Assembly: GCA_947498985.1 (NCBI GenBank)
Contig: CANMMF010000002.1
Location: 62,001-126,000 of the forward strand
Length of the DNA: 64,000 bases
Direction: 5' to 3'
Source: an uncultured Paracoccaceae bacterium
GTDB lineage: Bacteria; Pseudomonadota; Alphaproteobacteria; Rhodobacterales; Rhodobacteraceae
Shown: piece by piece, positions 1 to 64,000 of the stretch
Numbering within the stretch: position 1 is the first letter of the stretch
Layout: every line of letters starts with the position of its first letter
Position numbers and translations under genes: made by a program
Notes under the pieces: model-generated
Told to the model about the DNA's origin: nothing
What the model saw: the letters and a program-made list of their open reading frames with translations, nothing else
Database searches by the model: none

Positions 1-307
1 CCTCCCGTGCATGGTTTCTCAGGGCCCGACGACCGATGGGATCGGGATTGTGGGCCGCTTCGCGAAGGCTGAGGCTGTCTTCGTCAAAGCGCGCGGTCTC
101 GACTTCCCGGCGGTATTGGTCAGCGCGTTGTGCGCAGGTACGTATTGCCAGGTCACCGCCGTCGTTGTGTGACAATAGCGCCCATTCCCGGGCCAATTTC
201 TGTGTCTGCCCCTGAGTTCCGCGGGCACCGTCAATCGCGGCCATCACGGGCCAGAAAACACTGTCAGAAGTGAAACGAAACATCTCCGCCGCGAACCGCG
301 AGGACAT
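1..307 (-). CDS. Partial hypothetical protein, C-terminus off the left edge
   Basis: Minus frame open from ATG at 307 to the window edge (MSSRFAAEMFRFTSDSVFWPVMAAIDGARGTQGQTQKLAREWALLSHNDGGDLAIRTCAQRADQYRREVE...); not in the ORF track because its stop lies outside the window. Family not recognised. Confidence 0.45.
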   Translation of the reverse strand, partial: MSSRFAAEMFRFTSDSVFWPVMAAIDGARGTQGQTQKLAREWALLSHNDGGDLAIRTCAQRADQYRREVETARFDEDSLSLREAAHNPDPIGRRALRNHARE

Positions 308-646
308 GGCTGACCATGGTTTTGCTGCGATGATCGCCCGACCGAACGGAGGACAAACGGTGACGACCCTAGTTGATTTGTTCGCCACTTCGTCGAGCAA
401 GGCGATGAATCAATGGACAAATGAGTGTATATGGCGATCCCTGAAGGCCTGTGTTGCGTTTCAGAGCCTTACTATATCATGCAAATTCAATTACTTGAAG
501 AGGCTCCCGAATCCTGCGTGTCATCCTTTGTGTCACCTCAGAGGATGAGCGCAGAGACTAGAGATTACAACGACAACCGTATTTGTTCACACGCAAGAAA
601 GGCAAACGCGCATAGGTGTCTGCCTCCCTTGGAACGTTGCTGAAAT

Positions 647-1192
647 CTAGCTAGCGCAGATTCGGTACACGGATCGTTCGGATATGCCCAGTTCCGAAGC
701 GATCTTCCTCTTGCTGAGGCCTTGCTTCAAGAACACCTGAGCCTGTCCTGAGAGGCGCTGGGCAGTCGGCGCACGTCCCTTGTACTTTCCTTCGGCTTTC
801 GCCCTCTGGAGTCCCTCACGCTGTCGTTCCAGCATCATCTCCCGCTCGAACTGAGCCACAGACCCCAGGACGTTCAGCATCAGCTTTCCGGTTGCGGTGG
901 TGGTATCCAGACCAAGACTGAGAATGCGAAGGCCCACGCCCTTGCTGTCGAGTTCTTCTATCAGCTCCCCCAGATGCCTGACGGATCGTGCCAGCCTGTC
1001 GAGCTTGGTCACAACAAACACGTCGCCTTCGCGACAAAACCCGATGGCTTCTTTCAACTGCCCGCGTTTGGATACAGAGCTTGTCTGTTCCCGCCAAAGC
1101 TTCTCGCAACCTGCCTTCTCCAATTCGTCGATCTGCGCCTGAAGACCGGCGATCTGTTCCAACGTGGACGTTCTTGCATAGCCTACCAGCAT
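647..1192 (-). CDS. Serine site-specific recombinase (resolvase/invertase family)
   Basis: MLVGYARTSTLEQ N-terminus, VTKLDRLARSVRHL, GKLMLNVLGSVAQFEREMMLERQREG and C-terminal HTH (LSKRKIASELGISERSVYR) are typical of the family. Confidence 0.93.
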   Translation of the reverse strand: MLVGYARTSTLEQIAGLQAQIDELEKAGCEKLWREQTSSVSKRGQLKEAIGFCREGDVFVVTKLDRLARSVRHLGELIEELDSKGVGLRILSLGLDTTTATGKLMLNVLGSVAQFEREMMLERQREGLQRAKAEGKYKGRAPTAQRLSGQAQVFLKQGLSKRKIASELGISERSVYRICAS

Positions 1193-1450
1193 GGTAAGTC
1201 TCCCTGTCTGCCAATGATGTCTAAGAGGTTGAGGCAGGATGTCTGCCAAAAGCCGAAAACGACTTCATTGTCCGCCCATCCCGCTACATCTGACGGTTGC
1301 CACACGGGCAAGGTCTTGTGGCAGGCGGTCAAGGGAAAGGGTTGTGGTTTCTTGCGTCCGAAAGGGGGGTGGGGGTAGATTTCGAAGGACTTCAAAAAAG
1401 GGGGAGGGTTTACTGGTTATTATTATGTTGGTTGAGGCTTTGTGGTTTTC

Positions 1451-1577
1451 GGCCCAAACTTGCCGTTCACCGGCCAGTCAAGATGCTGCGGTCGCAGCCC
1501 GCTTAGCGGCCATTCGCTGCGGTAGGGAAGTATTTGGGTCCGGCACTGGGAAAGGTGCGGGACGTAGCTGCCGTTGG
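1451..1577 (+). repeat. Dispersed intergenic repeat, copy 1 (core 1493-1522)
   Basis: ggcccaaa...gatgctgcggtcgcagcccgcttagcggccattcgctgcgg; shares the core with copies at ~3356, ~4869 and ~8730. Confidence 0.75.
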
Positions 1578-1614
1578 CCGCACAGGCAAGATAAGTCGGA
1601 GGCGAACACCCAGG

Positions 1615-2805
1615 TTACCCGGTCAAGAACTCCGCAAGAGTGCGATTGTAGCGCTCCCAGCATGGACTGCCGTGCAAGGGCACGTGGTTGGTCGTCTCCA
1701 GCACCACCAGTTCGGCGCCCGGAATGCCCACCGCCAACTTCTGCGCCTGCGACAGCGGATGTACGGCGTCATCACGCGCATGCAGGAGCAACACCGGGCA
1801 GCGCACTTGGCCGAGGAGATGCGCGACGGACGCGTGGTTGGTCGCGTCCCGGGTGCGCAGCATCATCTCGGGCGAGGAGGCGGCCTGCGTCATGCGCAGG
1901 ACCTGGCGCGTTTCCTCCACGGGACCTTCGGGAAAGTAGGCCATCGCAAAGGCGCTCGCGAAGGCGCTTTCGGGCCTCGCCCAGCCCTCGGCGATCAGGC
2001 CTCTCAAGGCGTCGGGCGCGACCTCGGCGCCGCGCCGCGACCGTCCCTCGACGAACCCGCCCACGATCGCCAGCCGCGTCAGCCGCTCGGGGTAGAGCGC
2101 CGCGAAGGTCAGCGCGGGAATGCATCCGCCCGAATAGGACACCGCGGCAAAGCGCTCGAAGCCTGCCGCATCGGCGACCGCGGCCGCATCGCGCGCCTCG
2201 GTCTCGAAGTCGACGTCGCGCAGGACACGTCCCGACTGGCCGCTGCCCACGTTGTCGAAGCGCAGGTATCGGGTGTGGAGCGCCATGGGCGAGATCCAGG
2301 AGCGGTGAAGTCCGTAGGCCCATTCCGTTTCCAGGTCCTGGAGGGACGGAGGGCCGAACCGAAGCACGGGCGGGCCCTCGCCGCTGACGGCATAGGCGAT
2401 CGCACTACCATCCTCGCTCAGGCAATAGCGGATCCGCTGGGCCGCTGCGGCCGACGCCGGCGCCGCGACCGCACGCGGGCCGGCCGCCTCATCCGAGACC
2501 TCCGCCACGAGCATCAGCCCCCGCCGCGCCACGGTTCGGATCACCGTCTGCGCCTTGCCGGTGTCGCCCACGGCCTTCCGCGCGGCCGCGATGCACGCGG
2601 AGATCGCGGACTCCGACACGATCCGCCCGCCCCAGACCTCGTCCACCAGCCGGTCGCGCGTCACCAGGTCCCCGGCATTTCGTACCAACAGATGGATCAG
2701 ATCGAATACCTTGGGTTCCACGGCCACCGCGCTGCCGCTGCGCGTCAGCGTCAAGCGGGCGTCATCCAGCGTGCAATCAGCGAAATGGTGCTCCATGTCC
2801 TTCAA
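1615..2805 (-). CDS. N-terminal winged-helix (Trans_reg_C type) DNA-binding domain fused to alpha/beta hydrolase
   Basis: N-terminus VEPKVFDLIHLLVRNAGDLVTRDRLVDEVWGGRIVSESAISACIAAARKAVGD resembles OmpR/CadC-type winged helix; C-terminal half has the nucleophile-elbow-like VSYSGG and the LLLHARDDAVHP and NHVPLHGSP hydrolase motifs. Confidence 0.85.
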   Translation of the reverse strand: MKDMEHHFADCTLDDARLTLTRSGSAVAVEPKVFDLIHLLVRNAGDLVTRDRLVDEVWGGRIVSESAISACIAAARKAVGDTGKAQTVIRTVARRGLMLVAEVSDEAAGPRAVAAPASAAAAQRIRYCLSEDGSAIAYAVSGEGPPVLRFGPPSLQDLETEWAYGLHRSWISPMALHTRYLRFDNVGSGQSGRVLRDVDFETEARDAAAVADAAGFERFAAVSYSGGCIPALTFAALYPERLTRLAIVGGFVEGRSRRGAEVAPDALRGLIAEGWARPESAFASAFAMAYFPEGPVEETRQVLRMTQAASSPEMMLRTRDATNHASVAHLLGQVRCPVLLLHARDDAVHPLSQAQKLAVGIPGAELVVLETTNHVPLHGSPCWERYNRTLAEFLTG

Positions 2806-2950
2806 GTTACGCCACTTTTTCGGCTCTGTCCTACAAGTTTAAGCAGTCCAAACGGTTTCCCAAGGCAATCCCAAGGATTTCCAAGGGTCCACCTCAAGCA
2901 GGGGCGCAAAAGATCAGGCACCGTCGGAGCATCAACCAAGGAGCCACGTC

Positions 2951-3145
2951 ATGATGACCCCGATGCACACCGACCTGATGAAATACAGCGTACCCTCAGC
3001 ACCGACCAAGCATGAGCGCCAAACACTCCGCGCCCGTCGGCAGGCCCGCCGCGCCGCGTTCTCCGCCTTCATCAAAAAGGTCTTATTGCACGTCTCGCGC
3101 TTCTCGGTGGCTCTGAAGCGGCTACGCGTTAACTCGCAGTTCTAA
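2951..3145 (+). CDS. Small basic hypothetical protein
   Basis: 64 codons, aaggag upstream of ATG, divergent from the hydrolase gene; Arg/Lys-rich. Confidence 0.4.
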   Translation: MMTPMHTDLMKYSVPSAPTKHERQTLRARRQARRAAFSAFIKKVLLHVSRFSVALKRLRVNSQF

Positions 3146-3308
3146 TCTCCGCTCTTCGACACTGTGGAGTATAGGCTAAGCTGCGGCAAACGATTTGTGC
3201 CTACCATTCTCAAAGACTACCACGCAACGGATCAATGTCGCGGAAGGGCTCTTCACGGCCATCGGAGCGACCGCAGCATTCCGTGAAAAAACTCGGACCG
3301 TATCGAAG

Positions 3309-3440
3309 AGGACGGCCCAAAGCCGTCCTCCAGCCGTACCTTGCTATGCTGCATCCGCAGCCCGCTTAGCAGTCATTCGCTGTGGGCGCGAAATCAGTCG
3401 CTCATTCGATGACTGCATCGCCGGACAAAACCGACCTTGC
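3309..3440 (+). repeat. Dispersed intergenic repeat, copy 2 (core 3356-3385)
   Basis: ggacggcccaaagccgtcc hairpin followed by cgcagcccgcttagcagtcattcgctgtgg. Confidence 0.75.
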
Positions 3441-3480
3441 AGATGGCAATTCGAACGTCTGCTCGGTCGCAAGCTAAATG

Positions 3481-3951
3481 TCATTGAAGACTTTCAACTA
3501 CCCCCCAGAAGTTTGCCCAAGCCGCTTCCATTTCGCCGGGTATTCCGCTTTCGTCACCCATGACGAACTGTTCAGGCGTCACCCAATCGATGTTTAGCTG
3601 TAAAGCCGCCGCGCACAATTGCTCGACCTGCTGCTCATTCAAATCAGCACCAAGAATGTGCGGTAGGCTTTCCATCCCAGAAGCCATTTGGCTCAGCGTG
3701 GCGACCGCAGGTGTAAGTTCTGCCAGTTCTGCATCTTCAGGAAAAGCAACAACAAGCATCTCAATTTGGGAAAAGTCTCGATCTCTTTTGCCTCCGCAAG
3801 CCCACTTCACCGCCAAAGGCTGAAGCACAAATTCGAACCCAAAAAATACATTCCCGATTGGATGCTGGTTCTGTGCGGTTGCCACTGGCCCAGTCATTGT
3901 GATGCAGAGAACCAGCAGTCCAGTCGACACAAATGATAAGCTTGGATGCAC
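3481..3951 (-). CDS. Hypothetical secreted protein
   Basis: 156 codons with N-terminal signal-peptide-like segment (LSFVSTGLLVLCITMTGPVATAQ). Confidence 0.55.
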   Translation of the reverse strand: MHPSLSFVSTGLLVLCITMTGPVATAQNQHPIGNVFFGFEFVLQPLAVKWACGGKRDRDFSQIEMLVVAFPEDAELAELTPAVATLSQMASGMESLPHILGADLNEQQVEQLCAAALQLNIDWVTPEQFVMGDESGIPGEMEAAWANFWGVVESLQ

Positions 3952-4168
3952 TGCTTCTCCTTAAGGACAATACCGGTTCGGATAGCTCAACCATTGCACC
4001 TCGAAAACCAGATGCCAATCGAGAAAGCTGCCATTCGTGCATAATGCAGAATTTGAAAGTTTGGGCTCCTTGCGGACATCGGATGTGGCGCGCAGCAATC
4101 CTGTGATACGGTCCCTGGTCAACGTCGGGTTGTCGTTGTGGAGGGCATGGCGGATCGGAGGATCAGTC

Positions 4169-4801
4169 ATGGAAACACCAAACCTACCAGCCATTCGGGC
4201 ACTTCGCCCTGCATGGAACAAAGGTCGCATCGTCGGTCAAAAACGACCGCTGAAGCCAAAGCACGTCTGGGCAATCCGTGTTCGCCTTGAATTGGCAGAA
4301 AATCATCGCGACCTCGCGCTGTTCAACATGGCAATCGACAGCAAGCTTCGAGGCTGCGACCTGGTGAAGATGAAAGTTGTCGACGTCATGGCATCTGGCC
4401 AGATCAAAGAACGGGCTTCCGTGTTGCAAAGCAAAACGCAAAAACCGGTGCGCTTTGAGATATCCGAAGGCACAAGAGCCTCGGTCGAGAAGTGGATGGA
4501 GGATGAATTCATGGTCGGCTCAGAGTACCTTTGGCCGGGCCGCTTCCATGAGCGTCTTCATATCTCGACTCGCCAGTACGCGCGGATCGTCCGCGATTGG
4601 GTCACTTCGATCGGATTAGAGGCGAGTGCCTACGGCACGCATTCGATGAGGCGAACAAAGGTAACCCAGATCTACAAGAAGACCGGCAACTTGCGGGCGG
4701 TTCAGCTTCTGCTTGGGCACACCAAGATGGACAGCACAGTCCGGTACTTGGGCGTCGAACTTGAAGACGCGCTAGCAATCGCCGAGGCCATTGAAATCTA
4801 A
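4169..4801 (+). CDS. Short tyrosine recombinase/integrase (catalytic domain only)
   Basis: IDSKLRGCDLVKMKVVDV, HSMRRTKVTQIYKKTGNLRAVQLLLGHTKMDSTVRYLG: R...HxxR...H...Y signature; no room for a long N-terminal core-binding domain. Confidence 0.9.
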   Translation: METPNLPAIRALRPAWNKGRIVGQKRPLKPKHVWAIRVRLELAENHRDLALFNMAIDSKLRGCDLVKMKVVDVMASGQIKERASVLQSKTQKPVRFEISEGTRASVEKWMEDEFMVGSEYLWPGRFHERLHISTRQYARIVRDWVTSIGLEASAYGTHSMRRTKVTQIYKKTGNLRAVQLLLGHTKMDSTVRYLGVELEDALAIAEAIEI

Positions 4802-4823
4802 CAACTTCGGGCCGTCGTCGCTG

Positions 4824-4950
4824 GCGGCCCAATCCGGTCACTCGACCCGAATCCAGATTGCTGCAAACGCAGTCCGCATTCCGGCCATTCGCTGCGGCAG
4901 CGAAATCTGAGCTAGCCCGAACTCACAGATTACGGGACGAAGCGACCGTC
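4824..4950 (+). repeat. Dispersed intergenic repeat, copy 3 (core 4869-4898)
   Basis: cgcagtccgcattccggccattcgctgcgg...gaactcacagattacgggacga, shared with copy 4 (gaactcacacatcgcgggacga). Confidence 0.75.
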
Positions 4951-5103
4951 TCCATCTCGTGGCCGAATGTTTGCTTTTAACAGTTCTATCCAGTGATCCC
5001 CCACCAACAAAGTCAAGAGAACGGCAAGGGGGGGGTGGGTCTTTGTTGCAAATCTGGAGGCGGACAGGTCGAACGCCTAGGGTGTTTTGCACCTCCACTC
5101 AGG

Positions 5104-5598
5104 CTATTGTCCTGGCCTCTCAAAGCCTGCATCGGGCGTATCGTGGCGCAGCCAGACCATACGATCCAGAAACCAAAGCTTGCCGCCGATGATCAGAGTT
5201 AGGCCGGCGACAACGGCCCAAAAGTTGAATTGCCAAAGCCCCCAAACAAGCGGAATCAGTCCCAGTCCGCTTGCAATTGCAATAACGACGGGCATGCGGT
5301 CGTGATGCACCGGGATTTTCCGGTGTTTCCGGCCCAACCAAATACGTTCGCCCACAATCGCCTGTGACATCCAGTTTTCAACTGAATTCGGCGCAGAGAA
5401 CGCGCGAGGATTCCACCATGTCCAAAGCACAACCAGCGACGCAAACAGCAGACTCCACCAACCAATCCAATTGCGGCTCCAAATTGCCAAGGCGAACAGG
5501 ATCGGGATCGCCATGCGACTCCATCCACTCCATTGGTTGGTATGACGGTCCCAAACAGCATCCGACATGCTCATGACCCTCTCAAGTCGATTGCCCAT
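5104..5598 (-). CDS. DUF6653-like membrane protein
   Basis: WDRHTNQWSGWSR..., WWNPRAFSAP..., GERIW pattern and several hydrophobic helices; family assignment from memory. Confidence 0.65.
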   Translation of the reverse strand: MGNRLERVMSMSDAVWDRHTNQWSGWSRMAIPILFALAIWSRNWIGWWSLLFASLVVLWTWWNPRAFSAPNSVENWMSQAIVGERIWLGRKHRKIPVHHDRMPVVIAIASGLGLIPLVWGLWQFNFWAVVAGLTLIIGGKLWFLDRMVWLRHDTPDAGFERPGQ

Positions 5599-5613
5599 GT
5601 GCTTGCCCCGGCC

Positions 5614-6723
5614 CTATGTGCCTATCATCCGGCTTTCCAATGGCCATCTCGGACTAGGACCGGTCGGTGCGGCATATCCGATGCGGGCTAGCATCTGCAC
5701 CGTTTCGCCAGGCTCCGCCAACAACTCATGGACTTGCGTATATAGCGCCGCTTGTTCTTCATACTCTTGCAATGACTGGCTGAGCGGTTGCATCGCCACC
5801 CCTCGGGAGGTCGCCGCAAGGTGCAACCTCACCCACATCCGACCGGCCTCAATCTGATCGCGCCGCGTGTTGCCGGATGTCTTGACTGTAACATACGCGG
5901 ACGTGGCATTCTGTGCCGACCGGAGAAAGTCAACCGCCTGCCTGAACTCTGCGCTTTCAGGGTCGGATTGGCCATCACGCGTGATCCATCCTGCAAGCAT
6001 CATGCCCTCCAGCATTGGTCCGCGAAGAGAAATCCCATCTGGGTTGGCATTGATTTCATGCTTGCCGAATCGCATCAAGTTCATGCTTTCCATATGCGTG
6101 CGGTGCGTGGTCATCTCGGTGTAGGTTGCGTTCCAGGTGAGTGTCCGCAAAGTGTCGACGCGGTCCGGCTCTGTGATAATTTCGGACGCTTCGGGTGCCA
6201 TCGCGAGTAATGCCCCGGTCTCTGGCACACGGGCCTCGTAGGCAAGGCGGTTCGTGTGGCGCGACAACACATTCCTGAACAATGGGTCCGGTATTCCTCC
6301 GCTTACAAGTGCAATATCGGCCACGGGACCGCCCTCGCCTTCAGGAAACAACTCCATCTCTGCCACAAACCCTTGTTCTGCAGCCGCTTGGCGGAAAAGT
6401 TCCAAGAAACACCCCATTCCGATCGTCAATTGCCGGTCGTAAGGATCGGTCTCGGGTAGGTTTCGGTTGGCGTCGCGCCAAATGCGGACACGATCGGTTC
6501 CGATCAGTCCAGCTTGCCATGGCTGCCGGTTGTGGGGGTTCGGTGCAAGGATTGCCCAGCTGAGTGCTGCCATTCTTGGATCGCTATATCCGCCAACACT
6601 CTCCCAAGGGGCCAGGGCCGAATTGGGACGTCTGGTTGCCGCAAAACCTCCTGCAGCAGCAGCGGTGGCGACAATAAATCCACCCCCAATGAGTGCGACA
6701 GTCTTTCTTCTCGAAAGTGTCAT
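5614..6723 (-). CDS. Acg/nitroreductase-like FMN-binding oxidoreductase with Tat-like signal
   Basis: MTLSRRKTVALIGGGFIVATAAAAGG twin-Arg-like N-terminus; LAPNPHNRQPWQAGLIG near the N-terminus as in nitroreductase-fold proteins. Confidence 0.75.
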   Translation of the reverse strand: MTLSRRKTVALIGGGFIVATAAAAGGFAATRRPNSALAPWESVGGYSDPRMAALSWAILAPNPHNRQPWQAGLIGTDRVRIWRDANRNLPETDPYDRQLTIGMGCFLELFRQAAAEQGFVAEMELFPEGEGGPVADIALVSGGIPDPLFRNVLSRHTNRLAYEARVPETGALLAMAPEASEIITEPDRVDTLRTLTWNATYTEMTTHRTHMESMNLMRFGKHEINANPDGISLRGPMLEGMMLAGWITRDGQSDPESAEFRQAVDFLRSAQNATSAYVTVKTSGNTRRDQIEAGRMWVRLHLAATSRGVAMQPLSQSLQEYEEQAALYTQVHELLAEPGETVQMLARIGYAAPTGPSPRWPLESRMIGT

Positions 6724-6736
6724 GAAAGCCTCCTTC

Positions 6737-7345
6737 TCATATGGTTGATGTGCTCTTCTTTGCGCCGATCCTGTCTCGGCGCGCCTCGGACAAGACTACT
6801 GAGATACCCCACAGTCCTGTGCTCATGGGGGCAAGCGCGGTCCACATGCCTGGGAAGTAGTCGTAGCCTCCGCCGTGAAGGATGGCCTCACGCATTGGGA
6901 AGATTAGATAATGCGTCGGCTCGCCCAGAAGCATTCCTACGAAGATGAACGAGGAGATATAGCCCCCCAGCGGGTTGCGCCGGGCAATGGCGTAAGCGCC
7001 GAATATCCAAAGCACGGGGAACGCGTGGCCAATCGTTAAAAGAAACTGTTCGTTGCTCCAATCGCCATTTGTGATCCGCGAGATGCGACCAGCGAAGTCG
7101 AACGCATACTCTTCGATGATGTGAAGCATCAGAAGGGATGCCGTGAACAGGTAGGGCGGCAATAGAAGGTTGGGGTCGGTTGGGTGGCGGAAGCTGGTCA
7201 GCAACCAGAAGACGATGCCAGCACCGAAAGCGCCGAGTCCAATAATGAGAGTTGGCATCACACCGGCGGTGTGAAACAGATGGCCTGAGAAGCCGATCGA
7301 AACAACTGCCGCGATGGCGAAGTATATGATATCGATTATTTTCAT
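6737..7345 (-). CDS. Integral membrane protein with HxxEE motif
   Basis: Multiple hydrophobic segments; LHIIEEYAFDF matches HxxEE, plus conserved-looking GHAFP. Confidence 0.6.
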   Translation of the reverse strand: MKIIDIIYFAIAAVVSIGFSGHLFHTAGVMPTLIIGLGAFGAGIVFWLLTSFRHPTDPNLLLPPYLFTASLLMLHIIEEYAFDFAGRISRITNGDWSNEQFLLTIGHAFPVLWIFGAYAIARRNPLGGYISSFIFVGMLLGEPTHYLIFPMREAILHGGGYDYFPGMWTALAPMSTGLWGISVVLSEARRDRIGAKKSTSTI

Positions 7346-8001
7346 GGTTGCCCCCCCAATTTATTGCGCAACATGAAGCGGAGGCTGATGATGCCTGCGC
7401 AAACGGAAAAAATTCCGGAATACATACCGGGAACCGCACCGGAAGTTTCCGGTGCATTGACCCAAAGCATTACGTTGCACAGGGGAAGGACGATGCTCCA
7501 GATGCTCAAGAGCACCATGGCATAGCCACCTGCTCGGACATGGTAGAATGCCAGGCCGCTCCCGAGGAGCCAGACGAACGTGCCGCCCAGTCCCAGGGAA
7601 ATAGCCAAGCTGAAATCGGTCAGGACGTTGGCGGGTTGGATCAGGCCAGGGAACGTTTGGGTGATGACAATGGCATAGTGAGAGGCAGTCAATTCCGCCC
7701 AGAAAACCAGCATGGCAACAACCAGAAGGATGTGGTTCGGTAACGCGCGACGGGTGACCGGATGATGGTAGCCGATCCGCAACCAAATCATGAACGCACT
7801 GCACATGGCGACGGCTGAAACGCTTCCCAACCAGACGCCAAGATACAAACAGATCGCAACCAACGCTGTAAGCGAGAGGCTCGCCACGGCCGCTGCAGGC
7901 AACCAGACGGGTGGTGCAAACGGGATCGGCCGGTCGTCCAACATACCGTCAAAGGGGAAGGTCACAGAATCAATCCGCACATATAGTTGCATAGTACACA
8001 T
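7342..8001 (-). CDS. Polytopic membrane protein
   Basis: Several TM segments; stop overlaps the start of the downstream gene (ATGA-type overlap at 7342-7345), suggesting one operon. Confidence 0.6.
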   Translation of the reverse strand: MCTMQLYVRIDSVTFPFDGMLDDRPIPFAPPVWLPAAAVASLSLTALVAICLYLGVWLGSVSAVAMCSAFMIWLRIGYHHPVTRRALPNHILLVVAMLVFWAELTASHYAIVITQTFPGLIQPANVLTDFSLAISLGLGGTFVWLLGSGLAFYHVRAGGYAMVLLSIWSIVLPLCNVMLWVNAPETSGAVPGMYSGIFSVCAGIISLRFMLRNKLGGQP

Positions 8002-8044
8002 ATGCTGGGGGAATGGTGGCCGTCAAGGTAGTTGCACTATGCAC
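7987..8044. promoter_or_regulatory. Candidate MarR operator region in divergent promoter
   Basis: TTGCATAGT at 7987-7995 and its inverted near-copy ACTATGCAC at 8036-8044; also GCATA-N7-TATGC (7989-8005) and TGCA-CTA-TGCA palindromes. Confidence 0.4.
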
Positions 8045-8086
8045 GCAATTCCGCCAATGTGCGTGGACTTACAAAAAGGCCTCGGC

Positions 8087-8542
8087 ATGGATTACGAGAG
8101 CGTTCTTATCTACTGGATCAATCTGGTCAGCTTCCAATCCCGCAGGGAACTTTCGCGCCGGTTCGCCGAGGCCGGGGAACAAATCGCCGCAGAGGAGTGG
8201 GCATGCCTGTTGACGCTTTGGAAAAATGGGCCTCTTTCGCCCAGTAAAATTGCTGAAGGCACGGTGCGAGACAGGACAACTTCAACGCGCCTAATCGATC
8301 GGCTGGAAAGAAAAGGTATCGTGAGGCGTGTCAGCGATGAATCAGATAGGCGGCGCGTGATCGTGGAACTTACGGAGAGAGGTGAAAGCCTGCGCGAAAT
8401 CTTGGTGCCGATTGCCAAAAAATACATCGGCGAAGCGACAGGCGATATCGATCCTGAACATCTTCGAATTTCACTGGAGACAGTAAGAAAGATCTCACGG
8501 CGTCTGGACATGTTGGCCAAGAAAACACGAACTTCTGCTTGA
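8087..8542 (+). CDS. MarR family transcriptional regulator
   Basis: LTLWKNGPLSPSKIAEGTVRDRTTSTRLIDRLERKGIVRRVSDESDRRRVIVELTERG: MarR winged-helix and DxRxxxVxLT wing. Confidence 0.93.
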   Translation: MDYESVLIYWINLVSFQSRRELSRRFAEAGEQIAAEEWACLLTLWKNGPLSPSKIAEGTVRDRTTSTRLIDRLERKGIVRRVSDESDRRRVIVELTERGESLREILVPIAKKYIGEATGDIDPEHLRISLETVRKISRRLDMLAKKTRTSA

Positions 8543-8683
8543 TCGATATCGAGCTGCCAGCCGTACAGCGCACATCATCAAGAGCGACCGTTCAAAGATC
8601 GCACAGCGTTGGTCAAAGAGGGCTCTCTGCGGCCCTCGGATGCAGCGCGGCATCGGAATGGTTTGGCGCGCACTGCGGGGCAA

Positions 8684-8812
8684 GGACGGCCCAAAGCCGC
8701 CGTCCGACCAGATGTTCCGATGCCGCAGCCGCAGCCCGCTTTGCGGTCATTCGCTGCAAGCGCAAAACCTGCACGAGGCTGAACTCACACATCGCGGGAC
8801 GACGCTGCTATT
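8684..8812 (+). repeat. Dispersed intergenic repeat, copy 4 (core 8730-8758)
   Basis: gacggcccaaagccgccgtc...cgcagcccgctttgcggtcattcgctgca. Confidence 0.75.
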
Positions 8813-9080
8813 CGCTGTACCACGCACGAAGGTCTGTTTCATCCCGGCATGCTTTGGAAGCGCGGTCGTACATGGATCGGACATGGCATATGTTCATACG
8901 TCGGCACCGGCTCGCTCAGCATCGTCAAAATCATCGCGTTAAACACTCGGCAAACATGCCGACGGGCCAGTTGAACTGGAAGACCACCGATACGAAGGGC
9001 GCGGCGCTGGTGAGCCTCCGCGAGGTGGATCCAAGGCTGGCTTGCCCAAACGGTTCGTTCTAGCGCATCCTGTCTATATC

Positions 9081-10817
9081 ATGACTGACGGTTCTGACAT
9101 CGCTGAACGGCATCTTGAACGCATCCGTACGCTGACGCAGGCAGCGCGCGGTATCTGGTTCACATATCTCAGCGTCCTCGCCTTCATCAGTATCACGCTT
9201 CTTGACCTCGACGATGCCGATTTCTTTGCGCTTGACCGAAACGTCGATCTACCGCTGGTAGGTGTCGCGGTGCCCGTGATCCCATTCCTGTTCTTTGGCG
9301 CGGCGCTTGTGACAATGACCTATGCTTATATGCACGTTACGCTGGAGCAGCTATGGGCAGCGTTGGGTCAGGCGCCAACACAAATTGACGGCGAGCCGCT
9401 GACGAACCACACGCCGCCTTGGTTGGTGCTCGGCGCAGCGCTTTTTGTGCGTCGACGGCTCCGCCGCGATGAACCTTCGCCCGCGGAGCAAGGAAAACTG
9501 GGCGTATTGGGAATGATGACTTCCTTCCTGCTCCTATTTCTTGCCGGGCCCGCTCTTGTCTGGGGGCTTTGGCTTCGCTCGCAAACTGTACATCTGGCCT
9601 GGCTCACCATCGCTGTGGGGGTGTTTGCGCTTGGGTGTCTTGTGATCGGTTGGATGAGCCTTGCGTCCATGCACGGCCAGCTGGGTGGCCGACCGCAGCG
9701 ACGCCGCCGGGTCTTGCAGATGGTCATATTTGCGGTGGCGACCTGCCTCACGCTCGCGGTGTCGATGACACGGACACAGTGGGATCCGTTGGGGCCGTCA
9801 GTTACCCGGCATCCCGATGACCCGGCCTTTATGCAGCGGGTCGGGAACTGGTTTCGACCTGCCGTGGCGGATTTGACGGGTGTGCGGCTGACAACAATGA
9901 CGCCGGCATGGCGACCCCACGACGAGGCGCTCAGAACGTTCCGGCGGGACTGGTGCGCCGACGTGTCCAATCCCGGTTGCCTTGAGCAAGGCCTGGAGAA
10001 CGGAGAGCTCAACGGAGCCTTCGACGCCGCGCGCACGCGTGAGATCGCGACAATGACGAAGCCCGATCTAAGCGGACGGAATATGGATCACGCCAACCTT
10101 TCCGCGGCGTTCCTGCCCGGAGTGATGCTGAACGGCACGCACCTTCACCGCGCGGACATGCACAGCGCGCAAATGGAGGGAGTCCGGGCCAGGGAGGCTG
10201 ATATGACAGCGTCGGTCTTGATCAACGCACGCCTTGACACGGCCGACATGCGTCGTTCGACACTCGTCGGTGCGGCGGCCCACGATATGACGGCCGTTAA
10301 TGCTAATTTCGTCTCAGCCGACCTGCGCCTTGCAAACCTAACCAACGCGGATTTTCGCCACACCATTTTGAGTCACGTCGATTTTTCCGGCGCAAATCTG
10401 GACCAGACCCGCTTCGACGGGGCGATCCTGGTTCGGGCTCGTTTCGCCTACACCCAACTTCGCGGAACGGCACTCGACCGCGCCGACCTCAGTGGCGCGG
10501 ACTTCTCGCAATCGCGGCTCGATTTCGCGCGGTTCTCGGACGTCAAGCTGACCTCGGCAAAGTTTGTCGACGCAATCGTGGGCTGGACCTACATCGAAGG
10601 CCGCGCCGACCGGCCGGTCGGGCGGGTCGACTTTGCCGGCGCGGCGCTGCTTGGTGTGACTTTCCGCAATCTCGATCTGTCGCAGGCTACCTTTGAAGGG
10701 TCGGAACAACTAAACCAGACGTTCGCCGATGGCAGCGTCCTCGTGCCAGACGGCATAGCGCGACCCTGCCATTGGTCGGACGAGGTCTTGACCGAGTTAG
10801 AGTATCAGCGCCATTGA
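9081..10817 (+). CDS. Membrane-anchored pentapeptide-repeat protein
   Basis: N-terminal half has several TM segments; C-terminal half has A(D/N)LxxAxF-type repeats (NLSAAFLPGVMLNGTHLHRADM, ADLRLANLTNADFRHTILSHVDFSGANLDQTRF, DRADLSGADFSQSRLDFARF). Confidence 0.88.
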   Translation: MTDGSDIAERHLERIRTLTQAARGIWFTYLSVLAFISITLLDLDDADFFALDRNVDLPLVGVAVPVIPFLFFGAALVTMTYAYMHVTLEQLWAALGQAPTQIDGEPLTNHTPPWLVLGAALFVRRRLRRDEPSPAEQGKLGVLGMMTSFLLLFLAGPALVWGLWLRSQTVHLAWLTIAVGVFALGCLVIGWMSLASMHGQLGGRPQRRRRVLQMVIFAVATCLTLAVSMTRTQWDPLGPSVTRHPDDPAFMQRVGNWFRPAVADLTGVRLTTMTPAWRPHDEALRTFRRDWCADVSNPGCLEQGLENGELNGAFDAARTREIATMTKPDLSGRNMDHANLSAAFLPGVMLNGTHLHRADMHSAQMEGVRAREADMTASVLINARLDTADMRRSTLVGAAAHDMTAVNANFVSADLRLANLTNADFRHTILSHVDFSGANLDQTRFDGAILVRARFAYTQLRGTALDRADLSGADFSQSRLDFARFSDVKLTSAKFVDAIVGWTYIEGRADRPVGRVDFAGAALLGVTFRNLDLSQATFEGSEQLNQTFADGSVLVPDGIARPCHWSDEVLTELEYQRH

Positions 10818-11252
10818 CGAGGCGTCTTCGACGCGATGCCCTACACACCATCATGGAGTGCCGTCGTTCCCGAAGCATTTTTGAACGTCATTCCCGAGCC
10901 GCTCCCCAGCGATTGTATCATTCATCCTTTCGATGACGAGGCGTGGCGAACAGATGAGCGCGCATTTTTTGAGCGGCGGCAGGTCAAACTGGACGAAATA
11001 TCGGAAGCACTAAGATAGGGGCCGGGTGAGCAGTCCGGTAGCGCAGTATTCGAATGCCGCCTTTCATCCGAGCCGCAGCATCGGTGACATTGGGCTCAGA
11101 GCTGTCATTTACCGCATCATGCTGCGGCGCAGAAAGCGCATAAGCCCTTTTATGCCAAACTGCCAGTAACGATACGAACCCCACTTTCGTATCTGGTCAC
11201 GTCTCATTCGCAGCCAACGAACCCGACCTGACACCCGCCAAACCCCAGCTTC

Positions 11253-12938
11253 CTACCCCAGCAACCGTCGCGCAATAACCTGGGCCTGGATCTCGGCGGC
11301 GCCTTCGAAGATGTTCAGGATCCGGGCGTCGCAGAGGATGCGGCTGACCTTGTATTCCAGCGCAAAGCCGTTGCCGCCGTGGATCTGCAACGCGTTGTCC
11401 GCCGCCGCCCAGGCCACACGCGCACCGAGCAGCTTGGCCATGCCGGCCTCCAGATCGCAGCGCCGGCCGGCGTCTTTCTCGCGGGCGGAGAAATAGGTGA
11501 GCTGGCGGGCCACCATGATCTCCACCGCCATCATCGCGAGCTTGCCGGAGACGCGTGGGAAGTTCACCAGCGCCTTGCCGAACTGCTTGCGGTCATGGGC
11601 GTATTGCATGCCCACATCGAGCGCCGATTGCGCCACGCCGATGGCGCGGGCGGCGGTCTGGATGCGGGCGCTCTCGAAGGTCTCCATGAGCTGCTTGAAG
11701 CCGCGGCCCTCCTCGCCGCCCAGCAGGTTCTCGCCCTTGACCCTGAAGTCGTCGAAATTGACCGTGTATTCCTTCATGCCGCGATAGCCCAGCACCTCGA
11801 TCTCGCCGCCCGAAATGCCTTCATCCTGCCAGGGGGCCTCATCCGTGCCGGGCGTCTTTTCGGCCAGAAACATGCTCAGGCCCTTGTAATTGTCGGTGTC
11901 GGGCACCGTGCGCGCCAGCACCGTCATCACATGGGTGCGCGCGGCATGGGTGATCCAGGTCTTGTTGCCGTTGAGGATCCAGTCGCCATTGTCGTCCCTG
12001 ACGCCCCTGGTGCGCAAGGCGCCCAGATCGGAGCCGGTATTGGGCTCGGTAAAGACCGCGGTCGGCAGGATCTCCCCGGACGCGAGACCCGGAAGCCACT
12101 TTTCCTTTTGCGCGTCGGTGCCGCCCGCGATGATCAGCTCGGCGGCGATCTCGGAGCGCGTGCCAAGAGAGCCCACGCCGATATAGCCGCGGCTCAGCTC
12201 TTCGGAGACGACACACATCGACGCCTTGGACAGGCCAAAGCCGCCATGTTCCTCGGGGATCGTCAGGCCGAAGACGCCCATCTCCGCCAGATCCTCGATG
12301 ACCTGCATCGGGATCAGCTCGTCCTTGAGGTGCCAGTCATGGGCGTAGGGCTCGACCTTTTCGACGGCGTAGCGGCGGAACTGCTCGCGGATCATCTCAA
12401 GCTCGTCATCGAGCCCGGTCCGCCCGACGGTGATCTCGGCGGAGCGTTCGTCCATCAGCGCCACAAGTCTCGTGCGCGCATCCTGGCTGTTACCGCCTTG
12501 CGTCAGCGTCATGATCTCGGGCGCCATCAGCGCGCGCATGTCGTCCTGGGAAAGACCCATGTCCTGCAGGCGGACAATCTCGCCCTGGTTCATCAGGATG
12601 CCGCCATAGATCTGCCAGAGGTACTCGCCGAAGGCGATCTGGTGCAGCAGCTGCTCGACCTCGCCGAAATCGCCCTCCGCCTGCAGCCGCTCCGCCCATC
12701 CCTGGATCTGGCGCAGCGATTCGAGATAGGTGGCGAACCAGGCGAGCCCGTGGGCCGCGGTCTGATGCGTCTCGAGCGCGCCTGCCGACACGCGCCCGTC
12801 GACGCTGACCATCTCGCGCACCGAAGCGCGGGCTTTCTCGAACACCTCGGCCACCGGGGCAATCGCCGCGCCGGTCAGGCTCAGAAGGTCCGGCAGGATC
12901 GCACTGCGCAGGTTCAGGTCTTGTCCATCATGGGGCAT
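11253..12938 (-). CDS. mcd: Acyl-CoA dehydrogenase family, probable (2S)-methylsuccinyl-CoA dehydrogenase
   Basis: ACAD motifs (FTEPNTGSDLGALRT, YAHDRKQFGKAL, QIHGGNGFALEYKVSRILCDARI) preceded by a ~150-residue N-terminal extension characteristic of Mcd of the ethylmalonyl-CoA pathway. Confidence 0.75.
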   Translation of the reverse strand: MPHDGQDLNLRSAILPDLLSLTGAAIAPVAEVFEKARASVREMVSVDGRVSAGALETHQTAAHGLAWFATYLESLRQIQGWAERLQAEGDFGEVEQLLHQIAFGEYLWQIYGGILMNQGEIVRLQDMGLSQDDMRALMAPEIMTLTQGGNSQDARTRLVALMDERSAEITVGRTGLDDELEMIREQFRRYAVEKVEPYAHDWHLKDELIPMQVIEDLAEMGVFGLTIPEEHGGFGLSKASMCVVSEELSRGYIGVGSLGTRSEIAAELIIAGGTDAQKEKWLPGLASGEILPTAVFTEPNTGSDLGALRTRGVRDDNGDWILNGNKTWITHAARTHVMTVLARTVPDTDNYKGLSMFLAEKTPGTDEAPWQDEGISGGEIEVLGYRGMKEYTVNFDDFRVKGENLLGGEEGRGFKQLMETFESARIQTAARAIGVAQSALDVGMQYAHDRKQFGKALVNFPRVSGKLAMMAVEIMVARQLTYFSAREKDAGRRCDLEAGMAKLLGARVAWAAADNALQIHGGNGFALEYKVSRILCDARILNIFEGAAEIQAQVIARRLLG

Positions 12939-13064
12939 CGGGCGCCTCCTTTTTCGCTGTCTTGCAGCATCTACCTATTTCGCAGTCGCAGCGCAACATA
13001 AATACCATAACGTGCGGCCAATTGTTCAATTGTTGCGCGCGCAATTCGGTGCGGTGCTGCGTCC

Positions 13065-13847
13065 GTGACCATGTTAAGCGAGATCATGGAAACCGTACTG
13101 GCCGATCTGACTTTGCTGCAACTGATCTCTGCACTTGGAATTGCCGTGCTTGCGGGCATCGTCAAGGGGGTGGTCGGATTTGCCATGCCGACGGTGATGA
13201 TCTCGGGGCTGTCGAGCGTGCTGGCCCCCGATGTGGCGCTGGCCGCGCTGATTCTGCCCACGCTGGTGACCAATGGCATGCAGGCTTTGCGGCAGGGTCT
13301 GGCCGAAGCGCTGGCCTCGATGCGCCGCTTCGGGGTGTTTCTGGGCGCCGGGCTCTGTGCGCTGCTGGTGTCGTCGCAACTGGTCGCCATCCTGCCCTTG
13401 CGCGCCCTGCTGCTGGCGATCGGTCTGCCGGTCACGCTGTTCGGTCTGGCCCAGCTCGCCGGTTGGCAGCCGAGGCTCTCGCAAAGCCGCCCCGTCGAGA
13501 TCGGGCTGGGCGGGCTGTCGGGATTCATCGGCGGCATGTCCGGCATCTGGGGGCCCACCACCGTCACCTATCTGACAGCGCTCGGCGTCGAAAAGCGCGA
13601 GCAGATGCGCGTGCAGGGGGTGATCTACGGCATCGGTGCGGTGGCTCTGGCGCTGGCGCATACCGGATCCGGCGTGCTGAACGCCAGCACCGTCTGGCTT
13701 TCCGCCGCGCTCATTCCACCGGCGGTGCTGGGCATGTGGCTGGGTGGGCTGGTGCAGGACCGGATCGACCAGCAGGCCTTTCGCCGCGCCACGCTGGCGG
13801 TGCTCGTCGTGGCGGGTCTGAACCTTCTGCGCCGGGCGCTTTTTTGA
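13065..13847 (+). CDS. TauE/SafE family sulfite exporter-like permease
   Basis: Polytopic, GIVKGVVGFAMP and GGLSGFIGGMSGIWGP repeats typical of TauE/SafE. Confidence 0.88.
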   Translation: MTMLSEIMETVLADLTLLQLISALGIAVLAGIVKGVVGFAMPTVMISGLSSVLAPDVALAALILPTLVTNGMQALRQGLAEALASMRRFGVFLGAGLCALLVSSQLVAILPLRALLLAIGLPVTLFGLAQLAGWQPRLSQSRPVEIGLGGLSGFIGGMSGIWGPTTVTYLTALGVEKREQMRVQGVIYGIGAVALALAHTGSGVLNASTVWLSAALIPPAVLGMWLGGLVQDRIDQQAFRRATLAVLVVAGLNLLRRALF

Positions 13848-13849
13848 GC

Positions 13850-14167
13850 ATGCCGGAGCCCGACCACGCCGAAACCGTCCTGCGTCTTGTGGGGGCCGAG
13901 ATTGCGGGTTTCGACACCACCCTGCCCGCGGATGCCGCGCTGCTGGCGGAGTTTCGCGCGATGCAGGTCAAGCGCCCGCGCCCGATCACCGTGACCTTCC
14001 CGGGTGGTCTGATGCAGACCTGCTGGAGCGTCACACGCTCCGACGGAGCCTATTCGGTGCTCTATCTGCCGAGGGCGGGGTATTTCACGCTCTGCGTCGA
14101 CAGCGATTTCGGCCCGCTCGATTTCGGGGTGCATGGCCCGGCACTGGGATGTTTCGGATCGGTCTAG
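13850..14167 (+). CDS. Small conserved-looking hypothetical protein
   Basis: 105 codons, starts 3 nt after the TauE stop; codon bias consistent with the backbone. Confidence 0.55.
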   Translation: MPEPDHAETVLRLVGAEIAGFDTTLPADAALLAEFRAMQVKRPRPITVTFPGGLMQTCWSVTRSDGAYSVLYLPRAGYFTLCVDSDFGPLDFGVHGPALGCFGSV

Positions 14168-14189
14168 CCGGGAAACCGGCGCCGCGCCG

Positions 14190-16496
14190 TCATCCCTGAT
14201 TGTTGCGATCCACCACCGCCCCGGCGCTGTCATCCACCCGCAGTCCCGCGCGCGTGTTGCCGCGCAGATCATTGCCGACGATCTCGCCGCGGCCCTCGTC
14301 GAAGATCCAGACCCCGAAACCCTGATTGTCCGAGATCACGTTGCGCACGAGGCGCGGCCTGCCCTGCCCCGCGATGACAAAGCCCGCGCTCTTGTTGTTG
14401 GTGATGCGGTTGTCCTCGAACACGCCGCGCCCCTGATTGAAGACCGCGACGCCAAAGCCTTCGCCCTTGAGGATGCGGTTGCGGCGAAAGAGCGGGTCGG
14501 CGCGCGACTGGATGGCGATCCCGGCGCTGCCGCTGCCGCTGATCTCGTTGCCTTCGAACCGGCCCTTGCCACCTTGCTGCACGAGGATGCCCACATCCTC
14601 GCCCTCGAGGATCGCATTGCGCAGCAGCACCGGGGCTGCCCCGGTGGAGACCTCGACCCCGGCCAGCCGCGCGCCGGTGATCGTGTTGCCGAACAGACGG
14701 CCCTTGCCGCCCGAGAAGATCACCACGCCGCGGCCCTGGCTGTCGCGGATCCGGTTGTTGCGCACAAGCGGGTCGGCGCGGGTTTCGATGCGCAGCGCAT
14801 CGGTGGCGGTGCGAAAGAACACGTTGTCCTCGATGGTGCCGAGCCCGCCATCGCGCACCACGATCCCGCCGCCATCATGCAGCAGGTTGTCGCGGATGAC
14901 CGGGCTGGCGCTGGCGCTGATCTCGATCATCGCCGCCCCGCCGCGCGCGCTCATGTCATTGCCTTCCAGAAGCACCGCGCCGCCACGGATGCGCAACCCC
15001 GGCAAGCGCGCTGCCTCGTGGCGCAAGGCAAGGTTGGCGATGCGCCCGCCCGCGGCCTGCCAGTCGATGAGGATGGCGTCCTTGCCGCCCCAGAGGATCT
15101 GGGCGCGGTCGCCGACACCCACGATCTCGATGGGTTCGGTTACGGTCACCGCGCCGCCATAGCGGCCCGGATGCACCTCGATCCGGTCACCCGCGCCCGC
15201 CGCGGCCACCGCCTCGGCGATGCTTGTGTGATCGGCGCTGCCATCGGGTTTCACGATGTGCAGGACCGGCACGCGCTCGGGCTCCGGCGCCCTGCCTGCG
15301 TCTTTGTCGGGGTCCGGTGCCGCCACCTGGTCGCCCTTGCCGGATTGCACCGGCACGTCCGGGATCAGCGCCAGCGCGATGGTGGCGCTGACCGACGCGG
15401 CGGTGCCGGGGAAGTTGATCAGGATCGCTTCGAGGGCCGAGCGCCGGGCCAGCGGATCGCGTTCCAGCAGCGCATCGGTCAGCGCCAGCGCCGCACCGGC
15501 CTGCGGGTCGGGCGGCGCGGGGGTGGCGTCGACAACCGGCCCCGGCGCGGGTCCGGCCACGGCATCCGGTTCCGGCTCGGGCGGCGGCGGAAGAGGCGGC
15601 GGCGGAGGCGGCGGTGCTTCGATGGTGAACCCGATCTTCAGCGCCTCTTCGATGCTGGTGATCTTGTGCGCACCATTGAACCCGCCTTGCGGGCCAAGCC
15701 CCCCCTGATTGTGCAGCCCCATGACCCTGAGATTTCGCGCATCGAGCAGCAGAGAGCCAGATGAGCCAAAAGACGTCTCGCAGGTGTGGCGCAGGTTGGA
15801 GGCCGTCTCGGACACTTCCGCCTGACGGCGATGCACCTGGCAGGTCCCGGTGGAATATTGCTGCGGCGCGCCGTTGGGATGGTGGATCATCGTCATCGCG
15901 CGACGCGGCGTGAACGCGGTCTGCATATCCATCGGAACATGCCCGCCGGTCGCGGCATTGGCATCCCCGCCCAGCACCTGCAAAACCAAAGCGTCAAGCT
16001 CGCGCGCCGCGGCGACCTCGCGGTTGCCCACCAGAAAGGTCTGCACCTGCGCGGTCACATCGCGGTCGGTATAGCCGAAGTTCACCCGCGCCTCGCGCAC
16101 CACCGTAAAGCCCGCGGCCACCAGTTTCGGCTCGTAAAAACAATGATGGTTGGTCAGCAGCCGGTTGCCGGGCAGCAACGCGGCGGTGCAATGGGTGATG
16201 AGCGGGCTCCTGACCGTATGTGTGACCCCGTTGCGCACCATCTGGCGCGGCTCGCCATCCGGCGTCATCAGGCAAATATCGAGCCGTCCGACATGTTTGG
16301 CGACCTTGCGCACATCGTCGGGGGCTTCGGCAATCGGTCGCCAGAAGCCGCCCTGACGCTGGATATCGTCCACCAGCGCCTGCAGGGCCGAGGATTGCGT
16401 GTCCACCTCGAAGCCGAAATTGCACTCTTCCAGCGCCCGGGCGGGCTGCGCCAGAACCGCAATGACAAGCGCAATAATCGGGAGAATGAACCGCAT
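14190..16496 (-). CDS. Secreted trypsin-like peptidase domain, Pro-rich linker, and right-handed parallel beta-helix
   Basis: Signal peptide; LLPGNRLLTNHHCFYE and CETSFGSSGSLLLDARNLRVMGLHNQGG (His and GxSGS-type Ser motifs); PPPPPPPLPPPPEPEPD linker; repeated NxI..sxxxGVxVxxgaxPxxxxN units. Confidence 0.85.
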   Translation of the reverse strand: MRFILPIIALVIAVLAQPARALEECNFGFEVDTQSSALQALVDDIQRQGGFWRPIAEAPDDVRKVAKHVGRLDICLMTPDGEPRQMVRNGVTHTVRSPLITHCTAALLPGNRLLTNHHCFYEPKLVAAGFTVVREARVNFGYTDRDVTAQVQTFLVGNREVAAARELDALVLQVLGGDANAATGGHVPMDMQTAFTPRRAMTMIHHPNGAPQQYSTGTCQVHRRQAEVSETASNLRHTCETSFGSSGSLLLDARNLRVMGLHNQGGLGPQGGFNGAHKITSIEEALKIGFTIEAPPPPPPPLPPPPEPEPDAVAGPAPGPVVDATPAPPDPQAGAALALTDALLERDPLARRSALEAILINFPGTAASVSATIALALIPDVPVQSGKGDQVAAPDPDKDAGRAPEPERVPVLHIVKPDGSADHTSIAEAVAAAGAGDRIEVHPGRYGGAVTVTEPIEIVGVGDRAQILWGGKDAILIDWQAAGGRIANLALRHEAARLPGLRIRGGAVLLEGNDMSARGGAAMIEISASASPVIRDNLLHDGGGIVVRDGGLGTIEDNVFFRTATDALRIETRADPLVRNNRIRDSQGRGVVIFSGGKGRLFGNTITGARLAGVEVSTGAAPVLLRNAILEGEDVGILVQQGGKGRFEGNEISGSGSAGIAIQSRADPLFRRNRILKGEGFGVAVFNQGRGVFEDNRITNNKSAGFVIAGQGRPRLVRNVISDNQGFGVWIFDEGRGEIVGNDLRGNTRAGLRVDDSAGAVVDRNNQG

Positions 16497-17044
16497 GGCG
16501 AAAGAACCTCTTGGGCCAATTGCCCTTGCGGAAAGCCTAGCAAGCGTCCGCGCGCGGGGTCAACGCGGGCAATCCTTACTCCGGGCGCGCATGCGGCATG
16601 TCGGTGGGCCTGGGCGCTGCGGTTCTGCGGCCCTGTCTCCGCCGATCCGGCGGCTGCGCAAAGCGGCAGCATCGGGTCATCGACTGCGACGTCCCGACAG
16701 TCACAAATACGTGCGGTTGGCCTTCGGACCGCGCTGTCGGGCCTGCAACCGACCGGCAGACCCGCGGTCAAGCAAGAGCGCGCCCTTGCACCAAATACCC
16801 CGCGAACCTGTCGCCATCCTCAGGCTCCGCGCGGTGCACCCCCAAAAAGCCGGTGACGGGCGTCGCTGCAAAGAGATCCCATATTGCATGAGCCGCGATC
16901 CGGGCCGAGACACAGGCTATCGCGGGAAATCGCGCATGGGACACCGGCAAGCGCAGGCACCCCCTCTCGCCCGAGGGTCTCGCGGCTTGACAGCCCCTGC
17001 CTGCGCCCGCATGAAGCGCCCGGTAAGGGCGCAAAGGGCAGGCC

Positions 17045-17881
17045 ATGGCGAGCGAGACGAAACGAAGCGGCGGTGTCATCGACACGATCAAGACGATTGT
17101 CTACGCGCTGCTGATCGCGGGCATCTTCCGCACGCTGTTTTTCCAGCCCTTCTGGATCCCCTCCGGGTCGATGAAGGACACGCTGCTGATCGGCGATTTC
17201 CTGTTCGTCAACAAGATGGCCTACGGCTATTCCTACGCCTCCTGCCCGTCGGTGATCATCCCCTCCATCGGGCTCAACATCGACGCGCAGGACGTCTGCG
17301 GCGTGTTTGACGGCGACAACGGGCGGCTCTTCGGCAGCACGCCCGAGCGCGGCGATGTCGCGGTGTTCCGCCATCCCGTCACCGGGCGCGATTTCATCAA
17401 GCGTGTGGTCGGCATGCCCGGCGAACGCATCCAGATGAAGGCTGGGGTTCTGCATATCAACGACACGCCCGTGCAGCTTGAGCCCGCGGGCAGCTTTGAC
17501 GAGGTCGCCGCCCCGCAAGGCCCGCAGCGCCTGCGTCCGCGCTGCGAAAACGGCCCCGTCGGCGAGGGCGGCACCTGCTCGAAGTCGCGCTTTACCGAAA
17601 CCCTGCCGGGCGGGCACAGCCATTCGGTGCTCAACATCGCCAATCAGGGCTCTGACAACACGCAGGTCTATACCGTGCCCGAGGGGCATTATTTCATGAT
17701 GGGCGACAACCGCGACAACTCGTCTGACAGCCGCGTGCCGACGCTGGTCGGCGGCGTGGGCTTTGTGCCGTTCGAGAACCTCGTGGGCCGCGCCGACCGG
17801 GTTGTGTTCTCCTCCGCCGGACGCTCGATGCTGTTCTTCTGGACGTGGCGCGGCGACCGGTTCTTCGAAAAGATCAAATGA
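17045..17881 (+). CDS. lepB: Signal peptidase I
   Basis: [61 protein letters not shown]. Confidence 0.98.
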
Positions 17882-18561
17882 AACTCTCGGCGGAGCTGAA
17901 GGCCCTGCAGGACCGGATGGGGCATCGCTTCGCCGATCCGCGGCTTCTGGTCACCGCCGTCACCCACAGTTCGATGTCCGGCCCCGGGCGCGCCGACAAT
18001 CAGCGGATGGAATTTCTCGGCGACCGGGTTCTGGGCCTGGTGATGGCCGAAGCGCTGCTGAAAGCCGACCGCGACGCCGCCGAGGGGCTTCTGGCGCCGC
18101 GGTTCAACGCGCTGGTGCGCAAGGAAACCTGTGCCGATGTCGCCCGCGAGATCGGTCTGGGCGACGCGCTGAAGCTGGGCCGGTCAGAGATGATGTCCGG
18201 CGGGCGGCGCAAACAGGCGCTGCTGGGCGACGGCATGGAGGCGGTGATCGCCGCGGTCTATCTCGATAGCGGGTTCGAGGCGGCCCGCGCGCTGATCCTG
18301 CGGCTCTGGGGCACGCGGATCGGATCGGTGGACGAGGACGCCAAGGACCCCAAGACCGCGCTGCAGGAATGGGCGCAGGCGCGCGGGCTGCAGCCGCCGT
18401 CCTATGACGAGACCGCCCGCACCGGCCCAGATCACGCGCCGGTCTTCACCATCGCCGCGCGGCTGTCATCGGGTGAAAGCGCGCAGGCCACCGCCGGCAA
18501 CAAGCGGCAGGCCGAACAGGCCGCCGCCAAGGCGCTGCTCGCGACGCTGAGCGACAGCTGA
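17878..18561 (+). CDS. rnc: Ribonuclease III
   Basis: [20 protein letters not shown] signature and C-terminal dsRBD; ATGA overlap with lepB. Confidence 0.97.
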
Positions 18562-18817
18562 CGGCACCCTTCGATTTGGGCTGGCCCAGCCGTTCGGGGT
18601 TCCGATCCGCCAGTCTGTCTCAGCCGGAAACTGACGTTCCTGCCCACTCGCGGGATCTGATCCGGCGTCACAAGGCGCTTGCCGGGCCTTGACCCCGCCC
18701 CGCAGGCTTGCCGCCGCAAATACCGGCCCGCGCCACACGCGATCCGCAATCCCTCTGGCCCCAGCGCGGAAAACCCGCTAAAGCGCAGCCTTCCATGTTC
18801 ACGAAAGCCACAGTCAC

Positions 18818-19720
18818 ATGACCACACGCGCCGGTTTCGTCGCTCTGATCGGAGAGCCCAATGCGGGCAAGTCGACGCTCACCAACCGGATGGTGGGCGC
18901 CAAGGTCAGCATCGTGACGCACAAGGTCCAGACCACCCGCGCGCGCATCCGCGGCGTCGCCATCGAGGGTGACGCGCAGATCGTCTTTGTCGACACGCCG
19001 GGGCTTTTTGCGCCGAAACGGCGGCTCGACCGCGCCATGGTCGCCGCCGCCTGGAGCGGTGCCGCGGATGCCGATATCACCGTGCTGCTGGTCGAGGCGC
19101 ATCGCGGCATCACCGATGGCGTCAGCCGCATCCTCGACGGGCTGGCCGATCTCAGGGGCCGCAAGATCGCGCTGGCGATCAACAAGATCGACCGCGTCGA
19201 GGCGCCGGTGCTGCTGAAGCTGACCGAGGATCTGAACGCGCGCTACGCGTTCGAGCGCAGCTTCATGATCTCCGCCGAAAAGGGCCACGGCGTCGACGAT
19301 CTGCGCAGATGGCTGGCCGGGGAACTGCCCGAAGGCCCCTGGCTTTACCCCGAAGACCAGATCGCCGATCTGCCGCTGCGCATGATCGCCGCCGAGATGA
19401 CCCGCGAGAAGCTGACCCTGCGTCTGCACCAGGAACTGCCCTACCAGCTCACCGTCGAGACCGAGAGCTGGGACGAACGCAAGGACGGCTCTGCGCGCAT
19501 CGACCAGGTGGTCTATGTCGCCCGCGACGGCCACAAGGGCATCCTGCTCGGCCATCGCGGCGAGACGATAAAGGCGGTCTCCAAAGCCGCGCGCGAAGAG
19601 CTGGAGACGTTCCTGGGCCGCAAGATCCACCTCTTCTTGCAGGTAAAGGTGCGGCCCAACTGGCTGGAAGAGGCGGAGCGCTACTCCGAAATGGGCCTCG
19701 ATTTCCGCGATGGCGCCTGA
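18818..19720 (+). CDS. era: GTPase Era
   Basis: GEPNAGKSTLTNRMVGAKVSIVTHKVQTTR, DTPGLF, NKID, C-terminal KH domain (GHRGETIKAVSKAAREELETFLGRKIHLFLQVKV). Confidence 0.97.
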   Translation: MTTRAGFVALIGEPNAGKSTLTNRMVGAKVSIVTHKVQTTRARIRGVAIEGDAQIVFVDTPGLFAPKRRLDRAMVAAAWSGAADADITVLLVEAHRGITDGVSRILDGLADLRGRKIALAINKIDRVEAPVLLKLTEDLNARYAFERSFMISAEKGHGVDDLRRWLAGELPEGPWLYPEDQIADLPLRMIAAEMTREKLTLRLHQELPYQLTVETESWDERKDGSARIDQVVYVARDGHKGILLGHRGETIKAVSKAAREELETFLGRKIHLFLQVKVRPNWLEEAERYSEMGLDFRDGA

Positions 19721-19920
19721 GCGGCGCGGCAGGCGCGGCGCGCCTGCGACGCCCAGATCATGCCGGCCAGCGCCAGCGCGCCGCCGGTCACCATCTGGTA
19801 AGGATCCGCAACCAGCCGTTCCTGCAGGAACACGCGCAGGAGGATCAGCGCAATGCCCGCCCCCATCAGCATGCGTGCGATCACAATGGCGCGCCGGGAC
19901 AGGATCATCGGGGTCTCCAA
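19681..19920 (-). CDS. Small membrane protein, hypothetical
   Basis: 79 codons with two hydrophobic segments; convergent, 3' end overlaps era by 40 nt. Confidence 0.4.
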   Translation of the reverse strand: METPMILSRRAIVIARMLMGAGIALILLRVFLQERLVADPYQMVTGGALALAGMIWASQARRACRAAQAPSRKSRPISE

Positions 19921-20002
19921 AACATCTGTTCGAAAAAATCAGGCTCAATTGCTGTCTGTCTAGCCGCTCCGGAGCGCGGGCGCCCAGTCCGGAATACCCG
20001 AC

Positions 20003-20326
20003 ATGCGCTTGACCGCCCGCTTCTGGGTCGATGCCTATCTGGGCCGCTTGCGGCTGCACGACATCCCGGCCTTCGTGACCGCGCATGGCGATGACACCGG
20101 CGGCGCGGTGCTGGTCAAGCTCAACACGCTCGACGGCATGGCCCGCGCTTTCACCCGCGGCTTCGACCTGGAGACCGGCGACCGGATCTGGACCGAGCTC
20201 GCGCAAGGCCCAGAGCCGGAGATCGATGCCCTGATCCGCCGTCAGCAGGGTTTCGACCCCGATCTCTGGGTGATCGAGGTCGAGGACCGCGCCGGACGCC
20301 ACCTGCTGGATGGCGAAGGCCTCTGA
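20003..20326 (+). CDS. DUF1491 family protein
   Basis: [45 protein letters not shown]; position between era and recO. Confidence 0.85.
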
Positions 20327-20480
20327 TCCGCTCACCGCCGGAGATGTCGCACACCAGCTGCCCCACGCGCCCGCTGGCGCGGGCCGCCCGAAGGGCGGAC
20401 GCGCCTTATCCTGTGCGCCGCAAGGCGCGCCTTTCTTTCACCCCCTTGCCAGCCCTTGCGGCACGGGCCAGTTTGCCGCC

Positions 20481-21215
20481 ATGGACTGGCGCGACACCGG
20501 CATTCTGCTTTCCACGGCAAAACACGGCGAGACCGCGCTGATCCTCGACGTGTTCACCCCCGATCACGGCCGCCAGACCGGCGTGATGCGCGGCGGCGCC
20601 TCGCGCAAACACGCGGCCTTCCTGCAGCCGGGCGCCCAGCTCGACGTCACATGGCGCGCGCGGCTCGAAGACCATATGGGCGCGTTTCACGCAGAGCCGC
20701 AACGCTCGCGCGCAGCGCAGGCCATGGCCAGCCGGCTGGCGCTGTCGGGGCTGCGCGCGGTCCTCGCGCTGCTGGCCTTCTGCCTGCCCGAACGCGAGCT
20801 GCACGCCCCGCTCTACCGGCGCTCCGAACAGCTGCTCGACCTGCTCGACCAGCCCGATCTCTGGCCGCTGGCCTATCTGCGCTGGGAACTGGCGCTGCTG
20901 GAAGAGATGGGCTTCGGCCTCGACCTGTCCTGCTGCGCCGTCACCGGCGCCACCGAGGGTCTGGCCTATGTCTCGCCGCGCACCGGCCGCGCGGTGACCG
21001 CCAGGGGCGCGGGCGACTGGACCGACCGGCTGCTCGACCTGCCCCCGGTCCTGCTGGGGCAGGGTGCCGCCAGCGACACCGAGATCTTGGACGGGCTCGG
21101 CCTCACCGGCCACTTCCTCGACACAAGGCTTGCACATACCCTGCATGACCGCCCGCTGCCCGCCGCGCGCGCCGGGTTTCTCGACCAGCTGCGCCGCCGC
21201 GCGCAACAGGGCTGA
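20481..21215 (+). CDS. recO: DNA repair protein RecO
   Basis: [51 protein letters not shown]. Confidence 0.95.
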
Positions 21216-21285
21216 GCGCCACGATCCACCGCAGCCCGCGCTCTTACCCTTCCCCCCTCACCTGATCCGGGCTAGGAAGGGCGCA

Positions 21286-21951
21286 ATGAAATGGACCCTG
21301 CCCAATATCCTCACCGCGCTCCGGCTGCTGGCCGCACCCGGTCTTGCGGTGATGTTTCTCTATTTCAACCGCCCCTTTGCAGATTGGGCCGCACTGGTCC
21401 TGTTTGTCTCCGCCGCGATCACCGATTGGGTCGACGGCCATCTGGCGCGCAGCTGGAAGCAGGAAACCAAGCTCGGCGCGATGATGGATCCGATCGCCGA
21501 CAAGGCGATGGTGGTGATCGCGTTGATGGTCATCGTCGGTTATTCGTCGATGTCGCCCTGGCTCGTGCTGCCCGCCACCATGATCGTGTTTCGCGAAGTG
21601 GCCGTCTCCGGCCTGCGCGAGTTTCTGGGCGATGTGGCGGGCACTCTGAAAGTCACGCAGCTGGCCAAGTGGAAGACAACCTTGCAGATGATCGCCATCG
21701 CCGTGCTTTTTGCCCAGGGTGTGTTCGAGCATTATCTCGGCATGTCGGTGATCGGCATGGATGACCAGCTGGTGAGCGATATCCTGAGCGGGCGCGAAGA
21801 GGACGTGCTGGGGCTCAACTGGAAATATGCCGGGATGATCTGGTCGGGCAATCTCGGGCTGGCGCTGCTCTGGATCGCCGCGGCGCTGACGCTGATCACC
21901 GGCTGGGATTACTTCCGCAAGGCCGCGCCGCATCTGCGCGAGCCGGGCTGA
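21286..21951 (+). CDS. pgsA: CDP-diacylglycerol--glycerol-3-phosphate 3-phosphatidyltransferase
   Basis: PNILTALRLLAAPG; CDP-alcohol phosphotransferase motif DWVDGHLARSWKQETKLGAMMDPIADK. Confidence 0.95.
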   Translation: MKWTLPNILTALRLLAAPGLAVMFLYFNRPFADWAALVLFVSAAITDWVDGHLARSWKQETKLGAMMDPIADKAMVVIALMVIVGYSSMSPWLVLPATMIVFREVAVSGLREFLGDVAGTLKVTQLAKWKTTLQMIAIAVLFAQGVFEHYLGMSVIGMDDQLVSDILSGREEDVLGLNWKYAGMIWSGNLGLALLWIAAALTLITGWDYFRKAAPHLREPG

Positions 21952-21991
21952 CACGCGGGCCCTCGCGGCCCCGGCAAGGAGGACGAGAATC

Positions 21992-22237
21992 ATGGACGTG
22001 CTTTATTTCGCCTGGGTGCGCGAACGCATCGGCCTGCCGAGCGAAAAGGTCGACACCGGGGCCTCCACCGTGGCGGAACTGGTGGAAGAGCTGCGCGCCC
22101 GCGAGGATCGCTACGCGGTGGCGTTTTCCGACCTCGCCGCATTGCGCGTTGCGGTCGACCAGGAGCTCACCGATTTCGACGCGCCGCTCGACGGGGCGCG
22201 CGAAGTGGCGTTTTTCCCGCCGATGACCGGTGGCTGA
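21992..22237 (+). CDS. moaD: Molybdopterin synthase sulfur carrier subunit
   Basis: Ubiquitin-fold ORF ending ...FFPPMTGG, directly before moaE. Confidence 0.95.
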   Translation: MDVLYFAWVRERIGLPSEKVDTGASTVAELVEELRAREDRYAVAFSDLAALRVAVDQELTDFDAPLDGAREVAFFPPMTGG

Positions 22238-22259
22238 CGCCATGCGCCCCGCTGGCGGC

Positions 22260-22700
22260 ATGCAGGTCCGCGTGCAGGAAACTGCGTTCGATTTCGGCGC
22301 GGAGGCCGCGGCTTTTGCCCGCAACCGCACCGATCTTGGCGCCATCGTCACCTTCTCCGGCATTGTGCGCGACGTGGACGGGGGCCTGACGGTCATGGAG
22401 ATCGAGCATTACCCCGGCATGACGGAAAAGGCGCTGGAAAAGATCGCGGCGGAGGCCAGCACCCGCTGGTCGCTGGGTGAGGTTCTGGTCATCCACCGCT
22501 ACGGGCGCATGGGCCCGGGCGAGCAGATCATGATGGTCGCCACCGCCGCCCGGCACCGCAAGGACGCGTTCGAGGCGGCCGAGTACCTCATGGATTACCT
22601 CAAATCCCGCGCGCCGTTCTGGAAAAAAGAGCAGACCGGCCGCGACAGCTCCTGGGTCGCCGCCACCGACGAGGACGAGGACGCGCTCAAGCGCTGGTAA
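22260..22700 (+). CDS. moaE: Molybdopterin synthase catalytic subunit
   Basis: GAIVTFSGIVRD, MEIEHYPGMTEKALEKI, RYGRMGPGEQIMMV, LMDYLKSRAPFWKKE. Confidence 0.96.
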   Translation: MQVRVQETAFDFGAEAAAFARNRTDLGAIVTFSGIVRDVDGGLTVMEIEHYPGMTEKALEKIAAEASTRWSLGEVLVIHRYGRMGPGEQIMMVATAARHRKDAFEAAEYLMDYLKSRAPFWKKEQTGRDSSWVAATDEDEDALKRW

Positions 22701-22798
22701 ACGCGCGGGCGCTGTTGCGGGTTCGTCCTGCTCATGGACATCAAGGGGCCGACGGCTCTCGCAGGGCCGCCGCCCGACGCTTGCCATGCGTCCGATGC

Positions 22799-22815
22799 GG
22801 TCATATCATTTGACC
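22799..22815. promoter_or_regulatory. Candidate FadR/GntR-type operator
   Basis: GGTCATATCATTTGACC: perfect 5-bp arms GGTCA/TGACC just upstream of the GntR-family gene. Confidence 0.4.
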
Positions 22816-22831
22816 AATTCAGCGAGGCCCC

Positions 22832-23596
22832 ATGCCCTTCCAGCCGGTGCAATCGGATAAACTCTCAGCCGCGGTGATCCGTCAGATCGAACAGCTGATC
22901 CTGCGCGGCGTCTTGCGGCCCGGCGAGCGGTTGCCAGCCGAGCGCGAGCTCTCCGAGCGTCTCGGCGTCTCGCGCCCGTCGCTGCGCGAAGCGGTGGCGG
23001 AACTGGAAACCCGCGGCCTTCTGGAGGCGCGCGCCGGCGCCGGCATTTATGTCACGGATGTGCTGGGCTCGGCCTTCTCAGAGGCGCTCATCGGCCTTTT
23101 TTCCGGCCATGACGAGGCGGTTTTCGACTACCTGTCCTTCCGCCGCGACCTCGAGGGGCTCGCCGCCGAACGCGCCGCCAGTCATGGCACCGACAGCGAT
23201 CTCAAGGTGATCGCCACGATCCTCGACAAGATGCAGACGGCCCATGGCAAGCGCGATCCCACCGAAGAGGCGCAGCTCGACGCCGATTTTCACCTCGCGA
23301 TCATCGAGGCCAGCCATAACGTGATCATGCTGCACATGATGCGCTCGATGTATCAGCTGCTGCGCGAAGGCGTGTTCTACAACCGTCAGGTCATGTTCAA
23401 GCAGCGCGCCACGCGCTCCACGCTGCTGGACCAGCACCGCGCGATCAACGCGGCGCTGCAGGCCCGCGACGGGGCCGCGGCACGCGCCGCCGTCGAAACC
23501 CATCTGAACTTCGTCGAGGCCGCCCTCTTTGCCGACCGCAAGGCAGAGGCGCATGAGGCGGTTGCCAGGCAGCGACTGCAGCGCGAGCTGCGCTGA
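22832..23596 (+). CDS. GntR family (FadR subfamily, FCD domain) transcriptional regulator
   Basis: LRPGERLPAERELSERLGVSRPSLREAVAELETRGLLEARAGAGIYV plus FCD-like C-terminal domain. Confidence 0.95.
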   Translation: MPFQPVQSDKLSAAVIRQIEQLILRGVLRPGERLPAERELSERLGVSRPSLREAVAELETRGLLEARAGAGIYVTDVLGSAFSEALIGLFSGHDEAVFDYLSFRRDLEGLAAERAASHGTDSDLKVIATILDKMQTAHGKRDPTEEAQLDADFHLAIIEASHNVIMLHMMRSMYQLLREGVFYNRQVMFKQRATRSTLLDQHRAINAALQARDGAAARAAVETHLNFVEAALFADRKAEAHEAVARQRLQRELR

Positions 23597-23606
23597 GCCC
23601 TCCGGC

Positions 23607-24368
23607 TCAGAACATCGCGCAATCGGCGCCCGGCGGCAGCGGCGCGCTGCCGGGCGGCAGCGTCGGCGTGTAATCGAACGCCGCGATCTTCGCACCGCTG
23701 TCAAACGCGATGAAAAGCTGGTTGGAGCCGGGCCGGATCGCGATCCCCTCCGGATCGACGCCGTATTCAATGAGCGACGCGGTGGCCAGAAGCTGCCCGC
23801 CCGCGTCGAACTCGTACAGGCTGTTGCTGCCTTCCCAGTCGTCGACAATCAGCAGATGTCCGGTGCGCGGATCGCGCGCGATGCCCTGCGCCTCAGTCAG
23901 TGGCGGGTCGAGCGTGGTGGTGTCGATGCGCCGGATCAGCGTGCCGTCCGGGCTGAGCCAGCTCAGCCATTCGGGATCGTCCTCGACGGTGATCAGGCTG
24001 CCATCGCCATCGATGGCAAGGCCTTCGGTATCGGCCCAGCCGGTTGACGTGCGGAACGGTGCGCCCAATGCGCGTCCATCCTTGCCGATCCGCTGAAAAC
24101 TGCCCATGCCGTCCGCCACCAGCAGATCGTTGCCTTCCAGCGTGACCGCCTTGATCCGCCCCAGATCCGAGCCGATGCGCCTCAGCTCCAGACCGTCCAG
24201 CGTGACGAGAATGATCTCCGGCCCTTCATTGGCAATCCAGAGCCCGCAAAAGGCCGGATCGTAGTCAAGGCTCGCAGGCCGGTCGAGATCGTAGATCGCC
24301 GTCATCCGCAGATCGAGTGCCATCGCAGGCGCGGCAAGACAAAAGGCGAGTGAGACGATGCGCAGCAT
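23607..24368 (-). CDS. Esterase-like/SdiA-regulated type beta-propeller secreted protein
   Basis: Signal peptide; repeated propeller-like strands (EGLAIDGDGSLITVEDDPEWLSWLS..., DPEGIAIRPGSNQLFIAFD). Confidence 0.65.
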   Translation of the reverse strand: MLRIVSLAFCLAAPAMALDLRMTAIYDLDRPASLDYDPAFCGLWIANEGPEIILVTLDGLELRRIGSDLGRIKAVTLEGNDLLVADGMGSFQRIGKDGRALGAPFRTSTGWADTEGLAIDGDGSLITVEDDPEWLSWLSPDGTLIRRIDTTTLDPPLTEAQGIARDPRTGHLLIVDDWEGSNSLYEFDAGGQLLATASLIEYGVDPEGIAIRPGSNQLFIAFDSGAKIAAFDYTPTLPPGSAPLPPGADCAMF

Positions 24369-24516
24369 GCTGAAAACCTAGCGCATCCCGCGCGCCGGAC
24401 GACCGGGAATTTCGCCGCCCCTGCTCAAAGATGGCCCTCATCAGCCACCGCGCAGCCTCGTTGACCGGAAATGCGGCGCTTTTGAGCTGGCGTTACCCTT
24501 CGCCGCACCTCCCGAG

Positions 24517-24600
24517 ACCCGTTTCTTCGGGCCGGACATCCCTCGAGGTATCCTGGGGGTATTGGGGGGTATGGGGGGCTTGCCCCTCAGCCGGTCGGCG
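24517..24600 (+). repeat. GC-rich hairpin repeat family, copy A
   Basis: cgtttcttcgggccggacatccctcgaggta...gggggtatggggggcttgcccctcagccggtcgg, similar to 29078-29160 and 58451-58523. Confidence 0.5.
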
Positions 24601-24699
24601 CGCCAACGGCGCGTCGATCCCACTGAAACAGCGCGAGACCAAACCAGGCATACGCCTGACCGCCTGAGGCCCACCCGGCCCCATACCTGGCGCATCCAC

Positions 24700-24729
24700 A
24701 AAAAAGACCCGGGCGCGCACGCCCGGGTC
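24700..24729 (-). terminator. Rho-independent terminator of amtB
   Basis: On the minus strand GACCCGGGCG-TGCG-CGCCCGGGTC followed by TTTTTTG. Confidence 0.85.
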
Positions 24730-24759
24730 AGGATCACGAGATCCGGCTTGAAGGAACGA

Positions 24760-26083
24760 TCAGCCCTTGCCGAAGTCGGGATAGGCCTCCATGCCGAGCT
24801 CGGACATGTCGAGCCCGTTGATCTCGGATTCCTCATCGACGCGGATGCCCATGGTCACTTTCAGGATCATCCAGACAACGAAGGACGAGATGAAGACAAA
24901 GGCGCCGATGGCCACGATCCCGAGGATCTGCGCACCCCAGTTGCCGGTGTAGAAAGCCACCGCCAGCGTGCCCCAGATGCCCGCGATCAGGTGCACCGGG
25001 ATGGCGCCGACCACGTCGTCGATCTTCATGCGGTCCAGCATCGGCACGGTGAAGACCACGATCACACCGCCGATCCCGCCGGTGAGCAGCGCACCGAAAA
25101 GCGACGGCGCCAGCGGCTCTGCGGTGATCGACACCAGACCGGCCAGCGCGCCGTTCAGCGTCATGGTGAGGTCCGGCTTCTTGTACATCACCTGCGTCAG
25201 CAGCAGAGCTGCCACCGCACCGGCCGCTGCGGCCATGTTGGTGTTGGCAAAGATCCGGCTGACGTCGGTCACGTCGCCGACGGTGCCCATCGCCAGCTGC
25301 GAGCCACCGTTGAAGCCGAACCAGCCGAGCCACAGGATGAACGTGCCCAGCGTCGCCAGAGCGAGGTTGGAACCCGGCATCGGCACGGTGCGGCCATCCT
25401 TGTACTTGCCGATCCGCGGCCCGAGGATAATCGCGCCAGCCAGAGCAGCAAATCCGCCCGCCGCATGCACCAGGGTGGAGCCCGCAAAGTCGGAGAAGCC
25501 TGCTTCGGACAGCCAGCCGCCGCCCCACTGCCAGGATGCCTCGATCGGGTAGATCAGGCCGGTCAGCACCGCGACGAAGATCAGGAACGGCCAGAGCTTG
25601 ATGCGCTCGGCCAATGTGCCCGACACGATGGACGCGGTGGTGGCACAGAACATCAGCTGGAAGAAGAAGTCCGACCCGGCAGAGGCATAATCCAGCGCCG
25701 CGGCCCCGGCCTCGAGCCCCACCGGCTCAAGCGAAGTGACGGCAAAGAACGGGCCCAGCCAGCCTTCGATCAGCCATTCGGCGGGGTACATGATGCCAAA
25801 GCCGATCAGCCAGTACATGATCGCCGCGATGGAGAAGAGCGCGATGTTCTTGGTCAGCTGCATCGTGACGTTCTTGGACCGCACGAGACCGGCTTCGAGC
25901 ATGGCAAAGCCCGCCGCCATCCAGAACACCAGAAAGCCGCCGATCAGAAAGAGCAGCGTGGTGAAGATATAGGGGTTGATGTCGGGGGCAGCCTCGGCAG
26001 CTGCCTCGGCCTCCTGCGCCATGCCGAGGCTCGGCAGGGCCACCAGCAAAACGGCCGGTGCAAGTGTCTTGAGAAGCGTCATT
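24760..26083 (-). CDS. amtB: Ammonium transporter
   Basis: Signal-like N-terminus MTLLKTLAPAVLLVALPSLGMAQ; AGFAMLEAGLVRSKNV; GFSDFAGSTLVHAAGGFAALAGAIILGPR; start corrected to the internal ATG. Confidence 0.97.
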
Positions 26084-26113
26084 GCTTGGGGTTCCTTTCG
26101 TCTCATGCCGCTC

Positions 26114-26458
26114 TCAGAGCGCATCTGCATCGGTCTCGCCGGTGCGCACGCGCACCGCGCTCTGCACGTCCAGCACAAAGATCTTGCCGTCGCCGATCTT
26201 GCCGGTCTGTGCGGTCGACTTGATCGTCTCGACCACCTGGTCGGCCATCGACGAGGCCACCACGATTTCAAGTTTGATCTTGGGCACAAAATTCACCGCG
26301 TATTCCGCGCCGCGGTAGATTTCGGTATGGCCGGATTGGGAGCCGAAGCCCTTGATTTCCGTGACCATCATGCCGCGCACGCCGATCCCGGTGAGCGCTT
26401 CGCGCACCTCTTCCAGCTTGAACGGCTTGATCGTTGCAATGATCAGTTTCACCTTCAT
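26114..26458 (-). CDS. glnK: Nitrogen regulatory protein P-II
   Basis: MKVKLIIATIKPFKLEEVREALTGIGVRGMMVTEIKGFGSQSGHTEIYRGAEYAVNFVPKIKLEIV...GKIGDGKIFV. Confidence 0.97.
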   Translation of the reverse strand: MKVKLIIATIKPFKLEEVREALTGIGVRGMMVTEIKGFGSQSGHTEIYRGAEYAVNFVPKIKLEIVVASSMADQVVETIKSTAQTGKIGDGKIFVLDVQSAVRVRTGETDADAL

Positions 26459-26706
26459 CCCTTTCGGTTGGCAGGTCATTGCCTGCGTTCTGCACGAGGA
26501 CAAAGAGAGCCAAGCGCCGCCGGAGGGAAGGATTTGACCGCGTCAGCCGTGCAAAGAATCGCCCGAACCGCCTAAATTTTCATCGGCATGAGATTAATGC
26601 TCAAAATTGCATCATTAAAATTATCCGCAGAGGCATGGATCGGCGGTCAACATTCCTCCGAAATCGCGATACTCTGCGGCCAAGAACAAGAACACAGGCA
26701 CCGTTC

Positions 26707-28893
26707 ATGAGCACTTCCGGAAAACGGCCCAGGCGTCTGGTCGCCGACCGCCGCTATTCAAAAACCGCCGCGGCCAAACGCAAGCCGAAGCCCAAGGCCA
26801 AGCCCCGGCGCAAACCGGCCAGACGCGCCGCACGGCGCGGCCCTCTGGGCTGGATCGCCGCTCTGGTGGGCTGGGTGGCCCGGCTGATCTGGAAGACGGT
26901 CTTCCGGGCTGGTGTCGTGGTGCTCCTGCTGCTGGCCGCGTCGGTGTTTTACGTGCAATCCACCCTGCCCCCGCTCGAGACGATCCTCGACGGGCGCGCC
27001 CGCGGCTCGGTCACACTGATGGACCGTGATGGCGCGGTGTTTGCGCTGCGCGGCGACCAGTTCGGCGGGGCCGTGACCGCCGACAGCGTCAGCGTGCATC
27101 TCAAGAATGCGGTCATCGCCACCGAGGACAAGCGGTTCTACCGCCATTTCGGCGTGAGCCCGCGCGGCGTCGCCAGCGCCGTGCGCATCAACATGAGCGA
27201 AGGCCGCGGGCCGCTGCAGGGCCATGGCGGCTCGACGATCACCCAGCAGACCTCCAAGCTGCTCTGTCTCGGCGTGGTCTACGATCCCGACCAGTGGGAG
27301 AACGAAAAGGACTATATTTCCGACTGCCGCCGCTCGTCGCTCTCGCGCAAGGCCAAGGAAGCCATCCACGCCATGGCGATGGAGGTGAAATACGGCAAGG
27401 ACAACATCTTGTCGATCTATCTCAATCGCGCCTATATGGGTGGCGGCGCCTACGGGGCAGAGGCCGCCTCGCAGCGCTATTTCTCCAAACACGCGGCTGA
27501 ACTGAACCCTTCGGAAGCGGCGATGATCGCGGGGCTGCTGACCGCGCCGACGCGGCTTGCGCCCACCTCCAACCTGCAGCGCAGCCACGACCGGGCCGCA
27601 ACGGTCCTGCGGTTGATGAACGAACAGGGCTATCTCAGCGACGCCGACACCGCCTACTGGCAGCAAAACCCCGCGCAGCTGTCGGATGAGGCCGAAAAGA
27701 AGACCGGCGGCTACTTTGCCGATTGGGTGATGCAGGAAGGCCCGGATTTCTTCACCCAAGACACCACCGAAGACGTGGTGATCCTCACCACGCTCGACCA
27801 GCGCCTGCAGGCCGCCACAGAGGCGGCGGTGAACCAGGTCTTTGCCACCAAGGTGCGCGAGGGCTCCAAGGCCGAGGTTGCGGTGATCGTGATGTCCTCG
27901 GACGGGGCGGTGCGCGCCATGGTGGGCGGCAGGCGCACCAATGTCTCGGGCCTCTTCAACCGTGCGGTGCAGGCGGTCCGGCAGACCGGATCGGCGTTCA
28001 AGCCGTTTGTCTACGCCACCGCGCTGGAGCTCGGCTACAGCCCGCTCGACCGGGTGGTCGATGAGCCCTTCTGCATGAACATCCCCGGCTCCGGCCAGTG
28101 GTGCCCGGAGAATTACACCAACAATTACAAGGGCCGGGTGACGCTCACCGACGCGCTCAAGCAATCGCTGAACATCCCCGCCGTGAAGGTCTCCGAATCG
28201 GTGGGCCGCGATCTGGTGATCCGGGTGGCGCGCGATTTCGGCATCTACCGCGATCTGCAGGACACACCCGCCATGGCGCTTGGCGCGTCGGAGGCGACGC
28301 TGCTGGAGATGACCGGCGCCTATGCAGGCATCCTCAACGGCGGCTCATCGGTCACCCCCTACGGGCTGCGCGAGCTGCGGCTGCGCGGCGACAACACGCC
28401 GCTCATGGGCACCGGCGGCGGCATTGGCGAACGGGTGATCCAGGAAGAGGCGGCGCAGCAGCTGGTCTGGATGATGGAGAAGGTGATCTCGGAGGGCACC
28501 GGCCAGCGCGCCGCCCTGCCCGACCGTCCGGCGGCTGGCAAGACCGGCACCAGCCAGGAGGCGCGCGATGCCTGGTTCGTGGGCTTCACCGCGGATTACG
28601 TGGCAGGCGTCTGGATGGGGTATGACGACAACACGCCGCTCACCGGCGTGACCGGCGGCGGGTTGCCTGCGGAGATCTGGCACGAGGTCATGACCCGCGT
28701 GCATGACGGGCTGCCCGTGCGCCCTCTGCCGATGCAGGCGCCGCGCCAGGTGGCCCCCGAGCCACAGCCCGCCCCGCAACCCCAGCCCCGCGTGCAGCGC
28801 GAAGAGCGCCGCAACCCGGTTGGCCGTGCCGTCGAAGAGGCCGCGGAAAGCGTGCTGCAACAGGTGCTGCGCGACATTCTGGGCGGCAACTGA
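26707..28893 (+). CDS. Class A penicillin-binding protein (transglycosylase/transpeptidase)
   Basis: ATEDKRFYRHFGVSPRGV, GGSTITQQ, TGSAFKPFVYATAL, AGKTGTSQEARDAWFVGFT; Lys/Ala/Arg-rich cytoplasmic N-terminus. Confidence 0.96.
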   Translation: MSTSGKRPRRLVADRRYSKTAAAKRKPKPKAKPRRKPARRAARRGPLGWIAALVGWVARLIWKTVFRAGVVVLLLLAASVFYVQSTLPPLETILDGRARGSVTLMDRDGAVFALRGDQFGGAVTADSVSVHLKNAVIATEDKRFYRHFGVSPRGVASAVRINMSEGRGPLQGHGGSTITQQTSKLLCLGVVYDPDQWENEKDYISDCRRSSLSRKAKEAIHAMAMEVKYGKDNILSIYLNRAYMGGGAYGAEAASQRYFSKHAAELNPSEAAMIAGLLTAPTRLAPTSNLQRSHDRAATVLRLMNEQGYLSDADTAYWQQNPAQLSDEAEKKTGGYFADWVMQEGPDFFTQDTTEDVVILTTLDQRLQAATEAAVNQVFATKVREGSKAEVAVIVMSSDGAVRAMVGGRRTNVSGLFNRAVQAVRQTGSAFKPFVYATALELGYSPLDRVVDEPFCMNIPGSGQWCPENYTNNYKGRVTLTDALKQSLNIPAVKVSESVGRDLVIRVARDFGIYRDLQDTPAMALGASEATLLEMTGAYAGILNGGSSVTPYGLRELRLRGDNTPLMGTGGGIGERVIQEEAAQQLVWMMEKVISEGTGQRAALPDRPAAGKTGTSQEARDAWFVGFTADYVAGVWMGYDDNTPLTGVTGGGLPAEIWHEVMTRVHDGLPVRPLPMQAPRQVAPEPQPAPQPQPRVQREERRNPVGRAVEEAAESVLQQVLRDILGGN

Positions 28894-29077
28894 CGCGGCC
28901 TGCTCCCGTCACCCTGACCCCCAGCATTTCCTCGGGAACCTGGCGCCCGTGCCGCAGCCCGAAACCCAAGATGTCACCGCGACAGGTGACGCGCGTTGGA
29001 TCGGAAAACCCCCGAAACGCGACAACGGAAATGGCCCTTGACCAGTCTGCGGTCAGCCGCCAACGCGACACGCTCTT

Positions 29078-29160
29078 CGGTTTCTTCTGGCCGGAAATAC
29101 CTCGGGGGTCTGGGGGCAGCGCCCCCAGACGGTCGGATCGGCTCCGCCGATCCGATCCGC
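29078..29160 (+). repeat. GC-rich hairpin repeat family, copy B
   Basis: ggtttcttctggccggaaatacctcgggGTCTGGGGGC-AGC-GCCCCCAGACggtcGGATCGGC-TCC-GCCGATCC. Confidence 0.65.
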
Positions 29161-29180
29161 CGCGTCACACGCGGCGTCGC

Positions 29181-29786
29181 TTACCCGGCGCGCTTGAGAT
29201 CCGCGATCATCGCGTCGATATCGCCGCGGCGACGGTCGATCATCGCTCCGACCTCCTGGCGCTCGGTCAGCAGCATGTTGATGCCTTCGATATACATGTT
29301 GATGAATTTCGGCCGGCCCGACCGGTCCGAGACATGAAACGTCACGTCGAACGGCGCCTGCCCGCGCAGCACCGCGCGGGTCTTGACCTCGTGCCAGTTC
29401 TTGACCTGCTTGACGCCCTGCACCTCGAGCCGCCCACCGATGAACTCGCGGAACCGCTTGCCGTATTTGCGCGCGATATAGGCGTTGAACGCTTTCGAGA
29501 ACGCACCCCGCTGCGCGCCCGTGGCGCGGCGCGCGTCATTGCCCATCGCATAGGCCGCCACGTAAGCGGTGTCGGCATAGCGCTGAAAGATCCGTTCGAA
29601 ATCGCGGATCATCGCGCCTTCGGACTTGCCGCTGTCGATCACGCGGTTGATCTCGCCCACAAGGCTGTCTACCAGCGATTTCGCCTGGCCTTGCGACAGC
29701 GCCGATGCCGGTACCGGCAGGAGCGACACAGCCCCGAGCGACAACGCGCCAAGGCAGAAATGGCGACGGGTGAGGGAATGGAGCAT
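29181..29786 (-). CDS. mlaC: MlaC/Ttg2D family phospholipid-binding periplasmic protein
   Basis: Tat/Sec-like N-terminus; FERIFQRYADTAYVAAYAMG, FVRK-like AFNAYIARKYGKRF, EGINMLLTERQEVGAMIDRRRGDIDAMIADL. Confidence 0.88.
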   Translation of the reverse strand: MLHSLTRRHFCLGALSLGAVSLLPVPASALSQGQAKSLVDSLVGEINRVIDSGKSEGAMIRDFERIFQRYADTAYVAAYAMGNDARRATGAQRGAFSKAFNAYIARKYGKRFREFIGGRLEVQGVKQVKNWHEVKTRAVLRGQAPFDVTFHVSDRSGRPKFINMYIEGINMLLTERQEVGAMIDRRRGDIDAMIADLKRAG

Positions 29787-29788
29787 GG

Positions 29789-30538
29789 TCAGAATCCTTC
29801 GGTATCGAGCGCCAGCGGATCGTCTTCTGCACCGGTCGGGGTTTCGTCCCCCAGTTCGAACCGGCGGTTCTGCAGATAGATCAGGCGCAGTTGTGCGTAG
29901 GAATCGGCGCTCTCGTAGAGCACCGAATCGACGGTATCGCCAAATTGCCCGCGCTCGCCCACCTGGGCGGCCACCCAGGCGGCGGTGGCGACCCGCTGGG
30001 CGGGTTTGGACAACACGTAATCGAGCGGATCGAGGAACAGATCGACAAATTCCCCCACCGCATCGCGTTCGGTGGACGGGCCCAGCAACGGCAGCTCGAC
30101 ATAAGCGCCCTCGGGCACGCCCCAGACATGCAGCGTCTCGCCGAAATCCGACTCGTCGCGCTCCAGCCCGATATCGCTGGCCGGATCCAGCAGACCGCCA
30201 AGCCCCACCGTCGCATTCAGCGCAAACCGCAGCGTGTTGGCGGTCGCGGGCCCCGGTCGGCCCTGCAGGATCTGATTGACGATGGTGCGCGGCAGCGACA
30301 CGGTGTCGGCGAAATTTGTCACCACCAGTTGCACATCCTGCGGCACCGTATCGGCATAACCCGATCCCGCGCCGCGCAGGAATCGCTCGTCCACGCGGCG
30401 GTTGAACGCGTGCACCTGCCGGTTTGCCGCTTCATTGGGATCGTAAATGCCGTCGGGGGCCTCACCCGGGCCGGGCGTGGAACACGCTGCAACAAGGGGC
30501 ACCAGAACAAGTGCCAAAATCACACGCATTGGCCGCAT
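29789..30538 (-). CDS. mlaA: MlaA/VacJ family lipoprotein
   Basis: Lipobox LVAACS; DPNEAANRQVHAFNRRVDERFL; LPLLGPSTERDAVGEFVDLFLDPL. Confidence 0.93.
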   Translation of the reverse strand: MRPMRVILALVLVPLVAACSTPGPGEAPDGIYDPNEAANRQVHAFNRRVDERFLRGAGSGYADTVPQDVQLVVTNFADTVSLPRTIVNQILQGRPGPATANTLRFALNATVGLGGLLDPASDIGLERDESDFGETLHVWGVPEGAYVELPLLGPSTERDAVGEFVDLFLDPLDYVLSKPAQRVATAAWVAAQVGERGQFGDTVDSVLYESADSYAQLRLIYLQNRRFELGDETPTGAEDDPLALDTEGF

Positions 30539-30749
30539 AAGCTCAACGCCCCCATGTAAAATCCTTGGGAATGCCGCAAACCTTCCCCAAAAGGACATTT
30601 ATGTTCATTTCCAATCAGACCCGATGCAAAGCGCAGGATTCAACGTATTTGTGACATGGACTGACATGCAATAACTTGGCAGCACCAAACAGCCGCCAGA
30701 ATGTCACGTTTTGGGGCACAATTCAAAGCAGAAGGGCGGCGATCCGCTG

Positions 30750-32483
30750 ATGAGCACGAAACGTTTCGAGACCGGCTTCGACGAGCTGCGCGCGGCGCGC
30801 AAGGCAAGCCGTCCCTATTACTGGTTTGTCGGGATTTTCAGCTTTTTCGTGAACATGCTGATGCTCACCGGGCCGATCTACATGCTGCAGGTCTATGACC
30901 GCGTGCTGGGCTCCCGGTCAGAGGCGACGCTGCTCGCGCTCAGCGTGCTTGTGGTCTTTCTCTACAGCATGATGGGCATCCTCGACTACGTGCGCGGGCG
31001 GGTGATGGGGCGGGTGGCCGCCCGGTTTCAGGCCGCGCTTGATCTGCGCGTGTTCGACGCCGTGGTGCGGCGTTCGACCGTCAAGAACGACGAGCTGGCC
31101 CAGTCCGGCCTGCGCGATCTGGAATCGGTGCAGCGGCTGATGTCCTCGCCGGTGCTGATGGCGATCTTCGACATGCCATGGACGCCGGTCTTCATCGTGG
31201 CCATCGCGATCTTCCATCCATGGCTGGGCTATCTGGCGGTCGCCGGCGGGCTGGTTCTGATCTTTGTGACCGTGATCAACCAGATCGTCACCCGCGCGCC
31301 GACGCTCAACTCCAACATCGCGGTGATGGAGGCGGAGCGGACCTCCGACCAGATCCGCGCCGAGGCCGAGATGGTGCAGGCGCTCGGCATGCGCCGCGAC
31401 GCGTTCCAGCGCTGGATCGGCGCCCGCAGCGCGGCGCTGAAAGGCCAGATCAGCGCTTCCGATCTCACCGGCACTTTCTCGACCACGACCAAGACCTTCC
31501 GGCTGCTGCTGCAATCGGCGATGCTGGGCCTGGGCGCCTATCTGGTGCTGCAGGGCGAGCTGACCCCAGGCGCGATGATCGCGGGCTCCATCCTGATGGG
31601 CCGCGCGCTGGCGCCGATCGAACTTGCCATCGGTCAATGGCCGATGGTGCAGCGCGCCAGAAAAGGCTGGGAAAACCTCGGCCAGTTGCTGTCGGAAATC
31701 CCGCAGGAAGCGCCGCGCACCGCCCTGCCGCGTCCGCGCGCCCGGCTGGAGGTGACGCAGCTTACCATTGTGCCGCCCGGCGAACAGCAGGCCAGCCTGC
31801 GTCTGGTCAGCTTTGACGTGCAGCCCGGGCAGGCGCTTGGCGTGATCGGGCCCTCGGGCTCGGGCAAATCGACGCTGGCGCGGGCGATCACCGGCGTCTG
31901 GCGCCCGGCGGGCGGCAAGATCCGGCTCGACGGGGCGGCGCTCGATCAATACGGGCCGGACGTTCTGGGCCAGCATATCGGCTACCTGCCGCAGCGGGTG
32001 ACGCTCTTTGAAGGCACGATTGCCGAGAACATCGCACGGCTTTCGGCCAATCCGGATGCCGAAAAGATCGTCGAGGCGGCGCGCAAGGCCGACGCGCATG
32101 AGATGATCCTGAAGCTGCCCGGCGGCTACGATGCGCAGGTCTCCTCCGCTGGCGGGCGCCTTTCCGGCGGCCAGATGCAGCGCATCGGCCTCGCGCGGGC
32201 GATGTATGGCGATCCGGTGCTTCTGGTGCTCGACGAGCCCAACTCGAACCTCGACAATGACGGCTCTTCGGCGGTCAACCAGGCGATCCGCGAATTCAAG
32301 AAAGCGGGCAATTCGGTGCTGATCATGGCCCACCGCCCCGCCGCGATCCAGGAATGCGACAGCCTTCTGATGCTGGAAAACGGCACCCGCGTGGCCTTTG
32401 GTCCGAAAGAAGAGGTGCTGCGCAGCGTCGTGCAGAACCACCAGCAGATTGCCCAGGGCGCCGGGCCGGGAGGTGTGCGATGA
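30750..32483 (+). CDS. Type I secretion system permease/ATPase (PrtD-like)
   Basis: ABC TM domain plus Walker A GPSGSGKSTLARAITG, LSGGQMQRIGLARAMYGDPVLLVLDEPNSNLD. Confidence 0.93.
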   Translation: MSTKRFETGFDELRAARKASRPYYWFVGIFSFFVNMLMLTGPIYMLQVYDRVLGSRSEATLLALSVLVVFLYSMMGILDYVRGRVMGRVAARFQAALDLRVFDAVVRRSTVKNDELAQSGLRDLESVQRLMSSPVLMAIFDMPWTPVFIVAIAIFHPWLGYLAVAGGLVLIFVTVINQIVTRAPTLNSNIAVMEAERTSDQIRAEAEMVQALGMRRDAFQRWIGARSAALKGQISASDLTGTFSTTTKTFRLLLQSAMLGLGAYLVLQGELTPGAMIAGSILMGRALAPIELAIGQWPMVQRARKGWENLGQLLSEIPQEAPRTALPRPRARLEVTQLTIVPPGEQQASLRLVSFDVQPGQALGVIGPSGSGKSTLARAITGVWRPAGGKIRLDGAALDQYGPDVLGQHIGYLPQRVTLFEGTIAENIARLSANPDAEKIVEAARKADAHEMILKLPGGYDAQVSSAGGRLSGGQMQRIGLARAMYGDPVLLVLDEPNSNLDNDGSSAVNQAIREFKKAGNSVLIMAHRPAAIQECDSLLMLENGTRVAFGPKEEVLRSVVQNHQQIAQGAGPGGVR

Positions 32484-33784
32484 GCGCGAATTCGGATTTT
32501 CCCCTGCGCACCCCGATGATCGTGGGTCTGCTGGCGCTGACCGTGCTGGTCGGCGGGTTCGGCACCTGGGCCGCAACCACCAATATCTCCGGCGCGATCA
32601 TCGCCTCGGGGCAGATCCAGGTCGACCAGAACCGCCAGGTGGTACAACACCCCGATGGCGGTGTGGTGGCCGAGATCGTGGTGGACGAGGGCGATCTGGT
32701 CCAGCAGGGCGACCCGCTGCTGCGGCTCGACCCGACGCTGCAACTGTCGGAACTGACCATCATCGAAGGCCAGTATTTCGAGCTTGTGGCCCGCCGCGCG
32801 CGCCTGCAGGCCGAGCGGGACACGAGGGACGAGCTGACCTTTTCCGAAGAATTGCTGTCGCGCGCCGAGGATGACCCGCAGCTTGCCGAACTGGTCGAGG
32901 GGCAGCGCAACCTCTTTATCGCGCGGCGCGATTCGGTCGAGTTCGAAAGCGAGCAGCTGGCCAAGCGCTCCGAGCAGATCGGCGATCAGGTGAGCGGGAT
33001 CGACGCGCAGCAGACCGCCCTCTCCGAACAGCTGGCGCTCATCGAAGAGGAACTGGCGGACCAGCAATCACTTCTGGATCGCGGGCTCGCACAGGCCAGC
33101 CGCGTGCTGTCGCTGCAGCGCGAACGCGCGCGCCTGTCGGGGCTTGTGGGCGAGCTGACCGCGCAGAAGGCGCAGGCCGAAGGTCGCATCACCGAGATCG
33201 AGCTCGAGATCCTCAAGCTCGACACCCGGCGGCGCGAAGAGGCGATCACCCGGCTGCGCGACCTGCAGACCCGCGAACGCGAACTGGCCGAACAGCGCAA
33301 TGCGATTCGCGAACGACTGAGCCGAATGGTCATCACCGCGCCGGTCTCGGGTGTGATCTACGGGCTCACCGTGTTCACCCCGCGCTCGGTGATCCGGCCC
33401 GCCGATCCGGTGCTTTACCTGGTGCCACAGGACCGTCCGCTGGTCATTGCCGCGCAGGTGGAGCCCATTCATATCGACCAGCTTTTCGTCGATCAGGACG
33501 TGTCCTTGCGGTTCTCGTCGCTGGATCAGCGCAACACGCCGGAACTCTTCGGCCAGGTCGTGCAGATCTCGGCGGATGCGTTCGAGGACAGCAACACCCG
33601 CGTCAGCTACTACCGCGCGGAGATCGTGCTGAAAGAGGGTGAGATCGCCCGCCTGCCCGAAGGTGCTGCACTGATCCCCGGCATGCCGGTGGAGGCGTTC
33701 ATCCGCACCGAAGACCGCACCCCCATCGGCTATCTGGTCAAACCCTTCACCGACTATTTCGCCCGCGCGTTCCGCGAAAGCTGA
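32480..33784 (+). CDS. HlyD family type I secretion membrane fusion protein
   Basis: ASGQIQVDQNRQVVQHPDGGVVAEIVVDEGDLVQQGDPLLRLD and RMVITAPVSGVIYGL; ATGA overlap with the ABC gene. Confidence 0.95.
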   Translation: MSANSDFPLRTPMIVGLLALTVLVGGFGTWAATTNISGAIIASGQIQVDQNRQVVQHPDGGVVAEIVVDEGDLVQQGDPLLRLDPTLQLSELTIIEGQYFELVARRARLQAERDTRDELTFSEELLSRAEDDPQLAELVEGQRNLFIARRDSVEFESEQLAKRSEQIGDQVSGIDAQQTALSEQLALIEEELADQQSLLDRGLAQASRVLSLQRERARLSGLVGELTAQKAQAEGRITEIELEILKLDTRRREEAITRLRDLQTRERELAEQRNAIRERLSRMVITAPVSGVIYGLTVFTPRSVIRPADPVLYLVPQDRPLVIAAQVEPIHIDQLFVDQDVSLRFSSLDQRNTPELFGQVVQISADAFEDSNTRVSYYRAEIVLKEGEIARLPEGAALIPGMPVEAFIRTEDRTPIGYLVKPFTDYFARAFRES

Positions 33785-33895
33785 GACGCGCAGGCGCGCG
33801 GTCCGGAGATAATTGCCTCCGGACCGCAAGGCACGTGTTTTCATTGCCACCCGCGCAGGCTAGCGTCGCGTCAGATGTCCTCAAGGAGCGCCGCC

Positions 33896-34360
33896 ATGAG
33901 CCAAGCGATCGAGACCCGCCTGTCGGAACTGGGCCTGAGCCTGCCCGATGCCCCGGCCCCCGCCGCCAATTACGTGCCGTATGTGCAAGTCGGCCAGACG
34001 CTCTACGTCTCCGGCCAGATCGCCATGAAGGACGGCGCGATGATCACCGGCAAGCTCGGCGCGGAGCTGAGCATCGAGGAGGGCGCGGACGCGGCCAGGC
34101 TGTGCGCGCTCAGCCTTCTGGCGCAGGTCCGCGCGGCCTGTGACGGTGATCTGGGGCGGCTCAAACGCGTGGTGAAGCTGACCGGTTTCGTGAATTCCAC
34201 ACCGGAGTTTGGCGAGCAGCCCAAGGTGATCAACGGCGCTTCAGACGTGCTGGTGGAGATCCTTGGCGATGCCGGGCGGCATGCGCGCTCTGCGGTCTCT
34301 GCAGGTGCCCTGCCCTTCAACGTCGCGGTCGAGATCGAAGGCATTTTCGAGATCGCCTGA
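33896..34360 (+). CDS. RidA/YjgF family protein
   Basis: YVQVGQTLYVSGQIAMKDG, RAACDGDLGRLKRVVKLTGFVNS, GARSAVSAGALPFNVAVEIEGIFEI. Confidence 0.92.
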   Translation: MSQAIETRLSELGLSLPDAPAPAANYVPYVQVGQTLYVSGQIAMKDGAMITGKLGAELSIEEGADAARLCALSLLAQVRAACDGDLGRLKRVVKLTGFVNSTPEFGEQPKVINGASDVLVEILGDAGRHARSAVSAGALPFNVAVEIEGIFEIA

Positions 34361-35115
34361 TGCCCGCACTGCCTCGGGTCTTTCTGGACCGCCCGATCAC
34401 CCACCGCGCGCTGCATGACCGCGCCGCAGGCCGGGCGGAAAACAGCCCCGCCGCGATCCGCGCCGCCATTGCCGCAGGCTACGGGATCGAGATCGACCTG
34501 CAGCTATCTCGCGATGCGCAGGCGATGGTGTTTCACGATTACGGTCTGGGCCGACTCACCGCCGAAGAGGGCCCGGTGCGCCAGCGCGACGCCGCGGCAC
34601 TGCGCGCGATCACGCTGTCGGGTGGCAGTGACAGCATCCCGACCTTGCCCGACGTGCTGGATCAGGTGGCAGGCCAGGTGCCGCTGCTCATCGAGTTGAA
34701 GGACCAGCATGGCGACATGGGCCCGACCGACGGCGCGCTCGAGGCCGCAACCGCGGCCGCGCTCGAAGGCTATGCCGGGCCGGTGGCGCTGATGTCGTTC
34801 AATCCGCATTCGGTGGCAGAGCTTGGGCGGCTCGCGCCCGATCTGCCGCGCGGGCTCACCACCAGCGGCTATCATGCCGAGCATTGGCCAACGCTCAGCA
34901 CCGCCACCCGCGAGCGGCTGCGGACCATCCCCGATTTCGACCGGGTGGGCGCGCGGTTCATCAGCCATGACTGCCGCGATCTGCAAAACGACGCGGTCAC
35001 CGCGCTGAAAGCCCGCGGCGTGCCGGTGCTCTGCTGGACCGTGAAATCGCCTGCGCAGGAGGCAGAGGCGCGGCAGGTGGCCGACAACATCACCTTCGAG
35101 GGCTACACCGCTTGA
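34360..35115 (+). CDS. Glycerophosphodiester phosphodiesterase
   Basis: ITHRALHDRAAGRAENSPAAIRAAIAAGYGIEIDLQLSRDAQAMVFHDYGLGRLT. Confidence 0.93.
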   Translation: MPALPRVFLDRPITHRALHDRAAGRAENSPAAIRAAIAAGYGIEIDLQLSRDAQAMVFHDYGLGRLTAEEGPVRQRDAAALRAITLSGGSDSIPTLPDVLDQVAGQVPLLIELKDQHGDMGPTDGALEAATAAALEGYAGPVALMSFNPHSVAELGRLAPDLPRGLTTSGYHAEHWPTLSTATRERLRTIPDFDRVGARFISHDCRDLQNDAVTALKARGVPVLCWTVKSPAQEAEARQVADNITFEGYTA

Positions 35116-35149
35116 AGCGGCGCCGTCCCGTGCCAGATTGAGTGGGGTG

Positions 35150-36349
35150 ATGACCGAGCAAAGCCCCGCCCCGACCTTCGCCGTTTCGGTGTTGTCCTCG
35201 CTGACCCAGATCGCCGCCAGCGACTGGGATGCCTGCGCCTGCCCCGAGACCGCGGATGGCGGACGGCCGGCCGATCCGTTCACCACCTACCGGTTCCTGA
35301 GCGCGCTGGAGCAAAGCGGCTCTGTCGGGCCGGGCACCGGCTGGGATCCGCGCTATCTGATGGTGGAAAGCGACGGCGCGGTGGTCGCCACCGCGCCGCT
35401 TTACGGCAAGGGCCACAGCCAGGGCGAATACATCTTCGATCACAACTGGGCGCATGCGCTGGAAAGCGCGGGCGGGCGCTATTACCCCAAGCTGCAGATC
35501 GCGGTGCCCTTCACACCGGCCACCGGGCGCCGGTTCCTGACCCGCCCGGGCCATGAGGCCAGCGGCATGGCGGCGCTGGTGCAGGGGGCGGTGCAGTTCG
35601 GTGCCGAAAACCAGCTTTCCAGCCTGCATGCCACCTTCTGCACCGAGGGTGAGGCGATTGCGGGCGAAAAGATGGGGCTGTTGCGACGCACCACCCAGCA
35701 GTTTCACTGGCTCAACCAGGGTTACGCGGATTTCGACGCGTTTCTGGCCGCGCTCAGTTCGCGCAAACGCAAGACGATCCGCAAGGAGCGGCGCACCGCG
35801 CAGGCCTTCGGCGGCGAAATCCGGACCCTGACCGGCGACCAGATCCGCCCCGAACACTGGGACGCGTTCTGGCGGTTTTACCAGGATACCGGCGCGCGCA
35901 AATGGGGCACGCCCTACCTCACCCGTGACTTCTTTCACATCGCGCAGGAGACGATGCGCGACGACATCGCGCTGGTGATGTGCCTGCGCGACGGGCGGGC
36001 CGTGGCGGGCGCGCTCAATTTCATCGGTCGCGACGCGCTTTTCGGGCGCTACTGGGGCTGCGTCGAAGACCATCCCTGCCTGCATTTCGAAGCGTGTTAC
36101 TATCAGGCCATCGACTTTGCGATCCGCCACGGGCTGGCGCGGGTCGAGGCGGGCGCGCAGGGCGAGCACAAGCTGGCCCGCGGTTATCTGCCCACACCGA
36201 CCCATTCGCTGCACTGGATTGCGGATCAGGGGTTTTCCGATGCGGTGGCGCGCTATCTCAAGGCCGAACGCGACGCGGTGGGCGAAGATATCGAGATACT
36301 CACGGCTTACGGGCCGTTCCGGAAAGTCACGCAGGAGGAACAGCCATGA
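35150..36349 (+). CDS. GNAT/FemAB-like N-acetyltransferase (peptidogalycan-biosynthesis-like)
   Basis: [66 protein letters not shown]. Confidence 0.85.
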
Positions 36350-36636
36350 CCGAATTACTCTCCGACGCCGCCCGCAAGACGGTGATCGACCCGCTGCTGG
36401 ACAGCGGCTGGCGCATGGTCGAGGGGCGCGACGCGATCACCAAGACCTTCGAATTCGGCGATTTCACCGAAGCCTTTGCCTGGATGACCCGCGCCGCCCT
36501 TTATGCGGAGAAATGGAATCACCATCCCGAATGGTTCAACGTCTACAAGACCGTCGAGGTGACGCTCTCGACCCATGACGTGGGCGGGCTTTCGGCACTT
36601 GATGCCAAGCTGGCGCGCAGGCTCGACAAGCTTTGA
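36346..36636 (+). CDS. phhB: Pterin-4a-carbinolamine dehydratase
   Basis: [65 protein letters not shown]. Confidence 0.96.
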
Positions 36637-36711
36637 GGCGGCAGCAGGCTTGCCCGCCCTGATGGGCGGTCGCGCGATCCGGGGCACATCCTCTGCGCCC
36701 CGGACAATCCC

Positions 36712-37200
36712 CTACATCGCGTCGCGCAACGTCTCACCGGCGGAAACCTCGCAGACGCCGGGGCTTTCCTCGACATTGAGGATCTTGACCACTCCGTCCT
36801 CGGCCAGCAGCGCATAGCGTAGCGACCGGTTGATCAACCCCGCGGGCGGCGCGTTCAGCACCAGGTCGATGGCCTTGGTGAATTCGCTTTCCGCATCGCC
36901 GAGCATGGTGATCCCGGCCATGTCGGCGCCGGTGGATTCACCCCAGGCGGACATCACAAACGGGTCGTTGACCGACACGCAGATGATCTCCTCCACACCC
37001 TTCTCGTCGAAATCGGGCTTGGTGCGGATGAAGCTGGGAAGGTGGGCGGAGGTGCAGGTCCCGGTATAGGCGCCGGGCAGACCGAAGATCACCACCTTGC
37101 GGCCCTTGGTCAGGCTGTTCATCTGAACGGGCTCCGGGCCGCTGTCGCCCAGCCGCAGCAGTTTGGCGTCGGGCAGGGTATCCCCTACGGAAATCGGCAT
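36712..37200 (-). CDS. Peroxiredoxin (Prx5/AhpE-like)
   Basis: KVVIFGLPGAYTGTCTSAHLPSF; MPISVGDTLPDAKL start chosen. Confidence 0.93.
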   Translation of the reverse strand: MPISVGDTLPDAKLLRLGDSGPEPVQMNSLTKGRKVVIFGLPGAYTGTCTSAHLPSFIRTKPDFDEKGVEEIICVSVNDPFVMSAWGESTGADMAGITMLGDAESEFTKAIDLVLNAPPAGLINRSLRYALLAEDGVVKILNVEESPGVCEVSAGETLRDAM

Positions 37201-37277
37201 GAGGGTGTCGCTCCTTGAATTGTGTTCCGGTTCCACGGAGATATAGGATGTGCCGGTAAAAGGGAAATGGGGGTCAC

Positions 37278-38486
37278 ATGACACATGTCGTCGTTGTTGG
37301 AGGCGGCCAGGCCGCCGCGTCTCTGGTCGCCCGGCTGCGCGGCAAGGGGTTTGACGGCGCGGTGACCCTGATCGGCGACGAACCGGTGCCGCCCTACCAG
37401 CGCCCGCCGCTCTCCAAGGCCTATCTGATGGGCGACATGGCGCTGGAGCGTCTCTATCTGCGGCCCGAAAGCTGGTACGCGGACCAGGCCATCACCCTGC
37501 GGCAGGGGCTGCGCATCGATGCCATCGACCGCGCGGCCAGCGCCGTGCAGGCGGGCGATGAGACGATCGCCTACGACCATCTGGCGCTCTGCACCGGGTC
37601 CCGGCCGCGCCGTCTGCCCGCCACCATCGGAGGCGATCTGGGCGGCGTTCACGAAGTGCGCACGCTGGCGGATGTCGACGCGATGGCACCGCTGTTCGAG
37701 CCCGGCAAGCGCGTGCTGATCGTCGGCGGCGGCTATATCGGGCTGGAGGCGGCGTCGGTGGCCGCCAAGCTCGGCCTGCAGGTCACGCTGGTCGAGGCGG
37801 CGGACCGCATCCTGCAGCGCGTCGCCGCCCCGCAGACCTCGGAATATTTCCGCGCCCTGCACAAAAGCCACGGCGTCGACCTGCGCGAAGGCACCGGTCT
37901 GGTCCGGCTGATCGGCGACGACCGCGTGACCGCGGCGGAACTTGGCGACGGCACCGAGATCGGGATCGATTTCGCCATTGTCGGCGTCGGCATCACGCCC
38001 GCCACGGCGCTGGCCGACGCCGCCGGTCTGACGCTCGACAACGGCATCGCGGTGAACGCGCTGGGCCAGACCTCCGACCCTGCGATCTGGGCGGCGGGCG
38101 ATTGCGCCTCTTTCCCCGCAGCCGACGCCCGGCTGCGGCTGGAATCGGTCGGCAATGCCATCGATATGGGTGAGCTTGTGGCCGACAACATCCTGGGAGA
38201 GGGCCGCGCCTACGCGCCAAAGCCGTGGTTCTGGTCCGATCAATACGATTGCAAGCTGCAGATCGCCGGTCTCAGCACCGGGTATGACCGCATCGTCACC
38301 CGCGCGGGCGACGGGGGGTCGGTGTCGTTCTGGTATTACGCGGGCGCGCGGCTCATCGCGCTGGACGCGATGAACGACCCGCGCGCCTACATGGTCGGCA
38401 AACGGCTGATCGACGCGGGCAAAAGCGCCGATCCGGAGGCGGTGGGCGATCCCGCGACCGACCTCAAGGCGCTTTTGCGCGCGTGA
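37278..38486 (+). CDS. FAD-dependent oxidoreductase (ferredoxin reductase type)
   Basis: VVVVGGGQAAASLVARLRGKGFDG, RVLIVGGGYIGLEAASVAAKLG, AAGDCASFP. Confidence 0.93.
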   Translation: MTHVVVVGGGQAAASLVARLRGKGFDGAVTLIGDEPVPPYQRPPLSKAYLMGDMALERLYLRPESWYADQAITLRQGLRIDAIDRAASAVQAGDETIAYDHLALCTGSRPRRLPATIGGDLGGVHEVRTLADVDAMAPLFEPGKRVLIVGGGYIGLEAASVAAKLGLQVTLVEAADRILQRVAAPQTSEYFRALHKSHGVDLREGTGLVRLIGDDRVTAAELGDGTEIGIDFAIVGVGITPATALADAAGLTLDNGIAVNALGQTSDPAIWAAGDCASFPAADARLRLESVGNAIDMGELVADNILGEGRAYAPKPWFWSDQYDCKLQIAGLSTGYDRIVTRAGDGGSVSFWYYAGARLIALDAMNDPRAYMVGKRLIDAGKSADPEAVGDPATDLKALLRA

Positions 38487-38496
38487 GGATTTTCGC

Positions 38497-39054
38497 GTGA
38501 GGATTGTTGCAGGCGAAATGCGCGGGCGGCGCCTTGCGGCGGTGGGAAAGGGCGACGCCGGAGCCCAACTGCGCCCGACCACCGACCGGGTGCGCGAAGC
38601 GCTGTTCAACACGCTCGCCGGGGGACGGTTTGGCGATCCTTTCGACGGTGCCCTGGTGCTCGATCTCTTTGCGGGCACCGGCGCTCTGGGGCTGGAGGCG
38701 CTGTCGCGCGGCGCTGCGGAAAGTGTCTTTGTCGATGACGGGCGCGCCGCGCAAAAGCTGGTCCGCGCCAATATCGACGCGCTTGGGGTGGCGGACCGCG
38801 CCCGGCTGATCACCCGCGACGCGCGCCGCCTGCCGCAGGCCCACCGTCCCGCCTCGCTGGTCTTTCTGGACCCGCCTTATGGCAAGGATCTGGGCGCGCC
38901 TGCGCTGGATGCGGCCCGAAGCGCGGGCTGGATCGCGCCTGACGCCTTGGTCGTCTGGGAGGAAAGCGCGCCGCAGCCCGCCCCGCCGGGATTTGCGCTG
39001 CTCGACACCCGGCGCTACGGCGACACGCATGTGACGCTGCTGCGCGCGCGCTGA
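38497..39054 (+). CDS. rsmD: 16S rRNA (guanine(966)-N(2))-methyltransferase RsmD
   Basis: MRIVAGEMRGRRL, RPTTDRVREALFNTL, VLDLFAGTGALGLEALSRGA, FLDPPYGK. Confidence 0.96.
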   Translation: MRIVAGEMRGRRLAAVGKGDAGAQLRPTTDRVREALFNTLAGGRFGDPFDGALVLDLFAGTGALGLEALSRGAAESVFVDDGRAAQKLVRANIDALGVADRARLITRDARRLPQAHRPASLVFLDPPYGKDLGAPALDAARSAGWIAPDALVVWEESAPQPAPPGFALLDTRRYGDTHVTLLRAR

Positions 39055-39071
39055 GCGACATCCGGCGATCA

Positions 39072-39108
39072 GACAATCCACGTGGACAATCCACGTGGAC
39101 AATCCACG
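39072..39108. repeat. 13-bp tandem repeat with CCACGTGG palindromes
   Basis: gacaatccacgtg gacaatccacgtg gacaatccacg. Confidence 0.9.
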
Positions 39109-39128
39109 GTATCGCGGTATCTTAGCCC

Positions 39129-39314
39129 ATGGCCAGCGATGTTTCCTTTGGCGGCTGGGCCGCGCGCCCCGCCACGGCAGAGACCGACGCGCCGCGTCCG
39201 CGCAAACCTTCAGGCGGGCCGGTGTTTCTGGGCGATTGCGCCACCGCGGCGGATCACACGACGCTTCTGGTGGCCCTCTGGCGGCGCTGGGAGCAAGACG
39301 ACAAGGGCGAGTGA
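39129..39314 (+). CDS. Small hypothetical protein
   Basis: 61 codons; PSGGPVFLGDCATAADHTTLLVALWRRWE. Confidence 0.5.
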   Translation: MASDVSFGGWAARPATAETDAPRPRKPSGGPVFLGDCATAADHTTLLVALWRRWEQDDKGE

Positions 39315-39462
39315 TCCACTAACCCGCTGACGTACTCCGCTTTCATCCGCAAAGGCGAGCTCTGCGCGGGATTTCCCCCGTATTCAGCCGCGCCGGGCTG
39401 GCAATTGACCTGCGTCGCTTTATACTCATATTCGCATATGTGCATTCCCGAGGAGGCCGCCC

Positions 39463-40428
39463 ATGTCCCCGTTCCGCCCCACCCGTCGTGATCTGCTGAG
39501 CCTGGCCGCGGCGATGCCCGCGCTGACGCTGCCCGTGGCCGCAAAGGCGCAACTCGGCCCGCCGGCCACCACAAACCCGGCGCATGCGTCCTTCACCATG
39601 GGCGAGGCCACGCTGACGGTGGTATCGGACGGGTCGCTGCAACTGCCCACCACCGGCATCGGCGTCAACGCGGAGCGTGACGAGGTCGTGGCTTTTCTCA
39701 AGGCACATTACCTGTCGTCCGAGCAGGGCTATTCCCATTGCAACCATCTGGTGATCGATCTGGGCGAGGCGCGGGTGCTGGTGGATGTCGGCTCCGGCAA
39801 CCGGTTCCTGCCCACCGCGGGCAGGCTCTGGGACAATCTCGAGGCGGCGGGGATCGATGCGGGCAGCATCACCCATGTGGTGATCACCCACGCCCATCCC
39901 GATCACATCTGGGGCGTGCGCGACGATTTCGACGAGGCGGTGATCCCGGAGGCGCAGTATTTCATCGGCCAGACCGAACACGCGTTCTGGATGCAGGAGG
40001 ATCTGCCCAACACGATCGCCGCGGATCTGCAGCAATTTGCCGTCGGGGCGCAGAACTCGATCAATGTGGACGGGGCGGAATGGCGTCTTCTGGCCAATGA
40101 GCAGGAGGTCGCGCCGGGCATCCGCGTGATCGACACACCCGGGCACACGCCCGGCCATCTTGCGGTGGTTGTGGAGTCTGGCGGGCAGCAACTGCTCGCC
40201 CTCGGCGACGCGATGAGCCATGTCTGGACCAACTTCGCGCATCCGGGCTGGTACAACGCCTTTGACATGGATGGCGACCAGACCGTGGCGACCCGCAAGC
40301 GCCTGCTGGACATGGCGGTGAGCGACCGGATGGCGGTGCTGGGGTATCACTTCCCGTTCCCGGGCATGGGCCATGTGATGCAGGAAGACGGGGCCTATCG
40401 CTTTGTCCCCGCGCTCTGGCAGTGGTGA
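39463..40428 (+). CDS. Tat-exported MBL-fold metallo-hydrolase
   Basis: SPFRPTRRDLLSLAAAMPALTLP twin-Arg signal; VVITHAHPDHIWGV metal-binding motif. Confidence 0.92.
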   Translation: MSPFRPTRRDLLSLAAAMPALTLPVAAKAQLGPPATTNPAHASFTMGEATLTVVSDGSLQLPTTGIGVNAERDEVVAFLKAHYLSSEQGYSHCNHLVIDLGEARVLVDVGSGNRFLPTAGRLWDNLEAAGIDAGSITHVVITHAHPDHIWGVRDDFDEAVIPEAQYFIGQTEHAFWMQEDLPNTIAADLQQFAVGAQNSINVDGAEWRLLANEQEVAPGIRVIDTPGHTPGHLAVVVESGGQQLLALGDAMSHVWTNFAHPGWYNAFDMDGDQTVATRKRLLDMAVSDRMAVLGYHFPFPGMGHVMQEDGAYRFVPALWQW

Positions 40429-40442
40429 GGCCGCGGCCCGGA

Positions 40443-41621
40443 TCAAAGACCGCGCTGCGCGCGCCGTGCGGCCGCGCGATGTGACCAGACCAGGTGGACC
40501 AGCGCCCAGACCGCGCCCACCCCGCCGGCAATGCCGAGCGCGGGCAGGCCCGCGCGCTCCAGCACCACGCCGCCGATGGCCGACCCGGCGGCTATCCCGA
40601 TATAGATCGAGGCCGCGTTGAGCGCGACCATCACCGCCGCCTGCTCCGGTGCAAGCGAGATCACCCGCATCTGCTGTGCCGCGGTAAAGGACCAGCCCCA
40701 GACCGACCAGACAAACACCAGCGCCAGCAGCAGCCCGTCACCGAAGGGCAGCGCCGAAAAGCCGGGCATCAGCACGATCTGACCGAGGCAAAGGATGGTC
40801 AGCGTGCGCATCGGGCCCAGCCGGTCGGCCATCCAGCCGCCCAGAGCGTTGCCCGCCACCGCCGCCATCCCGAACACCAGCAGGACCAGCGACACCCCGT
40901 CGCGCCCGTAGCCCATCTGCTGCGACAAAAGCGGCGGCAGGTAAGTCAGCACGATGTAGATCGCCGCAAGGAAGGACGCGGTAAAAAGCGCCGTGCCCAG
41001 TTTGAGCGGATCCACCAGCATGCGGCCAAGATCGCGCAGGCTGGTGGGCTGAAAGCTCAGGCCCTGCGGCACCCGCGTCCAGATCAGCCACAGGCATGGC
41101 AGCGCCAGCACAAAGACGATCACAAAGGCCATGCGCCAGCCAAACGTGTAGGCGACCCAGCTGCCCGCCGGGACGCCCAGCACCTGCGCCAGCGACAGAC
41201 CGAAGAACACCGCCGCCAGCGCCTTGCCGCGCCGCTCCGGCGCGGCAAGCCCGGCCACCACGGCAATGGAGACCGGCGTCATCATGCCCGCCCCGGCGGC
41301 GGCGGCCATGCGCACCACGTAAAGCGGGCCGATGGTGGGCATCAGCGCCGAGAGCAGCGAGGCCACCGCAAAGAGCAAGAGCCCGTAAAACATCACACGC
41401 CGCCGCCCGAACCGCCCGGTCAGCGCCACCAGAACCGGCGACAGGATCGCGTAGGCAATGGCGTAAACCGTCATCAGCATGCCCGCCGCGGGCAGCGACA
41501 CGTCGAGCCCCGCAGCCAGCGGATCGATGATCGAGATCACGATGAAGCCGCCCATGCCGATGACAAAATTGCTCGCCGAGAGGACGGCAATCACAGCTTT
41601 GATCGGGGTTGTCTGCGACAT
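40443..41621 (-). CDS. MFS transporter
   Basis: 12-TM pattern; LSPVLVALTGRFGRRRVMFYGLLLF. Confidence 0.93.
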   Translation of the reverse strand: MSQTTPIKAVIAVLSASNFVIGMGGFIVISIIDPLAAGLDVSLPAAGMLMTVYAIAYAILSPVLVALTGRFGRRRVMFYGLLLFAVASLLSALMPTIGPLYVVRMAAAAGAGMMTPVSIAVVAGLAAPERRGKALAAVFFGLSLAQVLGVPAGSWVAYTFGWRMAFVIVFVLALPCLWLIWTRVPQGLSFQPTSLRDLGRMLVDPLKLGTALFTASFLAAIYIVLTYLPPLLSQQMGYGRDGVSLVLLVFGMAAVAGNALGGWMADRLGPMRTLTILCLGQIVLMPGFSALPFGDGLLLALVFVWSVWGWSFTAAQQMRVISLAPEQAAVMVALNAASIYIGIAAGSAIGGVVLERAGLPALGIAGGVGAVWALVHLVWSHRAAARRAQRGL

Positions 41622-41678
41622 CGGGGCTCCGGGGTTGCGCGGTCAGAGCTTAGCGCGCAACCGGCCCGCGAAAACCCG

Positions 41679-42506
41679 TCAGCTGTAGGTCGGGTGGAAA
41701 AGACCGCCGGGCGAGAGGGTAAAGATCTCGGCCCCGTCGGCGGTCACACCCACGGAATGCTCGAACTGCGCCGACAGCGATTTGTCGCGCGTCACCGCCG
41801 TCCAGTCATCGCCCAGCACCTTGGTCTCGGGCCGGCCGATATTGACCATCGGCTCAATGGTGAAGAACATGCCTTCCTCGAGCGTTTCCTTGGTACCGGG
41901 CCGCCCGTAATGCAGCACGTTGGGTGGTGCGTGAAACACCCGCCCCAGCCCGTGGCCGCAGAAATCGCGCACCACCGACATCCGGTGACTTTCGACAAAG
42001 GTCTGGATGGCAAAGCCGATATCGCCAAAGCTGTTGCCGGGGCGCACGGCCTCGATCCCCTTCATCAGCGCGTCATGGGTGACCTGGATCAGCCGCTCTG
42101 CCTTGCGGGACAGTTTGCCCGCGACATACATCCGCGAGGTGTCGCCATACCAGCCATCGAGGATCACCGTCACGTCGATATTCAGGATATCGCCATCCTT
42201 GAGCTTCTTGTCGCCGGGGATGCCGTGGCACACGACGTGATTGACGCTGATACAGCTGGCGTGCTTGTAGCCCTTGTAGCCGATGGTCGCGCTGACAGCC
42301 CCGGCCTCGGTCACCCGGTTGCGGATGTAATCATCGAGCGCGCCGGTGGTCTGGCCGACCGCGACCATGCCGGCCACCTCGTCGAGAATCTGCGCCGCCA
42401 GCTGGCCTGCGCGCTGCATGCCGGCAAAGTCGTCCTTGTTGTAAATGCGGATGCCGTCCCGGGTGAGACGGCCGCCTGACTCGTGGTTCACGGGGGGCCA
42501 CTCCAT
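41679..42506 (-). CDS. map: Methionine aminopeptidase type I
   Basis: GYKGYKHASCISVNHVVCHGIPGDKKLKDGDILNIDVTVILDGWYGDTSRMY, GHGLGRVFHAPPNVLHYGRPGTKETLEEGMFFTIEPM; start set by gene context. Confidence 0.95.
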   Translation of the reverse strand: MEWPPVNHESGGRLTRDGIRIYNKDDFAGMQRAGQLAAQILDEVAGMVAVGQTTGALDDYIRNRVTEAGAVSATIGYKGYKHASCISVNHVVCHGIPGDKKLKDGDILNIDVTVILDGWYGDTSRMYVAGKLSRKAERLIQVTHDALMKGIEAVRPGNSFGDIGFAIQTFVESHRMSVVRDFCGHGLGRVFHAPPNVLHYGRPGTKETLEEGMFFTIEPMVNIGRPETKVLGDDWTAVTRDKSLSAQFEHSVGVTADGAEIFTLSPGGLFHPTYS

Positions 42507-42660
42507 CCTGTGTTTCCCGATACTTAATCGCTCAGGCCGCTCATGGCCAGTGCCCGTCCGGAAAACTGCGCACGCGGTCTTTGCGGCGGCCAGGCACCGC
42601 GCCCTCTTTGCAGACGGCACCGGGCTGCGCCAGTCTTGGCGCGTCAACGGTTGCGGGGTC

Positions 42661-43278
42661 TTGCCCAATTCGCTCTCCCGTCGCCTGCTCCTGCGCGGAT
42701 CGATCCTGCTGAGCCTGCTCCGGACGGGCGCGGCCCTGGCCGAGAGCTGCACTGACCACATCGCGGCAATGTATGATGGCGGCCCGCTCGACCCGCGCGA
42801 CCGGGCGCCACACCACCAGACCAACGCCGTCTTCGCCGCCGATGGCAGCCCGCTGCGCACGTTCCGGACCATCATGGAGAGCGGCACGCGCAGCGTCTCG
42901 GGCGTCGAGGGGTCGGGGTTTTTTGCACGGGTGCTCGACCGCCGCTCCTGGACCGGGCCGACGCTGGAGGGACCCTGGACGGAAAGCCCCAACCTGCTGT
43001 CCGAGGACCGGGCCGGTCAGATCAACGCCCAGCGCGAGCAGGAAATCGCCAATCTCGCGAACTCCGAGTGCCCCGGTCTTGTGGAGATCGAGGGCGCGAC
43101 GCTCGAAAACCTTCGCTTCACCGCCTGCACCGATCCCAATGACGCGATGCGCTGGGCGCTTTTGCACAAATCGGGTTCTGCGCGGGGCTCGCCTTTGCCC
43201 GGACGGACTTATCCTGCAGCCGCTGTGACGGGTATACCGATGGCGGTGTCGCCGTTGGGCACAGCGATGCGAACCTGA
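42661..43278 (+). pseudogene. Secreted hypothetical protein, 3' end apparently disrupted by IS remnant at ~43155
   Basis: Signal peptide (SRRLLLRGSILLSLLRTGAALAES); coding frame runs into the IS end at codon ~165, and the last ~40 codons are antisense to the transposase remnant. Confidence 0.5.
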
Positions 43279-43932
43279 AGCCCGGCGGCCTGGCGCTCGA
43301 CGTCGCGCGCCATGGGGGGTTGGCCGGGCAGTCTGAGGCAGGTCATCTTTGCCTCGACGCGGCTCCGGCGGTGATACCCGCTCCACTGTCGCCAGATGGC
43401 GCGGCCCGGGTCCTTCGAGGCCCGCAAGGCTTCGTTTCGGGCCACAGCGCCCGGGCTCGTGGGCTTCTACGGCTTGGCGTTCCTGCGGGGCGGGATGATG
43501 GCGGCTGCGTTTCGAGCAGCGATTGCCGCGTGACGCTTCCGGGTGTCGCAGGCGGCGACGGCCGTCACGGAACCGGTCTGCTGTTCACGCGGGATCCGGT
43601 CCGGCAGTTCTGGCGACATGGGCGCATCGCCGATACTGCTGCCGGTGATCTCCCCTCTCGGCAGATTTGCTTCGCAAATCGCCTGCCGGGCAATGGACCG
43701 CCCGACCAGTTGCAGCAGGCTCTGCACGAAGCCGGTCGTCTGCCGAAGCGGGCGGCTTCCAGACCATATCGGGATCGAACCACATTGTCAGCGAACCGCG
43801 CCGCCCGAATGCCTCGTTGCAAGCCGACCGATTCGTGGTCTTGTACTTCGTAGGGCCCAACTGCTCATGACCTCCAGCTATCATGCTGGATTCACGCAGT
43901 GAATCCCTCCGCCGATTTCTGCGACAGGGCCG
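43155..43932 (-). mobile_element. Degenerate IS5-family insertion sequence with internally deleted/frameshifted transposase
   Basis: Minus-strand fragments: GRRGSLTMWFDPDMVWKPPAS (43800s), RQTTGFVQSLLQLVG (~43690-43745), CDTRKRHAAIAARNAAAIIPPRRNAKP (~43470-43550), VARNEALRASKDPGRAIWRQWSGYHRRSRVEAKMTCLRLPGQPPMARDVERQAAGLQVRIAVPNGDTAIGIPV (43209-43445). Ends GGCGCTTTTGCACAAATCGG and (rc) GGCCCTGTCGCAGAAATCGG match 16/20. Confidence 0.88.
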
Positions 43933-43972
43933 TGCTCCGCCCTCATCAACTCAAGATGAATATCCACAGACC

Positions 43973-44686
43973 TTAGTCCGGCACATCGTCAAACGCCACC
44001 GGCCCGGCAAGCGTGACCCCCTCGGGCGATATCGCGCAGCCCAGCGCCATCACCTCGACGCCCGCGTCCCGCGCCGCCGCGAATCCCGCCGCATAGGCCG
44101 GGTCGATATCCGCCGCCAGAGTCATTTGCGCACAATCCGTGCGCTGCACGAGGTAGAGCATCACCGCCCGCTTGCCCTCTGCCGCCACCCGCGCGAGTTC
44201 CGCCAGATGCCTTGTGCCCCGCGCGGTCACGCTGTCGGGAAACTCCGCCTTGCCCGGCGCGCGGCAGAGCGTCACGGATTTCACCTCCACATAGGCGTCC
44301 CGCCGCCCCGCGCCGGTCAGCAGGAAATCGATGCGGCTCTTTTCTCCGTATTTGACCTCCGGGCGCACCAGATCGTAGCCGTCGAGCCCCGGCACCTGCC
44401 CTGCCATCAGGCCTGCCCGCAGCACCCGGTTGGGCACGCCGGTATCGACGCCGGTGAAATGGCCATCCGCATGCTCGACCAGCCGCCAGGCGAATTTCAG
44501 CTTCTTTTTGGGATCGTCATTGGGCTCCAGCCAGATCCGCAGCCCTTCGTCCTTCAACCCCATCATGGAGCCGGGATTGGCCACATGGGCGGTGACCTCA
44601 CGCCCGTCCTCCAGCGTGCAATCGGCCAGAAAACGTTTGTAGCGGCGGATCAGGCGGGCGGGCACAAGCGGGGTTTGAAAGCGCAT
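43973..44686 (-). CDS. sfsA: DNA/RNA nuclease SfsA
   Basis: VPARLIRRYKRFLADCTLEDGREVTAHVANPGSMMGL, DAYVEVKSVTLCR, FPDSVTARGTRHLAEL. Confidence 0.96.
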   Translation of the reverse strand: MRFQTPLVPARLIRRYKRFLADCTLEDGREVTAHVANPGSMMGLKDEGLRIWLEPNDDPKKKLKFAWRLVEHADGHFTGVDTGVPNRVLRAGLMAGQVPGLDGYDLVRPEVKYGEKSRIDFLLTGAGRRDAYVEVKSVTLCRAPGKAEFPDSVTARGTRHLAELARVAAEGKRAVMLYLVQRTDCAQMTLAADIDPAYAAGFAAARDAGVEVMALGCAISPEGVTLAGPVAFDDVPD

Positions 44687-44732
44687 GACCCCGGCCTATA
44701 CCTCAGCGCACGCCCCGCGCAAGGAGAGCCCG

Positions 44733-45458
44733 ATGCCAAACCCCACCGCCGCCATGCTCGTGATCGGAGACGAGATCCTCTCCGGGCGCACGCGCGATGC
44801 CAACATGCACTATCTGGCGGGCGAGCTGACCCGCCACGGGATCGAACTGGCCGAAGTGCGCATCGTGTCCGACAATCCCGCCGCCATCGTTGCCGCGCTG
44901 AACGCGCTGCGCCACGCCTATGATACGGTGGTGACATCGGGCGGCATCGGTCCGACCCATGACGACATCACCGCCGACAGCGTCGCCGCCGCTTTCGAGG
45001 TGCCCATCGACGTGCGCGACGACGCCCGCGCGCTGCTGCAGGCCCATTACGACCGCCAGGGCACCGAGCTCAACACGGCGCGGCTGCGCATGGCGCGCAT
45101 TCCCGACGGGGCAACGCTCATCGACAACCCGGTCTCCATCGCGCCGGGCTTCAGCCTTGGCAATGTGCATGTGATGGCCGGCGTGCCGTCGGTCTTCCAG
45201 GCGATGGTCGCCTCGGTCCTGCCGACGCTCACCGGTGGCGCGCCGCTGCTCAGCCAGACCCTGCGCATCCAGCGCGGCGAGGGCGATATCGCGGGCCCGC
45301 TGGGCGATCTGGCGACCGAGTTCGACGATCTGCAATTCGGCAGCTACCCTTACCAGAAGGACGGTGTGTTCGGCGCCAATGTGGTGGTTCGCGGCACCGA
45401 TGGCGCGCGTGTCGATGCCGCAATGACCCGGCTCGCAGGGCTTTTCCCCGAAAGCTGA
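44733..45458 (+). CDS. CinA-like competence/damage-inducible protein (molybdopterin-binding domain)
   Basis: AAMLVIGDEILSGRTRDANMHYLAGEL, VTSGGIGPTHDDITADSVA. Confidence 0.93.
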   Translation: MPNPTAAMLVIGDEILSGRTRDANMHYLAGELTRHGIELAEVRIVSDNPAAIVAALNALRHAYDTVVTSGGIGPTHDDITADSVAAAFEVPIDVRDDARALLQAHYDRQGTELNTARLRMARIPDGATLIDNPVSIAPGFSLGNVHVMAGVPSVFQAMVASVLPTLTGGAPLLSQTLRIQRGEGDIAGPLGDLATEFDDLQFGSYPYQKDGVFGANVVVRGTDGARVDAAMTRLAGLFPES

Positions 45459-45569
45459 GCCGCGCCGCCACCCCCGGGTCAGGTATACCGGACGTCAGGT
45501 TTCCCGGACTGGGCGCGCGCCGCCATTCGCCGCAAACTGCCTGCATCACACCGCTGATGGAGGCACATC

Positions 45570-45728
45570 ATGACACTCATTCTTCTGACCGCCCTGGTCA
45601 CCCGCCTCCCGGCTCACACCATGCCCGCCCGGGCGATGCGCGCCACCACCACCGGCCTGCGCCGCTTTCACGCCCGCGCCATGGCCGACCTGCACGGGCA
45701 GGACATCGTGGATTTCTACCCCGAGTGA
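45570..45728 (+). CDS. Small hypothetical protein (52 aa)
   Basis: ATGACACTCATTCTTCTG... ending VDFYPE; ggagg upstream of the ATG. Confidence 0.35.
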   Translation: MTLILLTALVTRLPAHTMPARAMRATTTGLRRFHARAMADLHGQDIVDFYPE

Positions 45729-45810
45729 TCCATCGCCGCGCAACATCCGGGCGTCTGACGCGCCCGAAGCCGGATGGACAGCACCGCCGCGCCGGGTCAT
45801 AAATCAAGGC

Positions 45811-46575
45811 GTGACACAGCCCGCCGATCAAGCCAGCCCTCCCGCCCTCGACAGGCTCTACGCCGCGATCGATGCCACCTGGCCGCCCGCCGCCCGGATC
45901 GAGGCGGGCCCGTGGCTGTTGCGCGAAGGCCGCGGCGGCGGCAAACGGGTCTCGGCGGCCACCCCCCGTGGCGACTGGCGGGAAGAGGACATCGTCGCCG
46001 CCGAAGAGGCGATGCGGCTTCTGGGACAGACACCGCTTTTCATGCTGACCGATGCGGACACCACACTCGATGCCGCGTTGGCACAACGCGGCTATGCGGT
46101 CATCGACCCGGTCAACCTATGGCATTGCCCGGCCGAAAGCCTCACCGACCGCCGCCTGCCGCCGGTCACCGCCTTCACCATCTGGGAGCCGCTGGCCATC
46201 ATGCGCGAGATCTGGGAGGCTTCAGGCATCGGTGCCGAGCGCCAGACCATCATGGAGCGCGCGCCGCATCCCAAGACCTCCGTCTTTGGCCGCGTCAGCG
46301 ACAAGCCCGCGGGCTGCGCCTTTGTGGCGATCCACAACGGCGTCGCCATGCTGCACGCGCTCGAGATCCTGCCCGAACACCGCAAGAAAGGGCTCGGCGC
46401 CTGGATGATGCGCGCCGCGGCGATCTGGGCCGCGCGCCATCACGCCCAGTCGCTCGCGGTGCTCTGCACCCGCGACAACACCGGCGCCAACGCGCTTTAT
46501 GCCGCGCTCGGCATGCAGATCGTTGGCGGCTACCATTACCGCATCCTGCCGCAGTCGAAAGGCGACACAATTTGA
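45811..46575 (+). CDS. GNAT family N-acetyltransferase
   Basis: HALEILPEHRKKGLGAWMMRAAAIWAARHHAQSLAVLCTRDNTGANALYAALGM. Confidence 0.93.
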   Translation: MTQPADQASPPALDRLYAAIDATWPPAARIEAGPWLLREGRGGGKRVSAATPRGDWREEDIVAAEEAMRLLGQTPLFMLTDADTTLDAALAQRGYAVIDPVNLWHCPAESLTDRRLPPVTAFTIWEPLAIMREIWEASGIGAERQTIMERAPHPKTSVFGRVSDKPAGCAFVAIHNGVAMLHALEILPEHRKKGLGAWMMRAAAIWAARHHAQSLAVLCTRDNTGANALYAALGMQIVGGYHYRILPQSKGDTI

Positions 46576-47141
46576 CACGAGACCTGCCCACCGCACTCGA
46601 CCTGCCGATGGTCGACCCGCTGCCGCCCGAGACCGAGAAATACTTCGATGTCTGTCAGGAAAAGCTGGGCATGGTGCCCAATGTCCTGCGCGCCTATGCG
46701 TTCGACATCGACAAGCTCAACGCCTTCACCGGCATGTATAACGACCTGATGCTGGCCGGGTCCGGTCTGACAAAACTCGAACGCGAGATGATCGCCGTTG
46801 TGGTCTCAGCCGTGAACCGCTGCTTTTACTGCCTGACTGCCCATGGTGCCGCGGTGCGCGCGCTCTCGGGTGATCCGAAACTGGGCGAAATGCTGGTGAT
46901 GAACTGGCGCGTGGCCGATCTCGACACCCGCCAGCACGCGATGCTGCATTTCGCCGAGAAGATGACCAAGGCCTCGTCCGAGATCACCGAAGAAGACCGC
47001 CAGGCGCTGCGCGATGCGGGCTTTTCGGATCGCGACATCTGGGACATCGCCAATGTGGCGGGGTTTTTCAACATGACCAACCGCGTCGCCAGCGCCACCG
47101 ACATGCGCCCCAATGATGACTACCACGCTGAGGCACGCTAG
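46572..47141 (+). CDS. AhpD-like peroxidase-related protein
   Basis: LTKLEREMIAVVVSAVNRCFYCLTAHGAAVR (CxxC...H); TTG start overlapping the GNAT stop, or an internal ATG. Confidence 0.9.
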   Translation: MTRDLPTALDLPMVDPLPPETEKYFDVCQEKLGMVPNVLRAYAFDIDKLNAFTGMYNDLMLAGSGLTKLEREMIAVVVSAVNRCFYCLTAHGAAVRALSGDPKLGEMLVMNWRVADLDTRQHAMLHFAEKMTKASSEITEEDRQALRDAGFSDRDIWDIANVAGFFNMTNRVASATDMRPNDDYHAEAR

Positions 47142-48051
47142 CCGCGCCGCGCTGGTCTGCGCGCTCTGCGGCCCGGTTGCGGCACAGGATCTCGCGCTGC
47201 CCGCAGGTGCGGTGCTCACCCGCGAGGATGTGCGCAACCCCGGCGCCTATGCCTTGCCCACCGGTCCCTGGTCCGAGGATACCGGGCTGCCCTTCCTGCG
47301 TATCGAAGGCGCGGTGCAGTCGCAGGCCTGGCGGATCGACGGATCGGGTCTCACTCCGCTGCAACTGCTCTCCCCGCTGCGCGACCAGCTGGCGGCGCAG
47401 GGCTACGAGACGGTGTTCGACTGCATCGATGCCGCATGCGGCGGGTTCGATTTCCGCTTTGCCACCCGGGTCTTGCCCGCGCCCGCGATGTATGTGGATC
47501 TCACCGATTACCAGTTCCTCTCCGCCCGCGCCCCCGGTGGGGGCGCGGTCTCCCTGCTCACCAGCCGCGACCGCAATGGCGGCTATGTGCAGATCATCCG
47601 CGCAGGCGGTGGCGCCACCGGCGGGACACAGGCAAGCGCCCCCGCCATCGCCCGCCGCGTCAATGTGGCGCCCGGCAGCATCGGTGCGGCACTCGAGGCC
47701 GACGGCCACGCGATCCTGAGCGACATGGCGTTCCAGACCGGCTCGTCCTCGCTGGGCGACGGCGCTGTCGCCTCGCTCGACGCCATCGCCGCCTATCTCA
47801 AGGCCAATCCGACCCGCCGGATACTCTTTGTCGGCCACACCGATGCGGTGGGCTCGCTCGAAGGCAACCAGGCGCTGTCGCGCCGCCGCGCGCAATCGGC
47901 GGTGGACTATCTGCGCCAGCGCCACGACATACCCGCAAACCGTATCGGCGCTGACGGCGTGGGCTTTCTCGCCCCCATCGCCTCCAACCTCACACCCGCG
48001 GGTCGCGACGCCAACCGGCGGGTCGAGGCCGTGCTGATCTCCACCGAATAG
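47113..48051 (+). CDS. OmpA family protein
   Basis: C-terminal FLVGHTDAVGSLEGNQALSRRRAQSAVDYLRQRHDIPANRIGADGVGFLAPIASNLTPAGRDANRRVEAVL-type OmpA motif; N-terminal signal. Confidence 0.92.
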   Translation: MMTTTLRHASRAALVCALCGPVAAQDLALPAGAVLTREDVRNPGAYALPTGPWSEDTGLPFLRIEGAVQSQAWRIDGSGLTPLQLLSPLRDQLAAQGYETVFDCIDAACGGFDFRFATRVLPAPAMYVDLTDYQFLSARAPGGGAVSLLTSRDRNGGYVQIIRAGGGATGGTQASAPAIARRVNVAPGSIGAALEADGHAILSDMAFQTGSSSLGDGAVASLDAIAAYLKANPTRRILFVGHTDAVGSLEGNQALSRRRAQSAVDYLRQRHDIPANRIGADGVGFLAPIASNLTPAGRDANRRVEAVLISTE

Positions 48052-48057
48052 CGCTGC

Positions 48058-48247
48058 ATCCTTGCTTTGGTGCGTCCGTCGCCTGGACCCGCACAGGCAC
48101 GGCGCGCGCTCCGGTGCACGCGGGCTGGCCGAGGGGCCCCGCTTGCGGGGAGACGGCGATCGCGCTTGCGGCGGAGGGCGGGCTTTGACAGGCAAGGACC
48201 GGGTGACGGATGGGACCGATGCAGGGATCCTTGCTTTGGTGAGTCCG
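48058..48247 (+). repeat. Two near-identical 21-bp direct repeats (48058-48078, 48227-48247)
   Basis: atccttgctttggtgcgtccg / atccttgctttggtgagtccg, 169 bp apart. Confidence 0.85.
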
Positions 48248-48443
48248 GAGCCCCGACAACCGGGGCCATCCGCATTGTCCCCGCGGCAACAAGCCTCTGA
48301 CAGGCGTAAAACCGCGCCTGACCGCACACCACGACACAGGCGCCACAGACCGCTTTGCGCGGCACTGCGCCACTTGCAGAATGAAAGCGCGCGGAAGCGC
48401 TCCTTTTTTCCAGCCGCTGTCGCGCCGGGCTCACATGGAAAGA

Positions 48444-48471
48444 AAGCCCCGGGGCATTTCTCCCGGGGCTT
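48444..48471 (-). terminator. Terminator-like hairpin 3' of LysR gene
   Basis: AAGCCCCGGG-GCATTTCT-CCCGGGGCTT, 10-bp perfect stem, minus-strand followed by TTCTTTCC. Confidence 0.65.
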
Positions 48472-48520
48472 CAGGTGGCCTTGATGGTCAAGGCTGGGGA
48501 AACGGCTTACCTGGGCCGGG

Positions 48521-49438
48521 TCACCACTGCTGCGGGCCCTTGTCGGCGAAGGCATGCACGAGAAAATCGATAAAGGCGCGCACCTTGGGCTGCGTGAAGC
48601 GCCCCGGCGGATAGACCGCATAGATGCCCTGCGATTCAGACGGCAGATCCGGGATCGCATCCTGCACCAGCCCCTGCTCCATCGCTTCATGGAAGAGGTA
48701 GGACGGCAGATAGGCGATGCCGAGACCCGCGATACAGGCGTTCAGCAGGGACTGCCCGTCATTGACGCTCAGCCAGCCCGCGGTGCGCACCTGGCGCTTT
48801 TCACCCGACGGTGCGGTGAGCTTCCAGACATTGCCGGAGGCCTGGTTGGAATAATGCAGAAGCTTGTGTTCGTTGAGATCGTCGATCCGCGCCGGACGGC
48901 CGAATTTCTCGAAATATTCCGGCGCCGCGATCATGCGTTTGGTGGTTTCGGTCAGCTTGCGTGCCCGCAGGGTGCTGTCTTCCAGCTCCCCGATGCGGAT
49001 CGCCATGTCGAACCCTTCCGAAATCAGCTCCACATAGCGGTTGTTGAGCACCATGTTCACGGTGATATCGGGAAATTCCGCCAGAAAATCGCCCAGCACC
49101 GGGCTGAGATGGTTCACGCCGAAATCCGTCGCCACCGAGATCCGCAACAGCCCCGACGGCGCCGATTGCATCGAGGTCACCAGCGCATCCGCTTCGCCCG
49201 CGTCATTCAGCACCCGGCGGGCGCGATCATAATAGGCCAGGCCGATTTCCGTCGGGCTGACGCGGCGGGTCGTGCGGTTCAGGAGACGCGCCCCCAGCCG
49301 CGCTTCGAGGCTCGAGACGTGTTTCGAGACGGCGGATTTCGAGATCCCCATCTTCTTGGCTGCATCGGTAAAGCCGCCCTGATCCACAACAGTGGCAAAC
49401 GCTTCCATCTCGGTCAGGCGATCCATTCCGGTCTCCAA
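48521..49438 (-). CDS. LysR family transcriptional regulator
   Basis: MDRLTEMEAFATVVDQGGFTDAAKKMGISKSAVSKHVSSLEARLGARLLNRTTRRVSPTEIG; substrate-binding domain follows. Confidence 0.96.
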   Translation of the reverse strand: METGMDRLTEMEAFATVVDQGGFTDAAKKMGISKSAVSKHVSSLEARLGARLLNRTTRRVSPTEIGLAYYDRARRVLNDAGEADALVTSMQSAPSGLLRISVATDFGVNHLSPVLGDFLAEFPDITVNMVLNNRYVELISEGFDMAIRIGELEDSTLRARKLTETTKRMIAAPEYFEKFGRPARIDDLNEHKLLHYSNQASGNVWKLTAPSGEKRQVRTAGWLSVNDGQSLLNACIAGLGIAYLPSYLFHEAMEQGLVQDAIPDLPSESQGIYAVYPPGRFTQPKVRAFIDFLVHAFADKGPQQW

Positions 49439-49729
49439 ATTTCGTCTCGGTCAAGCGCCGTAACGCGCCGGATTGGTATGGCGCCCAACTGCGGCGCAAA
49501 CGCGGCGGGACACGGACAATACCGGGGTAATCTCGGGATCGTTCAAGGCACTGAAACGACCGGAGACTTCGGGAGAACCGTCTCGGACGCCGCGCGCGCC
49601 CTCTTTCGCCCGGCCACGGGACGACCCGGGCCATGGGCCCGCGGGAAAACTTCTGCGTGGACCCGAGGCCGCGCGTGCTACATTTGCACAAGCGCCCCGC
49701 GCGCCGAACGACAACAGGAGGAGACCCCC

Positions 49730-50170
49730 ATGAGATACGCAATCCCCGCGCTCACCGCCCTCGCGCTGAGCCTGACACCCGTCTGGGCCGGCGACACCCC
49801 GTCCACCCCCGGCGCCGAGGTTTATTTCGTAACGCTCGAAGACGGCGCCACGCTGTCCGGACCGGTCAAGGTCGTGTTCGGCCTCTCCGGCATGGGGGTC
49901 GCCCCCGCAGGCGTGGAAAAGGAAGGCACCGGCCATCATCACCTGTTGCTCAACCGCGCGCCCTTCGGCGAAGGCGAAGACGACGCGACGATGATCGCCG
50001 ACGGCATACCGTCAGACGAAAACCACAAGCATTTCGGTGGCGGCCAAACCGAAACCACGCTCGAGCTGCCCGCAGGCACCCATACGCTGCAACTCGTGCT
50101 TGGCGACCAGTTCCACGTGCCGCACGATCCACCCGTGGTGTCCGACATGATCACGATTACCGTAAACTGA
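49730..50170 (+). CDS. DUF4399 domain periplasmic protein
   Basis: Signal peptide; VYFVTLEDGATLSGPVKVVFGLSGMGVAPAGVEKEGTGHHHLLL, PAGTHTLQLVLGDQFHVPHDPPV. Confidence 0.9.
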   Translation: MRYAIPALTALALSLTPVWAGDTPSTPGAEVYFVTLEDGATLSGPVKVVFGLSGMGVAPAGVEKEGTGHHHLLLNRAPFGEGEDDATMIADGIPSDENHKHFGGGQTETTLELPAGTHTLQLVLGDQFHVPHDPPVVSDMITITVN

Positions 50171-50201
50171 GCCCGGACGGCATCCCGCGCACATAGATAA
50201 A

Positions 50202-50226
50202 GGCCGCTCCCTTGGCAGGAGCGGCC
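50202..50226. terminator. Hairpin between convergent genes (probable bidirectional terminator)
   Basis: GGCCGCTCC-CTTGGCA-GGAGCGGCC. Confidence 0.6.
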
Positions 50227-50256
50227 CCAAAAAGACCCCGCTACAGCGGATCCCTG

Positions 50257-50817
50257 TCAGGCGGCGTCGCGCACGTTTCGGCCGTCTTCGATCTCCTCGA
50301 CGATCTTGGCCACAAAGGCCTTGAGGTCATCGGGGGTGCGGCTGGTGATCAGGCCACCGTCGCTCACAACCGGCTCATCCACCCAGCGCGCACCGGCATT
50401 CACGATGTCGGTCTTGATCGAGTGAAACGACGTCATCTCACGCGACGGGCAAAGCCCGGCTTCGGCCAGCACCCAGGGCGCGTGGCACACCGCGGCAATC
50501 GGCTTGCCGAGGCTTTCGAACGCCTGCACCAGTGCGATCACCGGCGCCTCGACGCGCAACAGATCGGGATTGATCTGGCCGCCGGGGATCACCAGGGCGT
50601 CATACTGGTTGGGATCGGCATCGGCGATCTTCAGATCCGCCTCCGCCTCGCGACCCCAGTCGGAGCCTTCCCAACCCTTGATGGCCGCACCGTCCAGCGT
50701 GGCCACATGCACCTCGGCACCTTTCGCGCGCAGCTGGTCGCGGGGGAACTCAAGCTCCGACTGTTCAAAGCCGTGCGTCGAGATGATGAGAATCTTTGCG
50801 TTTTCGATCTTGGTCAT
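50257..50817 (-). CDS. DJ-1/PfpI family type 1 glutamine amidotransferase-like protein
   Basis: YDALVIPGGQINPDLLRVEAPVIALVQAFESLGKPIAAVCHAPWVLAEAGL. Confidence 0.95.
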   Translation of the reverse strand: MTKIENAKILIISTHGFEQSELEFPRDQLRAKGAEVHVATLDGAAIKGWEGSDWGREAEADLKIADADPNQYDALVIPGGQINPDLLRVEAPVIALVQAFESLGKPIAAVCHAPWVLAEAGLCPSREMTSFHSIKTDIVNAGARWVDEPVVSDGGLITSRTPDDLKAFVAKIVEEIEDGRNVRDAA

Positions 50818-51001
50818 TTCAAACCTCCAGGTCGGTTTCGTTGGAGGCTCAACACCCGGCGCGCCCTCGCGTTCCATGGCAACGTGACGCAGGTGCCCGC
50901 GCATGTCCGCCGCCCGCTCCGGACCATCGCGAAATCAGCGCGCCCGCGGGACGGCGGGTGGGGCGAGGCTTGCCTTGCAAGCCAGCGACACCCCCGTCCC
51001 G

Positions 51002-53074
<2,073 letters not shown>

Positions 53075-53302
53075 TCACGACGAAACGCGGCGTCACGGAT
53101 CTGGAGCCACGGCTCGGCCCGCGTGCCCCGATACGGGCTTTGACGGTACCACGCGCGCCGCTCCGGCGGCGCGCGCCGCACATGATCCTTTTGCTCCAGA
53201 TCGCCGGACCCGGCCGCGCCTGTCGGGTTGACGCCCAATCGCCCCCCCCCCCTGACACGCACAGACCACGCAAATGTCTGTCAAAGCGCCACCGGGCCCC
53301 GC

Positions 53303-53923
53303 TCAGACCGCGCGGGCCACCACGAAGTGATTGGGCAGCGATCTGGGGTAATCCCCTGTCTCGACGATCTCGAACCCCGCCGCGGCAATCGCCGCTTCCA
53401 GATCGCGCGTGCGCAGATGCGCCACGTCCGGCGGCGCCTTGCCGATCCATTGCATCACCGCGACCAGCGGACGAAACCACGGCTTGCCGCCGAGACAGGG
53501 TGTCTTGGTGATCAGCAGACCACCGCTGTCGAGCCGCGCGCGCAGCGCCGCCAGCACACCCGGCAGATCCGCCACAAGATGCAGGATGCTGAACCCCATC
53601 ACCACATCGTATGTCCGATCCGCGCCCGCTTCAGCCACAGGCGCGCATTCGAACCGCACATTCTGCACATCCTGCGCCTGGGCTTTCTGCCGCGCGATGC
53701 GGAGCATCTGCGCCGAGATATCGGTTGCGAGAATGCGGCCCGCCGCGTCCGACAGCGTCAGCGCGGTGCTGCCGGTGCCGCAGCCGATCTCCAGCACCGA
53801 CGCGTCCGGCGGCAGCCAGTGACGCACCCGGTCGAGCGTCCGGGCATAGGCTTCGGGATTGCCGACCGGGGTCGCGGCATATTTCTCGGCGATCCTGTCC
53901 CAGAAATCTTGCGTATCGACCAT
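53303..53923 (-). CDS. Class I SAM-dependent methyltransferase
   Basis: VLEIGCGTGSTALTLSDAAGRILATDISAQML. Confidence 0.93.
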   Translation of the reverse strand: MVDTQDFWDRIAEKYAATPVGNPEAYARTLDRVRHWLPPDASVLEIGCGTGSTALTLSDAAGRILATDISAQMLRIARQKAQAQDVQNVRFECAPVAEAGADRTYDVVMGFSILHLVADLPGVLAALRARLDSGGLLITKTPCLGGKPWFRPLVAVMQWIGKAPPDVAHLRTRDLEAAIAAAGFEIVETGDYPRSLPNHFVVARAV

Positions 53924-54052
53924 CCCACGCCCTCCGTCGCCGCCTGTCCTGCGCGGGATACACGATCGCTGGAACACCCCCAATGCGCCAAATGCGCAAA
54001 TGGCCCATGCATTTCTGCATGGACCGTCCGCACAACCACAAAGAGCTCCCGC

Positions 54053-54124
54053 GTAGGGTGGGTTTTCAACCCACCATCCCGCCGACACCACGCACAGCCC
54101 GTAGGGTGGGTTTTCAACCCACCA
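54053..54124. repeat. Pair of REP-like palindromic units (54053-54076, 54101-54124)
   Basis: Two identical 24-mers gtagggtgggttttcaacccacca separated by 24 nt; GGTGGGTT/AACCCACC arms. Confidence 0.9.
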
Positions 54125-54132
54125 CGCCGCGC

Positions 54133-54639
54133 CTATTCCGCCGCGTCGCGCTTGGGCAGAACCCAATCGGCGCGCGGGAAATGGCAGGTGTAGCCGCCGG
54201 GGTAGCGCTGCAGGTAGTTCTGGTGCTCGGGCTCGGCCTCCCAGAAATCGCCCACCGGCTCGACCTCGGTCACCACCTTGCCGGGCCAGTGACCCGACGC
54301 CTCCACATCGGCGATGGTCTCCAGCGCGCATTGGCGCTGGTCTTCGTCGACATAATAGATGGCCGAACGATAGCTCATGCCGCGATCATTGCCCTGCCGG
54401 TTCAAAGTCGTGGGGTCGTGGATCTGAAAGAACACCTCGAGGATCCGCCGGTAGCTGATCCGCGCGGGATCAAACAGGATCTCGATCCCTTCGGCATGAG
54501 TACCATGATTGCGATAGGTCGCGTGTTTCACATCGCCGCCGGTATAGCCCACGCGGGTCGCCTCGACCCCGTCCAGCTTGCGGATCAGCTCTTCCATGCC
54601 CCAGAAGCAGCCCCCCGCCAACACAGCCCGTTCACTCAT
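54133..54639 (-). CDS. msrA: Peptide-methionine (S)-S-oxide reductase
   Basis: [31 protein letters not shown]. Confidence 0.97.
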
Positions 54640-55085
54640 GCCACATCCTCCACCTGATCCAGATACGCGCCATAGCCCTCGGCTTCCATCTCGTCGCGAT
54701 GCACAAAGCGCAGGCTCGCCGAATTGATACAATAGCGCAGCCCGCCGCGATCCATCGGACCGTCGGGAAACACATGCCCCAGATGGCTGTCACCATGGGC
54801 CGAGCGCACCTCGGTGCGGATCATCCCCAGCGACGTGTCCCGCAACTCGGTCACATGCGCAGGCTCGATGGGCTTGGTAAAGCTCGGCCAGCCGCAGCCG
54901 CTCTCGTATTTGTCGGCGCTGGCAAAGAGCGGCTCGCCCGAGACGACGTCCACATAGATGCCGGGCTCCTTGTTGCCGAGATATTCCCCTGTGCCGGGGC
55001 GCTCTGTGCCATCCTGCTGGGTGACGCGGTATTGCTCGGGCGTGAGGCTGTCGATCACCTCCGCACGGCGTTCATATTTGGCCAT
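54636..55085 (-). CDS. msrB: Peptide-methionine (R)-S-oxide reductase
   Basis: [45 protein letters not shown] (C-terminal Cys present; upstream metal CxxC not evident). Confidence 0.96.
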
Positions 55086-55332
55086 ATCCGTCCTCCGTCC
55101 TGTCTTGAGCCTTATAATTGGGGTGCGGGCGGCACATGGCAATCTCCTGTTTCAATCGCTCGTGAGCTTGTGAGCCGCGCTTGCAATCGGGCGCCCGCGC
55201 CCCCATCTGTGGTAGGAGCGCGGGACTTCGGTCTCCCTCCCAAGGCACGACCTCGGGGCGCTGGTCGGGAATCCGGTCAGCGCCGCCCGTTATCAGCCAG
55301 CCTGCGACCCCGATGCCCCGGCGCATACCCGC

Positions 55333-57324
55333 CTATCGCGCGATACGCGGCCGCCCGCTGGCCTCGGCGGTGACGGTGGCTTCGAGAAACACCTCCCGCC
55401 CGTCGGTCTCTGCCACGCGCAGCTCGCGCGCCACCCGGACCGAGATGTCCTGCGCGCCCGCCGCCTCCGCCTCTGCCCGCGCGGCCTCCGACAAGGCGCG
55501 TTCCAGCGCGACCATCGCCGTCTCCGCTTCACCGAAATCCTCCGGACCCGCGGCCAGATGCACCCGGAACCGCCCTTCGGCAGGCGAGGTGACCACCCCT
55601 TGCCGACGCATGGCCACACGCCCGACCACAGCACCGATGGCATTGGCCACCGCGCCATGGTCCGGCAGCGCCGCCTCCGCGCCCAGCCACGCCGCCACCG
55701 CCGGGTAATAACAGCGCGCCGACGCACCGAGCCCCACCACCGGCACGGCAAGCCGCGCTGTCATCTCCAGCAGCCCGCCATGCCCCGCGAGTCCCGCCGC
55801 CATCAGCGGATGCCGCGCCAGCGCGCCGCTGTCCCCCTCCCAGCCGTCCTCGGCAAAGGCCGTCTCCAGCAGCGCAAGCCCGGTGGCCCGCGTCATCTCG
55901 GCGACGATCATACCGGCCAGTGCCGCGCCGTCCTGAGCCAGCCGCTCGCCGCCGCCGCTGCGGCGTCGCGCCATGAGATCGAGCGCCAGCTGTGCCGCAT
56001 CCGCGTCCCAATGCGCGGTGCGGCCCAGCACATGCACCGCATCCGTCGGTGTGACCCCGGCCACCTGCACCAGCCCGCGCGCCACCAGCCGCTCCAGCGC
56101 CGCGCCGTCGAGCCGCGTGCGCAGCACCGCGCCCAGCGGTTGCACGTCGTCGCCCACACGGTCGAGAAGGCCCGCCTCCCGGCTGCCGAGCCCGCCCGCC
56201 TCCTGCCCGGGCACCGCGCGCAGAAAGCGGCCATCATGTTCCCCCGGCAATGGCGCGCGCGCCTGCGTCTCGAGCGCGGCATGCACCACCTCCGGCGCCT
56301 GAAGCGCCATCAGGCTCACCGGCACCACCCGGCGCGGCCCCAGCGTCACACCGCCGCGCAACCCCTCCAGCACCGGGCGCACCTCGCTGTCGCCGCCCAG
56401 CCCGTGAGTGCGCATCGCCACCGCCTCCACCATGGTCCGCCACGGCCCGACCCGCGCGCCCTGCGGATCGATGGCGGGCCGCCCGCCGCGCAGCAGCGCA
56501 ATATCCGTCGTCGTGCCGCCGATATCGGAGACCATCGCATCCGCCGCGCCGGTCAGCCAGCGTGCGCCCACAAGGCTTGCCGCGGGGCCGCTCAGGATCG
56601 TCTCGATGGGCGCAATCTGCGCCTGTGCGGCGCTCATCAGCGCACCATCGCCGCGCACCACCATCAGCGGCGCGGTCACGCCGATCTCGCCCAGCACCGC
56701 TTCTGCCCGCAGGATCAGCCGGTGCGTCAGGCCGATAAGCCGCGCGTTCAGAAGTGCCGTCAAGGCGCGCTTGGGCCCGCCCAGTCTGGCCGACAACTCG
56801 TGACTGCAGGTCACCGGGCGCCCGGTCGCAGCGCGGATCACCTCTGCCGCCGCGCGCTCATGGGCGGGGTTGCGGGTGGCAAACTGCGCGGCCACCGCAA
56901 AGCCGCTGACATCCTGTGCGGCCGCCCAGTCGCGCAGCGCACCCAGATCGAGCGGCGCGCGTTCCGCGCCGTCATGCCCATGCCCTCCCGCGAGCACCCG
57001 CACCGGATCGCCCTTCAGCGCGACATCGAGCCCATGCGCCGCGATATCGCGCTCACCAAAGCCGATCAGCACCAGCGCCACACGCCCGCCCTGCCCCTCG
57101 ACCAGAGCGTTGGTGGCCAGCGTGGTCGAGAGCGCCGCCATCGCCACCGCCTCTGCCGCCAGATCCGCCTGCGCCAGCACCGCGCGCACCGCCTCGCCAA
57201 TGCCCACCGCCAGATCCTGTCGCGTTGTCAACGCCTTGGCGCTGGCCAGCACCTCGCGTTCGTCGCGCAGCAGAACCGCGTCGGTATAGGTGCCCCCGGT
57301 ATCCACGCCCAAGGCGATTGACAT
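55333..57324 (-). CDS. Hydantoinase/oxoprolinase family protein
   Basis: MSIALGVDTGGTYTDAVLL, SDIGGTTTDIALLRGGRP. Confidence 0.92.
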   Translation of the reverse strand: MSIALGVDTGGTYTDAVLLRDEREVLASAKALTTRQDLAVGIGEAVRAVLAQADLAAEAVAMAALSTTLATNALVEGQGGRVALVLIGFGERDIAAHGLDVALKGDPVRVLAGGHGHDGAERAPLDLGALRDWAAAQDVSGFAVAAQFATRNPAHERAAAEVIRAATGRPVTCSHELSARLGGPKRALTALLNARLIGLTHRLILRAEAVLGEIGVTAPLMVVRGDGALMSAAQAQIAPIETILSGPAASLVGARWLTGAADAMVSDIGGTTTDIALLRGGRPAIDPQGARVGPWRTMVEAVAMRTHGLGGDSEVRPVLEGLRGGVTLGPRRVVPVSLMALQAPEVVHAALETQARAPLPGEHDGRFLRAVPGQEAGGLGSREAGLLDRVGDDVQPLGAVLRTRLDGAALERLVARGLVQVAGVTPTDAVHVLGRTAHWDADAAQLALDLMARRRSGGGERLAQDGAALAGMIVAEMTRATGLALLETAFAEDGWEGDSGALARHPLMAAGLAGHGGLLEMTARLAVPVVGLGASARCYYPAVAAWLGAEAALPDHGAVANAIGAVVGRVAMRRQGVVTSPAEGRFRVHLAAGPEDFGEAETAMVALERALSEAARAEAEAAGAQDISVRVARELRVAETDGREVFLEATVTAEASGRPRIAR

Positions 57325-57370
57325 GTGCCTGCTCCCTCGTTCCGCCTGCGCTCTGCCTGTCGCGCGCCCG

Positions 57371-58438
57371 CTACGCTTGCTTGTTTGCGACAGCGACAAG
57401 TCGCGCGCAGGCCCAGCGCGCGGCATCGGCCACCGCGGCGTCCGGATCCTCGCACAGCGCCGCCACCGCGGGCCGCAAGGCCGCCTGCCCTGAATTGCCG
57501 ATGGCATAACAGACATTGCGCACAAAGCGATCCCGCCCGATCCGCTTGACAGGAGAGCCGGAGAAGAGCGCCCGGAACCCCGCATCGTCGAGCGCCGAAA
57601 GTCGCGCGAGCTCCGGCGCAACAAGCTCGGGACGCGCGTGGTATTTCACCTCTGCCGCGCGGGCGGCGAACTTGTTCCAGGGGCAGACCGCCAGACAATC
57701 GTCGCAGCCATAGATCCGGTTGCCGAGCCCTGCGCGCAGATCTTCGGCCACCGGGCCCTTGTGCTCGATGGTGAGGTAGGAAATGCAGCGCCGCGCATCG
57801 AGCCGGTAGGGCGCCGGGAACGCATCTGTCGGGCAGATCTCCAGACAGGCCCGGCAGGAGCCGCAGTGATCCTGCTCCGCGGGATCCGCCTCCAGCACAA
57901 GCGTGGTGAAGATCGCGCCAAGAAAGAACCACGACCCCAGATCGCGGCTCACCAGATTGGTGTGCTTGCCTTGCCAGCCCAGCCCCGCCGCCTGCGCCAG
58001 CGGCTTTTCCGGCACCGGGGCCGTATCGACAAAGACCTTGATCTGCGCGCTTTGCCCGTCGCGCGCCGCGGCCTCGATCAGCCAGCGCCCGAGCCGTTTC
58101 AACCGCTTCTTGACCACGTCGTGATAGTCGCGGTTCTGCGCATAGACGCTGATCGCGCCGCGGTCGCGTTGCCCCAGCACCGTCATCGGATCGTGGGCGG
58201 GCCCGTAGTTTTCCGCCAGCATGATGACCGAGCGCGCCTCTGGCCAGAGCGCTGCGGGGTCGCCGCGCCACTGCGTGCGCTCGGCCAGCCAGCCCATCTG
58301 CCCGTGATAGCCCTTGTCGAGATAGGCCTGCAGGCGCGCCTTCACCTCGGGCACCGCCTCCGGGCGGCAGACCCGGGCCCTGGAAAACCCGACCGCGCGC
58401 GCCTCTGCCAGCAATGCCGATTTGAGATCCGCGCTCAC
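57371..58438 (-). CDS. queG: Epoxyqueuosine reductase
   Basis: [41 protein letters not shown]...[14 protein letters not shown]: two 4Fe-4S clusters; GTG start. Confidence 0.95.
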
Positions 58439-58450
58439 CGCGCGCCCCGC

Positions 58451-58523
58451 CGCTCTTGGGCTTCTTCTCTTTCCAAATACCGCCGGGGGGCCGCAGGCGG
58501 GGGCAGCGCCCCCTCCCACAGAC
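58451..58523 (+). repeat. GC-rich hairpin repeat family, copy C
   Basis: cgctcttgggcttcttctctttccaaataccgccggggggccgcaggcgggggcagcgccccc. Confidence 0.55.
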
Positions 58524-58528
58524 GCGCC

Positions 58529-59194
58529 TCAGAAATCCAGATCGGCATAATGCGCCGGCGGCGGGAAGCCCGGCACCTGATCGGCCAGGATCGCACGAAA
58601 GGCCGGGCGGCTCTTGATCTTGGCGTACCAGTCCTTGACCACGTCCGAGCGGTTCCAGTCCACGTCCGAAATGTAATCGAGCGAGCTGAGATGCGCCGCG
58701 GCGGCAAAATCCGCCAGCGTCATCGCATCGCCCGCCAGCCAGCGCCGGTGATCGAGCAGCCAGGCCATGTAATCGAGGTGATACTTGATCGCCTTGGCCC
58801 CGGCCTTGACGTTGCCGCTGTCGGGAAAGCCTGCCTTCATCACCTTCTTGTTGACCCGCTCGTAAAGCAGCTTCGAGGTCACCTCGTTGTGGAACTTGTC
58901 ATCGAACCAGCCCACCAGACGGCGGACCTCGTAGCGCGCATCGGGGCTGCGCGACATCAGGGGCGGTTCGGGGTATTTCTCTTCGATCCATTCGCAGATC
59001 GCGGCGGATTCCGACATGGTCTTGCCGTCGATCTTCAGCACCGGCACCTTGGCGGCGGGGTTGCGCCGCAGGAAGTCGGCGTCCTTTTCCCAGTAGCGTT
59101 CCTCGATCAGCTCGCACTCGATCTTCTTTTCCGCAAGGCTCAGCCGCACCTTGCGGCAAAAGGGCGACAGCGGGACGTGGTAGAGTTTGGCCAT
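58529..59194 (-). CDS. Glutathione S-transferase family protein
   Basis: MAKLYHVPLSPFCRKVRLSLAEKKIECELIEERYWEKDADFLRRNPAAKVPVLKIDGKTMSESAAICEWIEE. Confidence 0.93.
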   Translation of the reverse strand: MAKLYHVPLSPFCRKVRLSLAEKKIECELIEERYWEKDADFLRRNPAAKVPVLKIDGKTMSESAAICEWIEEKYPEPPLMSRSPDARYEVRRLVGWFDDKFHNEVTSKLLYERVNKKVMKAGFPDSGNVKAGAKAIKYHLDYMAWLLDHRRWLAGDAMTLADFAAAAHLSSLDYISDVDWNRSDVVKDWYAKIKSRPAFRAILADQVPGFPPPAHYADLDF

Positions 59195-59423
59195 GAAACA
59201 TCCCATTGGAACAGTCCCAACCTCTTTGCAGCGAAGCGCGCGCGTTTTCAACCCGTCCGCCGTCAGAGGCGGTACGCCCGGCGGTCGCGCGCCACAGGTC
59301 GGGTATTCCGGACCACCGGGAAGGGGCGGGGTCGGGAATGCCTCCATGGCGCGCGCCCGGGCCGGGCTACTACCTTGAGGACACCCCGGTTTCAGACACC
59401 GCTTTTTTCAGGACGCCAAGCCG

Positions 59424-59636
59424 ATGTTTACAGACAGCTTCATTTTCCGCACCGATCTGGCCGACACAGAGACCCTGACGCTCGAGGATATGCCGGGCGT
59501 CGGCGATTGTGACCCCGAAGGGCTTTACGGGTCCGGCTCCGACACGGTCGATTACGGCTATCCGAGCATCGATCCCGATGCCCGGACCACCGTGTCGCCG
59601 GAGTATTTCGTGGACACCGATCCGTCTCTCTTCTGA
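59424..59636 (+). CDS. Small highly acidic hypothetical protein
   Basis: 70 aa, ~16 Asp/Glu versus 2 Arg. Confidence 0.5.
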   Translation: MFTDSFIFRTDLADTETLTLEDMPGVGDCDPEGLYGSGSDTVDYGYPSIDPDARTTVSPEYFVDTDPSLF

Positions 59637-59643
59637 GCGCGGT

Positions 59644-60438
59644 TTACTGGAAACACGCCGCTCGGCCGTCGGCGTCGATCGTGGCCGCGCCGGAGGCGAT
59701 GGACCTTGCCCGCCGGTCGAGGAATTTTGTCGGCCGCGCCGCGTTGCGCGTCTTCGGGCTGGGCAGGACCGACGCCAGAAGCGCCGCCTGTCGCGCGCTC
59801 AGCCGGTCGGGTCCGACGCCGAAATAGTGCCTCGCCGCGGCCTCCACCCCGAACACACCCTCGCCGAATTCCGCCACGTTTAGATAGACCTCGAGGATGC
59901 GCCGCTTCGACCAGACCGCCTCCACCACCGGGGTGATCGCGGCCTCGAGCGCCTTGCGGGTATAGGACCGTCCCTGCCAGAGATAGACGTTCTTGACCAC
60001 CTGCTGGCTGATCGTGCTGCCGCCGCGCGCGCCGCCTTCGGCAATCGCCGCGCGGATCGCGTTCATGTCAAAGCCCCAATGTTCGCAAAAATTGGCATCC
60101 TCAGCGGCCACGGCGCTGCGCAGCATGACCGGCGCAATCTCCTCGGCATCGGCCCATGCGCGGTCCACCGACCCCAGCCGCTGCTGCTCCGACCAGATCG
60201 TATGTGTGGTGGGCGGGTTGAACCCCGCAAAGACCAGAACCGCGGCCAGAACGAGTGCGGACATGACAATTCCCACCTTCAAGAGACTGCGTGTAAGCCA
60301 CGCCAGAGGCCGAAACCGCCGTGCCGTGCCTTGCTTTGCGGTTTTTCCACGGCGTGCTGCCGTTTTTCCGCCACGTTTTGCGGATTTTCCGGATCGTTTT
60401 GCGGTTTTAGCCGTGGATGTCTTTGCCGCCATGTCCAT
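59644..60438 (-). CDS. mtgA: Monofunctional biosynthetic peptidoglycan transglycosylase
   Basis: AAEDANFCEHWGFDMNAI, GGARGGSTISQQVVKNVYLWQGRSYTRKALEA; Lys-rich N-terminus. Confidence 0.95.
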   Translation of the reverse strand: MDMAAKTSTAKTAKRSGKSAKRGGKTAARRGKTAKQGTARRFRPLAWLTRSLLKVGIVMSALVLAAVLVFAGFNPPTTHTIWSEQQRLGSVDRAWADAEEIAPVMLRSAVAAEDANFCEHWGFDMNAIRAAIAEGGARGGSTISQQVVKNVYLWQGRSYTRKALEAAITPVVEAVWSKRRILEVYLNVAEFGEGVFGVEAAARHYFGVGPDRLSARQAALLASVLPSPKTRNAARPTKFLDRRARSIASGAATIDADGRAACFQ

Positions 60439-60698
60439 TTCCTACACCGTACCGCTTTTTGTGCAAACCGCGCCTTGGCGTGAGGTTTCAGAGCGTCAAC
60501 CCGTCGCAGCGGTGATCTGCCCCGCCCCGGTCCGGCCCGCCCCGTGAAACGTGATACGCCTGCCTGCCGCCGAATGTGAGGCGAAAACAGAAACAATGTC
60601 ATTAGAGCCGCCAAATTGGTTCCGAATTGGAAAAATTTGCGGCGAATCTGTGAAACGCCCCGCCGGAGCTCGCCACCGAAACGCCCCCCCCAACGCAA

Positions 60699-60728
60699 CG
60701 ACGGCGCCCCTGATAGGAGGCGCCGTCG
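60699..60728 (-). terminator. Terminator-like hairpin downstream of gltB
   Basis: CGACGGCGCC-N10-GGCGCCGTCG, 10-bp perfect stem; minus strand followed by TTGCGTT. Confidence 0.6.
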
Positions 60729-60747
60729 CAATCATATCTCCGCCGGT

Positions 60748-63700
60748 TTATTCCGCGGGCACGGCCAGGTCGTCGATCTCGCCCAGCGGATGCGGGATCT
60801 TGTCCAGCATCTCTTTCGGGCAGACCTGCAAGAAATGCGCCCTCTCGACATCCCAATGCTGCAGGATATCGCGCGCATGGCGGCTGCCGGTCTCGCCGGC
60901 ATGACGCTCGATCAGGCCTTTCAGCTGCGCCTCCCATTCCGGCACCGTGACCGCACAGGTCACCAGGCTTTCGGGGTTCAGCAAGGCGCGCGCCAGGCCT
61001 TCGGGATCGTAGAGATAGGCCATGCCGCCGGTCATACCCGCGCCGAAATTGGCCCCGATGGGCCCGAGGATCACCGCCACGCCGCCGGTCATGTATTCAC
61101 AACCGTTCGATCCGCAGCCCTCGACCACGACCTTTGCGCCCGAGTTGCGCACGGCGAACCGCTCCCCGGCGCGGCCCGCGGCGAAGAGATGCCCGTCGGT
61201 GGCGCCATATAGCACGGTGTTGCCGATGATCGTGTTCTCGGATGCGGTGAGCGGCGACATCATCGGCGGGCGCACGACGATCAGCCCGCCGCTGAGCCCC
61301 TTGCCCACGTAGTCGTTGGCATCGCCCGACACCTCGAGCTTGAGCCCCGGCGCCGCAAAGGCCCCCAGCGACTGGCCCGCGGAGCCTGTGAGCTTCACAT
61401 GCAGATGGTCGGGCTGCAGCGCGTTGCGCATGCCGAACTTGCGCACGATATGGCTGGAGACCCTTGTGCCCACCGTGCGGTGCGTGTTCTGCACCGCGTA
61501 GCTCAGCTGCATCTTCTCGCCATCCTCGAGAAAGCGCGCGGCGTCGCGCACGATCTCGGCATCCAGCGTGTCGGGCACCGCGTTGCGCGCCTTGTCGCGG
61601 TCATAGACAATCGCGTCCGAGCCATCGACCCGGATCAGCAGCGGGTTGAGGTCGAGATCGTCCAGATGCTCCGACCCGCGGCTGACCTGGCTGAGCAGAT
61701 CCGCCCGGCCGATCACCTCATCGAGCGACCGCGCACCGATGGAGGCGAGTATCTCCCGCACTTCCTGCGCGTAAAAGGTGATCAGGTTCACCACCTTGTC
61801 GGCATTGCCGGTGAATTTCTCGCGCAGTTCGGGATCCTGCGTGCAGACGCCCACGGGGCAGGTGTTGGACTGGCACTGACGCACCATGATGCAGCCCATC
61901 GCAATCAGTGCCGCGGTGCCGATGCCGTATTCCTCGGCCCCCAGCATCGCGGCCATGACGATGTCGCGCCCGGTCCTGAGCCCGCCATCGGTGCGCAGGG
62001 TCACCCTGTCGCGCAGCTTGTTCATGCTCAGCACCTGATGCGCCTCGGTCAGGCCCATTTCCCAGGGCAGCCCGGCATATTTGATCGAGGTCGCAGGCGA
62101 CGCGCCGGTGCCGCCATTATGGCCCGAAATCAGGATGATATCGGCCTTGGCCTTGGCCACACCGGCGGCGATGGTGCCGACACCGCTTGAGGCCACCAGC
62201 TTCACCGTCACCTTGCAGCGCGGGTTGATCTGCTTGAGATCGTAGATCAGCTGCGCCAGATCCTCGATGGAATAGATGTCGTGATGCGGCGGCGGTGAGA
62301 TCAGCGTGACACCCTTGGTCGAGTGCCTGAGCCGCGCGATCAGGTCGGTGACCTTCATGCCCGGCAACTGCCCGCCCTCGCCAGGCTTGGCGCCCTGGGC
62401 GACCTTGATCTCCAGCTCTTCGCAATGGTTGAGGTACTCCGCCGTCACGCCAAAGCGCCCGGAGGCCACCTGCTTGATCTTGGCAGACGGGTTGTCGCCA
62501 TTGGGCTCGGGTACAAAATGCGCCGGATCCTCGCCGCCCTCGCCAGAATCGGATTTCGCGCCGATCCGGTTCATCGCCACGTTCAGCGTCTTGTGCGCTT
62601 CGGGGCTGAGCGCGCCCAGCGACATGCCCGGCGTGACAAAGCGTTTGCGGATGCTGGTGATACTCTCCACCGCTTCCAGCGGGATCGCCTCCCCAAGCGG
62701 TTTGATCGCCAAAAGGTCGCGCAGATGGATCGGCGGATTGGCCATCATTGCCTTGGAATAGGTCTTCCACATCTCGAAGGAGGCGCGGTTGCACGCGGCC
62801 TGCATGAGGTGCATCGACTGCGCACCCCAGGCATGGGTCTCGCCGGACTTGCGCGCCTTGTAGAAGCCGCCGATGGGCAGCACGTCCTGCCCGCCCTTGA
62901 AGCCCAGCTGGTGCACCTCTTCGGCCTTGCGCTGCAAACCGTTGAGACCGATGCCGGAAATCCGGCTGATCATGCCGGGGAAATATTCCGCACACATCGC
63001 CCGGCTCAGACCCACCGCTTCGAAATTCAGACCGCCGCGATAAGAGCTGACAACCGAAATGCCCATCTTTGACATGATCTTGAGCAGACCCTGGTCGATG
63101 GCCTCGCGGTAGCGCGCCACCGCCTCGGTGAGCGATCCGTCCAGCAGACCGCGACTGATCCGGTCCGACAGCGAATCCTCGGCCAGATAGGCGTTGACGA
63201 CCGTGGCCCCCGCGCCGATCAGCACCGCGAAGTAATGCGGGTCGATGCACTCGGCGGAGCGCACGTTGAGCGAGCAGAACGTCCTGAGCCCCTTGCGCGT
63301 GAGATGGCTGTGCACCGCAGAGGTGGCCAGGATCATCGGCATCGCCACCTTGTCGGGCCCGCAATGCTCGTCGGTGAGGTTGATATGCCCGTTGCCGGAA
63401 CGCACGGCGTCCTCCGCCTCCGAGCGGATGCGGCTCAGCGCCTCGCCCAGCGCGCCCTGTCCGGCGGCGGCATCAAAGGTGCAGTCGATCTCCACGCAGG
63501 GTGCGTTGAACTGCTCTTTCAGCGCCTCGAACTGCGCATTGCCGACAAACGGGCTGTCGAGCACCAGGATCTCGGTCTGCGCAGAGCTTTCGTCCAGCAC
63601 GTTCTTGAGATTGCCGAACCGTGTCTTGAGGCTCATCACCCGGTATTCGCGCAGGCTGTCGATGGGCGGGTTGGTGACCTGGCTGAAATTCTGCCGGAAA

Positions 63701-64000
63701 TAATGGCTGAGCGGGCGGTACTTTTTCGACAACACCGCCGATGGCGTGTCGTCGCCCATGCTGGCCAGCGTCTCCTTGCCGTCCTCGCCCATCGGCGCCA
63801 GGATCTGCTCCAGCTCCTCGATGGTGTAGCCCGCGGCGATCTGGCGGCGGCGCAGCTCCGCACCCTCGAAGACCGGCGCTTCGGTGCATGCGGCCAGCAC
63901 GCTGTCAAGCTCGTTGATCTTGCCGACCCACTCGCCGAAAGGCTGGGCCGAGGCCAGCCGGTCCTTCATCTCCACATCGTGGTAAAGCTTGCCATCGGCC
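60748..64000 (-). CDS. gltB: Glutamate synthase large subunit, 5' end beyond the right edge
   Basis: DLAQLIYDLKQINPRCKVTVKLVASSGVGTIAAGVAKAKADIILISGHNGGTGASP; CIMVRQCQSNTCPVGVCTQDPELREKF; frame stays open to 64000 (...DGKLYHDVEMKD). Confidence 0.97.
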   Translation of the reverse strand, partial: ADGKLYHDVEMKDRLASAQPFGEWVGKINELDSVLAACTEAPVFEGAELRRRQIAAGYTIEELEQILAPMGEDGKETLASMGDDTPSAVLSKKYRPLSHYFRQNFSQVTNPPIDSLREYRVMSLKTRFGNLKNVLDESSAQTEILVLDSPFVGNAQFEALKEQFNAPCVEIDCTFDAAAGQGALGEALSRIRSEAEDAVRSGNGHINLTDEHCGPDKVAMPMILATSAVHSHLTRKGLRTFCSLNVRSAECIDPHYFAVLIGAGATVVNAYLAEDSLSDRISRGLLDGSLTEAVARYREAIDQGLLKIMSKMGISVVSSYRGGLNFEAVGLSRAMCAEYFPGMISRISGIGLNGLQRKAEEVHQLGFKGGQDVLPIGGFYKARKSGETHAWGAQSMHLMQAACNRASFEMWKTYSKAMMANPPIHLRDLLAIKPLGEAIPLEAVESITSIRKRFVTPGMSLGALSPEAHKTLNVAMNRIGAKSDSGEGGEDPAHFVPEPNGDNPSAKIKQVASGRFGVTAEYLNHCEELEIKVAQGAKPGEGGQLPGMKVTDLIARLRHSTKGVTLISPPPHHDIYSIEDLAQLIYDLKQINPRCKVTVKLVASSGVGTIAAGVAKAKADIILISGHNGGTGASPATSIKYAGLPWEMGLTEAHQVLSMNKLRDRVTLRTDGGLRTGRDIVMAAMLGAEEYGIGTAALIAMGCIMVRQCQSNTCPVGVCTQDPELREKFTGNADKVVNLITFYAQEVREILASIGARSLDEVIGRADLLSQVSRGSEHLDDLDLNPLLIRVDGSDAIVYDRDKARNAVPDTLDAEIVRDAARFLEDGEKMQLSYAVQNTHRTVGTRVSSHIVRKFGMRNALQPDHLHVKLTGSAGQSLGAFAAPGLKLEVSGDANDYVGKGLSGGLIVVRPPMMSPLTASENTIIGNTVLYGATDGHLFAAGRAGERFAVRNSGAKVVVEGCGSNGCEYMTGGVAVILGPIGANFGAGMTGGMAYLYDPEGLARALLNPESLVTCAVTVPEWEAQLKGLIERHAGETGSRHARDILQHWDVERAHFLQVCPKEMLDKIPHPLGEIDDLAVPAE

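Follow-up and report, generated by a model that had tools for sequence, protein, structure and literature searches.

Among described systems, chromosomal integron arrays (IntI integrase, attC sites) have co-oriented sites of ∼110-130 bp separating exchangeable genes, a sharp boundary of recombination at which a short core is shared, a tyrosine recombinase, and gene 3' ends that abut the site. IS1111/IS110 relatives insert in attC. In the Xer-dependent dif modules (pdif) of Acinetobacter plasmids, gene modules are flanked by short sites whose core is 6 bp and are moved by simple tyrosine recombinases. In ICE/CIME accretion, modules lie between direct-repeat att sites and most of them have no integrase. 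Simple tyrosine recombinases (Xer, FimB/E-type) are small PF00589 enzymes with a complete catalytic set. Here we describe a repeat family of Roseobacteraceae that resembles each of these systems in the features just listed, including an IS110-family element inserted in a site. It was encountered in a 64,000-nt stretch of DNA (the window) from an uncultured Paracoccaceae bacterium. We propose that these repeats serve site-specific recombination in a cassette-array system whose modules would be exchanged by crossover in the hexamer CGGCCC, the recombinase and the circular forms being inferred; judged from sequence comparison, this reading is probable but by no means secure.

The family ranked top in a repeat search of the window, with four copies, all on the + strand (extents 1440-1604, 3303-3467, 4815-4979, and 8677-8842) and all opening with CGGCCC (Table 1). 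The pattern CGGCCCWNWSCNGNCNTYC matched four places in the 64 kb, all + and all in these copies, with 0.4 matches expected, and a sequence-only profile model built from 60 copies (R1) scored the four at 81.7-105 bits. A first-pass annotation made from the letters alone had claimed four same-orientation intergenic copies of a ∼125-bp repeat and no equally good copy elsewhere in the window; both statements held up. The repeat itself is real, but its length was revised: the best-conserved unit spans ∼113 bp (CGGCCC...GCGGGAC) and is followed by a weaker tail (AAAGCTGCCATTCG...CGAATGTCTGCTTT).

Table 1. Coordinates of repeat units, module-A sequences and genes of the array in the window
Feature	Position	Strand	Support or domains
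Unit 1, without module A; core CGGCCC 1450-1455, GCGGGAC 1557-1563	1450..1563; tail to ∼1604	+	Repeat search, profile, pattern
Winged-helix + alpha/beta-hydrolase protein, between units 1 and 2	1615..2796	-	PF00486, PF00561
Module A of copy 2 (GGGCTC...GCAGCATT), then 32-bp unconserved spacer	3246..3280	+	Profile match
Unit 2, core CGGCCC 3313-3318 to GGAC	3313..3426; tail to ∼3467	+	Repeat search, profile, pattern
Integrase module, left end: AAAGCTGCCATTCG 4024-4037; module A GGGCTC 4063 to GCAGCAATC 4099	4024..4099	+	
Simple tyrosine recombinase, 210 aa	4169..4801	+	PF00589
Palindrome GGGCCGTC-GTCGCT-GGCGGCCC 3' of integrase stop; CGGCCC core within right arm	4809..4830	+	
Unit 3, core CGGCCC 4825-4830 to GGGAC; right-end motif CGAATGTTTGCTTT 4964-4977	4825..4938	+	
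Module between units 3 and 4: DUF6653, nitroreductase-like, two ORFs without Pfam match (-); MarR regulator (+)	5104..8542		
Module A of copy 4, then 32-bp unconserved spacer	8620..8654	+	Profile match, 51.6 bits
Unit 4, core CGGCCC 8687-8692 to GCGGGAC	8687..8800; tail to ∼8842	+	Repeat search, profile, pattern
Degenerate partial module-A copy, adjoins right edge of variable region	∼11041..11110	+	A-profile

Five pairs of near-identical units in different contexts delimit the element: identity was ∼0.95 from position 1 to ∼113 and near background on either side, and ordinary unit-to-unit likeness is ∼60%. One motif, GGCCC or an equivalent followed by AGC-nGnC-nTTCG, is repeated inside the unit. 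Only some copies have an upstream module A (GGGCTC...GCAGCATC), with CGGCCC typically 33-34 bp further on across an unconserved spacer; the window copies at 3313 and 8687 have module A 32-34 bp ahead of CGGCCC, and copy 1 lacks it. In window copy 3, and in about eight other places, this spacer is replaced by the gene of the 210-aa recombinase. Many copies have no module A; in these, CGGCCC directly follows the 3' end of an unrelated gene. The divergent copy that had been suspected at ∼11030-11160 is a partial match only, a module-A half in degenerate form that scores 16 bits with the A-profile (11042-11098) and is recognisable by GCAGCATCGGTGACATTGGGCTCAGAGCTGTCATT. G-rich runs were seen near units 1 and 3 (1360-1420 and 5015-5045).

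Units often lie between convergent genes or just 3' of a stop codon, as would suit a cis-regulatory or terminator element at gene 3' ends with no role in mobility. RNAalifold, however, found no conserved base pair over 60 copies, folding energies were ordinary on both strands (mean z ∼ -0.3) with end pairing equal to the control, and there was no Rfam match anywhere in the window. A conserved RNA or attC-like fold was ruled out on these grounds, and the hairpin of the GACGGC-ccaaa-GCCGTC type noted earlier in two copies is not a general property of the family. The precise module-exchange junctions described below also contradict the regulatory explanation, to which we give very little credence.

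R1 gave 34 matches in the source genome (E below 0.01). They were concentrated on contigs C2 (the window contig), C7, C8, C19, and C20, so that the even genome-wide spread that the first-pass annotation would have taken as refutation was not observed. The exact core pattern was found in 40 stretches among named genomes, nearly all Rhodobacterales; the sole exception is a record titled Woeseia MAG (L059) with two units, which is probably a mis-binned contig. Repeat matches were present in 57 of 101 sampled Roseobacteraceae genomes and in none of eight genomes from other families of Alphaproteobacteria; the unit is a family-wide repeat of Roseobacteraceae. The consensus had no match in any phage record, and a phage origin was rejected. 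We found neither the repeat nor such arrays described in the open-access literature.

Among the matches listed, compiled by hand, neighbouring units less than 10 kb apart were on the same strand in 43 cases and on opposite strands in 4 (p = 3e-9), which meets the expectation for an integron that co-oriented sites alternate with genes. On C19, a 51-kb contig, all R1 matches listed were on +. Neighbours more than 50 kb apart in the same hand-compiled set were 13 same and 12 opposite, and on the complete 4.19-Mb chromosome of G064 unit direction switches between islands; co-orientation therefore belongs to the array and not to the replichore. A replication-strand bias is argued against by the same 13:12 ratio. 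One rare oppositely oriented pair, at G000:C7 1559-2674, flanks a second integrase copy and may mark an inversion between two units. Co-oriented direct repeats, an integrase gene that directly abuts the site, and the absence of integrase from most modules are also what CIME-like tandem accretion at an att site would produce, the integrase making direct-repeat att sites with integrase-less remnants left between them. Unlike ICE/CIME arrays, those of Roseobacteraceae form several islands in each genome, with dozens of sites altogether and with modules of one to a few genes (mostly 0.4-5 kb) and no single target gene; neither a fixed tRNA nor a fixed target gene was seen for the sites. We regard accretion as highly unlikely.

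The modules between units are common to different genera or duplicated inside one genome. A two-gene module of 1729 bp shared by G064 and G052 (96.6% identity) was read base by base: it starts at the GCGGAC that closes one unit and extends to GGGCTCG in module A of the following site, the units preceding it are different alleles in the two genomes, and beyond it one genome has an integrase region and the other a 33-bp spacer. A duplication inside G064 (808 bp, 95.5%) runs from CGGCCC of one unit to CGGCCC of the next, and a small-gene module common to G064 and contig C19 of the source genome (369 bp, 88.9%) ends at CGGCCC. A 1.7-kb module found twice on C7 and once in G052 (88-92%) has three different, unrelated left flanks and is homologous from position 0/1. 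Modules can also be long multigene operons in either orientation, in contrast to the cassettes of integrons, which counts against our proposal. The cassette-like layout suggested earlier is borne out by this traffic across genera with breakpoints at the unit edge and by the clustering and local co-orientation of the units.

Where both loci have a unit, breakpoints were placed by a change-point method that took the usual likeness between units into account. In four comparisons, drawn from two groups of loci, the right-hand homology began at unit position 0/1, and in three the left-hand homology stopped at position 6, so that both partners share exactly CGGCCC. Such a footprint is what a crossover inside a 6-bp overlap should leave, and it agrees with the fixed-core breakpoints of integrons, with the caveat that few independent events are available: apart from integrase copies, only about six independent breakpoints could be resolved, and the three comparisons of C7 and G052 depend on one another. 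Some shared modules break elsewhere (M1, M4, -36, or mid-unit). Homologous recombination between dispersed repeats, shuffling flanking genes without a dedicated enzyme, could draw on numerous units that are ∼60% alike and would explain those breakpoints that fall inside units. Yet breakpoints pile up at 0/1 and 6 and are not spread over 113 bp, and on the side that is not shared the units differ as ordinary diverged alleles do, beginning with the first base past the core; we consider this explanation quite unlikely. The idea of a dispersed Rhodobacteraceae repeat without a mobility role, left open by the first-pass annotation, is supported as to dispersal and opposed by the exchange breakpoints as to the lack of mobility.

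The candidate enzyme is the simple tyrosine recombinase of window copy 3. Its catalytic residues R61, K89, H158, R161, H184, and Y193 are invariant in 22 homologues (mean column identity 81%). It differs from other simple tyrosine recombinases in its length of 210 aa, with only a short N-terminal region. The nearest solved sequences are XerD and XerA, but the protein falls far below the NCBIfam cut-offs for Xer, IntI, and tyrosine-type DNA invertase. No integron integrase in the source genome exceeded the TIGR02249 cut-off (265 bits; genome best 86 bits, array-linked integrase 23 bits). The AlphaFold model was poor (pLDDT 69, pTM 0.47), and matches to XerA, XerH, and Cre (15-17 Å rmsd) were therefore left unused. 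The source genome has three full-length copies of the gene, each with the CGGCCC of a same-orientation unit within ∼25 bp 3'. The window and C7 copies are 98% identical on the left side up to the core and dissimilar on the right. The recombinase gene itself travels as one of the modules, and this module ends at CGGCCC. Of the close homologues read, nearly all have the palindrome GGGCCGNC-n6-GnCGGCCC, or one much like it, directly 3' of the stop codon; relatives at ∼67-70% identity have another palindrome there. Units were present in 29 of 33 integrase-positive genomes and in 28 of 68 without a strong integrase match, the latter counting against the proposal. The relation between integrase and units is an association, not proof, and the assignment of the enzyme is an inference and the weakest step of the proposal. 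Other recombinases could act, e.g., XerC/D, the serine resolvase at 647-1192, or other integrases.

Imperfect 14-bp terminal inverted repeats flank the integrase unit, which raises the possibility of a mobile-element family in which this unit (AAAGCTGCCATTCG...CGAATGTTTGCTTT, ∼954 bp) is IS-like, copies with module A and a 33-bp spacer are MITE-like non-autonomous derivatives, and the neighbouring genes are passive. Both ends are common to versions with and without integrase, and near-identical 113-bp units occur in different contexts, as such a family would predict. Independent insertions, however, should be randomly oriented, and strong local co-orientation was found; copies that lack module A are numerous and open directly with CGGCCC behind a foreign gene; exchange involves entire gene modules and breaks at the core; and visual inspection of one integrase element showed no target-site duplication. 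On balance we judge it unlikely, though it retains some force.

In the cassette-array reading that we prefer, the site would be duplex DNA of ∼113-160 bp made of repeats of one motif, i.e., M1 (GGGCTC..), M2 (CGGCCC..), M3, and M4 (GCGGGAC..), each followed by AGC-nGnC-nTTCG. Modules between successive co-oriented sites would be excised and inserted by crossover in the 6-bp core CGGCCC at the left site edge, the equivalent M1 and M4 cores being used less often. Strand exchange is attributed, by inference, to the 210-aa recombinase, and modules may move as circles, also by inference since no circular form or excision was observed. The sites, their local co-orientation, the shared modules, and the breakpoints at the core are direct observations. 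Unlike attC, the Roseobacteraceae sites are conserved in sequence, and they have neither the attC fold nor the GTTRRRY core nor IntI; copies of the recombinase are scattered in the arrays and travel as modules, modules may be multigene and face either way, and no single attI/Pc platform was seen, although no dedicated search was made. The array behaves like an integron but failed the tests for IntI and for a folded attC, and we classed it as an integron-like variant; there is a substantial chance that it is independent of integrons. Dif modules and CIME accretion are similar too, but their defining features are not matched. The pdif sites differ in being 28 bp long, with AT-rich Xer arms and often inverse orientation; the XerD-arm consensus had one 2-mismatch match in the window (30599; 1.4 expected) and none at the units.

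More tentatively, and as a proposition we would rate somewhat short of an even chance, conserved duplex CGGCCC sites and a minimal 210-aa recombinase that is itself a mobile cassette may constitute a second, independent gene-capture platform, an integron analogue that is widespread in Roseobacteraceae. Roseobacters have highly variable accessory genomes. If the proposal is true, a large part of this variation could be broken down into separate cassettes whose limits are known and which pass between genera; the movement of cassettes through a dominant group of marine bacteria would become directly countable; and a compact tyrosine recombinase, together with its candidate core site, would be available to test. 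Integron finders, which seek IntI and folded attC, would be expected to miss such a system. Rhizobia, Pseudomonas, and enterobacteria also have relatives of the recombinase, and these might serve parallel systems with other cores. Relatives at 46-63% identity were found on plasmids of E. coli, Klebsiella, Pseudomonas, Pantoea, Agrobacterium, Sinorhizobium, and others (L222-L227, L230-L237). In most of the plasmid relatives from enterobacteria, Pseudomonas, and rhizobia, the stop codon is immediately followed by a strong hairpin that differs in sequence and could equally be a terminator.

Synteny with five relatives breaks off at the 3' end of an acyl-CoA-dehydrogenase-type gene (11253-11258), and nothing to the left is common with them at that locus; the array region is therefore accessory. 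The degenerate module-A half adjoins this edge. The right flanking gene is conserved in the five relatives and the left flanking gene has no match in a same-genus genome, so that the empty site cannot be reconstructed. A pentapeptide-repeat protein with a long domain lies between unit 4 and the island edge (9081-10817). The small serine resolvase (PF00239) just left of unit 1 could be an alternative recombinase or belong to a different mobile element. The IS91/ISCR Y2 transposase domain (PF04986) was found only at C7 268 kb and C8 276 kb and not on C2 or C19; IS91-type mobilisation was rejected as the transposase is not array-linked, only the C8 copy lying near a unit. An IS110-family element lies within the B part of a source-genome unit (L019:5523-6997), and this IS end recurs at the corresponding unit position in another genus, Yoonia (L051, around 708), as if the repeat were a preferred target of this element.
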